Source: Ignavibacteriales bacterium (lineage in GTDB: Bacteria > Bacteroidota > Ignavibacteria > Ignavibacteriales > Melioribacteraceae). From it: a stretch of DNA of 64,000 bases. The position numbers and the translations under genes are program-made. The notes under the pieces are model-generated. The model did not search any database. It worked only from the letters and a program-made list of their open reading frames with translations, and had not been told where the DNA came from. Location of the stretch: contig JAPLFG010000002.1 in NCBI GenBank assembly GCA_026390795.1, positions 186,001-250,000 of the forward strand, in the 5' to 3' direction. Each line of letters starts with the position of its first letter. Position 1 is the first letter of the stretch. This document shows, one piece after another, positions 1 to 64,000 of this stretch.

Positions 1-1421
1 CTGCTGAAAGCGGCAAAATAGGTGGAAGAGGAAGACCTAGATCATCAACACAACAAAATGTTCAGGCCCATGTCGATGAATCGAAACCAATTACTAAAGA
101 TTCAACAAATATAAAAACGGATTCAACTGATATAGTAAAACAGGACAGTGTAACGGGACCAAATTCAATTCAGAAATCTTTAGAATTTTTGAAACTTGGA
201 GTTAAATGGCTGCTGTTGGATTATGATAATGTTTCTGTCAACTTTTCGCAATCCAGCTCTTATACAGGCGGAGGAATTGCAGGCGAGGGAACGGGATTTA
301 ATAATTTCTGGGGTGTTGCTCAGAGTAATTCCAAAGGACCTTCACGAATGTTCATGCTTGGTCTATCAAATGATTTAGGCACGCGTGCACCGCTTGGAAA
401 TCTGCAGGATACCTATACACAGAAAAATGATCTGAGTTTTAAAACATCTCGGCCACTTTGGGAAGGCGCCCAATTGGATCTTAGCTGGTCGGTTGGTTGG
501 AATATCAATAAAACTGCGACGATACAAACCGATTCGCTCGGAAATATTAATATCACAAATTTATTATCTACGGGGCAACTTGATAGATCATTTTTAAGTT
601 TACCGCCAACATTACTATTTTCATTTCTAGGTAATGGAATTAAAAAAGTAAGTGAACTTTACAACCCGACCGCCGCTAATCCGGGACAAAATCTTTCGGA
701 TGCTTTCTTGAACGGATTCGAGACTTTTTCTGTTCTTTCTAAAATTCCAATTCTTGGAAAATTCGCAAAATATATTCCCCGTCCAAACTGGAGTTTTACG
801 TGGAGCGGTCTTGAGAAATATTCAATATTTAGTTTTGCAAAACGGGTTCAAATAACTCATGTTTATACATCTAATTATAGTGAAGGATGGAGAATAAATC
901 CTGATGGAGTTCAAGAAACGCAAACGCAAAGAGTAGATTACGCATTTGCACCTCTAGTCGGAATCAGCATGAATTTCGATCAATTTTTCGGTGGGAGTTT
1001 TCAAGGTAGTGTACGGTTCTCCACAAAATCATCCTTCAGCCTTGGTGTATCAACACAGAATATTACAGAAGCTTATTCGAGAGATATTAATATTTCAGCT
1101 AGTTATACCAAATCCGGGTTCGAACTTCCGCTCTTCGGAATCTCTTTAAAGAACGATTTGGAAATTTCTTTTTCATATACAAGCGGCAAAACTTCAAGCA
1201 TTATTTATGACATGATGAAATTTATAGAGAGCGGTACTCCACAGGACGGAAAGACGAACACGGTAATTGAACCGAAGATCAGATATGTAATGAGCCAAAG
1301 TGTGTCTCTTACAATTTTCTACAGAAGGACGACTATCGAACCGGAAGGCGCTTCAAGAATTCCTCCCACGACTACAAATGAGGCCGGTGTTGATGTTCGT
1401 ATAACAATTGCACCAAGGTAA
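1..1421 (+). CDS. sprA: T9SS outer-membrane translocon SprA/Sov, C-terminal part (5' end outside window)
   Basis: The reading frame is open from base 3 with no stop, so the start lies left of the window and about 470 C-terminal residues are visible. The first ~60 residues are Ser/Thr/Asp-rich. The rest is rich in alternating aromatic and polar beta-strand segments, with phrases such as VSVNFSQSSSYTGG, TRAPLGNLQDTY and PKIRYVMSQSVSLTIFYRR that resemble the C-terminal barrel of SprA. In T9SS bacteria SprA is the very large beta-barrel through which cargo crosses the outer membrane. The gene is followed 10 bases later by a PorX-type regulator, which supports the call. The identity comes from recalled family resemblance, not a search. 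Another large outer-membrane protein is possible but less likely. Confidence 0.8.
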   Translation, partial: AESGKIGGRGRPRSSTQQNVQAHVDESKPITKDSTNIKTDSTDIVKQDSVTGPNSIQKSLEFLKLGVKWLLLDYDNVSVNFSQSSSYTGGGIAGEGTGFNNFWGVAQSNSKGPSRMFMLGLSNDLGTRAPLGNLQDTYTQKNDLSFKTSRPLWEGAQLDLSWSVGWNINKTATIQTDSLGNINITNLLSTGQLDRSFLSLPPTLLFSFLGNGIKKVSELYNPTAANPGQNLSDAFLNGFETFSVLSKIPILGKFAKYIPRPNWSFTWSGLEKYSIFSFAKRVQITHVYTSNYSEGWRINPDGVQETQTQRVDYAFAPLVGISMNFDQFFGGSFQGSVRFSTKSSFSLGVSTQNITEAYSRDINISASYTKSGFELPLFGISLKNDLEISFSYTSGKTSSIIYDMMKFIESGTPQDGKTNTVIEPKIRYVMSQSVSLTIFYRRTTIEPEGASRIPPTTTNEAGVDVRITIAPR

Positions 1422-1431
1422 TTTATAAGCT

Positions 1432-3003
1432 ATGAAAAAAAATAAAATTTTATGGGTTGATGATGAGATTGAATTACTTCGATCTCACATTATTTTTCTT
1501 AATGAAAAAGGTTATGAAGTTTCCACCGTCACAAATGGTCAGGACGCAATTTCCGAGGTAAGAGAAAATCAATTCGATTTGATCTTTCTTGATGAAATGA
1601 TGGCAGGTATCGGCGGACTCGAAACACTGGCTCAAATAAAAGAGATCAATCCAAACATTCCGGTTGTAATGGTTACTAAAAGCGAAGAAGAATCGTTGAT
1701 GCATGACGCAATCGGAAGTAAGATAAGTGATTACTTGATAAAACCGGTCCTTCCTTCGCAAGTTCTTATGGTCTGCAAAAAAATTCTTGAGCAGAAAAAA
1801 ATTTCCGGCGAGTACGTTGCAAAAGATTATCTCCACGATTTTAATGAAATCTCACGCAGGCTTTTACTCGACCCGGATTATGATGATTGGATCGACATCT
1901 ATTTGAAACTGACCAACTGGGATATGGAACTTGATACTCATCCGGAAGTTGATCTTCGTCAGACTCTTGTTGAACAGCGGAAAGAATGCAACCAAGAGTT
2001 TAGTAAATATGTAGAAAAAAAATATAAAAATTGGATTGATAATGTCGGCGGGGAGGATGTTCCAACCTTAACTACACAGATTGTTGATAAATATGTAATT
2101 CCGCAATTATCAAAAACAGAAGGACCGGTTTTTTTCTTCGTGATTGATTGCTTACGTCTCGATCAATGGTTGGTGATGGAAAAACATTTGACGGATTTGT
2201 TCAATATTCATAAAGATTATTATTATTCAATTCTTCCAACTGCAACACCTTACGCGCGTAATTCATTATTTGCCGGATTATTCCCTTCAGAGATTGAAAA
2301 AAATTATCCTGATCTTTGGGGAACGATGAACGATGATGAAAATAGTATGAATAAATATGAGAAAGAACTGCTGCAAAATCTATTGAACAGAAGAAAAATT
2401 TCTTTAAAGAATGAATTGAAGTACATAAAAATAATTGATCCCGATGTCGGTCGCTCATTTGAGCAAAATGTCCTTTCACATAAGAAAACTCATTTTATGG
2501 CTGTAGTGGTAAATTTCTTGGATATGATCGCGCACGGTCGATCCGATTCTGCGATTCTAAAAGAAATCGCACCGGATGAAGCCGCTTACCGGTCTCTTAC
2601 AAATAGCTGGTTTCAGCATTCATCATTACTTAACACATTCCGGGCGATTGCGACAATTCCTCATGCAAAAATAATTGTGACTACCGATCACGGCAGCATA
2701 CGAACATTGCGCGGGGCAAAAGTGTTAGGCGATAAAGAAGCGTCTCCTAATTTGCGGTTTAAGTTCGGTCGCAATCTTAAAGTTGATGATAAGCATGCAA
2801 TCTTTATAAAAAATCCACTTGATTATAAATTACCTAAGCGCGGTTTAACAGTTAGTTATATTATTTCAAAAGAAGATTTTTATTTTGTTTATCCAACAGA
2901 CTATCACAAATATTTGAGTTACTACAAAGATAGTTTTCAGCACGGCGGTATTTCTATGGAAGAAATGCTTCTTCCGGTAGTTACTTTGGAGACAAAGGTT
3001 TGA
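1432..3003 (+). CDS. porX: PorX-type response regulator with PglZ domain (T9SS regulation)
   Basis: The protein has 523 residues. Residues 1-120 are a receiver domain: acidic pocket D10/D11, phospho-acceptor D54 in LIFLDEMM, and conserved Lys in LIKPV. The C-terminal two thirds match a PglZ/alkaline-phosphatase-like fold, with metal-site phrases FFFVIDCLRLDQW and TTDHGSIR and a histidine-containing HGGISMEE end. Receiver plus PglZ at about 520 residues is the architecture of PorX, the cytoplasmic regulator paired with kinase PorY that controls T9SS genes and function. It begins 10 bases after sprA, with tsaE overlapping its stop. No PorY-like kinase is adjacent. Confidence 0.9.
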   Translation: MKKNKILWVDDEIELLRSHIIFLNEKGYEVSTVTNGQDAISEVRENQFDLIFLDEMMAGIGGLETLAQIKEINPNIPVVMVTKSEEESLMHDAIGSKISDYLIKPVLPSQVLMVCKKILEQKKISGEYVAKDYLHDFNEISRRLLLDPDYDDWIDIYLKLTNWDMELDTHPEVDLRQTLVEQRKECNQEFSKYVEKKYKNWIDNVGGEDVPTLTTQIVDKYVIPQLSKTEGPVFFFVIDCLRLDQWLVMEKHLTDLFNIHKDYYYSILPTATPYARNSLFAGLFPSEIEKNYPDLWGTMNDDENSMNKYEKELLQNLLNRRKISLKNELKYIKIIDPDVGRSFEQNVLSHKKTHFMAVVVNFLDMIAHGRSDSAILKEIAPDEAAYRSLTNSWFQHSSLLNTFRAIATIPHAKIIVTTDHGSIRTLRGAKVLGDKEASPNLRFKFGRNLKVDDKHAIFIKNPLDYKLPKRGLTVSYIISKEDFYFVYPTDYHKYLSYYKDSFQHGGISMEEMLLPVVTLETKV

Positions 3004-3431
3004 TGGAATTTCCTTTTAGTAAAAAAATTAAAACGGAAAGTGAAACAATAGAGATCGCAAAGGAATTTTCCAAACTTCTTGTTCCAGGTGAAATTGTTCT
3101 CTTAAATGGCGATCTTGGTTCAGGTAAAACATTTTTTGTTAAGAATGTTTGCCGTCAATTCGGTATTGAAAATGTTTCTAGTCCAAGCTTCTCTATTGTA
3201 AACGAATACCACAACGGAAAAGATATTATTCATTTTGATTTTTACCGCGTAAAGAAGATTGAAGAGCTTTACGATATAGGATTTGAAGATTACATCATGA
3301 ACAATGAAACGATTGTATTTATTGAGTGGGCGGATATGTTCACTGAAATTTTGCCTAAGAAGAATTATGAGATCGAATTGAAGATTGACAATAATACTGA
3401 AAGAGAAATATCGATATTAAAGCATGAATGA
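3003..3431 (+). CDS. tsaE: tRNA threonylcarbamoyladenosine biosynthesis ATPase TsaE
   Basis: The start is ATG at 3003, whose A is the last base of the porX TGA stop; a TTG three bases earlier is the alternative. The protein has 142 residues with a Walker A motif GDLGSGKT at 36-43, the SSPSF segment shortly after it, and a Walker-B-like VFIEWAD near residue 106, all typical of the short TsaE ATPase. TsaE works with TsaB and TsaD to make the t6A modification on ANN-decoding tRNAs. tsaB follows with an 8-base overlap; tsaD and tsaC are not in the window. Confidence 0.93.
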   Translation: MEFPFSKKIKTESETIEIAKEFSKLLVPGEIVLLNGDLGSGKTFFVKNVCRQFGIENVSSPSFSIVNEYHNGKDIIHFDFYRVKKIEELYDIGFEDYIMNNETIVFIEWADMFTEILPKKNYEIELKIDNNTEREISILKHE

Positions 3432-4080
3432 ATTATTTCCAATATTGGCTTTAGAGACTTCTGGTACACTGTGCAGTGTAGCTTTATATCTGGACATAAA
3501 TAAATTTATTGAATTGAACTATTTGGAAAAACATGTTCATTCACAAAAATTAATTGGTATGATCGATACCGTTCTAAAAATTTCTGATATTGAACTAAAT
3601 AAAATCAAATCAATTGCAGTTTCGATGGGACCCGGGTCGTTTACCGGATTAAGAATTGGGCTTTCTGCTGCTAAAGGAATTGCATTTGGGGCAGCATTGC
3701 CTATTATACCTGTACCAACATTCGATGCATTCGCTCACCAAATTGCAGAATATCTTCCGGATCAATCGAGATTTGCAATTGCCGTCGGTGCAAATATTGA
3801 AGAAGCTTATTTTGCTCGATATTTTAAAAAAGGAATTAAAGTTGAAATACTAGAAGAACTTAAATTAATTGAGAAAATTAATTTAGAAAATCTGGTCGCT
3901 TCGGATGAAATGGTTTATGGAAACTTTGGAAAATCTACAAAATTAAATGTACCGGATGGTCCAACTGCAAAAGCAATTGGTGAATGGGCTTATTTATATG
4001 GTCAGGATTTATTAACTTTTGATCAGGATTATCTCGAACCAAATTATTTTAAGAAATTTATAGTTAGGGCAAAGAAATGA
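3424..4080 (+). CDS. tsaB: tRNA threonylcarbamoyladenosine biosynthesis protein TsaB
   Basis: The protein has 218 residues and an ASKHA fold. The N-terminal ALETSGTLCSVAL strand-turn, the HVHS segment at 37-40 and the highly conserved GPGSFTGLR motif at 69-77 are the TsaB signature. The C-terminus ends near a YLEPNYFKKF motif, as in other TsaB proteins. TsaB is the non-catalytic partner that scaffolds TsaD and TsaE in t6A synthesis. Its start overlaps the end of tsaE, and its stop overlaps the following gene by four bases, so the run is co-transcribed. Confidence 0.93.
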   Translation: MNELFPILALETSGTLCSVALYLDINKFIELNYLEKHVHSQKLIGMIDTVLKISDIELNKIKSIAVSMGPGSFTGLRIGLSAAKGIAFGAALPIIPVPTFDAFAHQIAEYLPDQSRFAIAVGANIEEAYFARYFKKGIKVEILEELKLIEKINLENLVASDEMVYGNFGKSTKLNVPDGPTAKAIGEWAYLYGQDLLTFDQDYLEPNYFKKFIVRAKK

Positions 4081-4802
4081 AAAGAATTACTTTTTTTTTC
4101 CTTTTAAGTTTTACAGCAACCTTATTTGCACAGATAGTCGCTCCGAGAATCAGTGTAAAGACAGATCGCCACGATTTTGGCACAATCACTGAATCCGAAG
4201 TGGTTACGCACAATTTTGAAATTCAAAATACCGGAACAGCTGAGCTTGTGATTAGTCAAGTTAGAGCCTCATGCGGCTGTACTGCGGCAAAACCGGGTAA
4301 AATGAAACTGAAACCGGGAGAAAAAACTTTTGTAAAGGTTGAGTTCAATTCCGAAAACCGTTTGGGACCTCAAGAAAAATTTGTTTATGTCTCTTCTAAT
4401 GATCCCGTAAATCCGGAATACAAACTTTCATTTACCGGAGTAGTGGTTGATAAAAACTTAGCCTCCAAAAATGGTGTAAATCCTAAACTTACTCTTAATA
4501 AATCAACTTATGATTTCGGAAATGTTGAAGAAGGAAAAATTGTAAATGTCAAATTAGGATTTAAGAACGAAGGCAAAAGTGTACTTTTAATTAATGATGT
4601 AAAAACATCATGCGGATGTACCGCCGCCTTGTTAAGCAGTAAATCACTAAAACCGGATGAATCCGGAACTATTAGAATCGAATTAGACACTGCGAACCGT
4701 GAAGGAAAGTTGACTCGTACCGTCACTCTTTACTCAAACGATCCTCAAAATCCGAATCAAACAATCACTTTATTTGTGAACATTGAAAAGAGAAAATCTT
4801 AA
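4077..4802 (+). CDS. Exported protein with two DUF1573 (Ig-like) domains
   Basis: The protein has 241 residues and a clear signal peptide (MKRITFFFLLSFTATLFAQ). Two tandem DUF1573 domains follow, each starting with a HDFG/YDFG strand and each containing the hallmark SCGCT segment (near residues 64 and 179) and a SNDPxNP turn (near 103 and 221). DUF1573 domains are Ig-like beta folds common in exported Bacteroidota proteins; the biochemical role is unknown. It overlaps tsaB by four bases (ATGA) and its last base is the first base of accD, so it sits in a housekeeping operon. Confidence 0.9.
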   Translation: MKRITFFFLLSFTATLFAQIVAPRISVKTDRHDFGTITESEVVTHNFEIQNTGTAELVISQVRASCGCTAAKPGKMKLKPGEKTFVKVEFNSENRLGPQEKFVYVSSNDPVNPEYKLSFTGVVVDKNLASKNGVNPKLTLNKSTYDFGNVEEGKIVNVKLGFKNEGKSVLLINDVKTSCGCTAALLSSKSLKPDESGTIRIELDTANREGKLTRTVTLYSNDPQNPNQTITLFVNIEKRKS

Positions 4803-5641
4803 TGGGTTGGTTTACAAGAAAAAAAGAAAATATTTCCCGCGATAGCAAAAAGACAGATATACCGGACGGTCAATGGTCTAAATGTGAAGATTGCGGAGAA
4901 ATAATTCATACAAAACAGCTTGAAGTAAATTTATGGTGTTGCCCAAAATGCAATTATCATTTTAGAATCGGAAGTGACCAATACATCTCACTTCTGTTTG
5001 ATAAAGGTTCTTTTAAAGAGCTTGATAAAAAAATGAAATCCGGAGATCCGCTTGAATTCACCGATACAAAAAAATATTCTGAAAGGATTGTTGCTACAAT
5101 TAAAAAAAGCGGATTGAATGATGCGGTAAAAACCGGTGTTGGCAAAATTGACGGAAAAAAAACTTCATTTGCCTGCATGGATTTTAATTTTATAGGCGGA
5201 AGCATGGGTTCCGTTGTTGGTGAAAAAATTGCGCGTGCAATTGACGCAGCCTATGAAGAAAAAATCCCTATGATAATAATAAGTCAAAGCGGCGGTGCAA
5301 GAATGATGGAAGGTGCATTCTCACTTATGCAAATGGCTAAAACAAGTTCAAGACTGGCGCGTAATGCTGAAGCAAAATTACCTTACATATCAATATTAAC
5401 CGATCCAACTACAGGTGGAGTTACAGCCAGTTATGCAATGCTCGGAGATATAATTGTCGCAGAACCGAAAGCATTAATTGGTTTTGCCGGACCACGCGTT
5501 ATCAAGCAAACGATAGGCAAAGATTTACCCGAAGGTTTTCAGAAGACAGAATTTCAGCTTGAGAATGGATTTGTAGATTTTATTGTAAACAGAAAACAGA
5601 TGAAGGAAAAACTATCACAGTTGATAGATTACTTATCGTAA
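4802..5641 (+). CDS. accD: Acetyl-CoA carboxylase carboxyltransferase subunit beta
   Basis: The protein has 279 residues. It carries the AccD zinc ribbon C28-x2-C31...C47-x2-C50 and then the crotonase-like carboxyltransferase domain, with SQSGGARMMEG, TDPTTGGVTASYAMLGD and GFAGPRVIKQT motifs. It forms an alpha2beta2 carboxyltransferase with AccA and transfers CO2 from biotin to acetyl-CoA, the first step of fatty-acid synthesis. accA is not in the window. The biotin ligase gene birA lies 1.2 kb to the right on the other strand, a functionally related neighbour. The start overlaps the previous stop by one base. Confidence 0.95.
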   Translation: MGWFTRKKENISRDSKKTDIPDGQWSKCEDCGEIIHTKQLEVNLWCCPKCNYHFRIGSDQYISLLFDKGSFKELDKKMKSGDPLEFTDTKKYSERIVATIKKSGLNDAVKTGVGKIDGKKTSFACMDFNFIGGSMGSVVGEKIARAIDAAYEEKIPMIIISQSGGARMMEGAFSLMQMAKTSSRLARNAEAKLPYISILTDPTTGGVTASYAMLGDIIVAEPKALIGFAGPRVIKQTIGKDLPEGFQKTEFQLENGFVDFIVNRKQMKEKLSQLIDYLS

Positions 5642-5701
5642 TGTCAAAAACTAATCTATTCAACGAGTTAAGAATAATTAAAATATCTAGAGAGTGTAAA
5701 T

Positions 5702-6856
5702 CTATTTTCTGAATTTTTTTACTAGTCTACTTAAAACATCAAGTGTAAAGTCAACTTCTTCTACTTTATTCATCGAGTTAAAAGATAACCTTAAAGTACC
5801 GGCAGCATCTTCCGGATTATATCCCATCCCGAGTATTACATGAGAAGCTTTTATCGTCCCGCTAGTACAAGCCGATCCGTTTGATGCGGCAACTCCGTTA
5901 ATATCAAGATACATTAACAAAGATTCGGAATCATTATTATAAAATTCAGATTTGAATGTAATACTTAAAATGAATGGGGATGTAAGCGGAGTGCTGTTAA
6001 TTAGTATCCCGTTATTATCGATTGTTGCAAGTCCGGCAATAAATTTTTCTTTAAGTTTTTTTGCATGATCATAATTTGAAGGCATTGAATCTTTAGCGAT
6101 TTTAATTGCTTGCGTAAATCCAACTATTCCGGCAACATTCTCAGTTCCACCTCGCCGGTTACGTTCTTGTGAACCGCCTAACAACAATGGCGAAAGGGGT
6201 GTTCCGCTTTTTACAAATGCAAAACCGGTTCCTTTAGGACCATTAATTTTATGAGCCGAACCGCAGAGAGAATCTACTCCCAGATTTTTTACATCTATTG
6301 GGATTTTTCCAAAACTTTGAACAGCGTCAGTATGAAAGAAAATATTTTTTGATCTGATTGAAACCGCAATCTCTTCTATTGGATTAATTATTCCGGTTTC
6401 ATTATTAACGTGCATCAATGAAACTAAGGAAGTGTTTTTATCAATATTGTCAGTTAATGAAGACAAATTAATTCTTGATTCAGAATCAACATTCAGCCAA
6501 TGAACATTGAAACCATTTCTCTCTAATTCTTGAAAAGTATCGAGCACACAATGATGTTCAACCTTTGAGGTAATAATTTTATTACGTTTGCTCTCCTCAA
6601 ATTCTGTTTTCGTTATTCCGAAGATTGCAAAATTGTTTGCCTCAGTACCTCCGCTGGTAAAATAAATTTCACTCGGATTCGCATTTATAAAGTCAGCAAC
6701 AGTCTCGCGTGCATCTTCAATTGCTACTCTTACTGTTCTGCCATACGAATGAATTGAAGATGGATTTCCAAACTCACCCATCAGGTAAGGCTTCATGGCT
6801 TCAAATACTTTTGGATGGACCGGTGTTGTAGCGGCGTTATCGAAATATACTCGCAT
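5702..6856 (-). CDS. Cysteine desulfurase (NifS/IscS family)
   Basis: The protein has 384 residues and an aminotransferase class V fold. The PLP Schiff-base lysine is K203 in SAHKINGPKG; HTDAVQSFGK precedes it. The sulfur-carrying loop is GSACTSG with C330. The N-terminus YFDNAATTPVHPKV and RRGGTENVAG are family hallmarks. It removes sulfur from cysteine as a protein-bound persulfide for Fe-S clusters and tRNA thiolation. No iscU or iscR neighbour is present, so which branch (IscS- or NifS-like) it serves is open. It is encoded just downstream of birA on the same strand and converges on accD. Confidence 0.93.
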   Translation of the reverse strand: MRVYFDNAATTPVHPKVFEAMKPYLMGEFGNPSSIHSYGRTVRVAIEDARETVADFINANPSEIYFTSGGTEANNFAIFGITKTEFEESKRNKIITSKVEHHCVLDTFQELERNGFNVHWLNVDSESRINLSSLTDNIDKNTSLVSLMHVNNETGIINPIEEIAVSIRSKNIFFHTDAVQSFGKIPIDVKNLGVDSLCGSAHKINGPKGTGFAFVKSGTPLSPLLLGGSQERNRRGGTENVAGIVGFTQAIKIAKDSMPSNYDHAKKLKEKFIAGLATIDNNGILINSTPLTSPFILSITFKSEFYNNDSESLLMYLDINGVAASNGSACTSGTIKASHVILGMGYNPEDAAGTLRLSFNSMNKVEEVDFTLDVLSRLVKKFRK

Positions 6857-6866
6857 TAATTCCTTT

Positions 6867-7634
6867 CTATCTAAGACTCACATCGCCGTAATGGATTTTT
6901 TCCAATTTGTCGCCGATTCGAAGAACTAAGAATCCATTTTCATCAATGTCATCAAAAATGCCGACTTTAGTTTTGTCGCCATCAACAATTTTGATTTTTT
7001 CACCAATCATTTTACAACGATTGCGCCAATCGGTTAAAACTTTTTTGCCGGATCGTTTAGATACTTCAAGCATTTCTTCAAAATTGTTAAGTACTTCACT
7101 AAGTAATTTTTCTCTGCTTACAATTGAATGAAATTCCTTTCTCACGGAAGTTGGTGGAATTTCAAACTGACCCGGGAAGTTCGGCTGATTCACGTTTATT
7201 CCAATTCCCACAACAATTCTGCTTATTTTATTTCCTTTAGAAATTGATTCGAGCAGAATTCCGGCAATTTTTTTCTTATGGATTAAAACATCATTTGGCC
7301 ATTTAAGTTCAACGTTGAGTTGAAAAAGATTTTCTATGGATTGAGCAACTGCAATCGCAGCGCTTAAGTTTATCAAATGAATTTTCTGCTCCTTGAATTC
7401 ACCTTTTAGCAAAATGGAGAATGTAAGATTTTGCCCGCTGCTGCTAATCCATTCTCTTTCTTTTCTACCGCGCCCTTTGCTTTGAAATTCTGCAAGAAGA
7501 ACTGTTCCGTTCTGGTTTGATTCCTTACTCGCTAATAACATTGCATTCGTAGATTCAACCTCGTCACTGTAAATAAAATTTCTACCAATGTAATCGGTAT
7601 CAAGCTTGATATCAAACTCTTCGATCTTGAACAA
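6867..7634 (-). CDS. birA: Biotin--[acetyl-CoA-carboxylase] ligase BirA, without DNA-binding domain
   Basis: The protein has 255 residues. The biotinyl-AMP loop GRGRKE is at 54-59, KWPNDV at 111-116 is followed by KKIAGILLE, and the VVGIGINVNQ strand is present. There is no N-terminal winged helix, so it is a monofunctional (group I) ligase rather than a repressor. It attaches biotin to AccB or other carriers. It lies 10 bases upstream of the cysteine desulfurase, and the 219 bases to its right form a divergent intergenic region with the chaperone operon. Confidence 0.93.
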   Translation of the reverse strand: MFKIEEFDIKLDTDYIGRNFIYSDEVESTNAMLLASKESNQNGTVLLAEFQSKGRGRKEREWISSSGQNLTFSILLKGEFKEQKIHLINLSAAIAVAQSIENLFQLNVELKWPNDVLIHKKKIAGILLESISKGNKISRIVVGIGINVNQPNFPGQFEIPPTSVRKEFHSIVSREKLLSEVLNNFEEMLEVSKRSGKKVLTDWRNRCKMIGEKIKIVDGDKTKVGIFDDIDENGFLVLRIGDKLEKIHYGDVSLR

Positions 7635-7804
7635 AATTGTAATCTCCTAAAAATAAATTTCATGAAAAAAAATTTTAATTTCGGTCAGAAGTTAAGACAC
7701 ACTAGAAATTATATTTGAATCTCTGTCAAAAATTCCGATAGCTCAAAAATCGTGTGCGATCCTCTAAATCATTAAAAAATATATAATTACGAAACATATG
7801 GCTC

Positions 7805-7820
7805 TTGGCACATACATTGT
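7805..7820 (+). promoter_or_regulatory. Sigma-54-like -24/-12 promoter for the hsp20-dnaK operon
   Basis: The sequence reads TTGGCAC-N5-TTGT, matching the -24/-12 consensus (TGGCAC-N5-TTGC) except for the final base of the -12 element, with the exact 10-base GG-to-G(C) interval. The expected transcript start is about 7832, giving a 22-nt leader with a strong GGAGG ribosome site at 7843-7847 before the ATG at 7854. A TATAAT overlaps at 7820-7825 but has no good -35 at 17 bases. No CIRCE element is visible. Confidence 0.5.
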
Positions 7821-7853
7821 ATAATAGTATCATCAAAATTAAAGGAGGATAAA

Positions 7854-8288
7854 ATGACACTTATTAAATTCGAACCCATGCGAGATTTTGAAACTATTCA
7901 TGACAGAATTCAAAGATACTTTGATGATTTCTCAAGCTTTGGATTCAACATGAATGAAACTTTTTACCCGAGAATCGATATTTCGGAGGATAAGAACAAT
8001 ATTAGTGTAACCGCAGAAATCCCCGGAGTAAAAAAAGAAAATATCAAAATCACTTTGCAAGATAACATTTTAACAATAGAAGGGGAAAAGAAAAAAGAAT
8101 CTGAACAAAAAGATAAGAACTTTTATAGAAGTGAAAGAATGTTCGGTTCATTTAAACGCTCTTTCACACTTCCGGAAGAAGTTGATTCCGAGAAGGTTGA
8201 TGCCAAGTTTGAAAATGGCATGCTTCAAATACAATTGAAAAAAACGGAAGCAAGAGTAAAAAACGAGAAATTAATCGAGCTGAAGTAA
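7854..8288 (+). CDS. Hsp20-family small heat-shock protein (first copy)
   Basis: The protein has 144 residues. An alpha-crystallin domain spans about 40-140: DISEDKNNISVTAEIPGV, the acidic/basic EGEKKKES loop, YRSERMFGSFKRSFTLPEEVD, and the signature FENGMLQIQLKK. The C-terminus carries a KLIEL tail in place of a clean IxI motif. It is an ATP-independent holdase. It is the first gene of a unit with dnaK and a second hsp20, preceded by a GGAGG site and a sigma-54-like promoter. Confidence 0.95.
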   Translation: MTLIKFEPMRDFETIHDRIQRYFDDFSSFGFNMNETFYPRIDISEDKNNISVTAEIPGVKKENIKITLQDNILTIEGEKKKESEQKDKNFYRSERMFGSFKRSFTLPEEVDSEKVDAKFENGMLQIQLKKTEARVKNEKLIELK

Positions 8289-8300
8289 CCACTTCAGCTC
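8277..8300 (+). other. Intercistronic stem-loop between hsp20 and dnaK
   Basis: GAGCTGAAGT (8277-8286), a 4-base loop, then ACTTCAGCTC (8291-8300) form a perfect 10-bp stem that includes the hsp20 stop codon. No T-run follows, so it is not a standard terminator. It is placed to act as a 3' stability or processing element that could set the hsp20:dnaK ratio. Confidence 0.6.
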
Positions 8301-8330
8301 ATTCAAAAATCAAATCTAAAGGATACTGAA

Positions 8331-10274
8331 ATGGGAAAAATTATAGGAATTGATCTTGGAACAACGAATTCGTGCGTTGCGGTTATGGAAGGAAACGAAC
8401 CGGTAGTAATTCCAAATTCGGAAGGTGGAAGAACGACTCCATCTGTTATTGCATTTACAAAATCCGGTGAAAGATTGATCGGGCAGCCGGGAAAACGTCA
8501 GGCTGTTACTAATCCACAAAACACAATCTTTTCGATCAAACGATTTATGGGAAGAAAAAGAGAAGAAGTTGATGTTGAAGCAAAGGAAGTTCCATACAAA
8601 GTTGTTGCTGGTGATAACGGATCCGCAAGAGTTGAGATTGGCGACAGATTATATTCGCCACCGGAAATTAGTGCAATGGTTTTGCAAAAAATGAAAAAAA
8701 CCGCGGAGGATTATCTTGGTCAGGAAGTTACTGAAGCTGTAATTACTGTACCGGCATATTTTAATGATGCACAGCGCCAGGCAACAAAAGACGCCGGTGA
8801 GATTGCCGGATTGAAAGTGAAGAGAATTATAAATGAACCGACAGCAGCGGCTCTTGCATATGGATTAGACAAAAAACATAAGGAAGAACTTGTTGCAGTT
8901 TATGATCTTGGCGGCGGAACATTTGATATTTCGATTTTGCAGTTAGGCGAAGGTGTATTTGAAGTTAAATCAACAAATGGAGATACACATCTTGGCGGTG
9001 ATGATTTTGATCAAAGATTAATTGACTATCTCGCTGATGAATTTCAGAAACAGGAAGGAATTGATCTGCGAAAAGATCCAATGGCTCTTCAGCGTTTAAA
9101 GGAAGCTTCTGAAAAAGCAAAGATTGAACTCTCGTCATCAGTTCAGACGGATGTTAATTTACCGTTTATTACTGCTACACAAGATGGACCAAAGCATTTA
9201 AATATTAATCTCTCAAGAGCAAAATTTGAGCAGCTGATTGATGATCTGATTCAGAGAACAGTTGGACCATGTGAACGTGCAATTAAAGATGCAGGCGTTT
9301 CAACTTCTCAGATTGATGAAGTTATCTTAGTGGGCGGTTCAACAAGAGTCCCAAAAGTTCAAGAACTTGTTAAAAGTCTTTTTGGAAGAGAACCGCATAA
9401 AGGTGTAAACCCGGATGAAGTAGTAGCAATCGGTGCAGCAATACAGGGTGGTGTTCTTGCAGGTGATGTTAAAGATGTTCTTCTGCTCGATGTTACACCT
9501 CTTTCACTTGGTATTGAAACTCTTGGCGGCGTCTTTACAAAATTAATTGAAGCGAATACGACTATTCCGACTAAGAAGAGTGAAGTATTTTCAACAGCAT
9601 CAGATAATCAGCCGTCTGTGGAAATCCATATTCTTCAGGGTGAACGTCCGATGGCAGTTGATAATAGAACCTTAGGGAAATTTCATTTGGATGGAATTCC
9701 GCCGGCACCACGTGGTATTCCTCAAGTTGAAGTAACTTTCGATATTGATGCTAACGGAATTCTTCATGTAGCGGCTAAAGATAAAGCCACAAGCAAAGAA
9801 CAAAGTATTAGAATCACTTCTTCAAGCGGACTATCTAAAGATGAAGTTGAGAAGATGAGGCAGACTGCAAAAGAACATGCGGCGGAAGATAAAAAGAAGA
9901 AAGAAGCTGTTGAAGTAAAGAATCAAGCGGATAATCTGATCTTCCAAACAAAGAAACAAATCGAAGAGATGAAAGACAAAATTACATCGGAACAGAAAAA
10001 CCAGCTTGAAAGTGAAATAAAGAAAGTTGAAGAAGCAATTGCATCAAACGATACGGATAGAATAAAAACTGCAACTGATGGATTGACCAAAGTATGGAAT
10101 GAAATTTCGCAAAAGTTATATGCTCAGCAAGGTCCAACACCCGGAGCGCAAGGCGGAGAACCATCTGAAGGTCAGCCACAAGGTGAACCGCAGCAGAAGT
10201 CGACTTCAGATAAAAAAGATGAAAAGAATGTTGAAGACGCATCTTATGAAGTCGTTGATGATGATAAAAAATAA
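8331..10274 (+). CDS. dnaK: Chaperone protein DnaK (Hsp70)
   Basis: The protein has 647 residues, the usual length. The N-terminal ATPase shows [56 protein letters not shown] and [11 protein letters not shown]. The substrate domain shows [17 protein letters not shown] and GERPMAVDN. The C-terminal lid ends in a Gly/Gln/Pro-rich linker and EVVDDDKK, close to the classical DnaK tail. dnaJ and grpE are not adjacent; instead small heat-shock genes flank it on both sides, suggesting an operon pairing holdase and foldase. The RBS region AAAGGA lies 8 bases before ATG. Confidence 0.98.
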
Positions 10275-10309
10275 ATTCATGTAATAAAAAAAATAAATCG
10301 GAGGTCAGT

Positions 10310-10702
10310 ATGACTGAACAAAAAGAAATGGTAGAAGTAAAAAATAAAAGAAGTTGGGATGAAGCTCTCGAAGTTGAATCCTGGGTAGCTCCTTTAATTG
10401 ATATCTACGAAACTTCAGAAGATTATTTTCTAATGGCTCAGATGCCCGGGGTTTCCAAGGAAGATGTTAAAATTAAACTTGAAGAGGGACACCTCATAAT
10501 TATGGGAAGAATCACTTTCGACGAAGTTATAAACCGTAAATATGTTCTGAAGGAAACAGAGACAGGCAACTTTTATCGTAGATTCAAAATTTCTGAAAAT
10601 ATTGACGAATCTAAAATTGATGCAAAGCTTGATAACGGCGTGCTCAATGTGAAACTTCCTAAACATGAAAGAATGAAACCAAAAACGATTGAAATAAAGT
10701 AA
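10310..10702 (+). CDS. Hsp20-family small heat-shock protein (second copy)
   Basis: The protein has 130 residues. Its alpha-crystallin domain contains LIDIYETSEDYFLMAQMPGVSKEDV, FYRRFKISENIDES and the LDNGVLNVKLPK signature. It is clearly diverged from the first copy at 7854, with a shorter N-terminal arm, so this is not a recent duplication. A GGAGG site precedes the ATG. It is the last gene of the chaperone unit, closed by an intrinsic terminator 25 bases downstream. Confidence 0.93.
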   Translation: MTEQKEMVEVKNKRSWDEALEVESWVAPLIDIYETSEDYFLMAQMPGVSKEDVKIKLEEGHLIIMGRITFDEVINRKYVLKETETGNFYRRFKISENIDESKIDAKLDNGVLNVKLPKHERMKPKTIEIK

Positions 10703-10727
10703 ACCGTTTGAAGCTTTCAGTGTTATT

Positions 10728-10759
10728 AATAATCCCGCTTAGGCGGGATTATTATTTTT
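10728..10759 (+). terminator. Rho-independent terminator of the chaperone operon
   Basis: AATAATCCCGC (10728-10738), loop TTAG, GCGGGATTATT (10743-10753): a perfect 11-bp stem followed by ATTTTT. Confidence 0.9.
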
Positions 10760-10809
10760 AAAACCTTTTGATTGAATTAAACATCACTTCTCTTTAATTT
10801 GGTTATGTG

Positions 10810-12789
10810 ATGAAAAAACTTACTGCATTTATACTGTTAATTTTATTTACCGGCTTGCTTTATCTAGCGGACAATGAACCCAACGCCACAGAGTCAAATA
10901 ATTCGGTCTCAATTAACAATTATACTGACGGGATACTCAAATCAGAGCTAGCTAAAGTTGATAAACGCGCAAATTATAATCTGGATGTTGAATTCGATGC
11001 TAACGCCAAAAAGATCTTTGTTAAAGAGAACATTACTTGGATAAACAAAACAAACTCACCTACAACGGAAATACAATTCCATTTTTATGCAAACGGATAT
11101 AAAAGCAATAAAACACTCTTTGCTAAAGCGTTTCCAATCAATTCCGAAACTCAAACTCAAACGAATGTTAAGACATTTTTGGTGAATGGAAAATTAGCTG
11201 AATTGATTTATTTCCAACCAGAAATAGAAAATCCACACGACAGCACTGTTGCAAAAGTAATTTTAGACAAACCGGTTCTACCGGGCGATAGCGTAAATAT
11301 ATTTTTTGATTATTCAATGAAGATTCCCCGTTCGGTTAAAAGAATGGGTTATGCTACAGGAAGAAATTTTTTCTTTGTCTCACAGTGGTTTCCAAAAGTC
11401 GGAGTCTTTGAAAATGGGAGATGGGTATGCAGCCAATATCATCCTTACTTGAATTATTATTCAGACTTCGGCGATTACTCTGTTAAAATAAAAGTGCCGA
11501 AAAATTATATTGTTGCCGCCACCGGTGTTGAAACTGAAAAATCTACTGATATAAACTCCTCAGTATTTAAATTTGTTCAATCGGGTGTTCATGATTTTGT
11601 TTGGCTGGCTTCAGATAAAATTCTACATCGGAATGAAACATACAAACGTAAAGATGGAACTCAGGTAACAATTCAAGCATATGTACAGCCGGAGCGTGAA
11701 AAATATTTTGACCGATATTTTCAAACCGTAAAAAATTGTCTTACTTATTTTGAAGATAATATTGGAATTTATCCGTATCAAAATGTAACTCTGGTTGATG
11801 TTCCGCGCACTTCCGCCTCCGGAGGAATGGAGTATCCAACTCTTTTCACCGTTAGTGCCGAATTATTTTCCCCTAAAGAAACGGGCGGACCGGAGTATCT
11901 TGTCACACATGAATTTTCTCATCAGTTTTTCCAAGGTCTAATTGCCAGCAACGAAGTTTATGAAGCCTGGCTAGATGAAGGTTTCACATCGTATATAGCA
12001 ACAAAAATAATGTATCATTATCAGCCGGAAATCTTAGAGAATTTTAAATTCGCTTCTTACATTCCAGTTTTTGGATTAAATTTTCTTTCTTTCAATGACA
12101 TACCATTGATCTATACTCTTGTAGATATTCAAATGCCTGAAGGTTCAAGAAGCGCAAACTCCTACTACAAAAATTTATCTATCGGTACACTTGCCGATAC
12201 TTCTTACAAACTTCCAACAAGGTTATCCTACGTTGTAAATTCTTATAATAAACCGGAACTTGTTCTTCTTACTCTTGAAAGATATGTTGGTCATGAAAAG
12301 ATGATGGCAATCTTGAAAGAATATTACAATGAGTTTAAATACAAGCATCCGAATGCGGCAGATTTCATTTCGATTGTCCAGAATAACTGCAATGAAGATA
12401 TGAGTTGGTTCTTCGATGAATTTTATAAATCTCCTAAATATTTCGATTATAAAATAACTTCTATCAAGCAGAATTCATCAGACGAATATGAAGTATTGGC
12501 TGAACGTCTTGGCGATGGATCATTTAAAAATGATATTGCGCTCTATACGGATAAGGACACATTGTACCAGAAATGGGATGGAACAGAGCGATGGAAACTT
12601 TTAAAATTTAGAACGAAAAATAAAGTTATTGCCGCAGAAATTGATCCTCAAAGAAAGAATTTACTTGATATAAATTTCGCAAATAATTCATTTACTGTTG
12701 AGCCGCGTGTGTGGGCTTCGTTATCGCTCGTAATCCGTTTATTCTTTTGGATTCAAAATGCACTTGTACTGTTGGGAAGCATAGGATGA
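10810..12789 (+). CDS. M1-family zinc metallopeptidase, exported
   Basis: The protein has about 659 residues from ATG 10810 (a GTG sits directly before it). It starts with a hydrophobic signal segment (KKLTAFILLILFTGLLYLA). The catalytic region has the exopeptidase-like GGMEYP at 338-343, the zinc motif HEFSH at 367-371 and the third zinc ligand E390 in EAWLDEGF, exactly HExxH-x18-E as in M1 aminopeptidases. The last ~25 residues are hydrophobic (SLVIRLFFWIQNALVLLGSIG) instead of a T9SS sorting domain, so it may stay membrane-anchored. The substrate is unknown. The next gene overlaps by four bases. Confidence 0.9.
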   Translation: MKKLTAFILLILFTGLLYLADNEPNATESNNSVSINNYTDGILKSELAKVDKRANYNLDVEFDANAKKIFVKENITWINKTNSPTTEIQFHFYANGYKSNKTLFAKAFPINSETQTQTNVKTFLVNGKLAELIYFQPEIENPHDSTVAKVILDKPVLPGDSVNIFFDYSMKIPRSVKRMGYATGRNFFFVSQWFPKVGVFENGRWVCSQYHPYLNYYSDFGDYSVKIKVPKNYIVAATGVETEKSTDINSSVFKFVQSGVHDFVWLASDKILHRNETYKRKDGTQVTIQAYVQPEREKYFDRYFQTVKNCLTYFEDNIGIYPYQNVTLVDVPRTSASGGMEYPTLFTVSAELFSPKETGGPEYLVTHEFSHQFFQGLIASNEVYEAWLDEGFTSYIATKIMYHYQPEILENFKFASYIPVFGLNFLSFNDIPLIYTLVDIQMPEGSRSANSYYKNLSIGTLADTSYKLPTRLSYVVNSYNKPELVLLTLERYVGHEKMMAILKEYYNEFKYKHPNAADFISIVQNNCNEDMSWFFDEFYKSPKYFDYKITSIKQNSSDEYEVLAERLGDGSFKNDIALYTDKDTLYQKWDGTERWKLLKFRTKNKVIAAEIDPQRKNLLDINFANNSFTVEPRVWASLSLVIRLFFWIQNALVLLGSIG

Positions 12790-13679
12790 ATATAAGCATA
12801 AAACAAATATTGCTTCATGGTATCAGATCAGTTTTCCATAACGATAAATTTGTAATTATTATGTGGGCATTTAATGCTATGGCAGCATTAGTGCTTGCTG
12901 TTCCAATCTATAATATTCTTATTGATAATTTAGGTACCTCATTAACAAGTGACCGGTTAGCGCTAAGTTTTGATTACATGTGGTATATTCAGTTTAGAAA
13001 TCTCTATAATATCCAGCTAAATCACCTTCCATTAAGTATCTATTTTGTTGTAGGTATCTACGCCCTAATTCAAACTTTTTTCCTAGGTGGTTTGATTTCG
13101 ATTTTTCAGAATCCGGATAAAAATCATACGGTTGATTTTTTCTACGGCGGAGTAAAATATTTTTTACGATTTACAAAAGTACTTCTAATTTCTCTTCTCT
13201 TCTTTGCCGCTGCATTTAAAATTAATGATTACTCAGGCGATCTAATTTCCATTATGTTTAAAAATTCCGAAAACGTTTATGCCGACTTTATTCTAAAAGC
13301 TTTGCGTTATCTTCTGCTTGTATTTTTTATCGGGATAGTTACGATGGTCTCTGATTATTCCAAAATTTCGCTTGCTGTTAAAGACAAAAACGAGATATTC
13401 AAAGAATGTTTAAATGCGATACGGTTCATAAGTAATAATTTCAGCAAAGTATTTATTACATTTTTGATTGTTGCAATAATTGGTGCCCTCGGTTCTATCA
13501 TTTATAATGTTATAGGAAGATTCATTCCGCGGACACCATTCTATTTTTTATTCGTCTCCTTTATTCTTCAACAAATGTTAATTATCTTTCGATTGCTTGT
13601 GAGAATGTTGTTCTATTCAACAGAAGTTAATTTATTTAATGATCTAAGCGCGGATGTCGTTAGAGCTGAAGCGCAATAA
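12786..13679 (+). CDS. Multi-pass membrane protein of unknown function
   Basis: The start was chosen at ATG 12786, which overlaps the M1 peptidase stop as ATGA; longer upstream frames lie inside the peptidase gene. The protein has about 297 residues with six or so hydrophobic segments (VIIMWAFNAMAALVLAVPIY, IYFVVGIYALIQTFFLGG, VLLISLLFFAAAFK, LLLVFFIGIVTMV, ITFLIVAIIGALG, FLFVSFILQQMLIIF). No family motif is recognised. Coupling to the peptidase gene suggests a joint role in the envelope, but this is only inferred from position. Confidence 0.8.
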   Translation: MNISIKQILLHGIRSVFHNDKFVIIMWAFNAMAALVLAVPIYNILIDNLGTSLTSDRLALSFDYMWYIQFRNLYNIQLNHLPLSIYFVVGIYALIQTFFLGGLISIFQNPDKNHTVDFFYGGVKYFLRFTKVLLISLLFFAAAFKINDYSGDLISIMFKNSENVYADFILKALRYLLLVFFIGIVTMVSDYSKISLAVKDKNEIFKECLNAIRFISNNFSKVFITFLIVAIIGALGSIIYNVIGRFIPRTPFYFLFVSFILQQMLIIFRLLVRMLFYSTEVNLFNDLSADVVRAEAQ

Positions 13680-13695
13680 TTTTCGTGAAAAATAT

Positions 13696-14241
13696 ATGGC
13701 AATTGTACCAATATCAATTTATGGTGATAAGATTTTACGGCAGAAAGCCCAGCCGGTAAAAGAAGTCACCGATGACATTATCAGAAAAATTAAGAACATG
13801 TTTGATACGATGCGCAATGCCAATGGAATTGGACTTGCAGCAAACCAAGTGGGTTATAGAGAATCTATATTTGTTTTAGATCTCGATGGAGCAGACGGTT
13901 ATGAAAAATTTAAACCGATTGTGATGATTAACCCCAAAATACTTCTTCAATCTGATGAAAAATCTTTTAAAGAAGAAGGGTGCCTGAGTCTTCCTAATTT
14001 ACATGCTAATGTTCTTCGTTCAGACCAAATTAAAATCCAATTTATGGATACGGATGAAAAAGAAGTTGAAATGGAAGCAGATGCTATGCTGGCTCGCGTA
14101 ATTCTGCATGAGTATGATCACTTAATTGGGAAGATGATCCCGGACCGCGTTGCCGAAGATATAAAACAAAAGCTTTCTGCTGAATTATCGAACATTATGA
14201 ATAGGGAAGTTGAGATTGAATATCCGATCACTGAAGGATAA
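13696..14241 (+). CDS. def: Peptide deformylase
   Basis: ATG 13696 gives 181 residues. All three catalytic motifs are intact: GIGLAANQ at 44-51, EGCLSLP at 94-100 (metal-binding Cys96) and HEYDH at 138-142 (two metal His and catalytic Glu139). It removes the formyl group from nascent N-termini. fmt, which adds the formyl group to initiator tRNA, follows 46 bases downstream, the common def-fmt pairing. Confidence 0.96.
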   Translation: MAIVPISIYGDKILRQKAQPVKEVTDDIIRKIKNMFDTMRNANGIGLAANQVGYRESIFVLDLDGADGYEKFKPIVMINPKILLQSDEKSFKEEGCLSLPNLHANVLRSDQIKIQFMDTDEKEVEMEADAMLARVILHEYDHLIGKMIPDRVAEDIKQKLSAELSNIMNREVEIEYPITEG

Positions 14242-14287
14242 TTCACACCGAAGAATTCCTGCCGGAACTATTGAGCGGAGTTAAAAA

Positions 14288-15247
14288 ATGAAAATTGTTT
14301 TTATGGGAACGCCAGAATTTGCGATTCCTTCGCTCAAAATACTTCTTCAATCCAAACACAAAATTGCTGCTGTTGTTTCTGCACCAGATAAAGAACGCGG
14401 AAGAGGAAAACAAATCTCCTCTACATCGGTTAAGATTTTTTCATCGGAAAATAATTTGGAAGTTCTGACTCCAATTTCTCTGAAAGATGAAAAATTTATC
14501 CAGCGCCTTAAAGAACTTGAACCGGATCTGATCATTGTTGTTGCATTTAAAATTCTACCGAAAGAAGTTTATTCGATTCCAAAAGAAGGATCGTTCAATC
14601 TGCATGGCTCTTTATTGCCGAAATACAGAGGGGCCGCACCTATTCAGTGGGCAATCATAAATGGAGAAACCGAAACGGGAGTGACAACATTTTCCTTAGC
14701 AGATAAAGTGGATACAGGAAATGTTATCATCCAAGAAAAAATCAAAATTGATGATGATGATGATTTCGGTACTCTTCATGATAAAATGATGATAATTGGT
14801 GCAAACGTTGTCTCTAAGACTGTTGAATTGATTGAAAATGGAAAAGTTGTTTCTTCAAAACAAAATGATTCTATCGCTTCTCCGGCTCCAAAAATCACAA
14901 AAGAAATTTGTAAGATTGATTGGGCAAGAAGAGATATTGAAATTCATAATTTGGTACGGGGATTATCGCCTCATCCGGGCGCCTATTTTGAAAGGAACGG
15001 AAAGAGTTATAAGGTTTTTAAAACTAAAATAATTGGTGATAGTTTTGAAGCCATCAGAGATCAGTTCAAACAAAAATTGTCGATTGATGACAGCCAATCA
15101 CAGAATACAATAAAAATTTTAGAATCTAAAAAAGAAATATTTGTCAAAACAAATAACAGCTATCTGCAGATTCTTGAACTTCAACCCGAGGGACGTAAAC
15201 GAATGACTGCAGAAGAATTTTTGAGAGGATACTCTTTAACCGACTAA
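14288..15247 (+). CDS. fmt: Methionyl-tRNA formyltransferase
   Basis: The protein has 319 residues. The N-terminal formyltransferase domain starts KIVFMGTPEFAIPSL and carries the SLLPKYRGAAPIQWAI motif, with its catalytic-region Asn/His (FNLHGSLLP) and DTGNVI. The C-terminal OB-like domain includes RGLSPHPGAYF. It formylates Met-tRNAi using 10-formyl-THF. It is coupled with def upstream and is five bases from the next gene. Confidence 0.96.
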   Translation: MKIVFMGTPEFAIPSLKILLQSKHKIAAVVSAPDKERGRGKQISSTSVKIFSSENNLEVLTPISLKDEKFIQRLKELEPDLIIVVAFKILPKEVYSIPKEGSFNLHGSLLPKYRGAAPIQWAIINGETETGVTTFSLADKVDTGNVIIQEKIKIDDDDDFGTLHDKMMIIGANVVSKTVELIENGKVVSSKQNDSIASPAPKITKEICKIDWARRDIEIHNLVRGLSPHPGAYFERNGKSYKVFKTKIIGDSFEAIRDQFKQKLSIDDSQSQNTIKILESKKEIFVKTNNSYLQILELQPEGRKRMTAEEFLRGYSLTD

Positions 15248-15251
15248 TGGA

Positions 15252-16235
15252 ATGCTAATGAGAAATAATCGTTATGAAAGTATTATTGATGCAATCGGCA
15301 GAACACCGATTGTTAAACTTGGAAATATCTCTAAAGGATTGAAAGCCACAATTTGGGCAAAGATGGAATTCATGAATCCCGGCGGAAGTATTAAAGACCG
15401 TATTGCAAAATACATGATTGAAAAAGCTGAGAGGGAAGGTAAGATCAAACCCGGTGATACCATTCTTGAAAACTCTTCTGGTAATACTGCAATGGGTCTG
15501 GCAATTATATGCCGGCAAAAAGGTTACAAACTGAAAATTGTTATTCGTAATACAACAAGTAAAGAGAAAATTAAAATGCTGGAAGTTCTTGGCGTTGATG
15601 TTGTTAAAGTAGATGCATCACTTCCGCCCGAACATCCCGATTCCTACAATCAATATGCATTGAATCTCACAAAAAAAGATCCTTCACTTTATTACATAGA
15701 TCAACACAACAATCTTGATAATAACGAATCGCATTACATGACGACCGGGCCTGAAATTTGGGAACAGATGGAAGGGAAGATCGATTATTTTATTGCTGCG
15801 GTTGGAACCGGAGGTACAATATGCGGCGCCGGAAAATATCTTAAAGAAAAAAATCCAAATATTAAATTGATCGGTCTTGATCCTGTAGGATCTGTTTTTT
15901 ATGATTGGTTCAAATACAAAAAAATGATTAAACCGGAACATTATTTGGTTGAAGGAATGGGAGATGAATTTCTGATAGATACTGCGCAATTAGATATTTT
16001 GGATGATATGATGAAGGTAGAAGATAAAAAAGCATTTGGATGGGCAAAGAAGATTGCATTCGAAGAGGGAATTCTTGCCGGAGGATCGAGCGGTGCTAAC
16101 GTTTACGGCGCGGTTCATCTTGCACGTGAAATTGACCGCGAAGCAAATATTGTTACTCTTATTTGCGATTCCGGCTACAAATATTTTAGTACAATTTATA
16201 ATGATGAATGGTTAGCCAAGAATAATCTCTTGTGA
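15252..16235 (+). CDS. PLP-dependent cysteine synthase / cystathionine beta-synthase family enzyme
   Basis: The protein has 327 residues (a second in-frame ATG lies six bases later). PLP Schiff-base K48 is in GGSIKDR, the substrate loop is NSSGNTAMGLA and the phosphate cradle is VGTGGTICGAGKYL; AGGSSGANVYGA and DSGYKYFSTIYNDEW close the domain. There is no C-terminal CBS pair. The sequence style (IDAIGRTPIVKL, EGMGDEF) is closer to cystathionine beta-synthase-like enzymes than to classic CysK, but activity cannot be decided from sequence. A gamma-family PLP enzyme lies 370 bases downstream, so a transsulfuration pair is plausible. Confidence 0.88.
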   Translation: MLMRNNRYESIIDAIGRTPIVKLGNISKGLKATIWAKMEFMNPGGSIKDRIAKYMIEKAEREGKIKPGDTILENSSGNTAMGLAIICRQKGYKLKIVIRNTTSKEKIKMLEVLGVDVVKVDASLPPEHPDSYNQYALNLTKKDPSLYYIDQHNNLDNNESHYMTTGPEIWEQMEGKIDYFIAAVGTGGTICGAGKYLKEKNPNIKLIGLDPVGSVFYDWFKYKKMIKPEHYLVEGMGDEFLIDTAQLDILDDMMKVEDKKAFGWAKKIAFEEGILAGGSSGANVYGAVHLAREIDREANIVTLICDSGYKYFSTIYNDEWLAKNNLL

Positions 16236-16291
16236 GCTGGATAAAATTTTATATTATTTAACTAATGTCATGCATACTTTTAAAAACCTTA

Positions 16292-16375
16292 GCCACAAAG
16301 ACACTAAGGCACAAAGAAATATCAAAAAACGAATAAATATCAAATTTATACTTGGTGCCTTAGTGCCTTAGTGGC
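16292..16375. repeat. Long inverted repeat (REP/MITE-like) in a gene-free stretch
   Basis: Two 25-base arms (16292-16316 and 16351-16375) pair with about 3 mismatches around a 34-base AT-rich loop; each arm contains the word CACTAAGGCAC or its complement. The surrounding 372-base gap (16236-16607) shows no convincing gene. A TAATTTTG at 16575-16582, matching the Bacteroidota -7 element TAnnTTTG, may be part of the promoter for the next gene. Confidence 0.7.
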
Positions 16376-16607
16376 AAAAAAAAATCATTTCTTGCGTAAC
16401 ATCAGTTATTTGATTCATTTCATGGTCGTCATCATGAGAGATGATCTATTTTAGGTTTTCGATAGGGGAATGATTAGCAAAAATCATTTTACTAGACGAC
16501 TCGAAGTTTAAAATGATAATACTTCCTTCCGATTATTAAATTATGTCAGAATAGAATCCCTCGTTTAATTTCAGTAATTTTGTTTAGCAATTTATCAGGA
16601 GTTTAAG

Positions 16608-17930
16608 ATGTTAGACGAAAAAGTTGAAAAGAAAAAAAATGTTCAGGATGATTCTAAATACTCGATGGATACTCATTTAATTTATGGTAAAGATGTTTCC
16701 GATAAATGGGATTATTCTCATCATGTAACGGCACCGATTTCATCATCAACTACGTTCCGGCTTGATTCTGTTGAGCGTGGAGCGCAAGGTTTTATGCAAT
16801 TCGCTAATACGGAAGAATTTGGAGACAAAGCGCCAATTTTTATTTATGATCGTCTTGGCGAACCAAATAAAGATATGCTGGAAGAAAATTTAGCTTATGT
16901 TGAAAAAGGAGAAACGGCAGTCAGCTTTGCAAGCGGAATGGGCGCAATTTCCGGAGTGCTTGGAAGTTTAACCAAGAGCGGTGATCAAATAATCACTCAT
17001 AATACTTTATACGGCTGCACAATATCATTGTTCAATAACTGGTATCCGAAGTACAATATCAAAGTTTCACCAATTGATTTGACAACTCACAATAGTATTC
17101 TAAATACTTTAACAGAGAAAACAAAAGTAATTTATTTTGAAACGCCGGCTAATCCAAATATTCAAATAGTTGATGTAAGAGCGGTTGCGGAGATTGTCAA
17201 AGAGGTCAACAAGACAAGAAATGAAATTGATCAGATAAAGATTGTTGTTGACAATACTTTTGCAACTCCTTTTTGTCAAAGACCAATTGAATTAGGAGCT
17301 GATTTTGTTGTCCACTCACTCACAAAAGGAATCGGTGGATTTGGAACTGATATGGGTGGAGTTGTGATAGGTAAGAAGAAGTATCGTGATTTACTTCTTT
17401 TATATAGAAAAGATTTTGGAGCTGTATTGAATACAAAAAGTGCGTGGGCAATTCTGACATACGGCTTACCGACTCTTGCATTAAGACAGAGACACCAGAT
17501 TAAATCAGCCATGAGAATTGCGGAATTTCTTAATGCTCATCCAAAAGTTGAATTCGTAAATTATCCTGGTCTTCCAAATTTCAAAGGTTATGAAATTGCA
17601 AAAAAACAGATGGTTGACTTCAACGGAAATTTTGCACCGGGAAGTCTTCTCTATTTTGTTTTAAAAGGAAATACGCCGGCAGAAACAAAAGAAGTCGGTG
17701 GCAGATTTATGGATTATGTTGCCGATAACGCTTATACAATGACACTTGCGGTATCCTTAGGTCATACACGCACTTTAATTGAGCATCCCGCTTCTATGAC
17801 ACACTCTGTTGTTCCTCCGGATAAATTAAGGGAGCGCGGAATCGATGCTGGCGGTGTTCGTCTGGCAATTGGTCTTGAAAACACAGATGATATTTTGTTG
17901 GACTTAGATGAGTCATTAAAAGCAATTTGA
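16608..17930 (+). CDS. Cys/Met metabolism PLP enzyme (cystathionine gamma-synthase/lyase or methionine gamma-lyase type)
   Basis: The protein has 440 residues and a fold-type I gamma-family architecture: HHVTAPISSSTTF, YDRLGEPN, SFASGMGAISG, VIYFETPANPNIQIVD, PLP Asp in VVDNTFATPFCQRP, Schiff-base Lys in VVHSLTKGIGGFG, and SLGHTRTLIEHPASMTH near the C-terminus. The ~45-residue N-terminal extension and an insertion around NTEEFGDKAP make it longer than E. coli MetB (about 386 residues). Reaction specificity cannot be assigned. An AGGAG site lies just before the ATG. Confidence 0.88.
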   Translation: MLDEKVEKKKNVQDDSKYSMDTHLIYGKDVSDKWDYSHHVTAPISSSTTFRLDSVERGAQGFMQFANTEEFGDKAPIFIYDRLGEPNKDMLEENLAYVEKGETAVSFASGMGAISGVLGSLTKSGDQIITHNTLYGCTISLFNNWYPKYNIKVSPIDLTTHNSILNTLTEKTKVIYFETPANPNIQIVDVRAVAEIVKEVNKTRNEIDQIKIVVDNTFATPFCQRPIELGADFVVHSLTKGIGGFGTDMGGVVIGKKKYRDLLLLYRKDFGAVLNTKSAWAILTYGLPTLALRQRHQIKSAMRIAEFLNAHPKVEFVNYPGLPNFKGYEIAKKQMVDFNGNFAPGSLLYFVLKGNTPAETKEVGGRFMDYVADNAYTMTLAVSLGHTRTLIEHPASMTHSVVPPDKLRERGIDAGGVRLAIGLENTDDILLDLDESLKAI

Positions 17931-17943
17931 TATTCCCAATTAT

Positions 17944-17967
17944 CCTTCCGCTTTACAAAGTGGAAGG
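17944..17967 (+). other. Stem-loop after the PLP enzyme gene
   Basis: CCTTCCGCTT, loop TACA, AAGTGGAAGG: a 10-bp stem with one mismatch, 13 bases after the stop. No T-run follows, and the 3' arm contains an AAGGAG-like sequence about 24 bases before pgeF, so it may modulate read-through rather than terminate. Confidence 0.4.
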
Positions 17968-17990
17968 AGATCGGATCTACCGGCTACACT

Positions 17991-18728
17991 ATGCAAATAA
18001 TTAAATCTCATCTTTTTCAAAAATTTCCGGAAATTATTTTTGGCTTAAGTACCAAAAACGGCATGGACCGCAATTTACCGTTCTCTTTTAATTTGTCTCT
18101 TACAGTAGGTGATAATTCAGATATTGTTAATGAGAATCGTGAAGCGTTTTATAATAAATTAGGTTTGAAGACCGAACAAATTGCAATTCAAAAACAGATT
18201 CATTCCGATATAATTACAGTTGTGGAAAAACCTGGACTAATTGGTGAGAGCGATGCAATGATCACGACCAAACCTAATATAGGACTTGCAATATCAACAG
18301 CAGATTGCGTTCCTATTTTTGTTTACGATAGAATGAATAAAATAATTGCCGGTATTCATTCCGGATGGCGAGGAACGCAAAAACAAATATTACAAAAAAC
18401 ATTGAAATTCTTGTCGGAAAGCTTTAATTCAAAATCGGAATATCTTTTTACGTACATAGGTCCTTCAATATCTCAAAATAATTATGAAGTTGGAGAAGAT
18501 GTTGCTTTGCAATTTGATAAAAAATATTCGTGTATGAAAAACGGAAAAATATTTCTCGACGTTTCACGAACTAATCTAGATATGATTTACAATTTCGGAA
18601 TACCAAAAAAAAATATTGAAATATCTCCGTTTTGTTCCTTTGAGGAGAAAGAATTACTTCACTCATATCGAAGAGACGGTAAATTATCCGGTCGTTCATT
18701 TGGTGTGATTGCAATGAGGGAAATTTAA
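17991..18728 (+). CDS. pgeF: Peptidoglycan editing factor PgeF (DUF152/YfiH, multicopper-oxidase-like)
   Basis: The protein has 245 residues. Hallmarks are QIHSDIITVV (first His), STADCVPIFVYD (Cys) and AGIHSGWRGT (second His), the C-H-H set that binds the active-site metal in this family, plus GPSISQNNYEVG and the C-terminal HSYRRDGKLSGR. PgeF removes wrongly incorporated L-Ser from peptidoglycan precursors; older names include laccase or polyphenol oxidase. It is directly followed by a transporter gene with no gap. Confidence 0.92.
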   Translation: MQIIKSHLFQKFPEIIFGLSTKNGMDRNLPFSFNLSLTVGDNSDIVNENREAFYNKLGLKTEQIAIQKQIHSDIITVVEKPGLIGESDAMITTKPNIGLAISTADCVPIFVYDRMNKIIAGIHSGWRGTQKQILQKTLKFLSESFNSKSEYLFTYIGPSISQNNYEVGEDVALQFDKKYSCMKNGKIFLDVSRTNLDMIYNFGIPKKNIEISPFCSFEEKELLHSYRRDGKLSGRSFGVIAMREI

Positions 18729-19646
18729 TTGGGTTCGGAAAAATTTAAAATAGCTGCGGGATATGTTTTAATAAGTTTTATTTGGGGCTCAACCTGGCTT
18801 GCAATACGGCTCGGCTTGGATTCGCTAACACCGTTGATTTCATCCGGACTAAGATTTTCGCTTGCATCATTTTTTGTATTTGTATTTATGCGGTATAGTA
18901 AAATATCTCTTCAAACTGACCGCCGCTCGATACAGCTTTATGCTATTACATCTCTATTTTCGTTTGTAATTCCGTTTTCTTTGGTCTACTGGGCAGAGCA
19001 ATTTATTCCTTCGGGGCTTACTTCAATTGTATTTGCAGTAATGCCGTTTTGCATTATTATTTTTTCAAAAATTGCATTCTCAAAGGAGAAGATTGGAATT
19101 AACCAGTTCTTAGGTGTCATAATTGGATTCAGCGGCATAGTAATAATTTTTTCCGAAAATTTATCGCTTGATCTATCCCAGCAGTTTTTAGGAATATTGG
19201 CTGTATTGATAAGTGCCGCTATGCAGGCATCAATTGCAGTTGTTATAAAAAAATACGGGCAGCATCTTAATCCATTATCAATGCACCTGGTTCCGCTCTT
19301 TTTTGCGGGACTAATTTTAATAATTGCGGCATTACTTTTTGAAAATCGTTCTTCATGGGATTTTAACTTTACAGCAGTATCATCAATTATTTATCTTGCT
19401 ATTTTTGGAACGCTGGTTGCTTTTACTACATACTACTGGCTATTAAAAAGAATGAATATAGTTATACTTTCGCTTTCTTCATTTATAACTCCAATTGTTG
19501 CTGTTATTCTAGGGTGGCTTATATTAAACGAAAATTTTTCACTTCAAACTCTGACCGGAAGTGCATTCGTGTTAATAGGAATATTATTTGCTAACTTTCG
19601 TGGGCTCTTAAAATACTACAACACAAAAACTTTAGTGATCAAATGA
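18729..19646 (+). CDS. EamA-family (DMT superfamily) transporter
   Basis: The protein has 305 residues from a TTG start immediately after the pgeF stop; no better ATG lies near the first membrane helix. It shows ten hydrophobic segments in two EamA repeats, beginning with VLISFIWGSTWLAIRLGLDSL and having the FGTLVAFTTYYWLLKR and PIVAVILGWLILNE motifs typical of RhaT/YdcZ-like exporters. The substrate is unknown. Its end overlaps folB by four bases. Confidence 0.9.
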   Translation: MGSEKFKIAAGYVLISFIWGSTWLAIRLGLDSLTPLISSGLRFSLASFFVFVFMRYSKISLQTDRRSIQLYAITSLFSFVIPFSLVYWAEQFIPSGLTSIVFAVMPFCIIIFSKIAFSKEKIGINQFLGVIIGFSGIVIIFSENLSLDLSQQFLGILAVLISAAMQASIAVVIKKYGQHLNPLSMHLVPLFFAGLILIIAALLFENRSSWDFNFTAVSSIIYLAIFGTLVAFTTYYWLLKRMNIVILSLSSFITPIVAVILGWLILNENFSLQTLTGSAFVLIGILFANFRGLLKYYNTKTLVIK

Positions 19647-20011
19647 CAAATATAATTCGTATAAAGAACGCATCATTTTATGCATATCATGGTGCTTTGC
19701 AGGAAGAACAAAGTATGGGTGGTAAGTTCGAAGCCGATGTTGATATATATACTGATTTTTCAGATGCAGCTGTAAAAGATGACTTGAGACTGACTATCAA
19801 TTACCATGATGTTTATAAATTTATTCACCAACTGGTTCATGAAAAAAAATATTATTTGATTGAAACACTTTCATTAACCATAGCAGACGAGTTATTAAAA
19901 AAATATCCGAATATTAAAAAAATTGCAGTTCGGGTTCGCAAACATAGCGTTCCTGTAGGTGGTGTACTCGATTGTGTTGAAGCAGAAGTGATAAAGGAAA
20001 ATGGTAAATAA
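19643..20011 (+). CDS. folB: Dihydroneopterin aldolase
   Basis: The protein has 122 residues. The family pattern is present: IIRIKNASFYAYHGALQEEQSMGGKFEADV at the start, a central TINYHDVYKFIHQLVHEKKYYLIETLS (catalytic Glu/Tyr region), and RVRKHSVPVGGVLDCVEAEV (catalytic Lys). It converts dihydroneopterin to 6-hydroxymethyl-dihydropterin in folate synthesis, feeding the next gene, folK. It overlaps both neighbours. Confidence 0.95.
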   Translation: MTNIIRIKNASFYAYHGALQEEQSMGGKFEADVDIYTDFSDAAVKDDLRLTINYHDVYKFIHQLVHEKKYYLIETLSLTIADELLKKYPNIKKIAVRVRKHSVPVGGVLDCVEAEVIKENGK

Positions 20012-20507
20012 TATTTTCTTAGCACTCGGTTCTAATAAAGGGAACAGACTGGAATTCATTTATAGTGCTGTTCGTAAAATAAATGAAAATGATTCTTGTA
20101 AGGTTCTTAAATGTTCTTCAATTTATGAAACCACGCCTTACGGAATTGTTGATCAACCGAATTTTCTAAATGCTGTGATTGCAATTAGTTCCGATTTTAA
20201 TATTATTGAACTGCTTCAGTTTGTAAAGCATTTGGAAAAAAATATCGGTAGAACTGAATCGTTAGAAAAATGGGGAGAACGTGAAATTGATGTTGATATT
20301 ATTTTCTATAATGACGTAATTTATACCGGAGATATGCTCGTTATTCCGCATCCGGAATCTTTGAAACGTGATTTTGTTATTATTCCATTATTAGAAATCG
20401 CACCGGATTTCATCTTTCCGGGTATGCAGAAAAAAATAATGGAGTTAGATCTTTCTTCAATCGAGAACCATATTATTCGTAAATCAGATTTCGCAATTAA
20501 TATATAA
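20001..20507 (+). CDS. folK: 6-hydroxymethyl-7,8-dihydropterin pyrophosphokinase
   Basis: The protein has 168 residues. It begins FLALGSNKGNR and has SSIYETTPYGIVDQPNFLNAV, REIDVDIIFYND (the two Mg-binding Asp residues) and IPHPESLKRDFVIIPLLEIAPDF, a full HPPK pattern. It pyrophosphorylates the pterin made by FolB. The start overlaps folB by 11 bases, so the two are translationally coupled. Confidence 0.96.
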   Translation: MVNNIFLALGSNKGNRLEFIYSAVRKINENDSCKVLKCSSIYETTPYGIVDQPNFLNAVIAISSDFNIIELLQFVKHLEKNIGRTESLEKWGEREIDVDIIFYNDVIYTGDMLVIPHPESLKRDFVIIPLLEIAPDFIFPGMQKKIMELDLSSIENHIIRKSDFAINI

Positions 20508-20513
20508 ATCAAA

Positions 20514-21158
20514 TTGGCCGAACTCAGGTACATAGCAATTGAAGGTGTGATCGGTGCCGGTAAATCATCGCTTGCAAGAAAACTAGCCGATAAACTTAGC
20601 GCTAACTTGATCATGGAAGAGTTTGAGGAAAACCCATTCCTTGAAAAATTTTATGATGATAGAAAACGTTATGCATTTCAAACTCAGATGTTTTTTCTGA
20701 TTAATCGTTTTAAACAGCAGCAGCAGCTTAATCAGCAAGATCTTTTTACAAAATATATGGTTTCGGATTACATCTTCCAGAAAGATAAAATCTTTGCTTA
20801 CCTTAATCTAACCGGCGAAGAATTAAAACTTTATGAAACTATTTTCCCGCTTCTGGAAAGAGATATTCCAAAACCGGATCTTGTAATCTTTCTCCAATCG
20901 AGCATTGACCGTTTGGGAGAAAACATTAAGACTCGAGGGAGAAAGTATGAACGCAATCTAACTCGTGCTTATTTAACGGAACTATCGGAAGCGTACAATA
21001 ACTTTTTCTTTAAATATAACAACACACCGCTCTTAATCGTGAATACATCGGAAATAGATTTTGTGAACCGTGAAGAAGATTTTGAAGAACTCTACGCTCA
21101 AGTATTCAGAGAAGATAGGGGATTCATTGAATACTTTAATCCCGAATCGAAAGGATAG
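20514..21158 (+). CDS. Deoxynucleoside kinase (dNK/dGK family)
   Basis: The protein has 214 residues from TTG 20514, six bases after folK; no ATG precedes the P-loop. Walker A is GVIGAGKSS at about 11-19. MVSDYIFQKDKIFAY (DRS/ERS-like region), DLVIFLQSSIDRLGENIKTRGRKYE (lid arginines) and YNNFFFKYNNTPLLIVNTSEIDFV match the bacterial dNK/DAK-DGK family. It phosphorylates deoxynucleosides for salvage; base specificity cannot be told from sequence. The folB-folK-dNK order is a recurring Bacteroidota arrangement, from memory. Confidence 0.9.
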   Translation: MAELRYIAIEGVIGAGKSSLARKLADKLSANLIMEEFEENPFLEKFYDDRKRYAFQTQMFFLINRFKQQQQLNQQDLFTKYMVSDYIFQKDKIFAYLNLTGEELKLYETIFPLLERDIPKPDLVIFLQSSIDRLGENIKTRGRKYERNLTRAYLTELSEAYNNFFFKYNNTPLLIVNTSEIDFVNREEDFEELYAQVFREDRGFIEYFNPESKG

Positions 21159-21161
21159 ACG

Positions 21162-21386
21162 ATGAGTTTGCTGAGACTAATTCTATGGGCTACAATATTT
21201 TATCTCGTTTTTAACACGGCGAGAAATGTTCTAAGATTTCTATCATCGAATAAACCTCAAAAAGATCCTAATGAGGTTAAACAGAAGAAGCAAGGCAAAT
21301 ATAAAATTGAAAAAGAAGATGTAATTGATGCACATTTTGAAGACATTGATTCGGATAAGTCGGATAAACAAAAAGAAAATTCTTAA
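21162..21386 (+). CDS. Small membrane-anchored protein of unknown function
   Basis: The protein has 74 residues: one N-terminal transmembrane helix (LLRLILWATIFYLVFNTARNVLRFL) and a highly charged cytoplasmic tail ending in Asp/Lys repeats. The IEKEDVIDAHFEDI segment resembles small Bacteroidota proteins such as DUF4834, which is a weak match. Three bases separate it from the kinase upstream, and its stop overlaps the start of the glycosyltransferase by one base, so it is a real operon member. Confidence 0.75.
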   Translation: MSLLRLILWATIFYLVFNTARNVLRFLSSNKPQKDPNEVKQKKQGKYKIEKEDVIDAHFEDIDSDKSDKQKENS

Positions 21387-22474
21387 TGTCCTTAAAAGAT
21401 CATTTTAGAAAAATTGTCTCTCAGATACTTGAAAAATTTTTAGCCGTCCCTGAACTTTCCAATAAATCAATTGGTGATCCGCAAAGGATTTTGATTATTC
21501 GTCAGCATAATCAATTTGGAGATTTGCTTGCTAGCGTTTCTCTTTTCAGAGCAATCAAAGAAACTTTTCCAGATTCTCATTTAACCTTAATTGCCAGTCC
21601 CGAAAATTATTATGCCGTCGTTAAGAATGAATTTATTGATGAACTTTTTATTTATGATAGGAAGAAATTCATCAACCCATCCTATATCTCAAAAGTTAAA
21701 AATATTCTTCACAATAATTATGATCTTGCATTGGTACCGGTAACTGTTGCGGTTTCTATAACGAGCTGCATCCTTGCCGGTTTTTCTAAAGCAAAAATAA
21801 AAATTGGTCCAAATTCTTTAAATGGTGACAAAAATAATCTTGCGTTCGTATTTAACTACAAAATTGATATGGACTGGAGTAAATGCCCAGATGCTCATGT
21901 CTCGGATTTTATTCTTGACTTAGTGCGTCCGTTTGGAATCAAAACTAAAAATTATAATTCGAGCATTTCGTTCGATGATTTTGATCGAAATGAATCTGAT
22001 AAATTTCTGAATTCATTTTTACCTGAAGAACATAACATATTAATCGGTTTTCATGTCGGTGCAGGAAAAGAACAAAATAGATGGTCATTAAAAAAATATG
22101 TTGAATTAATTAAGCTAATTCAGTCGAATCATAAACTCAAATTTTATTTCACAGGCAGTAGCGCAGATTCCGAAGAGCTTAGTTATATGAAAAAACATTT
22201 TGATGATTCATGCGGATATTACCTGAATAAATCGATACCTCAACTTGCCGCGTTAATTTCGAAAAGTGATTATTTTATTACAAACGATACAGGCGTTATG
22301 CACGTTGCCGGCGCAACAACCACTCCGCAAATTTCCATTTTTGGTCCTACAAATCCATTTAATTGGGCGCCGATTGGTGATGAAAAATATTTTATTCGTA
22401 AATCCGAATTGATTGATGATGTTTCGGTTGAAGATGTATACAATTTATTCGAACTCATTTTGAAAAAGAAATAA
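21386..22474 (+). CDS. Glycosyltransferase family 9 (heptosyltransferase-like)
   Basis: The protein has 362 residues and a GT-B fold. The N-terminal domain has RILIIRQHNQFGDLLASVSLFRAIKETFPDSHLTLI, and the C-terminal donor-binding domain has IGFHVGAGKEQNRWSLKKYVELI and TNDTGVMHVAGATTTPQISIFGPTNPFNWAPIG, the family 9 signatures seen in RfaF/WaaF/WaaC. It probably adds a sugar to lipopolysaccharide core; donor and acceptor are unknown. No other LPS genes are adjacent. Confidence 0.9.
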   Translation: MSLKDHFRKIVSQILEKFLAVPELSNKSIGDPQRILIIRQHNQFGDLLASVSLFRAIKETFPDSHLTLIASPENYYAVVKNEFIDELFIYDRKKFINPSYISKVKNILHNNYDLALVPVTVAVSITSCILAGFSKAKIKIGPNSLNGDKNNLAFVFNYKIDMDWSKCPDAHVSDFILDLVRPFGIKTKNYNSSISFDDFDRNESDKFLNSFLPEEHNILIGFHVGAGKEQNRWSLKKYVELIKLIQSNHKLKFYFTGSSADSEELSYMKKHFDDSCGYYLNKSIPQLAALISKSDYFITNDTGVMHVAGATTTPQISIFGPTNPFNWAPIGDEKYFIRKSELIDDVSVEDVYNLFELILKKK

Positions 22475-22478
22475 TCTG

Positions 22479-24047
22479 ATGATGGGAAAAGATATTAATA
22501 ATATAGCTGCAGTCGACGTTGGCACTAACTCCTTCCATCTTATAGTTGTCCGCGCCAAACCCGACGGAAACTTTGAAATAATTGATCGGGAACGGGAAGT
22601 AATACGGCTTGGCGAAGGAAGCACCGGTGATATAAAAATAATTATTCCGGAAGCTATGGGGCGGGCAGTAAAAGCACTTAAACGATTCAAGTTAATCGCT
22701 GATTCTCACAATGCTTCATTAAGAGCAGTTGCTACAAGTGCGGTAAGGGAATCTTTCAATAAAAATGAATTGATAAGAAATGTATTTATAAAGACTGGAG
22801 TTGAAATAGAAGTAATCAGCGGATATGAAGAAGCACGTTTGATTTATCTCGGAATTTTAAAATCTGTTCCTGTTTTCAATAAAAAAACTTTGGTGATTGA
22901 TATTGGCGGAGGCAGTACAGAATTTTTAATAGGTCAAAAAGGGAAGACGCATTTTTCTGTCAGTCTAAAGTTAGGTGCAGTGCGTCTTGCTCAGAAATTT
23001 TTCAATGGTTATGAAATTACTTCCAGTTCAATTAAAGAATGCCGCAATTGGGTTCATGGTGAATTGTTTAACGTAGCTGAAACAGCAAAGCGGATTGGTT
23101 TCGATCTTTGTGTTGGTTCTTCCGGGACCATTATGGCAACCGGATTAATGGTTGAAGCTTTGGTCAAAGGGAAAAGATCTCAGAATAATATTCTCAACAA
23201 TTATGAATTTACTAAATCAGAATTTTCGCAAGTCCGTGATGAGATTTTGAAGAGGAAGACCGAGGAAAAAAGAAGGAGGATACCGGGCTTAGATGATAAA
23301 CGCGCCGATATAATTCCGGCAGGAATAATAATTCTTGATGAAATTTTTAAGTTGTTCGAATTGAACAAAATGACAATCTCGGCATACGCTCTTCGTGAAG
23401 GCATTATTATCGATACACTGCAGAAAGAACATCCGACTGAGACTAAGCCAAGCTTTGCAGATATAAGAAATGACAGCATAAAGCATTTATCAGAATCTTG
23501 CCATTATGACCATGATCATTGCAAACATGTAGCACAACTCGCGCTTCAAGTATTTGATCAGCTCAAAACTCTGCACGAACTTGATGATGATTGCCGGGAA
23601 TATCTTTATGCCGCAGCAATTCTTCACGATATTGGCTACCACATTTCGCACACAAATCATCATCATCATAGCTATTACATAATTAAGAATAGTGATCTAT
23701 TAGGATTTAATGAAACGGAGATAAGTATAATTGCTTATGTATCACGTTATCATAGAAAAAGTCATCCGAAATTAAGTCATGATGATTTCTCCCAGCTGAC
23801 CGAAAAAACTCAGATGGTAATTAAAAAACTTGCCGCAATTTTGCGTTTGGTGGATGCTTTAGACCGGACTCATTCTAAAGTAATTCGAAATGTCAATTTA
23901 TCCGTTACGAGGCAGAAAGTAATATTAGAATTGAATGTTGATAAGACAAAAAATGCAGAAATTGAATTGTGGAACCTCGAGAGAAGAAAAGGATTATTTG
24001 AAGAGGTCTTTTCAAAAAAAATATTGTTAGAAACTCATTATAATTAA
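22479..24047 (+). CDS. Ppx/GppA phosphatase with C-terminal HD domain
   Basis: The protein has 522 residues. The N-terminal two thirds are an ASKHA phosphatase: AAVDVGTNSFHLIVVRA, IDREREVIRLGEG, AVATSAVRESFN, VIDIGGGSTEFLIG and SLKLGAVRL. Residues about 320-500 form an HD-type domain (YAAAILHDIGYHISHTNHHHHSYYII, with the HD pair in LHDIG). This matches the longer exopolyphosphatase / pppGpp phosphohydrolase type. It likely degrades polyphosphate or pppGpp. A second ATG lies three bases after the first. Confidence 0.93.
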   Translation: MMGKDINNIAAVDVGTNSFHLIVVRAKPDGNFEIIDREREVIRLGEGSTGDIKIIIPEAMGRAVKALKRFKLIADSHNASLRAVATSAVRESFNKNELIRNVFIKTGVEIEVISGYEEARLIYLGILKSVPVFNKKTLVIDIGGGSTEFLIGQKGKTHFSVSLKLGAVRLAQKFFNGYEITSSSIKECRNWVHGELFNVAETAKRIGFDLCVGSSGTIMATGLMVEALVKGKRSQNNILNNYEFTKSEFSQVRDEILKRKTEEKRRRIPGLDDKRADIIPAGIIILDEIFKLFELNKMTISAYALREGIIIDTLQKEHPTETKPSFADIRNDSIKHLSESCHYDHDHCKHVAQLALQVFDQLKTLHELDDDCREYLYAAAILHDIGYHISHTNHHHHSYYIIKNSDLLGFNETEISIIAYVSRYHRKSHPKLSHDDFSQLTEKTQMVIKKLAAILRLVDALDRTHSKVIRNVNLSVTRQKVILELNVDKTKNAEIELWNLERRKGLFEEVFSKKILLETHYN

Positions 24048-24131
24048 CCGAATCTATCTTTACTCAAATAATGAATCCGGCGTCATCAACTTTTCTGAAA
24101 AAAAATGTCATCATTCCTATATATCAACTCT

Positions 24132-25235
24132 TTAACCAAATGTGATTTGAAATTCTGTTCCATTATTTCTGTCTAACTTAATCTCTCCGTAAAGTTGCGA
24201 TGTAAGCATATTTATTAATTTTAGTCCTAATGTTTTTTGTTCGGTTTCAAAGCTGATATCGTCACTCAACCCTATCCCGTTATCAGCAACTGTAAGCACG
24301 AATTTATTCTCATTCAACTTAATAGAAATTCTGATCTCCGGAGTTTTTGTAAAATCAACAGGGAAAGCATATTTGATAGAGTTTGTCACTAATTCATTTA
24401 TGATCAAACCACATGGTATTACAGTGTCAATCGGTAAAAGAATATCATCTATTTCCAATTTTTTTGTGATCTTAATTTTCGTGGAAAACGTATCGATTAG
24501 ATAACTAACCAAGTTATTAACATAATCTGCAAAATTAAGATTTGTGAAATCGGTTGACTGGAATAATTTTTCATAAACTAACGACATTGATCTGACGCGG
24601 CTGGTGCTGTCTTGAAACAACGATAATATTTTTTCGTCCTCAATCTCAATGGATTGGAGATAAAGCAGGGAAGAAATCACCTGCAAATTATTTTTTACTC
24701 TGTGAAAAAGTTCTTTAAGAAGTATCTCTTTTTCCTGAAGTGAATTTTGAATCACTTCTTGAGAGGAACGGCGTTCCTCCTCGATTGCAACTGCAGTACT
24801 GATGCTGCTTAGAAATTGTTTTTCATCATCTGCTAATATTTTGTCTTCCTGAAAGACTATGCATAGTGATCCTATTATTGTTTCTTCCCAGAAAATAGGT
24901 GACCCAATTAATGTTTTTAAATTATACTGATTAAAAGTTGGATTGTTTACAGCATATTTTGTTTTGCGAAGATTCCGAATTATCTGTACAAAAGATTTTT
25001 CTTCTTTCTCAAAATCGCTGCAAATTTGGTCCCAAAGTCCCGGTAAATCTTCATTCTCGAATTGAGTTCCTAGATTACTAATAGAAAAATATTTCCCTTT
25101 ATTGATTGAATTAAAAAGGACGGCGGTAGCATTGAACTCAAATAAGCAAAGCTCCAATACGCTTTTTATGTTTTGGCCGGCGTCAACTCCAAAGTCTAAA
25201 AGGCACTCATTTATTTTAACTAATCTTTCATGCAT
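24132..25235 (-). CDS. Soluble sensor histidine kinase, GAF + HisKA_2 type
   Basis: The protein has 367 residues and no membrane segment. Residues about 10-155 resemble a GAF domain (TLIGSPIFWEETIIGSLCIVFQEDK). The phospho-acceptor is H178 in LLKELFHRVKNNLQVISSLLYLQS, the HisKA_2 motif. The HATPase domain shows IINELVTNSIKYAFP, VADNGIGL and LGLKLINMLTSQLYGEI. Kinases of this class often act on stand-alone receivers. No response regulator is adjacent, so it is an orphan. It is divergent from asnS across a 435-base gap. Confidence 0.9.
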   Translation of the reverse strand: MHERLVKINECLLDFGVDAGQNIKSVLELCLFEFNATAVLFNSINKGKYFSISNLGTQFENEDLPGLWDQICSDFEKEEKSFVQIIRNLRKTKYAVNNPTFNQYNLKTLIGSPIFWEETIIGSLCIVFQEDKILADDEKQFLSSISTAVAIEEERRSSQEVIQNSLQEKEILLKELFHRVKNNLQVISSLLYLQSIEIEDEKILSLFQDSTSRVRSMSLVYEKLFQSTDFTNLNFADYVNNLVSYLIDTFSTKIKITKKLEIDDILLPIDTVIPCGLIINELVTNSIKYAFPVDFTKTPEIRISIKLNENKFVLTVADNGIGLSDDISFETEQKTLGLKLINMLTSQLYGEIKLDRNNGTEFQITFG

Positions 25236-25535
25236 CTTATTTGATATCCTAACATATTCCTTAAATTACTCTACAATCAGTCTTCATAGAATTCTCTTAA
25301 AACTATTTGAAAACGGAAGTACGATAAATAATTCCATGAGCAATAATCTCTTTATCAGATAACGTTATTAATATTTGTAATTTGAATTTGTTCGAATAGA
25401 CATCCCACCATAATCTAATTGTCGAATAAAAATCTAGAAAATTGAGATCAATATTGGAAATTATTTCTATCCATATCTCTAAGGTTACAAAGACATACTC
25501 TCTTCTTCAAATATTAAGCATTCTTGAGTATTCTC

Positions 25536-25551
25536 ATCTCAATATTGAGAT
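25536..25551. promoter_or_regulatory. Perfect 16-bp palindrome in the HK-asnS divergent gap
   Basis: ATCTCAATATTGAGAT is perfectly self-complementary. Half-copies lie nearby (TTGAGATCAATATTG about 100 bases left; TTGAG and CTCA just left), so this 435-base gene-free region (25236-25670) holds a candidate operator. Apart from this and the asnS promoter nothing else is seen in the gap. Confidence 0.4.
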
Positions 25552-25609
25552 AACTTTTTTTGAATTGCAATAATAAGCAGAATTATCTAAACCGATACTT
25601 AAGAGATTT

Positions 25610-25642
25610 TTTGCTTTTGTAACAAGCCGTTAATTATATTTG
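25610..25642 (+). promoter_or_regulatory. Bacteroidota-type promoter for asnS-nuoJKLMN
   Basis: TTTG at 25610-25613, 21 bases, then TATATTTG at 25635-25642, matching the -33 TTTG / -7 TAnnTTTG consensus of Bacteroidota primary sigma factors. The asnS ATG is 28 bases downstream. Confidence 0.5.
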
Positions 25643-25670
25643 CCAATCAAAATTTAAAATCAAAAAATCT

Positions 25671-26969
25671 ATGAAACCTGAAGTTTACATTAAAGATCTG
25701 AAAGACCATGTTGGCAGAGAAGTTACACTGAAAGGATGGCTCTATAACAAGAGATCAAGCGGTAAAATTAAATTTTTGATAATGCGTGACGGAAGCGGCT
25801 ATGTTCAGTGTGTTGTTTTCAAAGGAAATGTTACAGATGAAATATTCGAAAATGCAGATAAACTAACTCAAGAATCTTCATTTGAGGTTACCGGCAAGGT
25901 AAAAACTGAGCCCCGTTCGGTCGGCGGTTACGAGCTTGATGCCACAGATGTAAAAATTATTTCTGTTGCAAGTGAGTATCCCATCACTCCAAAAGAACAT
26001 GGAATCGAATTTTTAATTGATAATCGACATCTCTGGGTTCGTTCTAAAAAGCAAGTTGCAATTCTAAAAATTCGCGCAAGAGTAGTAAAAGCAATTAGAG
26101 ATTTTTTTGACTCGCGCGGATTTATCCTTTTCGATCCTCCGATTATAACGCCGAATGCATGCGAAGGTACTTCAACACTTTTTGAAATGGAATATTTTGA
26201 TCTTGGCAAGGCATACCTAACGCAATCCGGGCAACTTTATGAAGAGAGCGGGGCAATGGCACTTGGAAAAGTTTATTCTTTCGGTCCAACTTTCCGTGCA
26301 GAAAAATCGAAAACCCGCCGTCATTTGACGGAGTTCTGGATGGTTGAGCCTGAAATGGCTTTTTATGATCTAGATGACGATATGGATCTTGCAGAAGAAT
26401 TCTTGGAATATATTGTTCAATCAGTTCTTACCGATATGCCTGAAGAATTAAAAGAACTTGAACGCGATTTGACTAAACTGCAATCTGTTAAGAGACCTTT
26501 TCCAAGAATATCTTATACAGATGCAGTTGAGATATTGAAAAAGAAAGGTGTTGATTTTCAATGGGGCAACGATCTTGGCGGAACAGACGAAACATTGATA
26601 GGTGAAGAATTTGATCGGCCTGTTATGATTCACCGGTATCCATCTGAGGTAAAAGCATTTTATATGAAACGCGATCCTGAAAACCCTAAGGTTGCATTAG
26701 CTGTTGATGTAATTGCACCTGAAGGTTACGGAGAAATTATCGGTGGAAGCCAGCGAGAAGATAATTTGGATTTTCTGTTGGAAAGAATTAAGGAACATAA
26801 ATTGCCGCAATCTTTCTTTGAATGGTATTTGGACTTAAGAAGATTCGGATCTGTACCGCACGCCGGTTTTGGTCTTGGTTTAGAAAGAACTGTAAGCTGG
26901 ATTTGCGGATTGGATCATTTACGCGAAGCAATCCCGTTCCCAAGAATGATTTATAGGAATACACCTTAA
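25671..26969 (+). CDS. asnS: Asparaginyl-tRNA synthetase
   Basis: The protein has 432 residues, a class IIb synthetase. The N-terminal OB fold (about 1-110) contains [31 protein letters not shown]. Motif 2 is [28 protein letters not shown] and motif 3 is [15 protein letters not shown]. The [19 protein letters not shown] segment and the TQSGQLYEE region fit AsnRS, and the absence of an AspRS-type GAD insertion excludes bacterial AspRS. It is unusually placed two bases upstream of nuoJ, so complex I subunits are probably co-transcribed with it. Confidence 0.95.
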
Positions 26970-26971
26970 TC

Positions 26972-27487
26972 ATGAATATTCAGATAATTCTTTTCATCGT
27001 TCTGGCTACGATTGCTGCGGTTTCTTCTGTAGTAATGATAACAAGAAAACACGCTGTAATTAGCGCAGTATTTTTAATTCTCAACTTCTTTGCTCTCGCC
27101 GGATTGTATCTACTTCTCAATGCTCAGTTCATTGCCGTTGTGCAGGTGATTGTTTATGCCGGAGCAATTATGGTTCTATTCCTTTTTGTTTTGATGTTAT
27201 TAAATACCGAAACAGAACACAAATTATTTGTTGATAAACGGGCAATAAAATTCTTTTCAATTCTTGTAAGCGCATTCGTATTTGTACAACTCGCGTATCT
27301 AATCTTTTTCGGACATCCGTCAAGAACCTTAACACCGGATGAAGCCGCGAGTGTTAAAGCAGGAACTATTCAGGCAATCGGTCAGCAACTTTATACTAAT
27401 TATATTATTCCTTTTGAAGTCGCGGGATTTTTACTTCTTGCAACTACAATCGGCGCGTTAGTTTTAGCAAAGAAAAAATTCGAGTAA
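26972..27487 (+). CDS. nuoJ: NADH-quinone oxidoreductase subunit J
   Basis: The protein has 171 residues and five hydrophobic helices. The NuoJ phrase [30 protein letters not shown] is present, and the end is [17 protein letters not shown]. It is a core membrane subunit of complex I at the junction between the hydrophilic arm and the antiporter-like subunits. It is the first of nuoJKLMN here; nuoA-I are not in the window. It starts two bases after asnS. Confidence 0.95.
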
Positions 27488-27492
27488 AAGAT

Positions 27493-27801
27493 ATGTCATC
27501 AATACCAATGGAATACTATTTAATACTCAGCGCATTTATGTTCAGTGTTGGTGTTGCCGGTGTCCTTATAAGAAGAAATGCGATAGTTGTATTTATGTGT
27601 ATAGAGTTGATGCTAAACTCTGCAAATTTAACGCTCGTAACTTTTTCATCTTACTTGGGAAATTCGATCGGCCAGGTATTTGTATTCTTTGTGATGACGG
27701 TAGCTGCAGCGGAAGCCGCAGTTGGTCTGGCAATTATTATTGCCATCTTCAGAAATAAAAAGACTGTAAACATTGACGAGATAAATATTTTTAAATGGTA
27801 A
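27493..27801 (+). CDS. nuoK: NADH-quinone oxidoreductase subunit K
   Basis: The protein has 102 residues and three transmembrane helices, the standard NuoK size. [18 protein letters not shown] carries the conserved membrane Glu used in proton transfer, and the second conserved Glu sits in [17 protein letters not shown]. It is five bases after nuoJ and overlaps nuoL. Confidence 0.97.
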
Positions 27802-29741
27802 TGATAAATTTAATATACCTAACAACCCTAATGCCGTTGGCTGGTTTTCTCATCAACGGATTGTTCGGAAGAAAAATCAAGAACGAAAAGATAATTGGAA
27901 TTATCGGCAGCGCTGCTGTCGGAATTTCTTTTCTTGTTGTTCTCGGTGCATTTATTCAAACGCTTGGACTTCCCACTGAAGAAAGATCAAATACTGTTGA
28001 ATTATTTTCTTGGTTAAATGTTGGCGGGTTACATATTAAGTTTGCATATCTCGTTGATCAGCTTTCGCTCACAATGTCTCTAATTGTTACCGGTGTAGGA
28101 TTCTTGATTCACGTTTATTCAATTGGTTACATGCATGGCGACAAAGGATTCTGGAGATTTTTTTCCTACATGAATCTTTTCATCTTCGCGATGATGAATC
28201 TAGTTCTTGGTGATAACTTTGTCGTTCTTTTTCTTGGATGGGAAGGCGTTGGTCTTTGTTCTTATCTTCTGATTGGTTTTTGGTATGATAGAAAATTTGA
28301 AAAGGGGACAACTTCTCAAGCAGCTAAAAAAGCATTTGTTGTTAACAGAATAGGCGACTTTGGTTTTTTGCTCGGCATGTTTTTGATCTATATGACTTTT
28401 GATTCGCTCAATTTCAAAGAGGTTTTTTCAAGAGCGGCATCATTCCCAATTGCGGAATCAACTTTCGGTTTGATTGCACTCTTCTTATTTATCGGCGCAA
28501 CAGGTAAATCGGCACAGATACCATTGTTTGTATGGCTGCCCGATGCAATGGCTGGTCCAACACCTGTTTCTGCGCTCATACATGCCGCTACAATGGTGAC
28601 AGCCGGTGTTTATATGGTTTCACGAGCGTCAATCATTTTCGCCTCGGCTCCAGTGGTTATGACTATTGTTGCTGTGATTGGTTTGTTAACAGCAGTTATG
28701 GCGGCAACGATAGGATTAGTTCAGAATGATATTAAAAAAGTTTTAGCTTACTCAACTGTAAGCCAATTAGGCTATATGTTTTTGGCTGCGGGTGTCGGAG
28801 CGTTTAGCGCTTCCATTTTTCATGTTATGACACACGCTTTTTTCAAAGCGCTTCTATTCCTTGGCGCCGGTTCTGTTATCCACGGAATGCATGACGAACA
28901 GAATATTCAGAGGTACGGCGGCTTAAAAAAATATATGCCGAAAACTTATGTCACATTTTTTATCGCGACACTTGCAATTTCTGGAGTGCCCGGTTTATCC
29001 GGTTTCTTTAGTAAAGATGAAATCTTATGGAGCGCATACGCGAACGGCGGCTTTGTATTTTGGCTTATCGGCGCAATCACAGCTATGCTTACAGCATTCT
29101 ACATGTTCAGATTAGTTTCTCTAACATTCTATGGCAAAGAAAGATTCGATCAGCATCACGTTCATCCACACGAATCTTCCGCATGGATGACTGTTCCATT
29201 GATGATTCTTGCATTCTTTTCTGTTGTTGGCGGATACATTGGTCTTCCAAAAGTATTCGCGGGAGAACATGGCAATCTGTTCGAAGGATGGCTTGAACCG
29301 ATTTACGCACCGGCTCAAGCAAAGCTGGCAACATTTGGGTCGCATACCCATCTTGAAGAAATTTTATTGATGACTGTTTCTGTTGCGGCAGTTTTGAGTG
29401 CCATCTACTTTGCACTTCATGTTTATAGAAAGAATCCTCAGATTGCCGAAAATGTTTCAAATAAATTCAAAGGGATATACAATCTTCTGCTCAACAAATA
29501 TTTTGTTGATGAGGCATACGAAGCGGCAGTTGTTCAGCCGATCCAAAAAGGAAGTGAAAAGTTTTTGTGGAAATTTTTTGATGTTAAAATTATAGACGGA
29601 ATGGTAAATGGTATTGCTTCTTTAATTGAATCCGGGTCCGGTATTATTAGAAAAATTCAAACAGGTATTGTGCAATCTTATGCCGTTATTATGATGGTGG
29701 GAATTGCTTTAACTCTTTTGTGGTTAATCTTGTCACTCTGA
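27795..29741 (+). CDS. nuoL: NADH-quinone oxidoreductase subunit L
   Basis: The protein has 648 residues and about 16 transmembrane helices; a second ATG at 27801 is possible. The antiporter-like core shows [59 protein letters not shown] and [26 protein letters not shown]. The C-terminal part includes the long lateral amphipathic helix region. It is one of three proton channels of complex I. A short repeat-like spacer separates it from nuoM. Confidence 0.97.
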
Positions 29742-29821
29742 TCCCGACTTGTCGGGAGAAGAGTCTCTAAACTATTAGTTGTGAGATTCTTCGACCTCCG
29801 ATAAATCAGAGTTCTCAGAAT
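29742..29821. repeat. Short intra-operon repeat with palindrome between nuoL and nuoM
   Basis: Starts right after the nuoL stop with the 16-bp hairpin TCCCGACTTGTCGGGA (29742-29757) and continues with GAGATTCTTCGACCTCCG...TCAGAATGAC. This style of sequence resembles dispersed REP-like repeats of many bacterial genomes, recalled from memory. No gene fits here. It could act as an mRNA stability element inside the nuo operon. Confidence 0.5.
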
Positions 29822-29839
29822 GACAATAACAAAAAAAAT

Positions 29840-31366
29840 ATGGAACAAAACTTACTCTTAACATACTTGCTTCTAACTCCAATCATCGGGAGTATTCTTG
29901 TTCTTTTTTTCAAGAAAGATCAGAAAGAATTAATCCGTTGGTTCGGTTTAGCTGTTTCATTGGTTGCGTTAGCAATTTCATTGGTTGTTTACTTCGGTTT
30001 CAATCATACCAATCCGCAGTTCCAGTTCATTCACAAAGTAATTTGGATCAAGAGTTTAAACATCAGCTATCATGTTGGCGTAGACGGAATTTCTCTTATA
30101 CTTGTTTTTCTTACAACTTTTTTAACTCCGCTCACGCTTCTTTCAACTTGGAAAGCAATTGAAAAAAATGTTAAGATGTTTACATTCTCAATGCTTTTTC
30201 TTGAAATCGGAATGCTCGGCGTTTTCATCTCACTGGATATCTTCTTGTTCTACATCTTCTGGGAAGCGATGCTTATCCCGATGTATTTCATCATTGGAAT
30301 ATGGGGCGGTGAAAGAAGAATTTATGCTGCCGTAAAATTTTTCATCTTTACAATGTTTGGTAGCCTGCTTATGCTTGTTGCCATCATATGGCTCGCAGTT
30401 TATGCTTCTAATACTCTCGGTTATTTCACAACGAATTTACTTGATCTTTATAAAGTTGGTCCAACGATTCCACATGATATTCAAGGGTGGATGTTCGGTG
30501 CATTCTTTCTAAGTTTTGCTATAAAAGTTCCGATCTTTCCATTTCACACATGGCTGCCCGATGCTCACGTTGAGGCGCCGACTGCCGGCTCGGTTATACT
30601 TGCTGGTGTTCTTCTGAAAATGGGAACCTACGGTTTGATCAGATTTTGTCTTCCTCTTTTCCCGCAATCGGCTGTGCAATTTGCACCGGTAATTTCAGTT
30701 CTTGCTGTTATTGGGATTATTTACGGCGCGCTTGTTTCTATGGCTCAGACTGATATGAAAAAATTAGTTGCATATTCTTCAGTATCTCACCTTGGATTTG
30801 TTGTGCTCGGAATTTTTGCAATGACTGTCGAATCTGTTCAAGGCGCTGTGATCCAAATGGTCAACCACGGCTTATCAACCGGCGCGTTATTCCTGTTAGT
30901 CGGTGTTTTATATGAAAGGACTCACAAACGCGATATTGCGTTCTATGGCGGCATTGCTAAACTAGTACCATTGTATTCTACTGTGCTAATGATAGCTATG
31001 CTTTCATCAATCGGTTTACCGGGCTTGAACGGATTTATTGGAGAGTTTTTAATATTGATCGGCTCCTTCAAATCACCTGTATTGAATAGCTGGTGGTTTA
31101 CAATTTTTGCAGCGAGCGGAGTAATCTTTGCAGCAGTTTACATGTTATGGATGTATCAACGCGTTGTTTTCGGCGAAGTGAAAAATGTAGAATTGAAACA
31201 TAAATTGACCGATATGAATCTGCGCGAAATGTTTGTGATCGTTCCGATTTTAATTTTTATTGTATGGATTGGAGTGTACCCCAGCACATTCTTAAAACTT
31301 ACTGAAGTATCAACACAATCAATTCTTCAGCAAGTCAGAATATTTACCGGAAGTATTCTGAAATAA
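29840..31366 (+). CDS. nuoM: NADH-quinone oxidoreductase subunit M
   Basis: The protein has 508 residues and about 14 transmembrane helices. Characteristic segments are YHVGVDGISLILVFLTTFLTPL, LDIFLFYIFWEAMLIPMYFIIGIWGG (conserved Glu), IKVPIFPFHTWLPDAHVEAPTAGSVILAGVLLKMGTYGLIRF and QTDMKKLVAYSSVSHLGFVVLGIF. It is an antiporter-like proton channel of complex I, between nuoL and nuoN in the standard order. Confidence 0.97.
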   Translation: MEQNLLLTYLLLTPIIGSILVLFFKKDQKELIRWFGLAVSLVALAISLVVYFGFNHTNPQFQFIHKVIWIKSLNISYHVGVDGISLILVFLTTFLTPLTLLSTWKAIEKNVKMFTFSMLFLEIGMLGVFISLDIFLFYIFWEAMLIPMYFIIGIWGGERRIYAAVKFFIFTMFGSLLMLVAIIWLAVYASNTLGYFTTNLLDLYKVGPTIPHDIQGWMFGAFFLSFAIKVPIFPFHTWLPDAHVEAPTAGSVILAGVLLKMGTYGLIRFCLPLFPQSAVQFAPVISVLAVIGIIYGALVSMAQTDMKKLVAYSSVSHLGFVVLGIFAMTVESVQGAVIQMVNHGLSTGALFLLVGVLYERTHKRDIAFYGGIAKLVPLYSTVLMIAMLSSIGLPGLNGFIGEFLILIGSFKSPVLNSWWFTIFAASGVIFAAVYMLWMYQRVVFGEVKNVELKHKLTDMNLREMFVIVPILIFIVWIGVYPSTFLKLTEVSTQSILQQVRIFTGSILK

Positions 31367-31433
31367 AAATTTATGAATAACCCCGCTTCTTTATTTGAAA
31401 AAGGAATCGGGACAAATTAAAAATGACTTAAAT

Positions 31434-32861
31434 ATGCCACAAAACAATTACGAATATTTTTTATTGATGCCTCAATTGATAATTGCGGTTGGAATTGTTC
31501 TCTCTGTTTTGATCGAGATTACCACAAAGAAAAGCGAACAGATTCTTCCGTGGCTTTCTATTGCTCTTTTTATTGCGGCTGCCTTTGATTCGGTATTCAA
31601 TATAAATCAGAACTTTGTTCTGTTCGGCGGAATGATTGAAGTCGGTGGTAAACCGGCAATCTTCAATTTTATCTTTAATATCGGTGCGGCATTAGTTGTT
31701 CTTTCTTCAATAGATTATTTGAAAAAATACGGCACGTATTACGGCGAGTATTATATTTTGGTTCAATCATCCGTGCTCGGTATGATGGTTATGTCCGGGG
31801 CAAGAGATATATTAATGATCTTCATGGGTTTAGAATTGATGTCGATCTGTTTCTATGTTCTCGCCGGAATCAATCGAAAGAAACTTTCGGCTAATGAAGC
31901 TTCGATGAAATATTTTTTACTCGGTGCATTCGCGACCGGATTTATTGTTTACGGAATTGCTTTAATTTACGGTGCAACTGGAACGACCAGCATACAAAAC
32001 TTGGTTGAAAATTTTGCTACTTATTCCTCGAATATAATCTTTATACTCGGTTTTGTTTTCTTCTTGATCGGATTTAGTTTTAAGATTGCGGCTGTTCCGT
32101 TCCACATGTGGGTACCGGATGTTTACCAAGGATCCGCCACTTCCGTTACTTCATTAATGTCTACAACTGGTAAAGCAGCAGCGTTCAGTGTCCTTTTGAT
32201 AATGCTTTCAGCTGTATTTTCCGGTGCGTCAAATGTTTTCCGTCCTTACTTCGCAACAATCTCAGCGCTTTCAATGTTGTTCGGCAGTATTGTTGCTATT
32301 TCTCAAACTAATCTAAAAAGAATGCTTGCTTACTCATCAATTGCTCATGCCGGGTACATGGCAATTGGACTGGCTGCCGGTAATTTATTTAGTGTAGCCG
32401 GAATAATTTTTTATTTAGCCGCGTATACGTTTATGAATATCGGTGCTTTCACAATTATTTCAATTGTTGAAGGTGAGAACGATTCAAAAACTGATTTAAA
32501 TTCTTTTGCCGGTTTGAATGCTAAGAGTCCAATACTCGCAGCATCAATGGCGTTATTCATGTTCGCACTTGCCGGTATTCCGCCGCTTGCTGGTTTCTTC
32601 GGTAAATATTATGTCTTCATCGCTGCTATTCAAAGTAATTTAACCTGGTTAGCAATTATCGGCGTGTTATCTAGCGTTATTAGCGTTTACTTCTACATTC
32701 GTGTTGTAGTCTTCATGTATTTCAAAGACTCAATTGAAGATTTTAAGATACAGATCTCACCGTACAGCCTCACAGCAGTTATCATTACTGCATTGTTGAT
32801 ACTTGTTTTTGGTATTCTGCCGGATACGTTGATGAATGTTATTACTTCGGTGATTCATTAA
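31434..32861 (+). CDS. nuoN: NADH-quinone oxidoreductase subunit N
   Basis: ATG 31434 gives 475 residues; a TTG 39 bases upstream would add a charged, unlikely N-terminus. It has about 14 transmembrane helices with GLELMSICFYVLAGINRKKLSANEASMKYFLLGAFATGFIVYGIALIYG, FKIAAVPFHMWVPDVYQGSATSVTSLMSTTGKAAA and QTNLKRMLAYSSIAHAGYMAIGL, as in NuoN. It closes the nuoJKLMN run. Confidence 0.96.
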   Translation: MPQNNYEYFLLMPQLIIAVGIVLSVLIEITTKKSEQILPWLSIALFIAAAFDSVFNINQNFVLFGGMIEVGGKPAIFNFIFNIGAALVVLSSIDYLKKYGTYYGEYYILVQSSVLGMMVMSGARDILMIFMGLELMSICFYVLAGINRKKLSANEASMKYFLLGAFATGFIVYGIALIYGATGTTSIQNLVENFATYSSNIIFILGFVFFLIGFSFKIAAVPFHMWVPDVYQGSATSVTSLMSTTGKAAAFSVLLIMLSAVFSGASNVFRPYFATISALSMLFGSIVAISQTNLKRMLAYSSIAHAGYMAIGLAAGNLFSVAGIIFYLAAYTFMNIGAFTIISIVEGENDSKTDLNSFAGLNAKSPILAASMALFMFALAGIPPLAGFFGKYYVFIAAIQSNLTWLAIIGVLSSVISVYFYIRVVVFMYFKDSIEDFKIQISPYSLTAVIITALLILVFGILPDTLMNVITSVIH

Positions 32862-32938
32862 TATCAAAAATAGAACGCGGATTTTTATGATTGTTTATGA
32901 TTTGCCATTTCTATTTTAGAAGACAATCCAGGTCCAAT

Positions 32939-33295
32939 TCAATTCTTTAATTTATTGTATCCTTTGTCGCCGAAAGGTTGAAGTTTTTCGATCCATAATT
33001 CTTCAAGAGTTAGTAAATCATTTGTAAAGTCGTGGGCAAGATCTTCCTTCGGTTCAACATGATCTAACACTTCAAATACAAAATTTTCCTCACCTAACTG
33101 AGTGTATTCAGATTGAAGTTGCGTGTTCACATGCAAACCGGCATTCAATTGGAATCTGAAACTGTTCGATTTTCCGTGTAAATTCTTACTGCTTCCGATA
33201 AATATTTTGCCGTTAACCAAATTTCTTATTTGATAAACGCCCATTGGCGGCAAAGTTTGTTTGTATTGCTTCTTCAATTCCTTTTTGTCAATCAT
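32939..33295 (-). CDS. GIY-YIG nuclease-family protein
   Basis: The start was chosen at the ATG at 33295, which has a GGTGAG site five bases upstream; longer in-frame starts reach 33379. The protein then has 118 residues. The motif is GVYQIRNLVNGKIFIGSSKNLHGKSNSF, with the second element reading KIFIGSS in place of YIG, followed by the conserved region around ENFVFEVLDHVEP and a Glu in LEELWIEKLQPF. GIY-YIG domains cut DNA in repair enzymes and homing endonucleases. It stands alone between nuoN and nnrDE, with unknown role. Confidence 0.75.
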   Translation of the reverse strand: MIDKKELKKQYKQTLPPMGVYQIRNLVNGKIFIGSSKNLHGKSNSFRFQLNAGLHVNTQLQSEYTQLGEENFVFEVLDHVEPKEDLAHDFTNDLLTLEELWIEKLQPFGDKGYNKLKN

Positions 33296-33455
33296 TTTCT
33301 CACCATTTACCATATCAATTAATTTCGGATGGCAATTTATCGATTTTAAAACAATTATAAATTGTAAAATTATTGGCACCGTGTGAAGATGTTGAATCTA
33401 ATATTTATCACAATTCTTTCTTATTTTGCAATAGTAAATATGTAAAGAGTAATAT

Positions 33456-35021
33456 ATGATACCACTTTATACTTCACAGCAAGTACGCGATGCCGATAGC
33501 TATGCAATTAATACTCTCGGCATTCCGAGTATTGTCTTAATGGAAAATGCTGCGAGAAGTCTTTACGCAGAGATAATCTCGAATACAAACGGTTCAGTGG
33601 ATAATAATAATGTAGGAATAGTATGTGGTAAGGGAAATAATGGTGGAGACGGATTTGCGTTGGCTCGTCATTTTATCATTAATGATTACACTGTAAAAAT
33701 TATTGCTCTTGGAGCTGAAGAAGAGTTGAAAGGAGACGCTCTCACAAATTTCAGAATAACAAAAAATTTGATTTCAGAATACCCGTCATCAAAAATTTCT
33801 GTCTATGAGAGCGTGAAAGACCTTTCTTCATTTGATGATTGTTCTTTAATTATTGATGCTATGTTAGGAACGGGGAGTCGAGGTGATTTAGCTGAACCTT
33901 ACAGAGAAATAGTTGAAAAGCTAAATCAATTGAACAGTTATAAGGTTGCTGTTGATCTCCCATCCGGGTTGGATTTAGAGAATGCCGGAGGTGAGATAAT
34001 TTTTATTGCGGATCTAACAGTTACTCTTTCTGAATATAAAACGGGACTGTTCTATAGTAATGGTTATGTTAATTGTGGAACAATCAAAAAGGGAACTATC
34101 GGGATTGGAAACGAATATTACGACAAACTAACTATTACCGATTACTTGATTGAACCGGAAGATGCATATTATGGATTACCTGATAAAGCATTAGATCAGA
34201 ATAAGTATTCTGCCGGAAAAGTATTTGTTATAGCCGGAAGCGGTAAATTGCCGGGAGCTTCTTTTCTTACAACAAATGCTGTTCTCAGAAGTGGTGCCGG
34301 CTCTTCTATACTTGCATTTCCAAAATCAATTAAATCACTTGCTCAGCAAATGCTCGATAGTGCCATTGTGCTTGCATATGAAGACGAAGCAAAAGAATAT
34401 TTATCCGATGCTAATCTTGATGAGCTCGAAGAAAAAATTAATTGGGCTAATGTTATTGCGCTTGGTCCCGGACTAGGTAGGGAAGAAGGGACAAAAAATG
34501 CCGTCCTTGAAATTCTTAAAACCCACAAAACAAAAAAAATTGTAATTGACGCCGATGCTATTCATGCTATTGGTGGTGAAGAATTTTCTAAACTGAACTT
34601 AAAAGGGAAGATTCTTACTCCGCATCATAAAGAATTTGCTGATATGCTTAGAATCGGTTTGGATGATCTGGAAAATAATTTGCTGAAATATGGTAAAAAC
34701 TTTTCGATTGAAAATGGCTGTTACTTAGTATTGAAAGGCGCGCCAACGATAATTTTCAATTCTGCAGGAGAAGCATTTATAAACACAACTGGTAATCCCG
34801 GTCTGGCAAAATTTGGAAGCGGGGATGTATTGACCGGAATGATCGCCGGATTTCTTGCTCAGTCAGACGAAATAGAAGAAGCACTAATTAGCGCAGTTTA
34901 CATTCACAGTTTAGCCGCAGATCTTTTATTTGAAGAAAAGACTGAGTACGGTTATACATCAGAGGACTTAATTGAAGAAATTCCAAATGCAATCAAATTC
35001 ATTCTCAAATCTTTTATATAA
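33456..35021 (+). CDS. nnrDE: Bifunctional NAD(P)H-hydrate repair enzyme (epimerase + dehydratase)
   Basis: The protein has 521 residues. Residues 1-215 are the epimerase (YjeF_N) domain: TSQQVRDADSYAINTLGIPSIVLMENAARSLY, VCGKGNNGGDGFALARH, DAMLGTGSRGDL and VDLPSGLD. The rest is the ribokinase-like ADP-dependent dehydratase: VIAGSGKLPGASFLTTNAVLRSGAG, ALGPGLGREEGTK, ILTPHHKEFADML and NPGLAKFGSGDVLTGMIAGFLAQ. It repairs hydrated NADH and NADPH. The end overlaps the VanZ gene by 35 bases. Confidence 0.95.
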   Translation: MIPLYTSQQVRDADSYAINTLGIPSIVLMENAARSLYAEIISNTNGSVDNNNVGIVCGKGNNGGDGFALARHFIINDYTVKIIALGAEEELKGDALTNFRITKNLISEYPSSKISVYESVKDLSSFDDCSLIIDAMLGTGSRGDLAEPYREIVEKLNQLNSYKVAVDLPSGLDLENAGGEIIFIADLTVTLSEYKTGLFYSNGYVNCGTIKKGTIGIGNEYYDKLTITDYLIEPEDAYYGLPDKALDQNKYSAGKVFVIAGSGKLPGASFLTTNAVLRSGAGSSILAFPKSIKSLAQQMLDSAIVLAYEDEAKEYLSDANLDELEEKINWANVIALGPGLGREEGTKNAVLEILKTHKTKKIVIDADAIHAIGGEEFSKLNLKGKILTPHHKEFADMLRIGLDDLENNLLKYGKNFSIENGCYLVLKGAPTIIFNSAGEAFINTTGNPGLAKFGSGDVLTGMIAGFLAQSDEIEEALISAVYIHSLAADLLFEEKTEYGYTSEDLIEEIPNAIKFILKSFI

Positions 35022-35430
35022 ATATATCAGTACCAATACACTCTATTGCGTTTATCTTCCGTTGATTATTTATTGGATAACACTTTTTGTATTGACAACT
35101 ATTCCGGTTGATGCTGTGCCTCAAATATTTAATAACCAGGATAAGATTGAACATTTTGTTGCTTATGGCGCATTGGCATTTTTGCTAACACTTGCGCTCT
35201 CTTTCCAAAAAAAATCAAAGCTGATATCATCTAAAGCGTTCTTATTTACTTTTATATTTATTTTATCTTACGGTGCAGTTGATGAACTTCACCAATTATT
35301 CGTACCTGGAAGGGATTGCGATTTATTAGATTGGCTTGCCGATTCAATTGGTGGTTCAATAGGCATTGGAATGGTTTATCTATTCTTGAGAAGTCAGTTA
35401 AAAATAAAAGACAAAGTAGTAACTAAGTAA
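34987..35430 (+). CDS. VanZ-family membrane protein
   Basis: ATG 34987 (a TTG lies 15 bases earlier) gives 147 residues and four hydrophobic segments. The VanZ pattern DKIEHFVAYGALAFLLTLAL followed by YGAVDELHQLFVPGRDCDLLDWLADSIGGSIGI is clear. VanZ homologues modify sensitivity to glycopeptides in some bacteria, but most family members have unknown roles. It overlaps nnrDE, so both are probably co-expressed. Confidence 0.85.
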   Translation: MQSNSFSNLLYKYISTNTLYCVYLPLIIYWITLFVLTTIPVDAVPQIFNNQDKIEHFVAYGALAFLLTLALSFQKKSKLISSKAFLFTFIFILSYGAVDELHQLFVPGRDCDLLDWLADSIGGSIGIGMVYLFLRSQLKIKDKVVTK

Positions 35431-35627
35431 AGTTTTTTTTTATACTGGTACACTTTGAATGCATATTAACAACAAGTTCTAATTCAATTAATATTTGATC
35501 AGCTATGATTCGGCAGATTCATAAGTAAGAGATTAAAATATTCTTATTAATCACAGAATCATGAACAATCTTCATTCTTAATATGAATTAAAAACCATAA
35601 TTCACTCAATAGATTTTCGGATATGAA

Positions 35628-36653
35628 TTGAAACTACGCTTTCAAAATACCGGTTTGTTCATTTCGGTTCTAGTTACAGTAATTGTGAATCTGTTCATCC
35701 TCCTTTACTTGAAATATCATCTAAATGGAATTCCACTAAATGAATTCCGAGTGGATTATTTTGGGAATATACTTAACCTGATATTTTCATTTCTTCTATT
35801 CGTGGGAATTATTATCCATTATTTCCGAAAAGATAAACTTGATAAGAAAAAATTAGTATTCTTGATAGCACTTCAATTCTTTATTACACTTTCTATGGGA
35901 TTAATTTATTTGATAGCAAGTCACGATTTATTAAATCAGTCCGGTTATTTATTCAATTTCCCGGTTAAGAAAGTCTATTCTGGTTTCTTATTTATTGTTG
36001 GTGAATTATTCGAGCTTTATTCTTTGCTATATGTCTGGGGATTGATCTTCGGCTCAGAAAATCTTTTCGAAATAAGAACATTTGTAAGAATGATTGTAGT
36101 AATATTTATCCTATTGGTAATTTCTCTTTTTTATGTTTGGAATGTTCGTACTTATGACGAAAAAAAAATTGCAAACGAAGTCTTTGAATATGGATGTATT
36201 CCGGGTGCAGCCGTGTGGAGCCATGGTAAACCGAGCCCCATATTTGAAGGAAGAATACGCAAAGCATTTGATCTTTATAAAAAAGGTATAATAAAACAAA
36301 TTATTCTAACCGGTGGGAACGCGCCCGGTGAAATCAGCGAATCCCAAGCTGCCTATAAATTTTTGCGGAACCTGAATGTACCGGACAAAAATCTGAAGCT
36401 TGAAACTGAATCATCAACTACAACTTTACAAATTAAATATTTGTATAAAAAATATTTTACTTCACAAAAACTAAAACCAATTCTCATAGTCTCAGATGGG
36501 TTCCATTTGACAAGAATCACTCAGATTGCTAAATATTTTAATGTGAACGTTGTCGGAGTTGCTTCCGGGTATACTTTATCGTTTGATAAAACTATTTATT
36601 ATAGAACGCGGGAAAGTATAGCATTACTTTTATTCTGGATATTTGCGATATAA
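35628..36653 (+). CDS. Membrane protein with C-terminal YdcF/ElyC-like (DUF218) domain
   Basis: The protein has 341 residues from a TTG start; no ATG in frame is closer. The N-terminal half has four to five transmembrane helices. The C-terminal half is a DUF218 domain: PGAAVWSHGKPSPIFEGRIRKAFDLYKKGIIKQIILTGG, then SESQAAYKFLRNLNVPDKNLKLETESSTT, then ILIVSDGFHLTRI. ElyC/SanA/YdcF proteins are tied to envelope biogenesis and vancomycin resistance in enterobacteria. The 197 bases upstream (35431-35627) show no gene. Confidence 0.8.
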   Translation: MKLRFQNTGLFISVLVTVIVNLFILLYLKYHLNGIPLNEFRVDYFGNILNLIFSFLLFVGIIIHYFRKDKLDKKKLVFLIALQFFITLSMGLIYLIASHDLLNQSGYLFNFPVKKVYSGFLFIVGELFELYSLLYVWGLIFGSENLFEIRTFVRMIVVIFILLVISLFYVWNVRTYDEKKIANEVFEYGCIPGAAVWSHGKPSPIFEGRIRKAFDLYKKGIIKQIILTGGNAPGEISESQAAYKFLRNLNVPDKNLKLETESSTTTLQIKYLYKKYFTSQKLKPILIVSDGFHLTRITQIAKYFNVNVVGVASGYTLSFDKTIYYRTRESIALLLFWIFAI

Positions 36654-36866
36654 TTTTTTGAAAATGAATTCCAGTGTCGAATTGAATTAAAATTAATCGT
36701 TATGAAAAATTTATTGTATTGACAGTTTAGTTGATATTTGTTTTGCACCACCATCTTAATTAGTTATAGACGAGGAATCACATAAATTTTGTGCTTAACT
36801 TCTCTTTTGTTTTATGAAATTAAGCATGTAGATTGTGCATCAAATTTTTGAAATTATGCGGATACG

Positions 36867-37346
36867 ATGAAAAAATCGAATAGAAGAGAAATAAGGGAAA
36901 AAGTTCTGCAAGTTCTTTATGCTTATGAGTTTAACGGTGAGGGACTTACACTGCTGACTAATGAAATTCTTTCAGATGTGAACAGTGAAAGTGATATTGC
37001 ATTTGCCAAGCAACTAATTAACCGGGTAGTTGCCAATAGAAATGAACTTGATATTCAAATTCGTGCGAGAGTTGAAAATTGGGAAATGGAGAGAATTGCT
37101 CTTATTGATCGGATACTATTAAGAATTGGAATTGCCGAATTATTTTATTTTCAGGAGATACCGCCCAAAGTTTCGATTAACGAAGTAATTGATATTGCGA
37201 AAGATTATTCAACTGCAAACAGCGGTAAATTTATTAATGGTATTCTCGATGCAATTTTATCAGACCTCAAAAAAGAGGGAACACTGAATAAAAGCGGTAG
37301 AGGACTTATTGAAGAATCCTTACCAAAAAAATCCAATGACGAATAG
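36867..37346 (+). CDS. nusB: Transcription antitermination factor NusB
   Basis: The protein has 159 residues, all-helical. It begins NRREIREKVLQVLYAYEF and has IDRILLRIGIAELFYFQEIPPKVSINEVIDIAKDYSTANSGKFINGILDAIL, the conserved NusB core that binds boxA RNA with NusE/S10. The 213 bases upstream contain a TTGACA at about 36719 but no clear -10. The end overlaps the next gene by 11 bases. Confidence 0.95.
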   Translation: MKKSNRREIREKVLQVLYAYEFNGEGLTLLTNEILSDVNSESDIAFAKQLINRVVANRNELDIQIRARVENWEMERIALIDRILLRIGIAELFYFQEIPPKVSINEVIDIAKDYSTANSGKFINGILDAILSDLKKEGTLNKSGRGLIEESLPKKSNDE

Positions 37347-38643
37347 ATCCGGCGAAAAGTTCAGGGTATTTATCTGGACTCTCTTCGATTTTGCGAACAC
37401 TTCTTATTCAATTGTAGTTGTAACATTTCTTTATGCGGTCTATTTCAAACAGACAGTTGTTGGCGGGCGGGCTGTCGGCGATTTTTATTGGAGTATTGGA
37501 ACAAGCATTTCAATGCTGATTACTGCGTTAATCTCTCCGGTGCTCGGTGCTATCGCGGATTATTCTGCCGGTAAAAAAAGATTTCTGCTTTTCTTTACTC
37601 TCGCTTGTATTATTTCAACCTCGCTGCTTTACTTCGTAAATAGTGGAGATGTATTTCTTGGGCTTCTACTTTTTATTATCGCAAATGTAGGCTTCGAAGC
37701 CGGATTAGTGTTTTATGATTCATTCCTTCCGGAAATAACTGCACCTAAAAATTTTGGACGAGTAAGCGGTTATGGATTCGCGATGGGTTATTTAGGCTCT
37801 TTAACAACTCTCGCATTGGTTTATCCATTCATCAAATCAAATATGATTAAAGAGACATTTCCATTATCGGCACTGGTGTTTTTTATCTTTGCCATACCAC
37901 TTTTTATTTTTATAAAAGATAACAGAAAAATAGTTGCTAGAGATCAGTCCTTTATCAGAATTGGAATAACGCGAGTCTTAGGTACAATTTCTCATTTAAA
38001 AAATTATAAAAACTTATCCTTGTTCTTGCTTGCATTTTTCTTTTACATAGAAGGGGTTAATACAGTTATCTATTTCTCCGGAAATTATGCAAGTACAACG
38101 CTCCATTTTACACTCGAAGAATTAATTATATTTTTCCTAATAGTCCAAACAACAGCAATTCTTGGCTCTCTTGTATTCGGTTTTTTTGCAGATTCTTTTG
38201 GACAAAAAAAAGCTCTTGTTGTTTCTTTGGTAATTTGGGTTTTCACAATACTATTCGCTTTTTTCACTAGTGACAAGCATGGTTTTGTGATTCAGCATTT
38301 AAGCGAATATCTTAAGTACGATGCGGAAAAAACTTCTAGAATGAGTTTTTATGTTGTTGGATTGCTTGCTGGTAGTGTAATGGGGGCAACTCAATCGACA
38401 AGCCGAAGTCTAATGTCCAGATTAACTCCATTCGAAAGAAAAACCGAATTTTTCGGATTCTATTCACTGTTTGGAAAGAGTTCCGCAATTTTAGGACCCT
38501 TAGTCTTTGGCTATGTAAGCTATGTTACGGGTCAGCAAAAATTTGCCATACTAACAATTTGTATCTTTTTTGTTATCGGTCTTGGAGTATTGAGTTTGGT
38601 AGAAGATAAAAATGAGTATGAAGAAAAACCGGAATCAATCTGA
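37336..38643 (+). CDS. MFS transporter, UMF1/Atg22-like family
   Basis: ATG 37336 gives 435 residues (a TTG 27 bases upstream is possible). The N-terminus WTLFDFANTSYSIVVVTFLYAVYF is the UMF1 signature. Twelve hydrophobic helices follow, with an AIADYSAGKKRFLLFF loop after TM2 and SVMGATQSTSRSLMSRLTPFERKTEFFGFYSLFGKSSAILGPLVFG in the C-terminal half. Related bacterial genes are poorly characterised; yeast Atg22 exports amino acids from the vacuole. It ends 9 bases inside the convergent gene. Confidence 0.9.
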   Translation: MTNRSGEKFRVFIWTLFDFANTSYSIVVVTFLYAVYFKQTVVGGRAVGDFYWSIGTSISMLITALISPVLGAIADYSAGKKRFLLFFTLACIISTSLLYFVNSGDVFLGLLLFIIANVGFEAGLVFYDSFLPEITAPKNFGRVSGYGFAMGYLGSLTTLALVYPFIKSNMIKETFPLSALVFFIFAIPLFIFIKDNRKIVARDQSFIRIGITRVLGTISHLKNYKNLSLFLLAFFFYIEGVNTVIYFSGNYASTTLHFTLEELIIFFLIVQTTAILGSLVFGFFADSFGQKKALVVSLVIWVFTILFAFFTSDKHGFVIQHLSEYLKYDAEKTSRMSFYVVGLLAGSVMGATQSTSRSLMSRLTPFERKTEFFGFYSLFGKSSAILGPLVFGYVSYVTGQQKFAILTICIFFVIGLGVLSLVEDKNEYEEKPESI

Positions 38644-39315
38644 CACTTTTCTGTAGCTGTATTTTATTGCAAAATAAATTCCGATAATTGAAACTAAAGC
38701 CCACGAGAGACCAATCCATATCACCTGCACGTTTATTAGACTCGATAGAATTGATGCATCTGAAATTACAGAAGAATTTGAAAGAAGATCTTCTTTGATG
38801 TCGAATAAAACATAAACGCAGCTTATCAACCCAAAAGAACGAACAATAATAGTAACTATTGGAATTCCAAGAAAGAATGCAGCTGTAATTAAAAGTCCGG
38901 ATAAAATGAAAGCTAACAATATAAAAATACTGTCGGCCGAAAAAGTAATTGAAAGAAGAAAAATGATAGTTGATAGTGAAATGATCAGCCATTTCCCAAT
39001 TTTTTTATTATTTGGCGAAACGAAGAATAATAAACCCCAGATCAAACTTCCGATGTAACCGGATGATGCTATAATAATAGTGTTTCCGCCTACAGTTTCA
39101 CATTTGCCGCTTAAGTCAAAACCGATATCTAAAGTCGTAATCTTGCCGCCGCTTAGGATTGCTGCTAATGAATGACTTAATTCATGTAGTAAAACAACAA
39201 ACAATTTGATCGGATAGATAAAATACATATCCCATAGGAAGAAACTTATTATTAACAATATAAGCAAAATGATCAGTTCTGAAACTTTATCTTTTCTATT
39301 CTGCTGTTTAGCCAT
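38635..39315 (-). CDS. M50B-like membrane metalloprotease
   Basis: The protein has 226 residues and six hydrophobic helices. A zinc-binding HELSH lies inside the second helix (H44-H48: FVVLLHELSHSLAAILSGGKI), followed by TIIIASSGYIGSLIWGLLFF, the arrangement of the M50B-like family related to site-2 intramembrane proteases. The role is unknown. The 3' ends of this gene and the UMF1 transporter overlap by nine bases. Confidence 0.85.
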   Translation of the reverse strand: MAKQQNRKDKVSELIILLILLIISFFLWDMYFIYPIKLFVVLLHELSHSLAAILSGGKITTLDIGFDLSGKCETVGGNTIIIASSGYIGSLIWGLLFFVSPNNKKIGKWLIISLSTIIFLLSITFSADSIFILLAFILSGLLITAAFFLGIPIVTIIVRSFGLISCVYVLFDIKEDLLSNSSVISDASILSSLINVQVIWIGLSWALVSIIGIYFAIKYSYRKVSD

Positions 39316-39451
39316 TTAAAATCCAAAAAAGTGCTTCGCAAAATAAATAAATCTTGATTAAGTGTTGTTGTGGTTATAATTTTACCTTTGCAATAGTATG
39401 TTGCTTTCAATTTTGTTTTCGAATTGTGAGAGGAAAAATCTTAAAATAATT

Positions 39452-39524
39452 GCGGGCGTAACTCAGTTGGTAGAGTATCGGCTTCCCAAGCCGGTTGTCG
39501 CGGGTTCGAGTCCCGTCGCCCGCT
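39452..39524 (+). tRNA. tRNA-Gly (anticodon CCC)
   Basis: A 73-base cloverleaf: acceptor GCGGGCG/CGCCCGC, anticodon arm TCGGC-TTCCCAA-GCCGG giving CCC, T-arm loop GGTTCGAGTCC. The 3' CCA is not encoded. Confidence 0.95.
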
Positions 39525-39614
39525 CAAAATATATTTTTTGATTGTTGAAACTCTCAATTAAATATTCTATAATTGGTGCGCAAAATTTATTGTTCTTGTA
39601 AATTTTAATGCCAT

Positions 39615-39689
39615 GGGGGCTTAGCTCAGTTGGTTCAGAGCATCTGCCTTACAAGCAGAGGGTCGGTGGTTCGAACCCATCAGCCCCCA
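39615..39689 (+). tRNA. tRNA-Val (anticodon TAC), integration target of the element
   Basis: A 75-base cloverleaf: acceptor GGGGGCT/AGCCCCC, anticodon loop CTTACAA giving TAC, T-loop GGTTCGAACCC. The 3' half from the anticodon stem onward is part of a 48-base direct repeat reappearing at 52194, showing that an element inserted here and rebuilt the tRNA. Confidence 0.95.
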
Positions 39690-39694
39690 CAATA
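39647..39694 (+). other. attL: 48-bp attachment repeat at the tRNA-Val 3' end
   Basis: Runs from CCTTACAAGC in the anticodon arm to CCCCCACAATA just past the tRNA and is identical to 52194-52241. This is the typical attachment core of tyrosine recombinases that use tRNA genes. Confidence 0.92.
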
Positions 39695-39734
39695 AAGCTT
39701 CGGAATTGAAAGATTTCGAAGCTTTATTCTTTTT
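39691..39734 (+). terminator. Terminator supplied by the element behind tRNA-Val
   Basis: AATAAAGCTTCG (39691-39702) pairs perfectly with CGAAGCTTTATT (39717-39728), followed by CTTTTT. It lies almost wholly inside the element, directly after the attachment core. Confidence 0.8.
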
Positions 39735-39789
39735 GCGAAGTTGATAAATTCGAATAGCCCTCTGATTATTTCCAATCTCTACTATGTAA

Positions 39790-39802
39790 AATCCTATGTA
39801 CT
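39790..39802 (+). repeat. Candidate integrase arm site, left end
   Basis: AATCCTATGTACT, identical to 52123-52135 near the other end. A partial copy, CTATGTA, lies 12 bases to its left. Placement about 95 bases inside the core fits an arm-type recombinase site. The rest of the 39735-39983 stretch shows no gene. Confidence 0.5.
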
Positions 39803-39983
39803 AAGAATTCTTTAAAATGAAAAATGCCATATTGGAAAAGCAAGGGAGTTCAAGCCCTATAAAACCAACACGGCAATTTTCAAATTAAACTTTTGCCTCT
39901 ATTGAACTTTCTGCTTTTGGTGGCATGAAATTAATCTACTGTTAGAAAAGAATCAACCACTAAAAACAGTTCGAATGAAATGT

Positions 39984-40229
39984 TTATGAATATTGTTTAA
40001 TAAAATTGGCACTCAATTTTAGGCGCAATGTTCTAAGTTCATCCTCAACACCTTTAGAATATTTTTCTATTTCGAAAGTTGGATCATCTTTTCTCAATTC
40101 AGCAAGTATTATTTTTTGTTGATAATTCGAAAGCAGCAATTGTGCTTCTAACTCTAACAGTTTAGAGGCGATAAATTCATTAATCTTATCACCCGGGATC
40201 TGAAGATTTATTATTTCCTCTTGTGGCAT
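39984..40229 (-). CDS. Small unknown protein downstream of the tape measure
   Basis: The start ATG at 40229 has an AGGAG site nine bases upstream; a longer frame to 40253 lacks one. The protein has 81 residues, mostly helical and charged (IPGDKINEFIASKLLELEAQLLLSNYQQKIILAELRKDD), with no recognised family. It starts 10 bases after the tape-measure stop and is the last leftward gene of the element. Confidence 0.65.
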   Translation of the reverse strand: MPQEEIINLQIPGDKINEFIASKLLELEAQLLLSNYQQKIILAELRKDDPTFEIEKYSKGVEDELRTLRLKLSANFIKQYS

Positions 40230-40239
40230 TTTATAACTC

Positions 40240-42138
40240 CTAATTAAAATCAATTATTCCATCGTTGATAGCTTTTTGAATTGCAGGTGCTAATTCATCA
40301 CGAACTAGCTTATCGGTACTGCTTCCAAAACCACCTACAGAATGAATCGTTATATGTATGTTTTTAATGTTGCTATTGTTATTTGTTGTTGAGCTGGAAT
40401 TTGAATAACTCTGAGCAGCTGAGGGAGAAGAATAACCACCACCACCACCCGCAGCGCCACCACCAAGTTTCATGTTTGCAATTCTATTAATGTTTGAAAG
40501 TGCAAATGCACCAGCGGCAGCGGCAGCAATATAACCGGCTACCGGTCCGAAATATTTTGTAACCGATTCAAAAGTTTCTATTGTTGCTAAAATTCCAGCA
40601 GTTGTACCCTGTGCAATTGCGAAAAGTTTATATGCATTAAAAGCGGCCTGGCTTTGTTGCCCACTCTGATCATAGAACATTTGAGCTACACCAGCCATAT
40701 TCCCAAACATTTCAGCGACCAAATTAAATTGTTCAGCTCTTTCCGATTTTTCTTTTTCTACTCTTGCTTTAGCGGCCCAATATTTTTTGTCCTCACTATC
40801 AATGTAAAGATCAACCAGCCGATTAGCCTGATCCAATTCAGCATCATATTCCTTATCACGCAATCTCTGTTCTTGAACGTCTGAATCCTCGCGTGCCTTT
40901 AGTTTTGCTGCCAAAGCTTTTCTTATAAGATCATCACTTCTTAAGAGGGTAGTTTCATTAACAAGTGATATATCAATGCCTTGATTCTTCCAATCTTCTG
41001 CTTGCTTTAATAGCTGCATGAGTTCGCGATCAACATCATCTAAACCAATCAAACTATTTTCAAATGTTATCAGATCTGAAGCTTTCTTAATATCCTCTGC
41101 TTTCTTTTTTACTTTATCAAGTGCATCTTGAACTTTTTTAGATTGAGCCTCAATTTCATCTGCACTAAAATTGGCAACTTTCTTAATTTCGTCACGAATA
41201 AGTTTTCCATTCTTATCAACATAGGTGTGATAGCTTAATGCATTTTCTAAATCGGCTTGGTTTTGTGTATTATCCTGCGGCTTAGTCTGATCACCATTTC
41301 CTAAAAATCCTTTGATTCCCAATATACGGTCCAAATCGTTACCTGCTTTTATAGCCCAGTCATCTAGATCTATTATTGTGCCGATTATAGATCCAAGAAC
41401 TGGTAAAAGAACTTCGCCGGATTTGTTTTTAAATTTATCCCATTTTACTCCTATAGCTTCAATTTTATCAGCTGCATCTGGCAATTTCTTTGCAACGTCA
41501 TCTAGTGTAACGCCAGTTGCTTTAATCATTGCTTCGACTTGAAGCCACTTCTGAGTTTCAGCATCAAGCTGATTTAAATTCTTAACTCCATAATCATTTA
41601 AATAGCTTTTTACTATTTCATCATATATGGCTTTCTGAATACCGAGATCCTTCAAACCTTTCGTTCCACCTTCAGATGCTTTAAGAACTCTTTGAAAATT
41701 TTCTTCAACACCGCCGCCATATTTATCAGCAGCATCTTCTGCAAGACTCATTAGAATAGCTTGCTCTTTCATTGTTAAACCGAGATCAGTTGCTTGATTG
41801 GATAGTTTGAGTAGGTTTGCTTCAGTTACTGTTCCAGCTGTAGCTCTTTGGAACAATTCAATATCTTGTGTAGTCCCCTTAAAATTATCACGCAATACAC
41901 CTAACCTTGCAGATGCAATTACAGCATCTTTTCCAAATGAAAAAAGTGCACCAGCTGTTAAACCAATACCAGCGATAGCAGCTATAGAAGAGACCGAGTC
42001 AAAAATGGAACCCATATTTGAATTGCTTTTTTTAGCAGCATTATCAAGTTCTGTAAGGTTTCCAATTGCGTCCTTCACAGCAGTGACGGCTTTATTTTTG
42101 CCATCGATGATTAGAGTTACAACATTACTTGAGTTCAT
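40240..42138 (-). CDS. Phage tail tape-measure-like protein
   Basis: The protein has 632 residues. The N-terminus is coiled/helical (NVVTLIIDGKNKAVTAVKDAIGNLTELDNAAKKSN); a hydrophobic, Ala/Gly-rich stretch (AAIAGIGLTAGALFSFG) and long charged helices follow. Near the C-terminus there is a second hydrophobic region (AGYIAAAAAGAFALSNINRIANM), a Gly-rich run and an IHITIHSVGGFGSS segment seen in tape-measure proteins. In siphophages this protein sets tail length. At about 630 residues it would specify a fairly short tail. The start has an AGAGG site. Confidence 0.8.
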   Translation of the reverse strand: MNSSNVVTLIIDGKNKAVTAVKDAIGNLTELDNAAKKSNSNMGSIFDSVSSIAAIAGIGLTAGALFSFGKDAVIASARLGVLRDNFKGTTQDIELFQRATAGTVTEANLLKLSNQATDLGLTMKEQAILMSLAEDAADKYGGGVEENFQRVLKASEGGTKGLKDLGIQKAIYDEIVKSYLNDYGVKNLNQLDAETQKWLQVEAMIKATGVTLDDVAKKLPDAADKIEAIGVKWDKFKNKSGEVLLPVLGSIIGTIIDLDDWAIKAGNDLDRILGIKGFLGNGDQTKPQDNTQNQADLENALSYHTYVDKNGKLIRDEIKKVANFSADEIEAQSKKVQDALDKVKKKAEDIKKASDLITFENSLIGLDDVDRELMQLLKQAEDWKNQGIDISLVNETTLLRSDDLIRKALAAKLKAREDSDVQEQRLRDKEYDAELDQANRLVDLYIDSEDKKYWAAKARVEKEKSERAEQFNLVAEMFGNMAGVAQMFYDQSGQQSQAAFNAYKLFAIAQGTTAGILATIETFESVTKYFGPVAGYIAAAAAGAFALSNINRIANMKLGGGAAGGGGGYSSPSAAQSYSNSSSTTNNNSNIKNIHITIHSVGGFGSSTDKLVRDELAPAIQKAINDGIIDFN

Positions 42139-42205
42139 GATTTACCTCTGATTTATGTTTCAATTCTTTCTTACACTTCAAATGCTGAGGGTTACGATAA
42201 ATGAT

Positions 42206-44146
42206 TCATCGCCAGTCATTCGCCCAATTCTTTTTTCTAACAATTGATTCATCAGTTTTTTGAACCGGCTGAGTAGGATTTTTTGACTCTTCAGCAATTT
42301 CTTTTATCCTATGGCGTATTTTGATTAATAGATTCTCATCATATTGAAGTGTATAAAAAGCTGCTGTCGAATAGACTTCAATATCAAGTGCTTCATTGCG
42401 TGCACGTAATTTCTTCCAGGTTCTTTTAGGTAATCCTTTATCATAAACAGTGACCAGTTTTTCACTCGTCAATTGTTCGAAATATTCTTTATCAAGTGAA
42501 ATACCTTTTTCAGTTTGTTTATCAATTCCAATTTCAAAAGGGAAGTGCATGTAACCCGGGCCAAACTCAGTAATCGATAAACGCGAAAAAATTAATTCTT
42601 TTGCAGTATCAACACCCACAGCGAATGAATCACCTTTTCTAGTTTTCGAAGGATGGAAATTAATGATCGGCATATTATCACCCGATCGACCGTATACAGC
42701 ATAGATTCTTCTGTTCTTACGTGAAGCTGCACTAGTGAAATTGTAAACTTGTTGCGTGAAGTGTCCCATTGCATCGATACATACAGCTGCAAGTAGCAGA
42801 GGAACACCAAAGGCATGTTGGTAAGTTTTGCCCAACGCAATATCTAAATCGTTCCAAAGTTTACTTGTTGAAGGATCTCCGCGAAGTATTTTATAATCAA
42901 TCAACCAGCTCTCTTCGTGTAAGCCCCATCCTTTCACGATCATTTCTAAGCGGTCATCTTGAACATCAACACCGGCCGTTAATATTATAACATCTTCCGG
43001 AAGTTCCGGACCATAATTCTCACAACGCTTCATTAAGTAATTTGAATCCATGTCCTTTGTTGTTTGATCTTCCCAAACTTCACCAAGTACAAGATTTTTA
43101 AAGCTTCTCAATTTGAGTTGATTCTCTTTTGAATCGATGAATTGTTTAACAACATTTTCCCAGGTTGAGAGTGATGAGTAAAGTTCATTCATAAAAAAAC
43201 CAGCATGAGAAATAATCTCTGGTTTTGTTTTTCTCCATTCACCATGAGAGACCATGTAATACTTATCACGTTCATGAAGTTCCGCTTTGCAATTTTCACA
43301 CTCATAGAAAGTTTTTTCAATTTCATAAACACCTTTCTCTATTCGCCATCCCTTCAAGTTTTCAAAACGTAATGTCTGGAAGTGATTACATTGTGGACAT
43401 GGAGCGAAATAATATCTCTGATCAGAGTTGATAAATGCATCTTCAATTCTGCTGATACCTTTGAAGGTGGGCGTTGAGATCTGAATGCATTTGAAATTAG
43501 AAAAACCTTGTTGACGTTTCTGTAATACTTTCACCGTATCGCCTTCGAATCCAGCTTCAAAAGGAATTCTATCAAGTTCATCTAGGAAAAGGTATTGTAC
43601 GCTTTGAGATGAAAGTGCATTTGGTGAGTTGGTCCCGATCATGGAAATAAATCCACCCGGGAAAGATTTCTCTAAAATTGCATTATCACCTTCACGTTTT
43701 CGAGAATCAGAAACTTTATGGTGAAGTGTTGCTGTATCCCTCAGCATCGGGTATAACTTCCTCTTTGAGAATTTTTTAACACCGCTTTCTGTTGGATATG
43801 CGACTAAGATCGGGCCAGGTTGAACATCAATAATGTAACCGATCAAATTTAATGCACCTTGTGTGAATGCAGTTTGAGCAGATTTCATTACACTGATATA
43901 CTGAACTAGGGGATCATTAAAAGCATCCATAAATCCATTAAGATATTCAAACCCTTCATCTTTCCACGGTCCGGGTTTCTCACAATCTTCCGGAGAGAGA
44001 TAGCGATTCTTTAAAGCCCACTCACTTACGTTTTGCCGGGGCTTTGGTCTGATGAATGTTCTCAGTTCGCTTACCAGCCAAAACAGATTTCTCTGAATTG
44101 TTTCTAACGGTACTGGCTGAGGGTATGTTGATTGATCCATTTGCAT
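42206..44146 (-). CDS. Phage terminase large subunit, GpA (lambda-like) family
   Basis: The protein has 646 residues. The N-terminal conserved block is VSEWALKNRYLSPEDCEKPGPW. The ATPase loop reads MKSAQTAFTQGALNLIGYIIDVQPGPILVAYPT, a deviant Walker A like that of lambda gpA, and Walker B is YLFLDELDRIPFEA. A zinc-ribbon-like C-x2-C...C-x2-C lies at CPQCN/CENCK, and the nuclease domain starts GVDVQDDRLEMIVKGWG. It packages DNA with the small subunit encoded upstream. Its start overlaps that gene by 125 bases, because the conserved N-terminal block requires the upstream start. Confidence 0.92.
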   Translation of the reverse strand: MQMDQSTYPQPVPLETIQRNLFWLVSELRTFIRPKPRQNVSEWALKNRYLSPEDCEKPGPWKDEGFEYLNGFMDAFNDPLVQYISVMKSAQTAFTQGALNLIGYIIDVQPGPILVAYPTESGVKKFSKRKLYPMLRDTATLHHKVSDSRKREGDNAILEKSFPGGFISMIGTNSPNALSSQSVQYLFLDELDRIPFEAGFEGDTVKVLQKRQQGFSNFKCIQISTPTFKGISRIEDAFINSDQRYYFAPCPQCNHFQTLRFENLKGWRIEKGVYEIEKTFYECENCKAELHERDKYYMVSHGEWRKTKPEIISHAGFFMNELYSSLSTWENVVKQFIDSKENQLKLRSFKNLVLGEVWEDQTTKDMDSNYLMKRCENYGPELPEDVIILTAGVDVQDDRLEMIVKGWGLHEESWLIDYKILRGDPSTSKLWNDLDIALGKTYQHAFGVPLLLAAVCIDAMGHFTQQVYNFTSAASRKNRRIYAVYGRSGDNMPIINFHPSKTRKGDSFAVGVDTAKELIFSRLSITEFGPGYMHFPFEIGIDKQTEKGISLDKEYFEQLTSEKLVTVYDKGLPKRTWKKLRARNEALDIEVYSTAAFYTLQYDENLLIKIRHRIKEIAEESKNPTQPVQKTDESIVRKKNWANDWR

Positions 44147-44588
44147 AATATTCTAAAGCTTCATTTAAAGACTGATTAAGTATTTCGTTGATCTCATTTT
44201 TGGATTGAGCAGATAAACATTTATGAGAAACTTTGCTCGGAATGCTGAACAGCTTTTGTTTAAGAATTGTGATTTCATTCTTCCAAGTATTGAGCACCTC
44301 ATCAGTTGGAACGAGTTTATCCTGGCGTTCGAGCAGATCCAATAAAGCACCATCAGCGCGATAACTACTGAGCCGTTGTTGTGAATCATCATTCTCATAT
44401 CTCTGAAGTTTCTCTTTGTATTTATCTACAGTTTCACTTTTAATAAAATTTATATACCACTTAACAGCTTTTTCAAGCTCGTACTTTCCACGAGCGGCTT
44501 TTGGAAACCCTTCCTTTGCAACAAGCTGATTAACATATTGCCTTGTTATTCCAAGTATTTTCGCTAAGTGTGTTGTGTTTACATTCAT
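44022..44588 (-). CDS. Terminase small subunit, Nu1-like
   Basis: The protein has 188 residues. The N-terminus MNVNTTHLAKILGITRQYVNQLVAKEGFPKAARGKYELEKAVKWYINFI is a winged-helix DNA-recognition domain like lambda gpNu1, followed by a helical segment and a basic tail. It would recognise the packaging site and recruit the large subunit, whose gene overlaps its 3' end. The 134 bases upstream are unusually GC-rich and are a candidate packaging site. Confidence 0.8.
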   Translation of the reverse strand: MNVNTTHLAKILGITRQYVNQLVAKEGFPKAARGKYELEKAVKWYINFIKSETVDKYKEKLQRYENDDSQQRLSSYRADGALLDLLERQDKLVPTDEVLNTWKNEITILKQKLFSIPSKVSHKCLSAQSKNEINEILNQSLNEALEYYANGSINIPSASTVRNNSEKSVLAGKRTENIHQTKAPAKRK

Positions 44589-44722
44589 CTGAAATTATTA
44601 TGTTAGTGGAAATGGAAACTCGTTTTTCCCGACTCCGGTCAGAGTGCAAATTCGAGGCGTCCGTGGCAACCGTATGTGGAAAAGGTCGACAAAGGACCCG
44701 AAATTCTATAGGGATGTAACCT
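44589..44722 (-). other. GC-rich noncoding stretch upstream of terS (candidate cos/pac)
   Basis: The 80 bases from about 44629 are roughly 54% G+C in an element that is around 36%. They contain GTCGAC and several CCGTGG/CCGTATGTGG-type near-repeats. A leftward open frame crosses it but has no ribosome site and no familiar protein. Position directly before the small terminase gene mirrors the cos-nu1-A order in lambda. Confidence 0.3.
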
Positions 44723-45268
44723 TTATTTCCCATTGTAGTACTCAAGTTCGTGGAGATAAATATTTTCCCACTTAGAGGTAATGAATGCCAATGCTGAGGT
44801 CATAGCATTATGATTGAACATCATCTTTGCTGGTGAAGGACCGTAAAGTTTTCTAATCGGCAAACGAGGTACAAGTTTTCCACCAATTGATTGACGAACA
44901 AAAACATTCTCATAAGTGCTGCTTAGTGTAGGAATGAATGATCTCCTAATGACAGCACGTCTACCTTTGATGATCATAACCGATGCACCAGGTTTCGTTT
45001 GTCGTGCCCCGAATTGAAATAAAGGAATTGGTTTAGTTGAGAATTCAATTCGTGAAGTTGGATTGTTACTGGATCCATGCTTTACTTCAACACCGTCCTT
45101 TGCATCACTTGCCTTAATGTTATAACGAGCGCGCGCATTCTTAACAATTTCAGTTCGCGCCTGCTGTGCAATCTTTTTGTTTGCAGATACCTCAGCCTTA
45201 ATTGTATTCTGCTGCAATCTCTTGAACTCTTTGATCGCATCATTTATGTTATGTTGAATTGAAATCAT
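44723..45268 (-). CDS. Prophage minor tail protein Z (GPZ)-like
   Basis: The protein has 181 residues, basic. NDAIKEFKRLQQNTIKAEVSANKKIAQQARTEIVKNARARYNIKASDAKDGV followed by IPLFQFGARQTKPGASVMIIKGRRAVIRRSFIPTL and the final HNAMTSALAFITSKWENIYLHELEYY match the general layout of the GPZ tail-completion family. It probably acts in tail assembly. It is 16 bases downstream of the replisome-organizer gene, an unusual pairing of tail and replication functions. Confidence 0.7.
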   Translation of the reverse strand: MISIQHNINDAIKEFKRLQQNTIKAEVSANKKIAQQARTEIVKNARARYNIKASDAKDGVEVKHGSSNNPTSRIEFSTKPIPLFQFGARQTKPGASVMIIKGRRAVIRRSFIPTLSSTYENVFVRQSIGGKLVPRLPIRKLYGPSPAKMMFNHNAMTSALAFITSKWENIYLHELEYYNGK

Positions 45269-45284
45269 ATCAGTGTTTCCTAAA

Positions 45285-45956
45285 TCATTTCTTTTTTTTG
45301 TTCTCTATCTTTGCGGCCAGCTTCATATACATCTTATCAAATTCTTTGAAGCTCCCTCTATCTAAAAGCTTTTTAAGTTCGGTGTAATCTTTGCTAGAGA
45401 TCTCATCTTTGCATTGAGATAAGATTTTCATTTTCTTGTTAAACAGCCGCAGTTCTTTGTTCTCTTTTTCTTTAATCTCTTCTTCTATTTTATTTTCTTT
45501 AGTCTTTAATATATTTTGAGCGTTACCGGGTGTTACAGTAACATCGCAAGTAACATCCAATTCTTTGTTTTTCTTTCCTAATCTGCATTTTCTTACACGC
45601 TCGCGTACTGCTTCTCTAATCTTTTCAATGCCTTCAGTGTTCTGATGTTTATCCCATCCGTGTATTTTTATTAAAAACTTTTCATCTACCTCAATCAAAT
45701 TGTATTTTTTTAGAAGATCTAATGCAATTTCTATCTGCTTTGGTTTCCTTTTTAACAACACTGAGAGCTTCTGAAGTGTGTAAGGTGTGTCCTCATCATA
45801 ACAAATGAATCCATTTAAACGCGCTGCCATTGTTAAAAGTTTTACCCATACGGCTATTGCTAGATCACGATGTTTAGGATTCTCGTACTCGAGTAAAATG
45901 AATTTACGGTTATCTGTAAAATCTGCTTTAATTATTATCCAACTAACATCAGGCAT
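45285..45956 (-). CDS. Replisome-organizer-like phage protein
   Basis: The protein has 223 residues. The N-terminal ~120 residues (MPDVSWIIIKADFTDNRKFILLEYENPKHRDLAIAVWVKLLTMAARLNGFI, then LSVLLKRKPKQIEIALDLLKKYNLIEVDE) match the phage replisome organizer N-terminal winged-helix domain. The C-terminus is highly charged helix. Such proteins bind the phage origin and load helicase. A GAGGG ribosome site inside a GCTGAGGGT repeat precedes the start. Confidence 0.8.
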   Translation of the reverse strand: MPDVSWIIIKADFTDNRKFILLEYENPKHRDLAIAVWVKLLTMAARLNGFICYDEDTPYTLQKLSVLLKRKPKQIEIALDLLKKYNLIEVDEKFLIKIHGWDKHQNTEGIEKIREAVRERVRKCRLGKKNKELDVTCDVTVTPGNAQNILKTKENKIEEEIKEKENKELRLFNKKMKILSQCKDEISSKDYTELKKLLDRGSFKEFDKMYMKLAAKIENKKKK

Positions 45957-46037
45957 GATTACCCTCAGCTATAATAAATTTATATCCTATTTTGCGTTGT
46001 AAGCTAGATCCCACGCTGTTTCTTTCACTTGCTCGAT

Positions 46038-47090
46038 TCATTTATCACCCACGGCAATACTTAACGTCTGAGATGCTTTATTGAATGTTTGAGATACCTT
46101 TCTCAGATCATCCATGTTTGTGTGCAAATAATTCTGAGTGGTCTGAATACTTGAATGCCCGGCAAAGTCTTTTACTGCTGACAGGGGAGCTCCATTATTC
46201 AAAGCATGACTTATGGAAGAATGACGCAAACTGTGAAAGCATACATTCTCTGATATACCGGCACTCCGGAGAGCACGCTTAAAATTTTTACTAACAAAAT
46301 TAGCCGAGTATTGTTTTCCTTCTTTCTTTGTGAAAACAAAATCATCCACTGGATTAATGTATTTGGGGAATCTTCTCTTTAGTATTTCGATTGCTTCGCT
46401 GCTTAAAGGGATAGTTCTAATTTTTCTTGATTTTGTCCGGAAGCTCTCACTCCCAACCGTGATAATTCCATCGTTAATTGAAACATCACTCCATCTTAGA
46501 TTTAGAAGTTCACTTAATCGCAATGCAGTTTGGAAGGCGAACAGATAAATATCTTTGAGTACTTGCAATCGAATGAATGTTAGAACGGTTTGAAGTTCGC
46601 TGAGGGTTAGATACTCACGGCGTTGCTGCTGCTCTTTGGGTAGCTTCACTAGTTTACATGGATTTTCCTTAATTAAGTTCCAGCTTATCGCCTTTGAAAA
46701 AAGAGTTCTTATATTTCTGAAATCAACTTTATAACCGGCCGGTGCTTTACGTCTACAAAACTGAATGAATTCTTCAATTTCCTTGGATGTTATTTCGTGG
46801 ATCTTTTTCTCGGGACCAAAAAGAAACTCAGCTTTGTTGAGGGTTGCTTTTACGGATGATTGATATTTGGATGAGTAGCCGAAATCATTTAGATATTTTT
46901 TAAAATCAGAGCAAAGGGTGCAAAGCAATTTATCGTTATCGTAATTGATTGTATACTGTTCCTTAATAGCTTGCTCAACAATTCGTTGAATAAGCCGTAG
47001 CAGATCACCTTCAGCTTTCTTGTTGCTTAGCATTATTTGGGAAGAATCATTCATGCTAATTTTTTTGTGATTGTTTGTAAGTATATTCAT
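46038..47090 (-). CDS. Tyrosine recombinase 2 (internal)
   Basis: Up to 350 residues (a second ATG at 47054 gives 338). The SAM-like core-binding domain is followed by a catalytic domain with Arg in RLSELLNLRWSDV, HSLRHSSISHAL, GHSSIQTTQNYLH with the nucleophile Tyr, so all catalytic positions look intact. It lies mid-element, far from both attachment repeats, and overlaps the preceding frame by 35 bases. It may act in resolution or inversion, or be a leftover from another element. Confidence 0.9.
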   Translation of the reverse strand: MNILTNNHKKISMNDSSQIMLSNKKAEGDLLRLIQRIVEQAIKEQYTINYDNDKLLCTLCSDFKKYLNDFGYSSKYQSSVKATLNKAEFLFGPEKKIHEITSKEIEEFIQFCRRKAPAGYKVDFRNIRTLFSKAISWNLIKENPCKLVKLPKEQQQRREYLTLSELQTVLTFIRLQVLKDIYLFAFQTALRLSELLNLRWSDVSINDGIITVGSESFRTKSRKIRTIPLSSEAIEILKRRFPKYINPVDDFVFTKKEGKQYSANFVSKNFKRALRSAGISENVCFHSLRHSSISHALNNGAPLSAVKDFAGHSSIQTTQNYLHTNMDDLRKVSQTFNKASQTLSIAVGDK

Positions 47091-47370
47091 TCATAGCTGA
47101 TTTTAACTCTGCAATGTATTTCCATTGCTCTAGTGTGATATCGTTTTTATCAAAGGGAAATCCAGCTTGCTGGAGTTCCAACATTTCGAACGCAAATAAT
47201 AATCTTGCATCGGGTTTATAATCTTTATCGAAATTTCTTTCATAACTTTTCCAAATTGCCTTGGCTTCACTTTCATTATTACCATGACGTTTAAGGCACT
47301 CTTCCCAGGTCTCCGGATATTGATTCCCGTAAAAGTGAATCAGCTCTTTTCTGAAAGAAAAGGGGATGGA
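47056..47370 (-). CDS. Downstream partner of a candidate -1 frameshift pair
   Basis: This frame, from just after a stop to TAG at 47056, encodes about 104 residues with a protein-like sequence (KELIHFYGNQYPETWEECLKRHG, then NNESEAKAIWKSYERNF, then LLFAFEMLELQQAGFPFDK). It has no ATG/GTG/TTG at its beginning and overlaps the end of the upstream gene, whose frame is +1 relative to it. A slippery heptamer sits at the overlap. It is most likely translated as a fusion, like lambda tail chaperone GT. The integrase start overlaps or abuts its end. Confidence 0.55.
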   Translation of the reverse strand, partial: SIPFSFRKELIHFYGNQYPETWEECLKRHGNNESEAKAIWKSYERNFDKDYKPDARLLFAFEMLELQQAGFPFDKNDITLEQWKYIAELKSAMNEYTYKQSQKN

Positions 47371-47747
47371 TCACTCCTCAATACATAGCTTGGCTCACCA
47401 AGGATTGTGTCTATAATGCTCAATAGAATATCCGTTGCGGTTTCCTTCAGAACAGCAAACCAACCTTGGTAATAATCAACATCTTCAGAGTTCGATGAGA
47501 TCTGTTTCCCATCAAGAGTAAAATCGCCTTTCCTGAAGCCAGTAATTTTCTTCTCAGCCCATATAAGCTGAAGGTTAATTGATTCTTCCAGGTCGTGTGA
47601 TTTTGTCAACACATTTAGAATTTCACTCTTATACTTTATTCGATCGGTAGAGGTTATTGTGCTGTAGTATATTTCCAGCCGGGTGCCGGTCAGTTTATCA
47701 AACACAATAATTTTGTTCTGATCGGTCATTTTTAACTCGCGTGCCAT
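47340..47747 (-). CDS. Unknown phage protein, upstream partner of the frameshift pair (possible tail assembly chaperone)
   Basis: The ATG at 47747 with a GAGG site gives 135 residues (MARELKMTDQNK...). Longer frames reach 47825 but run into the neighbour. Sequence is acidic and mixed alpha/beta (IIVFDKLTGTRLEIYYSTITSTDRIKYKSEIL, WAEKKITGFRKGDFTLDGK). No family is recognised for certain. Size, order and the frameshift signal resemble tail chaperone gpG, but here the tape-measure gene is 5 kb away, so a different role is possible. Confidence 0.65.
   Translation of the reverse strand: MARELKMTDQNKIIVFDKLTGTRLEIYYSTITSTDRIKYKSEILNVLTKSHDLEESINLQLIWAEKKITGFRKGDFTLDGKQISSNSEDVDYYQGWFAVLKETATDILLSIIDTILGEPSYVLRSDPSPFLSEKS
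47358..47364 (-). promoter_or_regulatory. Slippery heptamer for -1 ribosomal frameshifting
   Basis: Read on the minus strand in the upstream gene's frame it is C CCT TTT, an X XXY YYZ heptamer, six codons before that gene's TGA. A -1 slip gives SPF-SFRKELIHFYG and continues for about 98 more residues. Confidence 0.5.
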
Positions 47748-47754
47748 TTGTACC

Positions 47755-48027
47755 TCAAGATTGTTGTTTAAGTTTATTAAGTACTTCCTTCGTCGAATCA
47801 ACTGCAAACTGAAGGATTGCTTCATCAGTGGTATCCAGATTAACTAGAAGCATGTTCACACCAAGGAGGGCATTAGTAGCTGCACAAACGTTTAGGTGGG
47901 CCATTTCTCTTAGGAGGTCTTCTTTCCGGTTCTCTGGCTTGGGCATTTCTGCAATCTGTATTTGGAGGTCATTCAAAATCACTATTGCGGATCTTAATGG
48001 TTCTCCAAGTTCGGTTATATTTTTCAT
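47755..48027 (-). CDS. Small unknown element protein
   Basis: The protein has 90 residues, helical (ITELGEPLRSAIVILNDLQIQIAEMPKPENRKEDLLREMAHLNVC), no recognised family. It overlaps the previous gene's stop by four bases (ATGA), and its stop is 7 bases before the next ATG, so it sits in a tight run of small genes. Confidence 0.7.
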   Translation of the reverse strand: MKNITELGEPLRSAIVILNDLQIQIAEMPKPENRKEDLLREMAHLNVCAATNALLGVNMLLVNLDTTDEAILQFAVDSTKEVLNKLKQQS

Positions 48028-48305
48028 GATTGTCCCTCACGGATCTCTTCGATAACTATTTTGCGTCTTTTGTTCAGATATACTTGCTGTCCAAATTCCA
48101 TCTGCACGAATTCCCCGCGTTGCTTCATTCGGGAGTAATCCAAACCGCTGAAATAAATCTTTACATCAGCTGGATAGGATTGTAATTGAGTGATTAGTCC
48201 TCCAACTGTAATTGAATTTTTGAGTTTTGTTTGGAATAGATTTGCCCACAGCATTTCTGATTTTGTGAGCTTTGGAGGTTTCGCAACATTTGCCTTGTTG
48301 ATCAT
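48024..48305 (-). CDS. Small basic unknown element protein
   Basis: The protein has 93 residues with a good AAGGAG site 6 bases before ATG 48305. The sequence (KLTKSEMLWANLFQTKLKNSITVGGLITQLQSYPADVKIYFSG) includes a LITQLQSYPADVKIYF phrase reminiscent of small helix-strand phage proteins; no function is assigned. A stem-loop structure ends six bases from its ribosome site, suggesting control of its translation. Confidence 0.7.
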   Translation of the reverse strand: MINKANVAKPPKLTKSEMLWANLFQTKLKNSITVGGLITQLQSYPADVKIYFSGLDYSRMKQRGEFVQMEFGQQVYLNKRRKIVIEEIREGQS

Positions 48306-48324
48306 GATGGAACTCCTTATAAAG

Positions 48325-48382
48325 GGAAAGCCGCTTCATTCTTCGCGGCGGCGACTCCGCGAATTCATGAGAACGGCTTTCC
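48325..48382 (-). promoter_or_regulatory. Nested stem-loop leader before the 93-residue gene
   Basis: Outer stem GGAAAGCCG (48325-48333) with CGGCTTTCC (48374-48382); inner stem TTCGCGG (48342-48348) with CCGCGAA (48357-48363). Both are perfect and GC-rich in an AT-rich setting. The foot lies six bases from the ribosome site. The gap 48306-48507 holds nothing else visible. Confidence 0.6.
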
Positions 48383-48507
48383 ATTAAGTAAATCAAAATC
48401 TTATTGTGTCGCCGAGATAAATAATTCAAATGGTTGTTATACTATTTCTTCTAACATTCAACCATTTATTACGTCGGCAATTTGCTTGTATGGCAATTCA
48501 GAGTAAA

Positions 48508-49350
48508 TTAAAACCTATTTGTACCCCCTTTCTTTTTATCGCTTCTTTCTTTCATCTTGTTTTTCTCTTCAACTTCAAAACGAATATCCCATTTATCCTC
48601 TAACGATTTTGTAAACTTTTTACTCTCCAGGTACAATAGTTTTTCTTCTTTACGATGTTTTATTGTAGAAATTTCAATCTCCTTAAATAGATACCCTTCA
48701 ATTTCATTCGCTTCAATCAATGCTTCTCTTCTAGAATATTTATTGTCCTTCTTTTTCTTACTCTTCGTTTTTTGCTTGTACAGATCACGAGCTTTTTTAA
48801 TTATTATATGTTCATTTACTTTTGGAATGTTTTTCATCTTAGCAACACTATCCAAATGATTTGAGATATCTTCAATAAAGGAAAGATGTTTTAAATCAAT
48901 TTCATTTAGTAATTCTTTAACATCAATCAAATAGATATCAATTGATTTGTTGTAAAGTGATTTACTGGCAGGTTTAATCTCAGCATGTTTTTGTTTTTGT
49001 ATACCGAAGCCGTTTTCTGGATTCAGCGAATAATAATTAATTGTGTAGATAGTAGAGCTTTCAATTTGTGGTGGCATTTTCGATTCAATAAAGGAAATTA
49101 TTCTATCTCTTATTGATAAATATATTCTGAATTTATAGCTACCCTCTTCAATTGTCTCATTATCAAAATCGCATTTTAATGAAGGATTATTTTTAAAAAA
49201 ATAGACCAAGTGGAGGTAAAGCTTTTCGAATACTAAATCAAAAATTTTATTTTCCAGTTCAATTGTAGTATTTCGATAGCCCTTGATACGCTTTGTGTTT
49301 GCTTCTCGAATACCAAAAAAGAATTCATAAATATCTTGTTTAGAATCCAT
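48508..49350 (-). CDS. Lysine-rich unknown element protein
   Basis: The protein has 280 residues, about one fifth Lys, with a mixed N-terminal half (FFGIREANTKRIKGYRNTTIELENKIFDLVFEKLYLHLVYFFKNN) and a very charged C-terminal half containing a KSKKKKDNKY stretch and a KKKGG tail. No family is recognised. The charge suggests nucleic-acid contact. It is the largest unknown gene of the element, and its codon use is very AT-rich. Confidence 0.7.
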   Translation of the reverse strand: MDSKQDIYEFFFGIREANTKRIKGYRNTTIELENKIFDLVFEKLYLHLVYFFKNNPSLKCDFDNETIEEGSYKFRIYLSIRDRIISFIESKMPPQIESSTIYTINYYSLNPENGFGIQKQKHAEIKPASKSLYNKSIDIYLIDVKELLNEIDLKHLSFIEDISNHLDSVAKMKNIPKVNEHIIIKKARDLYKQKTKSKKKKDNKYSRREALIEANEIEGYLFKEIEISTIKHRKEEKLLYLESKKFTKSLEDKWDIRFEVEEKNKMKERSDKKKGGTNRF

Positions 49351-49383
49351 CTAAGTCGCCGTTTATTAAATGATTCAAATATT

Positions 49384-49416
49384 CACCCTCAGCAATTATC
49401 ACCATTGCTGAGGGTG
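49384..49416. terminator. Perfect 13-bp hairpin between two element genes
   Basis: CACCCTCAGCAAT (49384-49396) pairs with ATTGCTGAGGGTG (49404-49416) around seven bases. Each arm contains one copy of the GCTGAGGGT repeat. It follows the 137-residue gene on the minus strand; the downstream T-run is weak, so terminator function is only possible. Confidence 0.5.
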
Positions 49417-49428
49417 TATTAAATTAAT

Positions 49429-49842
49429 CTAATCTGGTTCATTTTCCTTTGCTTCAGTATAGCTCAAATGCATTTGTAATTCTTCCTTAGCAATATTCAA
49501 CTGATCAATAACACTATCGAGTGTGTTAATCGCATCATACAATTCATGATTATCTTCCTCGACTTCTAGTTCCTTATGCAGATCGAAAGAAAAATGTTCC
49601 TCAAGTATTTGTAAAATAAATTGTGCTTTATGAATGCATCCAAATATTGTCCATCCACTACCTGGTCTTAACGGTGTAATGTCGATAATTTTTCCTAGGT
49701 ACTCATTGATATGTGCTAAATCGAATGAAGAGACAGTCCCTTCAACTTTTTTCTCGATAGTTTCTGAATCGCTATCACCAACATTGTTTTGAAATCTTAT
49801 TCTGAATAGATCTGCGACTGGTTTAGATTTTTGAGTTGCCAT
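49429..49842 (-). CDS. Acidic unknown element protein
   Basis: The protein has 137 residues; an AAAAGGAG site precedes ATG 49842. The central phrase FDLAHINEYLGKIIDITPLRPGSGWTIFGCIHKAQFILQILEEHF and acidic helices at the C-terminus are not recognised. It is the first gene after a structured leader and probably the start of the main leftward operon. Confidence 0.7.
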   Translation of the reverse strand: MATQKSKPVADLFRIRFQNNVGDSDSETIEKKVEGTVSSFDLAHINEYLGKIIDITPLRPGSGWTIFGCIHKAQFILQILEEHFSFDLHKELEVEEDNHELYDAINTLDSVIDQLNIAKEELQMHLSYTEAKENEPD

Positions 49843-49868
49843 ACTTACTCCTTTTGGATTTAGTCAAT

Positions 49869-49939
49869 AAAAAAGTCTCGAGATTGACAAGGCTCCAAAA
49901 GAAGCCTTCCGGTCCTCACGGATACCGGGATCTCGAGAC
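49869..49939 (-). ncRNA. Candidate structured RNA: three-way junction with T-run
   Basis: On the minus strand: outer stem GTCTCGAGAT/ATCTCGAGAC (10 bp, perfect) encloses two hairpins (CCGGT/ACCGG and AAGGCT/AGCCTT) and is followed at once by TTTTTT. The whole lies 27 bases upstream of the 137-residue gene. It looks like a leader that can terminate transcription, or a small independent RNA. The stretch 49943-50146 to the right holds no gene and probably carries the operon promoter. Confidence 0.55.
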
Positions 49940-50146
49940 ATATTATATTTCTGTTTTGATGTATCATTTAAAATAAAAAATCCTTTCTTACGTGAAGGGG
50001 CCCGCTTTTGGAATTCTGTCACTCACAACATAGCAATAAGAACGATTTCATTCAAGAAAAATCTTTAGGCTGAGGGTGTGACAAGTAGAAGTTACGTTTA
50101 ATCAATCTTTTCAAGATAAACCGAATAATTCTATAACTGTTTCTTT

Positions 50147-50710
50147 TTATAATAAAGTTTTTGACAAAGAAGAAAGAATCGTTTTGATTTGATTAATATC
50201 TTCTAGATCCGCATAGTATGATGGATAAGGATATTTATTGATATTTGCGAAAAGCGTTGTCTCTCCATCTTCTTTTATGAAGATGCCAAGTTCGAAATCT
50301 CCGCGTGTTTTGAAAATTACTTCAATATATTTCTTTTCAGCTTTTAATTTTATACCCGATTCAATTATATAATCAACTGCTTTAATTAAACTTTCTATTT
50401 CATCTATATCTAAAAAAGCGATCGTTTCACTACGAGACCTGGAAAGCTCTGCAATCCCAATTTTTATCCCTTTTATTGTATTAGTCTCTTGCCCTGGTTG
50501 AGAAATTTTCATGCTTTTAAATGTTATTTGTGTTGACAAATTTCCTTTAAGTGTTTGTGATTCTAGAACTTCTTTGATTATTAGATTTCCTTCTTTACTT
50601 ATAAATTTTTCAAGTTTTGTTTTCGGTTCTTCTTTTGATATGGGTTGTTGTTGAGCGAACGATAATGACAGTAATCCAGAAAGAAAAATTAAAAGTAAAT
50701 ACTTTTTCAT
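50147..50710 (-). CDS. Secreted unknown protein carried by the element
   Basis: The ATG at 50710 gives 187 residues beginning with a textbook signal peptide (MKKYLLLIFLSGLLSLSFAQQQ); a longer frame to 50746 would bury it. The mature part has IAFLDIDEIESLIKAVDYIIESGIKLKAEKKYIEVIFKTRGDFELGIFIKE and is not recognised. It is probably a cargo gene acting outside the cytoplasm of the host, perhaps in exclusion of other phages; this is speculation from location. Confidence 0.75.
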   Translation of the reverse strand: MKKYLLLIFLSGLLSLSFAQQQPISKEEPKTKLEKFISKEGNLIIKEVLESQTLKGNLSTQITFKSMKISQPGQETNTIKGIKIGIAELSRSRSETIAFLDIDEIESLIKAVDYIIESGIKLKAEKKYIEVIFKTRGDFELGIFIKEDGETTLFANINKYPYPSYYADLEDINQIKTILSSLSKTLL

Positions 50711-50826
50711 AACTACCCCTATTATTTTGTTGGAAGTAATGTACATAATTGTTTCTTCTTATACTGATTGGCGGATCATATTCGATGAACTATCAGATCG
50801 AACTATTGAATTTCGTTATCAGTTTA

Positions 50827-51027
50827 CTACTTCAATTTGGCAAGTCCTTTCTGCAATCTCAATCTCTTGTTAATTTTTGTTTTCATTACATTAATATTGT
50901 TTACCGAAACACCTAGCTGTTCGGCTATCTCTTTGTTTTTAACACCAGGTCTGGATAGATTCATAATCTCCTTCATCCTGGGTGTAAATTCTCTTTTGCG
51001 TTTACCGACTAGAATCAATTCGTCCAT
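50827..51027 (-). CDS. Small LuxR-type helix-turn-helix protein
   Basis: The protein has 66 residues, almost entirely a GerE/LuxR-C HTH: FTPRMKEIMNLSRPGVKNKEIAEQLGVSVNNINVMKTKINKRLRL. No sensory domain. It lies between the integrase and the secreted protein and may regulate either. A GGAG site lies 7 bases before the ATG. Confidence 0.8.
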   Translation of the reverse strand: MDELILVGKRKREFTPRMKEIMNLSRPGVKNKEIAEQLGVSVNNINVMKTKINKRLRLQKGLAKLK

Positions 51028-51090
51028 ATAATTACTCCTCCAGATTTATTGATAAATGATTTCGAAAGAATGGGGATAAGCTTCCTTAAG

Positions 51091-52110
51091 TTAATTTAAT
51101 AAATTTACAGCATCCGCTAGATTCTGATGCTGCAGGTGACTGTATATTTGTGTTGTTTTAAAATCCTCGTGACCCAGCAATTCCTTAATCACATACAAGC
51201 TAACGCCTTTCTGAATTAAGTTACTTGCGAAAGAATGCCTCAAGGTATGAAGGTGGATCTGATCATTCATCTCTGCAGCGCGTACGGCTTTTTTGAAATG
51301 CTTGCTCAAGTAATCGATCGTAAGTTTGAAGCCGGGTATTCTTTCGAATACAAAATGAGGTTTATTCAAATTGATCATCTTTGGAAAATGTTTCTGTAGA
51401 ACCCCCAGCAACTTATCGTTTATCGGAATGATTCTGTCTTTCTTTCCCTTAGTTGAAAACTCGAGTGTATTTCGAATCGTGATTATTCTATTCTCAAGAT
51501 CTACATCATTCCATCTCAGATTTGTTAATTCACCAGCTCTCATGCCAGTATGAAATAAAGTTACATATACATCTTTCAACAAATTTGTTCTTACCTTCTC
51601 TAGGATCTTTACAAACTCAACATCAGAAATGAAAGCCGGGTAAACCTTTGGTAGTTTGGGAAAACGAAATTTCCGGAAAGGATTATCAACGAGGTAATCC
51701 CATTCAATCGCTTTGTTAAATGCAGCCCTTAGATTTCTATAACACAAAAATGCAGAGTGCTTTGATCTGCTGAATATGAAGAGAAGGAAAGCTTCTAATA
51801 CACGTAAACTAATTTCATCTAGCTGCTTATCACCAGCATACTTTAAGAATTGAGCAAGTGATGAACGAACATTTCTCAGATAACTTTTAGAAAAAGAAGT
51901 CTGAACAAACTGTTCGTATTCAGTTTTGAATTTAGAAAATAGTATTGGAGCCCTTAGAATATCTTCTGCAGGATCTGCTTTGAAGTTATTCAAGAATTTC
52001 AAAGCATCTTTTTTTTTTGTACACTTTGTTGATTTAGAAGATAACTTTCCATCTCTCAGGTAGATTAATTGATAGTAGGGTGATCTCTCTGGTTGTTTAA
52101 CAAGGTACAT
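51091..52110 (-). CDS. int: Tyrosine recombinase 1 (probable integrase of the element)
   Basis: The protein has 339 residues. An N-terminal arm-binding-like segment (YLVKQPERSPYYQLIYLRDGKLSSKSTKCTKKKDA), a core-binding domain, and a catalytic domain with RAGELTNLRWNDVDL, HTLRHSFASNLIQKG and LGHEDFKTTQIYSH (nucleophile Tyr) are all intact. It lies 83 bases from the right attachment repeat, transcribed away from it, the usual position of an integrase. Confidence 0.93.
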   Translation of the reverse strand: MYLVKQPERSPYYQLIYLRDGKLSSKSTKCTKKKDALKFLNNFKADPAEDILRAPILFSKFKTEYEQFVQTSFSKSYLRNVRSSLAQFLKYAGDKQLDEISLRVLEAFLLFIFSRSKHSAFLCYRNLRAAFNKAIEWDYLVDNPFRKFRFPKLPKVYPAFISDVEFVKILEKVRTNLLKDVYVTLFHTGMRAGELTNLRWNDVDLENRIITIRNTLEFSTKGKKDRIIPINDKLLGVLQKHFPKMINLNKPHFVFERIPGFKLTIDYLSKHFKKAVRAAEMNDQIHLHTLRHSFASNLIQKGVSLYVIKELLGHEDFKTTQIYSHLQHQNLADAVNLLN

Positions 52111-52122
52111 GTTAGACTCCAG

Positions 52123-52135
52123 AATCCTATGTACT
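52123..52135 (+). repeat. Candidate integrase arm site, right end
   Basis: AATCCTATGTACT, identical to 39790-39802, between the integrase start and the right core (58 bases away). Confidence 0.5.
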
Positions 52136-52193
52136 TTCCATAGTAGTTATTCGAAAATGCTCGTAAAAGATATTTTTGAAAAGTATCCATCCC

Positions 52194-52241
52194 CCTTACA
52201 AGCAGAGGGTCGGTGGTTCGAACCCATCAGCCCCCACAATA
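52194..52241 (+). other. attR: second copy of the 48-bp tRNA-Val attachment repeat
   Basis: Exact copy of 39647-39694. Sequence to the left differs from the tRNA-Val 5' half, so this is a partial tRNA copy, not a gene. Confidence 0.92.
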
Positions 52242-52242
52242 C

Positions 52243-52279
52243 AAACCCTTGTAACTACATAAGTTGCAAGGGTTTTTTA
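52243..52279 (+). terminator. Original tRNA-Val terminator, displaced by the element
   Basis: AAACCCTTGTAAC (52243-52255) pairs with GTTGCAAGGGTTT (52263-52275) with one mismatch, running into TTTTTT. It follows the right attachment repeat by one base. The 52280-52470 stretch holds nothing else clear. Confidence 0.85.
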
Positions 52280-52470
52280 TTTTATAAATAATAATTATGT
52301 GATACATTCCGTCCTTCCCTGTTTCCAGAGGGAAAAATAACATGTTGCTGAAAAATCATTAATTGACCTCATGTAAAAATTAATTATTCGTAGAAAAAAT
52401 GATAAGATTTAGTAAATTAAGGCAGCAAATTAAGAGCAATCGATATTAGTGTCTGAATATAAAGGAAAGT

Positions 52471-53793
52471 ATGGAAGCTAATACTCAGAATGAAATATTA
52501 GATTCATTGGCTGAAGGAATTTTCACCGTTGACAAAAATTTCAAAATTAATTTCTTCAATCGAGCTGCCGAAAGGATATTAGGAATTGAGAAAGAAAATG
52601 TAATAGGTAAAACATGTAAGACTGTTTTTAATACGTTACTCTGTTCCACTGACTGCCCTATAGCCAAAACTTTACAATCCGGAAAAAGCGTATTTAATCT
52701 TGAGACAAAATTTTCATGTGTTAATGGAAAAACAATTCCTCTTAAGATGAACGCTGCAGTCCTAAAAAATAATTTAGATGAGCCGGTAGGCGGTGTGGTT
52801 TCATTTCTTGACGCATCTTTACTGATTGATATAGAAAAATTTCTTGCTACTACAAATTTTTATGGAATTGTTGGTCATAGTAAAAGCATGATAGATATAT
52901 TTAATCTGATTAATGAGATTGCGGATACTGATGTAAGTGTATTGATTCAAGGAGAAACCGGAACGGGCAAAGAAATGATTGCAAATGCAATTCAAAGTAC
53001 CAGCCGCCGCAAGAATGAGAAATTCATAAAGGTTAATTGTGCTGTTATTCCTCACAACATGCTGGCAAGTGAATTATTCGGGCATGTAAAAGGTGCTTTC
53101 ACAGATGCTGTAAAAGATCGAATTGGGAGATTTGAATTGGCCGATAAGGGGACAATTTTTTTAGATGAAATAGCTGAAATGCCTCTTCAGATGCAGACAC
53201 AATTGCTTAGAGTCATTCAAGAAGGAACATTTGAAAGATTGGGAGAATCCGTTACAAAGAAAGTTGATGTAAGAATTATTGCCGCAACAAATTCCAACAT
53301 AAAAAATGCAATCAGTAGTGGGAAATTTAGAGAAGATCTTTTTTTTAGACTAAATGTAATACCTGTAGAAATTCCCCCATTGAGAGAAAGAAAAGATGAT
53401 ATTTTGTTTTTAGTAAAGCACTTCATTAAAAAGTACAATATTATTTATAATAAAAAAATTCACGAAATAGAAGAAGAGGCATTAGACTCAATAATGAATT
53501 ATGAATATCCGGGGAATGTGCGCGAACTTGAGAGTATTATTGAGTACGGAGTAATTAGGGCAAAAAAAGAAAATGCTATCTGTCGTTGTTGTTTGCCTCC
53601 GACAGTTAGACAAAGTAATGATACTAACTGTGGTGGTAAAACAAAGAGATCACTCAGTAAAATTGACAACGATGACTTAATCCAACTTTTAAAAGATAAT
53701 AGATGGAATAAAACTGCAGTTGCAAAAATTCTTGGTGTAGATCGATCAACTCTCTGGCGTTACCTTAAGAATGATGGCCCGAACAATAACTAA
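52471..53793 (+). CDS. Sigma-54-dependent transcriptional activator, PAS-AAA+-Fis
   Basis: The protein has 440 residues. The PAS domain (about 5-115) carries a Cys triad C49-x8-C58-x3-C62 (ending CSTDCP), a feature of PAS sensors in some activators, possibly redox-sensing. The AAA+ domain has Walker A GETGTGKE at 161-168, the sigma-54 contact loop GAFTDA at 208-213 (consensus GAFTGA), Walker B GTIFLDEIAE at 227-236 and FFRLNVIPVEIPPLRERKDDI. CRCCLPP links to a Fis-type HTH (LIQLLKDNRWNKTAVAKILGVDRSTLWRYLK). Palindromes and a -24/-12 promoter directly downstream point to the cytochrome genes as its target. Confidence 0.95.
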   Translation: MEANTQNEILDSLAEGIFTVDKNFKINFFNRAAERILGIEKENVIGKTCKTVFNTLLCSTDCPIAKTLQSGKSVFNLETKFSCVNGKTIPLKMNAAVLKNNLDEPVGGVVSFLDASLLIDIEKFLATTNFYGIVGHSKSMIDIFNLINEIADTDVSVLIQGETGTGKEMIANAIQSTSRRKNEKFIKVNCAVIPHNMLASELFGHVKGAFTDAVKDRIGRFELADKGTIFLDEIAEMPLQMQTQLLRVIQEGTFERLGESVTKKVDVRIIAATNSNIKNAISSGKFREDLFFRLNVIPVEIPPLRERKDDILFLVKHFIKKYNIIYNKKIHEIEEEALDSIMNYEYPGNVRELESIIEYGVIRAKKENAICRCCLPPTVRQSNDTNCGGKTKRSLSKIDNDDLIQLLKDNRWNKTAVAKILGVDRSTLWRYLKNDGPNNN

Positions 53794-53795
53794 AG

Positions 53796-53810
53796 TGTTG
53801 CATTGCAACA
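53796..53810. promoter_or_regulatory. Upstream activator palindrome 1
   Basis: TGTTGCATTGCAACA is a perfect palindrome about a central T, two bases after the activator's stop. It shares the TGTTGCA...TGCAACA halves with the second site. Confidence 0.75.
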
Positions 53811-53858
53811 ATATGTTTTAAGTCTTCAAATCATTTGATTATAATACCTTACGAGAAA

Positions 53859-53879
53859 GTGTTGCATCCAGTGCAACAC
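53859..53879. promoter_or_regulatory. Upstream activator palindrome 2
   Basis: GTGTTGCA-N5-TGCAACAC, perfect 8-bp half-sites, centred 66 bases from site 1 and about 92 bases upstream of the -12 element, normal distances for sigma-54 enhancers. Confidence 0.75.
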
Positions 53880-53946
53880 ATAATTCTATGAACACTATAA
53901 ACCTTTCGTTTATCAACTCAATAATTGGTTATTACCAAGTGATTCG

Positions 53947-53962
53947 TGGCAAGTAATTTGCC
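53947..53962 (+). promoter_or_regulatory. Sigma-54 promoter of the TPR-cytochrome operon
   Basis: TGGCAAGTAATTTGCC matches TGGCA(C)-N5-TTGC with exact spacing; GG of the -24 and GC of the -12 are present. The predicted transcript start is about 53973, one base before the ATG of the next gene. Confidence 0.8.
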
Positions 53963-53973
53963 TTTCTAAAAGT

Positions 53974-54438
53974 ATGAGCGAAATGCTAGGTAATTATCAT
54001 TTTCTTAACGGCAATTATTCTTTTGCACTTCAAGAATTGGAAAATTCTTACAAGAAATTCCCAAATAACCTATGCGCAAAAAAGAGATTGATTATTTGTT
54101 ATACGCAAACCAAGAATATTGACAAAGCTCTTGATCTTTTTACTTCTTTGATCAAAGAAAATATTGACTGCATTATTGATACTAAACCGGAAGAAGAAGA
54201 CTGCCCATGTGCTGATCTTGTAGTTAAAATTGAAAGCGGGAAAGCTGAAAGATATAATCAATATGAATTATTTATTGAATTAGGTATACTCTGGCTCTAC
54301 TGCGATATTAACCAATCTCTAAGCTATTTTACAAAAGCCTATCAAGTAAATCAAAATGAAATGCGTTTAGAACAAATCATTCAAATACTAACTTCAAAAA
54401 TAAACGAACAACATCAAGGAGAGAGAAATGGCAAATGA
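53974..54438 (+). CDS. TPR-like protein co-transcribed with the cytochrome
   Basis: The protein has 154 residues. Repeating helical pairs (GNYHFLNGNYSFALQELENSYKKFPNNLCAKKRLIICY, TKNIDKALDLFTSLIKEN, ELFIELGILWLYCDINQSLSYFTKAY) look like three TPR units. A Cys cluster lies at EEDCPCADLV. There is no signal peptide. No ribosome site precedes ATG 53974, and the predicted sigma-54 transcript would start one base before it, so translation may be leaderless or begin at ATG 53983. It overlaps the cytochrome gene by 11 bases. It may help assembly of the cytochrome. Confidence 0.75.
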   Translation: MSEMLGNYHFLNGNYSFALQELENSYKKFPNNLCAKKRLIICYTQTKNIDKALDLFTSLIKENIDCIIDTKPEEEDCPCADLVVKIESGKAERYNQYELFIELGILWLYCDINQSLSYFTKAYQVNQNEMRLEQIIQILTSKINEQHQGERNGK

Positions 54439-55549
54439 AATTACAAGAAAAGATTTTTTGACGAATTCGTCAAAGTACGCTGTTGGTGCAGTAATCGGAG
54501 TTGCCGGCTTAGATATTTTAGCCGGCGGAAAAATTTTAGCAAATGATAAAGCAACAACATGGCCTTGGCCATATTTGGCTTTAGATCCGGAATATGTAAG
54601 ACTAAAAGCGCATCACTTATATTATTCTGATAAAGATTGTTGCGCAGGTGTATTCGGTGCTTTTACGGAAGCGCTGAAAGAGAAAATGCCTGATCCATGG
54701 GCTAATATGCCGATGGAAGTGATGCTTTTTGGACGGGGCGGCGGAAATGGTTGGGGTACATTATGTGGTGCTGTCAATGGAGCTGCTGCAATAATCAGTC
54801 TTGTAACATCAAAAGCTGATTCGGGTGCATTGATAAATGAAATTTGGGGATGGGCTGCTGCTGCGGAAATGCCTACTCAAAAAGCGAATCAAACAGCAAT
54901 TGACGGTAAATATCAGGACAAAAAATATAATAACGCTTTAGTCGGAACTGTCAGCGGTAGCGTTCTGTGCCATGCATCCGTAAGTCAATGGTGTACAATT
55001 GCAAAGAAAAAAGTTGGTGATACGGAAAGAAAAGAAAGATGTGCGCGACTTGCAGGCGATATTACAGCAAAAACTGCCGAACTTTTAAATGCTAAACTTG
55101 CTAAGACATTTGTTTCAACTTTTGTAACCGATCCTAAAGTTGCACAGTGCCAATCATGTCACGGCGCAGCTCTTTTTAACGATGTTAATACACAAATGAA
55201 TTGCGTACAATGCCACGGAAATGAGCATGGGGCAATAACTTCTGTTACACATGAATCGCAAATTCCTGCTAATTATCAATTATCCCAGAACTATCCGAAT
55301 CCGTTTAACCCTAGTACAACTCTCCGATTTTCTCTTCCGCAGAATGATAAAGTTCATTTGGCTATCTATGATATAAAAGGAAGTGTTATTAAAACAATCG
55401 TAGATCATGAATCATTTAATAATGGTACCTTTCAAGCAGTATGGGATGGTACAAATGAACTTGGCAGCAGAGTTGCCAGTGGTGTTTACTTTGCAAGGAT
55501 GCAAGCCGGACAATATATTCAGACAATAAAAATGAATCTTCTTAAGTAA
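54428..55549 (+). CDS. Split-Soret-type dihaem cytochrome c with T9SS sorting domain
   Basis: The protein has 373 residues. The N-terminal export signal has a Tat-like TRKDFL followed by a hydrophobic stretch (RK, not RR). The body matches the split-Soret cytochrome / C_GCAxxG_C_C type: CCAGVFGAF at 71-79, GTLCGAVNGAA near 110, CHASVSQWC near 181-189. Two haem motifs follow, CQSCH (241-245) and CVQCH (259-263). From about 283 a T9SS sorting domain begins, NYPNPFNPST...VASGVYFARMQAG...KMNLLK. The combination implies a cytochrome exported to the cell surface. AAGGAG precedes the ATG. Confidence 0.9.
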   Translation: MANEITRKDFLTNSSKYAVGAVIGVAGLDILAGGKILANDKATTWPWPYLALDPEYVRLKAHHLYYSDKDCCAGVFGAFTEALKEKMPDPWANMPMEVMLFGRGGGNGWGTLCGAVNGAAAIISLVTSKADSGALINEIWGWAAAAEMPTQKANQTAIDGKYQDKKYNNALVGTVSGSVLCHASVSQWCTIAKKKVGDTERKERCARLAGDITAKTAELLNAKLAKTFVSTFVTDPKVAQCQSCHGAALFNDVNTQMNCVQCHGNEHGAITSVTHESQIPANYQLSQNYPNPFNPSTTLRFSLPQNDKVHLAIYDIKGSVIKTIVDHESFNNGTFQAVWDGTNELGSRVASGVYFARMQAGQYIQTIKMNLLK

Positions 55550-55578
55550 AATTGTTTATAAATTTTACTCCTCTTTTG

Positions 55579-55609
55579 AAAACCGCCCTTGTGATTTCGG
55601 GGCGGTTTT
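55579..55609. terminator. Bidirectional terminator between cytochrome operon and hybrid kinase
   Basis: AAAACCGCCC (55579-55588) pairs with GGGCGGTTTT (55600-55609); T-run on the plus side, A-run on the left serving the minus strand. Genes on both sides converge here. Confidence 0.85.
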
Positions 55610-55617
55610 ATTAATAA

Positions 55618-58600
55618 TTAATTTTCTGTGAAGATTGGCAAGGTAAAAGAAAATTTACTTCCTTTTCCAAATTCACTTTCAACCCAAATTTTTCCGCCGT
55701 TTCTTTCAATAAAATCTTTGCAGAGAATTAATCCCAACCCGGTACCGGATTCGCTCTTCGTCCCTTGTGTTGAAAATGGCTTATCAATTTTGAAAAGTTT
55801 TTCAATGTTTCCCGGTTCAATGCCAATACCATTATCAACTATACTGATTTCTACAAATTGATTATCAACCGCATTAGCTGAAATATCAATTTTACCGTTT
55901 TCATTTGTAAATTTAATGGCATTGGTCAATAAATTTCTAAGCACAGTTTCGAGCATATTCCTATCAGCTATGATAAATATCTCATCGCTTACATTGTGGC
56001 AAAGTGTAATATTCTTTAGAGACGAACTGTTCTTAGTTAACCCGATTGTAGCAAGTATAATCTCGGAGAGCTGAATTTTCTCTGGCATAAATTCTATTTG
56101 ACCCATCTGATTTCTGGACCAGAGCAATAAATTCTCAAGGAGAAGATAAGCTCTATTTGATGTATTCAGAATCCCCTGTAAGAATGTTATTCTTTCTTCT
56201 TCAGGCATATTTTCACGCTCACTCATCATGATCTTTAGAGCACTATTTATTGAATGAAACGGATTTTTAAGGTCATGTGAAATAATCGAGAAGAATTTAT
56301 CTTTAGTTGCGCTGATGGCTTTAAGTTCTTCCATATATCTTTGGAGCTGTGCCTCGGATTCTTTTCGTTCAGTTATATCCTGAACTGCACCGATAGCTCC
56401 GTTTACAACTCCTATTTCATCAAAAGTAGGTGCCCCGGTAAGGCTTAAATAACGCATTGAGTTGTCACGAACTTTGACCCGGAACTCAACTCCTTTTTCC
56501 TTCTCTCCGTTGAATTGTTTTTCAATCGATTCTTTGAAACGATTTCTATCATCTTGGTGGATCAGTTCTAATATTGAATTCAAAGATGGTTCAAATACCC
56601 CTGGAGTAACATCGAAAACATTGTACGTCTCATCTGACCAGGAGACCTTATCATTTTCTATAACGGCATTCCAGCTCCCAATATGTGCTATTCTCTGTGC
56701 CTCGGAAAGAATGTTCTGCTTCTCTTGTAAAGTCTTTTCAATTTGCTTTCGTTGAAGAGAAATTCCAATCTGTCCCGAAATAAATTCTAAAATTTCAATG
56801 CTTTTGGAGTCGAATGCATTCGGGTCATAATAATCTTGCAGTACAATTGCACCTATTACTTTCCCGTCTACCTTTAATGGAACTCCGATCCATATTTCCG
56901 ATGGAGTCCCAATCATCTCTATGAGCCCAGCCTTGACCATTGCTAATACGTCGTCTCTGGTCGCAATAATTGATCTCTTATTTTTCGTAACAAGACCGGT
57001 TACAGATTTTTCTGCGGGCCACGTAGCTATCTCATCCTTCTCATCTTTAGCATAAGGTGTCCAAAGCATATCAGTCGCTTCATCATAGAAAGCAATATAA
57101 AAATTAGTTGTATCCATCAGAGTTCCTAATTGATCTCTGGTGATACTTATTAACTCTTCAACATTTTTTGTAGTTGTAACTGCTGCCGTAACGTTGTAAA
57201 TAACTTTTTGTATTGCTTCATCGCGTTTCCGCTCCGATATATCCCGGTGAATTCCTAGAAAACCAATGATCTCGCCCTTATCATTCATTATCGGATTATT
57301 CGAACCCTCAACCGTTATTACCCGCCCGTCCTTTCTTTTGTTCTTTATTTCTCCTATTACCGCTTGGTTTGATAATAACCTCGACCAGAATTCTTCATAA
57401 ACGCTTGGTGGTATAAGTCCAGATTTTAAAATGCTTGGTGTTTTTCCAATTATTTCGTTGGGACTAAAACCATAAACTTTCTCGAATGAACTGTTGGCGT
57501 ACTCAATTTCTCCTTTTTCATTGGTGATAAATATTGCATCTTCAGAACGCTCAATGCTCATCTTGAATTTTCTTAATCCTTCTTCCATCATTTTTCGTTC
57601 CGATATATCAATTACGGTCGAAAGTAAACATGCTTCACCTTTTATATTAATAATTGCACTTGAAATGATTGTTGTTATGATTTTCCCGGATTTTATTCTG
57701 AACCGACATTCTCGCCCCGATATGTTTCCGTCTCTCATTAATTCTTCTGTTATGCTGTCTCGTTCTTGAGGATTTTCAAACAGTCCTAATTTTTTGGAAC
57801 TATTGCCGATTACTTCATCGCGCGAGTAACCCGAGATTTTTAAAAATGTATCATTAACATCGATATAAATTCCATCTTTCATAGTTGTGAGGGAAATCAA
57901 AGACGAACTGTTATGAAAAGCTGCGGCAAAAATTTGTTCAGATTCTTTTAATTGTTCCTCTGCCAGTTTACGTTTTGTAATATCTTCATGTTGAATAACT
58001 ACGTAGAGAAGATTCCCTTCACCATCTACTATCGGCGCTGCGGTATTGGAATACCATTTCTTTTTTCTTTCTTTCACTTCTATATTTTGAGAATCTGCAG
58101 CTATACCAATATCAAAATAGATTTCCCATTGTTCAATTCTGTGCTCATCAAAAACTCTGCGCAAAATTTTATCAATCCCGTTCCTTTTTATCTCGGCATC
58201 TTCAAAGATGTTATAAATGTGACCTTCGATATGTTCCGGTTCAACCCCGAATAGTTCTGTAAGTTTAGGATTAATGCGTAGGCACCAGCCGTCTTTATCT
58301 AATATCTGAGTACTTGTGGCGGATTGCAGATACATTTGTTCAAAAAATCTTTTTTGATTCTCAAGTTCCATTTCAATTTTTGTGCGTTCGGTTATATCAA
58401 TCGTATAACCAGCCAAATATTTTGGTTCTCCATCAATAAAGATTGGAAACTTAATTGAAGAATATGTTCGACCGTCTAATTCTTCAATAAACTCTCGATA
58501 ATTTCCTTCGCTTAAAATTCGTTTATCATCCTCTATCATTTTTTTAGAGAGTTCGGAGGGGAACAACTCATCCATAGTTTTTCCTAATATCTCATCCAAA

Positions 58601-60648
58601 GGACGGTTCAGCATTTTTTCATAATTGTCGCTTAAATAATTCGGTTTGATGTCGCTATCTTTTATAAATACATAGAGAGGATTATATTTAATGAACAATC
58701 TGAATATTTCATTTATCTCGAATAATTGCTCTTCAGTTTTTTTGCGGTTTGATATATCCGTGTGTGTGCCGATCATTCTTAGCGGTTTGCCGCTTTCGTT
58801 ATAGCTTAAGATTTTACCTTGGTCGAGGATCCATTTATAAGATCCGTCCTTACATTTTACTCTATGTTCAGAGATATAGACTTGGCTAATACCGCTGACA
58901 TGTTTTTCTACTTCCTTCATTACATAAGGTAGATCATCCGGATGAACTAAATTAGTCCAAGCATTTAAATTATTCTCAATTTCTTTCTCTTCATATCCAA
59001 GCATCTGTTTCCAAAGAGGGGAGTAATAAACTTCGTCTGAAACCAAATTCCAATCCCACAGTCCTTGGTTATTTCCTTCAATAGCTGATTTCCATCGCTG
59101 TTCACTTTCAAGTAATAATTGTTCAACCTTTTTGCGCTCGGTTATATCTCTAACAGAGGCCAGATGTACTTTGCGGTTCACAAAATCAAAAGAACTGCGG
59201 GCAATTTCGGCGGGAAAAGCGGTACCATCTTTTCTCTTATTTATTCGAATTTCTAAATGTCTTTTTGAATCATTACTGGCGTTAAACATTTTAGTATTTC
59301 TAGGCTCAGCGGAAAGATCGATATCCGAAAGCATAAGCAATTCATCATGGCTATATCCGTAAAGAGCAGATGCTGCTTTATTTGCTTCAAGTATTTTTCC
59401 GGTTTCGGTTTCAATTAAAAAGAGTGCATCCAAATCTGATTCAAAGAGCTGTCTATACTTCTCTTCATTTTCTTGAATAACCAATTCATGTTTTTTAATG
59501 TTGGTGATATTTCTGCTTATCCCTATAATTCCGTTCACTTTTCCTTCGTGACCTAAAACCGGAATCTTATTTGTAATGTAGAATTCATTCTCTAATGTTT
59601 CTTGGTTTACTCTTACTTCTTCTTTGTTATAAATTGCTTTTCCGGTTTTAAGAAGCTCAAGTTCTTCATTCCAAAATTCTTGTGCTAATTCTTCTGGGAA
59701 GAAATCAAATGGATTTTTCCCAATTACTTCTGATTGTGTGAGAGCGCCCATAGAGCGGAGGTGCGCTGCATTATTAAGCAAGTATAAGCTTCCAGAATCT
59801 TTGAAAAATATCTGGTCGGGAATGTTATCTATCAATAATCTTAAAAGGTTGCGTTCGTATTTAACGGCATCTTCCGCAATTTTATGAAGGGTAATATCTT
59901 TTATAACTCCGAAAACAACATTTTCTTTTTTATCATATTCAGCAGTTGAATGGATGTCAACAATTTCACCGCTGTCTGCTTTCTTGATTTTAAATTTAAC
60001 ATTGTATTGCACATCGTGATCGATCAAATTTTGGAGAGCGGTATTAAGCTCTTCCCGGTATTCTGGCAGAACCAATTTTTGAATATCAGATATTTTCAAT
60101 TTCAGATTACCAAAGCCATAGACTCTTAACGCACCTTCGGAAGCGATGACTGTTCCGCTTTTTAAGTGCAGTTCCCAATTACCAGCTTGCGAAATAAATT
60201 CGGCACGTTTCAATCTGGTCTGGCTTTTCAAAAGATCTTCTTCTTTTGCTTTTAGCGCTTTATTCGCGTTGAAAAGTTTAAATGCCATATTAATGGAAGC
60301 TAACAGTACAACGTCTTTTGAATCTTTTACAACGTATCCATACGATGTTATCTTCTCGGTTTTTTCAACAACTTCTTTTTCTGTATGGGAAGAAAGAAAT
60401 AGTAGAGGAATATCATTCATGCGTAAAATTTCACGGGCGGCTTCGGTTCCATCGATTCCACTGCCAAGGTTGATATCCATTAGGATAAGATCAATCTCGT
60501 CTTTTTGTGCATTAATAAATTCGATCGCTTTTTCACCGGTAGAGGTGTGGATGATTTTGTAACCCGCTTTACTTAGCCACCGAGTCTCAGTCATAGCAAG
60601 TAGTTCGTCGTCCTCAACTAATAAAAGTGTTTTCAGATTTTTGACCAA
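55618..60648 (-). CDS. Giant multi-PAS sensor histidine kinase with N-terminal receiver
   Basis: The protein has 1676 residues and no evident membrane segment. Residues 1-125 are a receiver (acceptor D58 in LILMDINLG). About eight PAS/PAC modules follow, each ending in an ISERK/ITERK-like motif, with a GAF domain about 1180-1330 (VTGLVTKNKRSIIATRDDV, WIGVPLKVDGKVIGAIVLQDY). The HisKA domain has H1458 in FSIISHDLKNPFHSIN; the HATPase has LLTNAIKFTNENG, VDNGIGI and GTGLGLILCKDFIERNGG. The receiver-first layout suggests input from another kinase. No cognate regulator is adjacent on its strand. Confidence 0.92.
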   Translation of the reverse strand: MVKNLKTLLLVEDDELLAMTETRWLSKAGYKIIHTSTGEKAIEFINAQKDEIDLILMDINLGSGIDGTEAAREILRMNDIPLLFLSSHTEKEVVEKTEKITSYGYVVKDSKDVVLLASINMAFKLFNANKALKAKEEDLLKSQTRLKRAEFISQAGNWELHLKSGTVIASEGALRVYGFGNLKLKISDIQKLVLPEYREELNTALQNLIDHDVQYNVKFKIKKADSGEIVDIHSTAEYDKKENVVFGVIKDITLHKIAEDAVKYERNLLRLLIDNIPDQIFFKDSGSLYLLNNAAHLRSMGALTQSEVIGKNPFDFFPEELAQEFWNEELELLKTGKAIYNKEEVRVNQETLENEFYITNKIPVLGHEGKVNGIIGISRNITNIKKHELVIQENEEKYRQLFESDLDALFLIETETGKILEANKAASALYGYSHDELLMLSDIDLSAEPRNTKMFNASNDSKRHLEIRINKRKDGTAFPAEIARSSFDFVNRKVHLASVRDITERKKVEQLLLESEQRWKSAIEGNNQGLWDWNLVSDEVYYSPLWKQMLGYEEKEIENNLNAWTNLVHPDDLPYVMKEVEKHVSGISQVYISEHRVKCKDGSYKWILDQGKILSYNESGKPLRMIGTHTDISNRKKTEEQLFEINEIFRLFIKYNPLYVFIKDSDIKPNYLSDNYEKMLNRPLDEILGKTMDELFPSELSKKMIEDDKRILSEGNYREFIEELDGRTYSSIKFPIFIDGEPKYLAGYTIDITERTKIEMELENQKRFFEQMYLQSATSTQILDKDGWCLRINPKLTELFGVEPEHIEGHIYNIFEDAEIKRNGIDKILRRVFDEHRIEQWEIYFDIGIAADSQNIEVKERKKKWYSNTAAPIVDGEGNLLYVVIQHEDITKRKLAEEQLKESEQIFAAAFHNSSSLISLTTMKDGIYIDVNDTFLKISGYSRDEVIGNSSKKLGLFENPQERDSITEELMRDGNISGRECRFRIKSGKIITTIISSAIINIKGEACLLSTVIDISERKMMEEGLRKFKMSIERSEDAIFITNEKGEIEYANSSFEKVYGFSPNEIIGKTPSILKSGLIPPSVYEEFWSRLLSNQAVIGEIKNKRKDGRVITVEGSNNPIMNDKGEIIGFLGIHRDISERKRDEAIQKVIYNVTAAVTTTKNVEELISITRDQLGTLMDTTNFYIAFYDEATDMLWTPYAKDEKDEIATWPAEKSVTGLVTKNKRSIIATRDDVLAMVKAGLIEMIGTPSEIWIGVPLKVDGKVIGAIVLQDYYDPNAFDSKSIEILEFISGQIGISLQRKQIEKTLQEKQNILSEAQRIAHIGSWNAVIENDKVSWSDETYNVFDVTPGVFEPSLNSILELIHQDDRNRFKESIEKQFNGEKEKGVEFRVKVRDNSMRYLSLTGAPTFDEIGVVNGAIGAVQDITERKESEAQLQRYMEELKAISATKDKFFSIISHDLKNPFHSINSALKIMMSERENMPEEERITFLQGILNTSNRAYLLLENLLLWSRNQMGQIEFMPEKIQLSEIILATIGLTKNSSSLKNITLCHNVSDEIFIIADRNMLETVLRNLLTNAIKFTNENGKIDISANAVDNQFVEISIVDNGIGIEPGNIEKLFKIDKPFSTQGTKSESGTGLGLILCKDFIERNGGKIWVESEFGKGSKFSFTLPIFTEN

Positions 60649-60898
60649 ATAATCCTCGGATAGAATATGACGATGTATTATCGAACTGAAAATAAATTAT
60701 TTTATTTCTTAAATGAAAAATTATTTATTAAGAGGATAAACCATCCGGTCTTTGTCTATGTGCAATAATGATGTGATCTTAATCGGACTGAAAACTCTTG
60801 AAATTGACTCGCTTATCGATTATTTTTACCAAAACAATTTCGGTCATATCGACCAATCAATATGAACTCAAGAGCGACCTTGATTATATAGGATTTTA

Positions 60899-61870
60899 AT
60901 GAAAAAAATACTTTCGTTTTTCTTCTTATTTGTCTCGGCAACAATTTACTATGCACAAAGTCCTTGTTCCGGCACACCCACAATAACATATGCTGGTAAG
61001 ACTTACAATACAATACAAGTAGGGAATCAATGCTGGTTGAAAGAAAATATAGATATTGGTAACATGATAAACGGCAATCAAAGCCAGGCTAACAACAATG
61101 TAATAGAAAAATATTGTTATCAAGATGATCTTTCAAATTGTGAGAAGTATGGCGGGTTATATTCTTGGAATGAAGCAATGAAGTATACATCAAGCGGAAA
61201 CAAAGTACAGGGCATTTGTCCTGGCGGATGGCATTTACCGACTTTGGATGAATTAACGGAATTGAGATCTGCGGTTAATAATGACGGCAACTCATTAAAA
61301 GAAATCGGTCAGGGTCAAGGAATTGGTATCGGTGCCGGAACTAATACAAGCGGTTTTTCGGCACTGCTTTCAGGCAGTCGCGGCTTTAACGGTCAATCAT
61401 ATTACTTCAGTCATTTGAGAGTTTATATCTGGCTCTGGAGTTCAACTGATTACAATTCAACTTATACTAATGTTCTTGAGTTGGGATATAGTGATAGCAA
61501 TATTCTTCTCTATTTAAATGGTAAGGAAGCAGCTTTTAGCGTACGTTGTCTTAAGGGAGACGGCATCACTTCTGTCTCGGATGATCTAAACAAAAAAGAA
61601 ATTCCTACCAACTATTCAATTTCGCAAAATTATCCTAATCCATTTAATCCAAGTACAAAAATAAAATATCAAATTTCTACTTCAGGGAAAGTTTCATTAA
61701 ATGTATTTGATCTGCTTGGAAACAAAATTGCGACTTTAGTAAATGACTTTAGATCGCCCGGCAGTTATACGGTAGATTTTGACGGGGAAAATATTCCGAG
61801 CGGAATTTATTTTTATAGAATTCAGGTTAATGAATATACAGAAGCTAAAAAAATGATTCTGATAAAATAA
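60899..61870 (+). CDS. T9SS-sorted FISUMP-domain surface protein
   Basis: The protein has 323 residues: signal peptide (MKKILSFFFLFVSATIYYAQS), then a Fibrobacter major paralogous (FISUMP) domain about 25-225: YAGKTYNTIQVGNQCWLKENI, YGGLYSWNEAMKY, GICPGGWHLPTLDELTEL, LWSSTDYNS, SVRCLKG. A T9SS C-terminal sorting domain begins NYPNPFNPSTKIKYQI and ends AKKMILIK. It is a cell-surface or secreted protein of unknown binding role. The 250 bases upstream (60649-60898) show no gene. Confidence 0.88.
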   Translation: MKKILSFFFLFVSATIYYAQSPCSGTPTITYAGKTYNTIQVGNQCWLKENIDIGNMINGNQSQANNNVIEKYCYQDDLSNCEKYGGLYSWNEAMKYTSSGNKVQGICPGGWHLPTLDELTELRSAVNNDGNSLKEIGQGQGIGIGAGTNTSGFSALLSGSRGFNGQSYYFSHLRVYIWLWSSTDYNSTYTNVLELGYSDSNILLYLNGKEAAFSVRCLKGDGITSVSDDLNKKEIPTNYSISQNYPNPFNPSTKIKYQISTSGKVSLNVFDLLGNKIATLVNDFRSPGSYTVDFDGENIPSGIYFYRIQVNEYTEAKKMILIK

Positions 61871-62055
61871 TTTAGACCGAAGATGAATTGACCTCTCCAA
61901 TTGATAATTTATCGTTAACAACCTCATTGATCTTGGATACATCCCAATGGGACTGTACTTGAGATAGAATTTTGTTATATTTTATCCGGTTACTGTCTGT
62001 CCCTATCATTAATCAGAGACAATATTATTTAATACCTTTTATAAAGAGGTGTAAA

Positions 62056-62673
62056 ATGAAAAATATTGTTTTCTTATTTTGTTCAATCATTACAATAAGC
62101 TGCAGTTCGATACCGCAAAATGAAACTAACTCTACCAGGCTGGAACTATTAGAAAAGTATCCGTTGCCTACCGTACTGCAAGAAATTTACAAACCGAATT
62201 TTAGAATATCGGCATTGATGTTGATCAATCAAAATGGTTCAGTTATTGAAGTTAAATTGCTAAGATCCAGTGGAGATCATTCATGGGATATGAAGTTGAT
62301 TGAGTCACTCAAAAAATGGAAATATGCGCCTCCGTTGGTTAATAATCATCCCCGCAGTATTTGGATCCAGCAGAATATCAGAATTGAAATTGGAGAACCG
62401 CTTTATCTCTCATTCTCAGAGATATTATGTGAGAATATTGTCCAGGCAAATGAGGTGTATGAAGCGCTGAAGAAAGGTCAGGATTTCGGGGATCTAGCTC
62501 TGAAATATTCTATTAATCCATCCAGAATAAATAGAGGCAAAGTTGAGAGTGTGGATATTCATATTTATCCGGATTATCTACAGAAAGAATTAAAAAGCCT
62601 AAATACTCATGAATTCAGTATGCCAATCCGATACGGCGATAAATTTTTGATTGTTAAGCGGAACGGTACATAG
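62056..62673 (+). CDS. Lipoprotein combining TonB-C-like and parvulin-like segments
   Basis: ATG 62056, with AGAGG upstream, gives 205 residues. The signal ends TISC-SS, a plausible lipobox. Residues about 40-110 (FRISALMLINQNGSVIEVKLLRSSGDHSWDMKLIESLKKWKYAPPLVNNHPRSIWIQQNIRIEI broadly) follow the TonB C-terminal pattern. The remainder (ANEVYEALKKGQDFGDLALKYSINPSRINRGKVESVD, then LNTHEFSMPIRYGDKFLIVKR) follows parvulin/PpiC prolyl isomerases. Both matches are by pattern only. It may assist folding of outer-membrane or secreted proteins. Confidence 0.65.
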   Translation: MKNIVFLFCSIITISCSSIPQNETNSTRLELLEKYPLPTVLQEIYKPNFRISALMLINQNGSVIEVKLLRSSGDHSWDMKLIESLKKWKYAPPLVNNHPRSIWIQQNIRIEIGEPLYLSFSEILCENIVQANEVYEALKKGQDFGDLALKYSINPSRINRGKVESVDIHIYPDYLQKELKSLNTHEFSMPIRYGDKFLIVKRNGT

Positions 62674-62737
62674 AAAAACATTTACATATTATTCTTTTTC
62701 CGGTTAATAGTTCAAATTCATTTCTTTTCTGAAAATA

Positions 62738-62872
62738 TTAATTTTCCAAAGCATTCATATATGCCGGAAGTAATATTTTATTATCCTTACTCATAGTGAT
62801 CAAACGAATTGAATATCCTTTCTTTTTGATAGTGAATGTGTTGATATAATCTTTGGTAATCGAAAATATCAC
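62738..62872 (-). pseudogene. Possible small gene or remnant in a 299-base gap
   Basis: A 44-codon leftward frame from GTG 62872 reads protein-like (NTFTIKKKGYSIRLITMSKD, then NKILLPAYMNALEN). There is no ribosome site, and a stop directly precedes the GTG. Nothing else is seen in 62674-62972. Confidence 0.2.
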
Positions 62873-62972
62873 TTAAATTCTTAACTAATATACCTTTCGA
62901 ATTAGATCATGTCTTAAAAAATAAATCGGTCCTCTCCAAAATTTCTTCAGAATTGATTCCTTATATTTCATT

Positions 62973-63650
62973 ATGAAACTTATTCTAATAGAAGATGAAA
63001 AGGATTTAGCCAAAACAATCTCCTCTTATCTAAAAGAGGAACAGTACAATATTGATAACGCATTTACATACGAAGAAGCATTAAGTCTTATAAATATTTA
63101 TGAATATGACTGCGCACTGGTTGATCTGATGCTGCCCGATGGAAACGGTCTCGACCTAATAAAAATTATTAAAGAGGTGAATCGGCAATGCGGAATTATA
63201 ATAATTTCAGCAAAGGAATCTCTAGACGACAAGATTTACGGGCTTAACACAGGTGCGGATGATTATATTACCAAGCCGTTTCATCTTGCAGAGTTGAATG
63301 CTAGGATTAAATCTCTGATCAGACGAAAACAATTCGACGGCGGGAATAGAATTGAAATAAACGAACTGACTATAGACATCGACAAGAGGGAACTGCTGAT
63401 CAATCAAACGCAAGTAGAACTTACGCGACGGGAATTTGATCTCCTTTTATTTTTTATAAGTAATAAAGAAAGAGTATTGAATAAAGAAGCAATAGTTGAG
63501 CATGTATGGGGAGAAAACGCGAACGCGTTTGATAACTACGATTTTGTTTACACTCATGTTAAAAATTTGAGGAAGAAGTTAAAAGAAAATAATGCCGAAG
63601 ATTATCTTAAATCGGTTTACGGTATTGGATATAAATTTACATTGAAATGA
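62973..63650 (+). CDS. OmpR-family response regulator
   Basis: The protein has 225 residues. Receiver 1-115 with acidic pair E7/D8, acceptor D51 in ALVDLMLPDGNG and Lys in DYITKPF; then a winged-helix domain (LTRREFDLLLFFISNKERVLNKEAIVEHVWGENAN...YVYTH-type recognition region, VYGIGYKFTLK end). Its stop overlaps the ATG of the following kinase gene (ATGA), so the two form a standard two-component pair. Confidence 0.95.
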   Translation: MKLILIEDEKDLAKTISSYLKEEQYNIDNAFTYEEALSLINIYEYDCALVDLMLPDGNGLDLIKIIKEVNRQCGIIIISAKESLDDKIYGLNTGADDYITKPFHLAELNARIKSLIRRKQFDGGNRIEINELTIDIDKRELLINQTQVELTRREFDLLLFFISNKERVLNKEAIVEHVWGENANAFDNYDFVYTHVKNLRKKLKENNAEDYLKSVYGIGYKFTLK

Positions 63651-64000
63651 AACTCCTTAATAAAATATCGATTTACTACATTATGAATACGGCAATCCTT
63701 TTTATTGCTGGATTGTTTGCTATTTATTTTTCGGTTGATTGGATTATAGCGGATAGAGCAGATAAACAGCTGAAGGATACAAGTAAAGAAGTGCGGTATA
63801 AATTGAGCCAGGGAATCAAAATTGAATATTCCCCATTAATTGAAATAGAATCAGTTCCTAACGATCTTCATCTTAGCTCTACTTATAAGGATACACTTAT
63901 TTATTTCCAAGGTAAAAAGGAAACCGAAGAATACAGGCAATATACTGTCTATAAAGAAGTAAATGATAAAAATTATAAGATAACCGTACGCGCATCTTTA
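63647..64000 (+). CDS. Sensor histidine kinase, N-terminal part (cut by window edge)
   Basis: ATG 63647 overlaps the regulator's stop; 118 codons are visible and the frame is open to the end. An N-terminal transmembrane helix (IYYIMNTAILFIAGLFAIYFSV) is followed by an apparently extracytoplasmic segment (DKQLKDTSKEVRYKLSQGIKIEYSPLIEIE). Kinase domains would lie beyond the window; the call rests on this layout and on coupling to the OmpR-type regulator. Confidence 0.75.
   Translation, partial: MKLLNKISIYYIMNTAILFIAGLFAIYFSVDWIIADRADKQLKDTSKEVRYKLSQGIKIEYSPLIEIESVPNDLHLSSTYKDTLIYFQGKKETEEYRQYTVYKEVNDKNYKITVRASL

Follow-up and report, generated by a model that had tools for sequence, protein, structure and literature searches.

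A predicted sigma-54 enhancer-promoter unit between a conserved activator gene and a surface cytochrome operon in Ignavibacteria

Genes and features of the locus

The window, the whole 64,000-nt stretch of Ignavibacteriales DNA that was analyzed, contains a sigma-54 activator gene followed by a 180-nt intergenic region and a two-gene operon, which encodes a TPR protein and a split-Soret-type cytochrome (Table 1). The intergenic region holds two palindromes and a -24/-12 element.

Table 1. Annotated and predicted features of the activator-cytochrome locus (window coordinates)
Feature	Position	Strand	Basis or remark
PAS / AAA+ / Fis-type HTH sigma-54 activator (enhancer-binding protein, EBP), 440 aa	52471-53793	+	PF00158 (2.7e-70), PF13426, PF02954
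Upstream activator site 1 (predicted), TGTTGCA-T-TGCAACA = TGTTGCATTGCAACA	53796-53810	.	7-nt arms, 1-nt centre; half-sites conserved
Possible degenerate third half-site, TGTTTTA	53814-53820	.	weak
Upstream activator site 2 (predicted), GTGTTGCA-N5-TGCAACAC = GTGTTGCATCCAGTGCAACAC	53859-53879	.	8-nt arms; half-sites conserved
Sigma-54 -24/-12 promoter (predicted), TGGCAAGTAATTTGCC	53947-53962	+	matches 9/9 scored positions; place before ATG kept in 32/33 loci
Predicted transcription start, +/- a few bases	53973	+	12 nt past the C of the -12 GC; spacing rule
TPR protein, 154 aa	53974-54438	+	PF14559; alignment; conserved N-terminus MSEML(G/A)N, C-P-C motif; no Shine-Dalgarno-like motif before gene
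Shine-Dalgarno-like AAGGAG before cytochrome gene	54416-54421	+	motif there in 31/32 relatives
Split-Soret-type dihaem cytochrome (C_GCAxxG_C_C family) with T9SS C-terminal sorting tail, 373 aa	54428-55549	+	PF09719, TIGR04183 above cut-off

The gene directly upstream of the intergenic region had been read as a sigma-54 activator, and the domain matches bear this out. Besides PAS and Fis-type HTH domains, its product carries an AAA+ sigma-54 interaction domain (PF00158, 235.9 bits), in which GETGTGKE (Walker) and DE are conserved in the alignment. Residues 208-213 (L1 loop) read GAFTDA, a one-letter variant of the usual sigma-54 contact loop, GAFTGA, and each letter was found in at least 95% of 80 orthologues. 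Cys49 and Cys62 are present in all 80 of these orthologues and Cys58 in 78; with three near-invariant cysteines in the PAS domain, redox or metal sensing is a reasonable guess but no more than that. The NCBIfam equivalogs for named activators all fell below their cut-offs (PrdR 349/795, NifA 328/529, NorR 318/476, NtrC 301/559, and PrpR 272/499). With regard to autoregulation, inspection of 52111-52470 by eye revealed no paired half-sites or -24/-12 element.

The description of the operon as one for a surface cytochrome is also supported. The translation contains two CxxCH motifs (CQSCH and CVQCH) and is homologous to PDB 1h21 over residues 45-265 (E 1.2e-30), with the NCBIfam split-Soret equivalog (NF047622) below cut-off at 150.3 of 400 bits. 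The T9SS sorting tail (TIGR04183) scored 32.8 bits against a cut-off of 23, and the genome encodes a T9SS sortase (NF033707, 954 bits against a cut-off of 420). The cytochrome would presumably act in electron transfer. Soret, Por secretion, sorting, multiheme, and TPR are all absent from the main text of the Melioribacter roseus multi-omics paper (PMC5492636). The structure model of the TPR protein is confident (pLDDT 92) and forms a TPR array; its comparison with the PDB gave no match at E<=0.001, the best ones being TPR arrays, so that the structure suggests no function. Judging by gene order, the likeliest job of this protein is to help make or export the cytochrome.

Other features of the window flank this locus. 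A 48-nt direct repeat (39647-39694 and 52194-52241) corresponds to the 3' portion of a tRNA gene (39615-39689), and its second copy adjoins a tyrosine recombinase gene (51091-52110, minus strand); a second recombinase gene lies at 46038-47090. The tRNA repeat and the recombinases very likely mark an integrated element of ~12.5 kb, the far end of which abuts the activator cassette. On the other side, and convergent to the operon, the minus strand encodes a 1,676-aa hybrid histidine kinase (55618-60648) that combines a receiver domain with numerous PAS domains and a GAF domain.

Palindromes and promoter exceed chance expectation

The palindromes and the promoter of the intergenic region exceed what chance would produce. 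Both palindromes of the original prediction are present with perfect arms, while the 5-nt centre of site 2 is not palindromic; the 66 bases said to lie between them correspond to the centre-to-centre distance, the intervening gap being 48 nt. TGTTGCA-N1-5-TGCAACA occurs at only two places in the 4.08-Mb genome, which are the two palindromes described here (control pattern, 0), and the looser GTTGCA-N1-10-TGCAAC occurs at six (control, 0). The 180-nt region contains four GTTGCA/TGCAAC hexamers, and at least four were found in 1 of 5,000 shuffles. At the position of the weak third half-site several relatives carry TGTTGCA, 13 nt centre to centre. The four looser palindromes elsewhere in the genome (C1:158710, C1:384527, C3:1015987, and C5:259134) might be extra activator targets; the circuit had been called self-contained, which is likely, with these four sites as a qualification.

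The -24/-12 element has its GG and GC 12 nt apart, the correct spacing claimed for it, and begins 67 nt past palindrome 2 and 136 nt past palindrome 1. Its score, a match at all nine scored positions, was reached by 0 of 100 dinucleotide shuffles. The letters of the element alone were nevertheless rejected as evidence because the bare pattern TGGCA-N6-TTGC had 21 matches genome-wide against 17 for the control, that is, no enrichment; the promoter is credible because of its place and its conservation. The sole plus-strand sigma-70-like match within 53500-54200 is located inside the activator gene (53672-53700). The genome search for rpoN proposed earlier found it in a single copy (PF00309, 50.7 bits against a cut-off of 23.8).

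The activator, TPR, and cytochrome genes form a conserved cassette

Among the 146 genomes searched, the window's own included, 43 carried the split-Soret-type cytochrome gene and 68 an activator orthologue. Two of the 42 matching genomes of relatives, G021 and G062, gave fragments or weak matches; in the other 40, the flanks of the cytochrome gene were read. A TPR gene stood in front of the cytochrome gene at 32 of these 40 loci and the activator at 31, two of the latter being contig-cut ends only. Activator, TPR protein, and T9SS-tailed cytochrome are hence a conserved cassette among Melioribacter relatives, the nearest named one found being a Melioribacter MAG (VEPI01000157.1, L166), whose TPR region is included in the loci compared here. 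Among the matches listed, activator orthologues away from a split-Soret gene mostly preceded other cytochrome operons, which consisted of either a TPR gene and a T9SS cytochrome with at least seven CxxCH motifs, or genes for two lipoproteins, the first of them decahaem, and for a TPR protein.

As the original prediction anticipated, the orthologous loci keep both the half-sites and the -24/-12 element. Across 33 intergenic regions (those of the relatives, with the window included) we counted 113 half-site hexamers, whereas shuffling gave 8.5 (maximum of 17 among 200 shuffles; L084 reduced to its last promoter region). These half-sites are clustered, and their centres lie preferentially 6, 9, 10, or 13 nt apart. 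The best -24/-12 match lies 11 to 15 nt ahead of the equivalent TPR ATG in 32 of the 33 regions, the exception being L070, where the intergenic region is longer. All 33 regions share the GG and the -12 G, but only 12 of them have the C that follows it. Seven regions scored 9/9, nineteen scored 8, and seven scored 7, a score which 13 to 57 of 100 shuffles also reached, so that for these seven it is the position that counts.

Cytochrome homologues that lack the activator and TPR genes in front mostly lack the sites as well: seven of eight have no TTGCA or TGCAA within 400 nt upstream, and in the eighth (L071) the lone TTGCA-type half-site falls within that locus's own -12 element. L071, in genome G013, has TGTTTCA/TGAAACA palindromes and a -24/-12-like element upstream of the cytochrome gene, and no close activator orthologue was found in that genome. 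The interval between activator and split-Soret gene holds a doubled control region at two other loci. At L084, a promoter, a TPR copy, and a multihaem T9SS cytochrome gene are followed by a second promoter, a TPR gene, and the split-Soret gene; at L078, a second promoter is accompanied by a broken first TPR copy.

A predicted leaderless start for the TPR gene

Transcription from sigma-54 promoters usually starts 12 nt downstream of the C in the -12 GC. Applied here, this spacing rule leaves ~1 nt before the TPR ATG, and a start at or a few bases from that ATG would leave the first gene of the mRNA with practically no leader. The same rule predicts leaders of 0 to 4 nt in 32 of the 33 cassette loci and in 16 of 17 paralogous TPR-first operons with a start found (exception, L126; nine records without a TPR start by regex were not counted). 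For the decahaem-first operons, predicted leaders are 16 to 42 nt in 20 of 22; at L127 the leader computes to an impossible -5, probably from a mis-set start codon, and at L125 no promoter was found. In records from outside the Ignavibacteria (KSB1 and Calditrichota), leaders are 3 to 4 nt at L176 and L172 and 12 to 18 nt at L187, L202, and L229, with no promoter found at L199 and L222; L171, from a MAG labelled Actinomycetota, has a predicted leader of 3 to 4 nt.

A Shine-Dalgarno-like motif precedes the TPR gene in only 2 of 33 regions and the downstream cytochrome gene in 31 of 32 relatives' operons, and these bacteria therefore use such sites in the same mRNA. The motif is also rare before the decahaem start (4/22), so its absence alone is no proof of leaderless translation. 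Codon 2 of the TPR gene is mainly Ser or Asn and codon 3 Glu, and changes in them are mostly synonymous (AGC/AGT and GAA/GAG), a pattern that favors translation from Met1; the codon-2 Ser is TCN at L158, L163, L164, and the KSB1 loci.

The circuit could also operate as described with an mRNA that is not leaderless, either because transcription starts a few bases later and translation begins at Met4 (53983), or because the genes are read from a longer, read-through mRNA. Met1 and Met4 are equally invariant, and sigma-54 starts vary by several bases, lying 8 to 13 nt after the motif in Campylobacter jejuni according to excerpts of PMC3847290. The synonymous variation of codons 2 and 3, as if they were translated, speaks against this alternative, and so does the rarity of a Shine-Dalgarno-like motif before Met1 (2/33 regions). 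We regard this alternative as unlikely, albeit one that deserves to be kept in mind. Leaderless sigma-54 transcripts did not turn up in searches of openly licensed papers, which does not prove that none has been described; the excerpts of PMC3616915, PMC3847290, and PMC5243855 cover leaderless mRNAs and sigma-54 promoters without joining the two.

Recognition-helix residue 424 and half-site sequence change together

That the neighboring activator binds the palindromes was the inferred step of the original prediction, and covariation between protein and DNA now supports it, within the limit that the change in question took place once. In 82 activator records (with 220-nt stretches for 50 records of L117-L165, and 653 and 2,385 nt for L078 and L084), Asp or Asn at recognition-helix residue 424 went with GTTGCA half-sites 38:1, with neither hexamer at one locus (L095, D). 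Gly went with GTTTCA 35:1, with neither hexamer at five loci, and Ser with GTTTCA 1/1. The exceptions are L079 (N, 2:3) and L156 (G, 2:1). Among the HTH columns listed, 424 is the only one that separates the D/N group from the G group without overlap. The rule also held at 9/9 further loci with an activator upstream, in a check of 21 of 75 loci that lie beyond the earlier set, and for Escherichia coli PrpR, which has Ser at this helix position and GTTTCA-type hexamers 5:1 before prpB.

A tree computed without the HTH from 80 of the 82 records (the truncated L011 and L077 were omitted) placed all 41 G rows and the S row behind one branch with support of 97/99. The D/N-to-G change is thus a single historical switch seen many times. 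Since it is one event on the tree, the covariation counts are not independent, and a Fisher p of 4e-19 taken at face value was rejected. Individual genomes add to the picture. G007 has two activator paralogues, one of each kind, and each is followed by its own kind of site. In G035, the cytochrome gene has lost its neighbor and has GTTTCA-type sites, and the only close activator orthologue found there is G-type, which fits. G013 is a counter-case: its cytochrome gene has GTTTCA-type sites with no close activator orthologue, the best match being 42% identical with a different helix. Taken together, the covariation suggests that the neighboring activator very probably binds the paired palindromes.

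A different regulator, for instance another sigma-54 activator of the same genome, would have candidates enough, with 23 PF00158 matches genome-wide in all (many partial), and some EBP genes elsewhere sit away from their targets (excerpts of PMC2725144). Such a regulator is, in our view, quite improbable, in that the sites vanish where the neighboring activator is missing, covary with that neighbor's recognition helix, and in G007 follow the paralogue of the matching kind. Least credible, with very little probability left to it, is that the palindromes, lying behind the activator gene, act as transcription terminators or RNA hairpins and that the -24/-12 match arose by chance. A simple scan does score both as terminator-like and palindrome 1 begins 3 nt past the activator stop codon, but the plus strand has no T run after them. 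The reading was rejected because, in the clade with helix residue H or Y at 429, 9 of 14 loci carry the half-sites as direct repeats (10 nt apart), from which no hairpin can form, and because the half-site letters change together with the activator helix.

The decahaem-first operons show a further arrangement. At L122-L156, G-type activator paralogues precede genes for a decahaem lipoprotein, a second lipoprotein of ~330 aa, and a TPR protein; terminator-like hairpins often lie before the internal TPR gene, and no sigma-54 promoter lies directly ahead of it.

Proposed mechanism and wider reading

We consider it highly probable that the intergenic region works as a sigma-54 enhancer-promoter unit run by the upstream activator, with a start near 53973, a leaderless TPR gene, and a cytochrome gene served by a Shine-Dalgarno site. 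In activators of this family, as is established, a bound protein switched by its sensor remodels a waiting sigma-54 polymerase. Here, sigma-54 RNA polymerase would wait at the -24/-12 element while the activator occupies the two TTGCA-type palindromes; a PAS trigger, perhaps redox or metal, would lead the activator to form an active ring, and its ATP hydrolysis would remodel the polymerase and open the promoter. The transcript would begin on the TPR ATG or a few bases from it, and the T9SS-exported cytochrome, as the second gene, would be translated from its ordinary Shine-Dalgarno site.

On a broader scale, the balance tips slightly toward a scheme in which, across the Ignavibacteria, one activator family runs surface and lipoprotein cytochrome operons via sigma-54, with leaderless mRNAs for TPR-first operons and leaders of 16 to 42 nt for those that begin with the decahaem lipoprotein. 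Residue 424 (D/N versus G/S) would set the half-site base (GTTGCA versus GTTTCA), letting paralogues diverge within one genome. With this cassette, an activator, its sites, and a promoter for surface electron transfer can be tested as one unit, as can the prediction that a single residue of a Fis-type helix switches specificity. Leaderless translation from a tightly controlled promoter would also become accessible to study, the cytochrome gene with its Shine-Dalgarno site serving as an internal control on that mRNA. Among the entries listed, searches of openly licensed papers yielded none on sigma-54 control of cytochromes in Ignavibacteria, nor did we find the regulon, the residue-base correspondence, or the leaderless first gene described there; term searches of PMC12316311 and PMC6615313 gave no mention of Ignavibacteria or of the half-sites reported here.

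Comparison with known systems

The kind of circuit is well known. NtrC-type EBP circuits share the AAA+/Fis-type HTH activator beside its target, the paired upstream sites, and the -24/-12 promoter; unlike NtrC, the activator described here has a PAS rather than a receiver domain, and its L1 loop departs by one letter from the usual GAFTGA. The NtrC enhancer is TGCACC-(A/T)4-TGGTGCA (excerpts of PMC4987338), a layout shared by many relatives of this activator family as TGCAAC-N5-GTTGCA or TGAAAC-N5-GTTTCA, whereas the window's own sites have the reverse layout, GTTGCA-N1 or N5-TGCAAC. PrpR of E. coli and Salmonella is likewise a sigma-54 activator, with CGTTTCATGAAACG as its enhancer (excerpts of PMC4987338). 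Its recognition helix, GISRTTFWRR, and the GTTTCA-type half-sites before prpB resemble those of the S/G-type activators, but sensor and targets differ, and the NCBIfam PrpR model reached 272 against a cut-off of 499.

Sigma-54 activators also stand beside cytochrome or electron-transfer operons in Desulfovibrio (DVU3142 and ohcBAC, an octahaem cytochrome complex) and in the Geobacter RpoN regulon (PMC4641369 and PMC2725144). In the excerpts of these sources, the cytochromes differ from the one reported here and have no T9SS tail, and a TPR first gene and a leaderless start are not mentioned. The cytochrome itself is homologous to the split-Soret cytochrome c of Desulfovibrio desulfuricans, from which it differs in falling below the NCBIfam cut-off and in carrying a T9SS tail.
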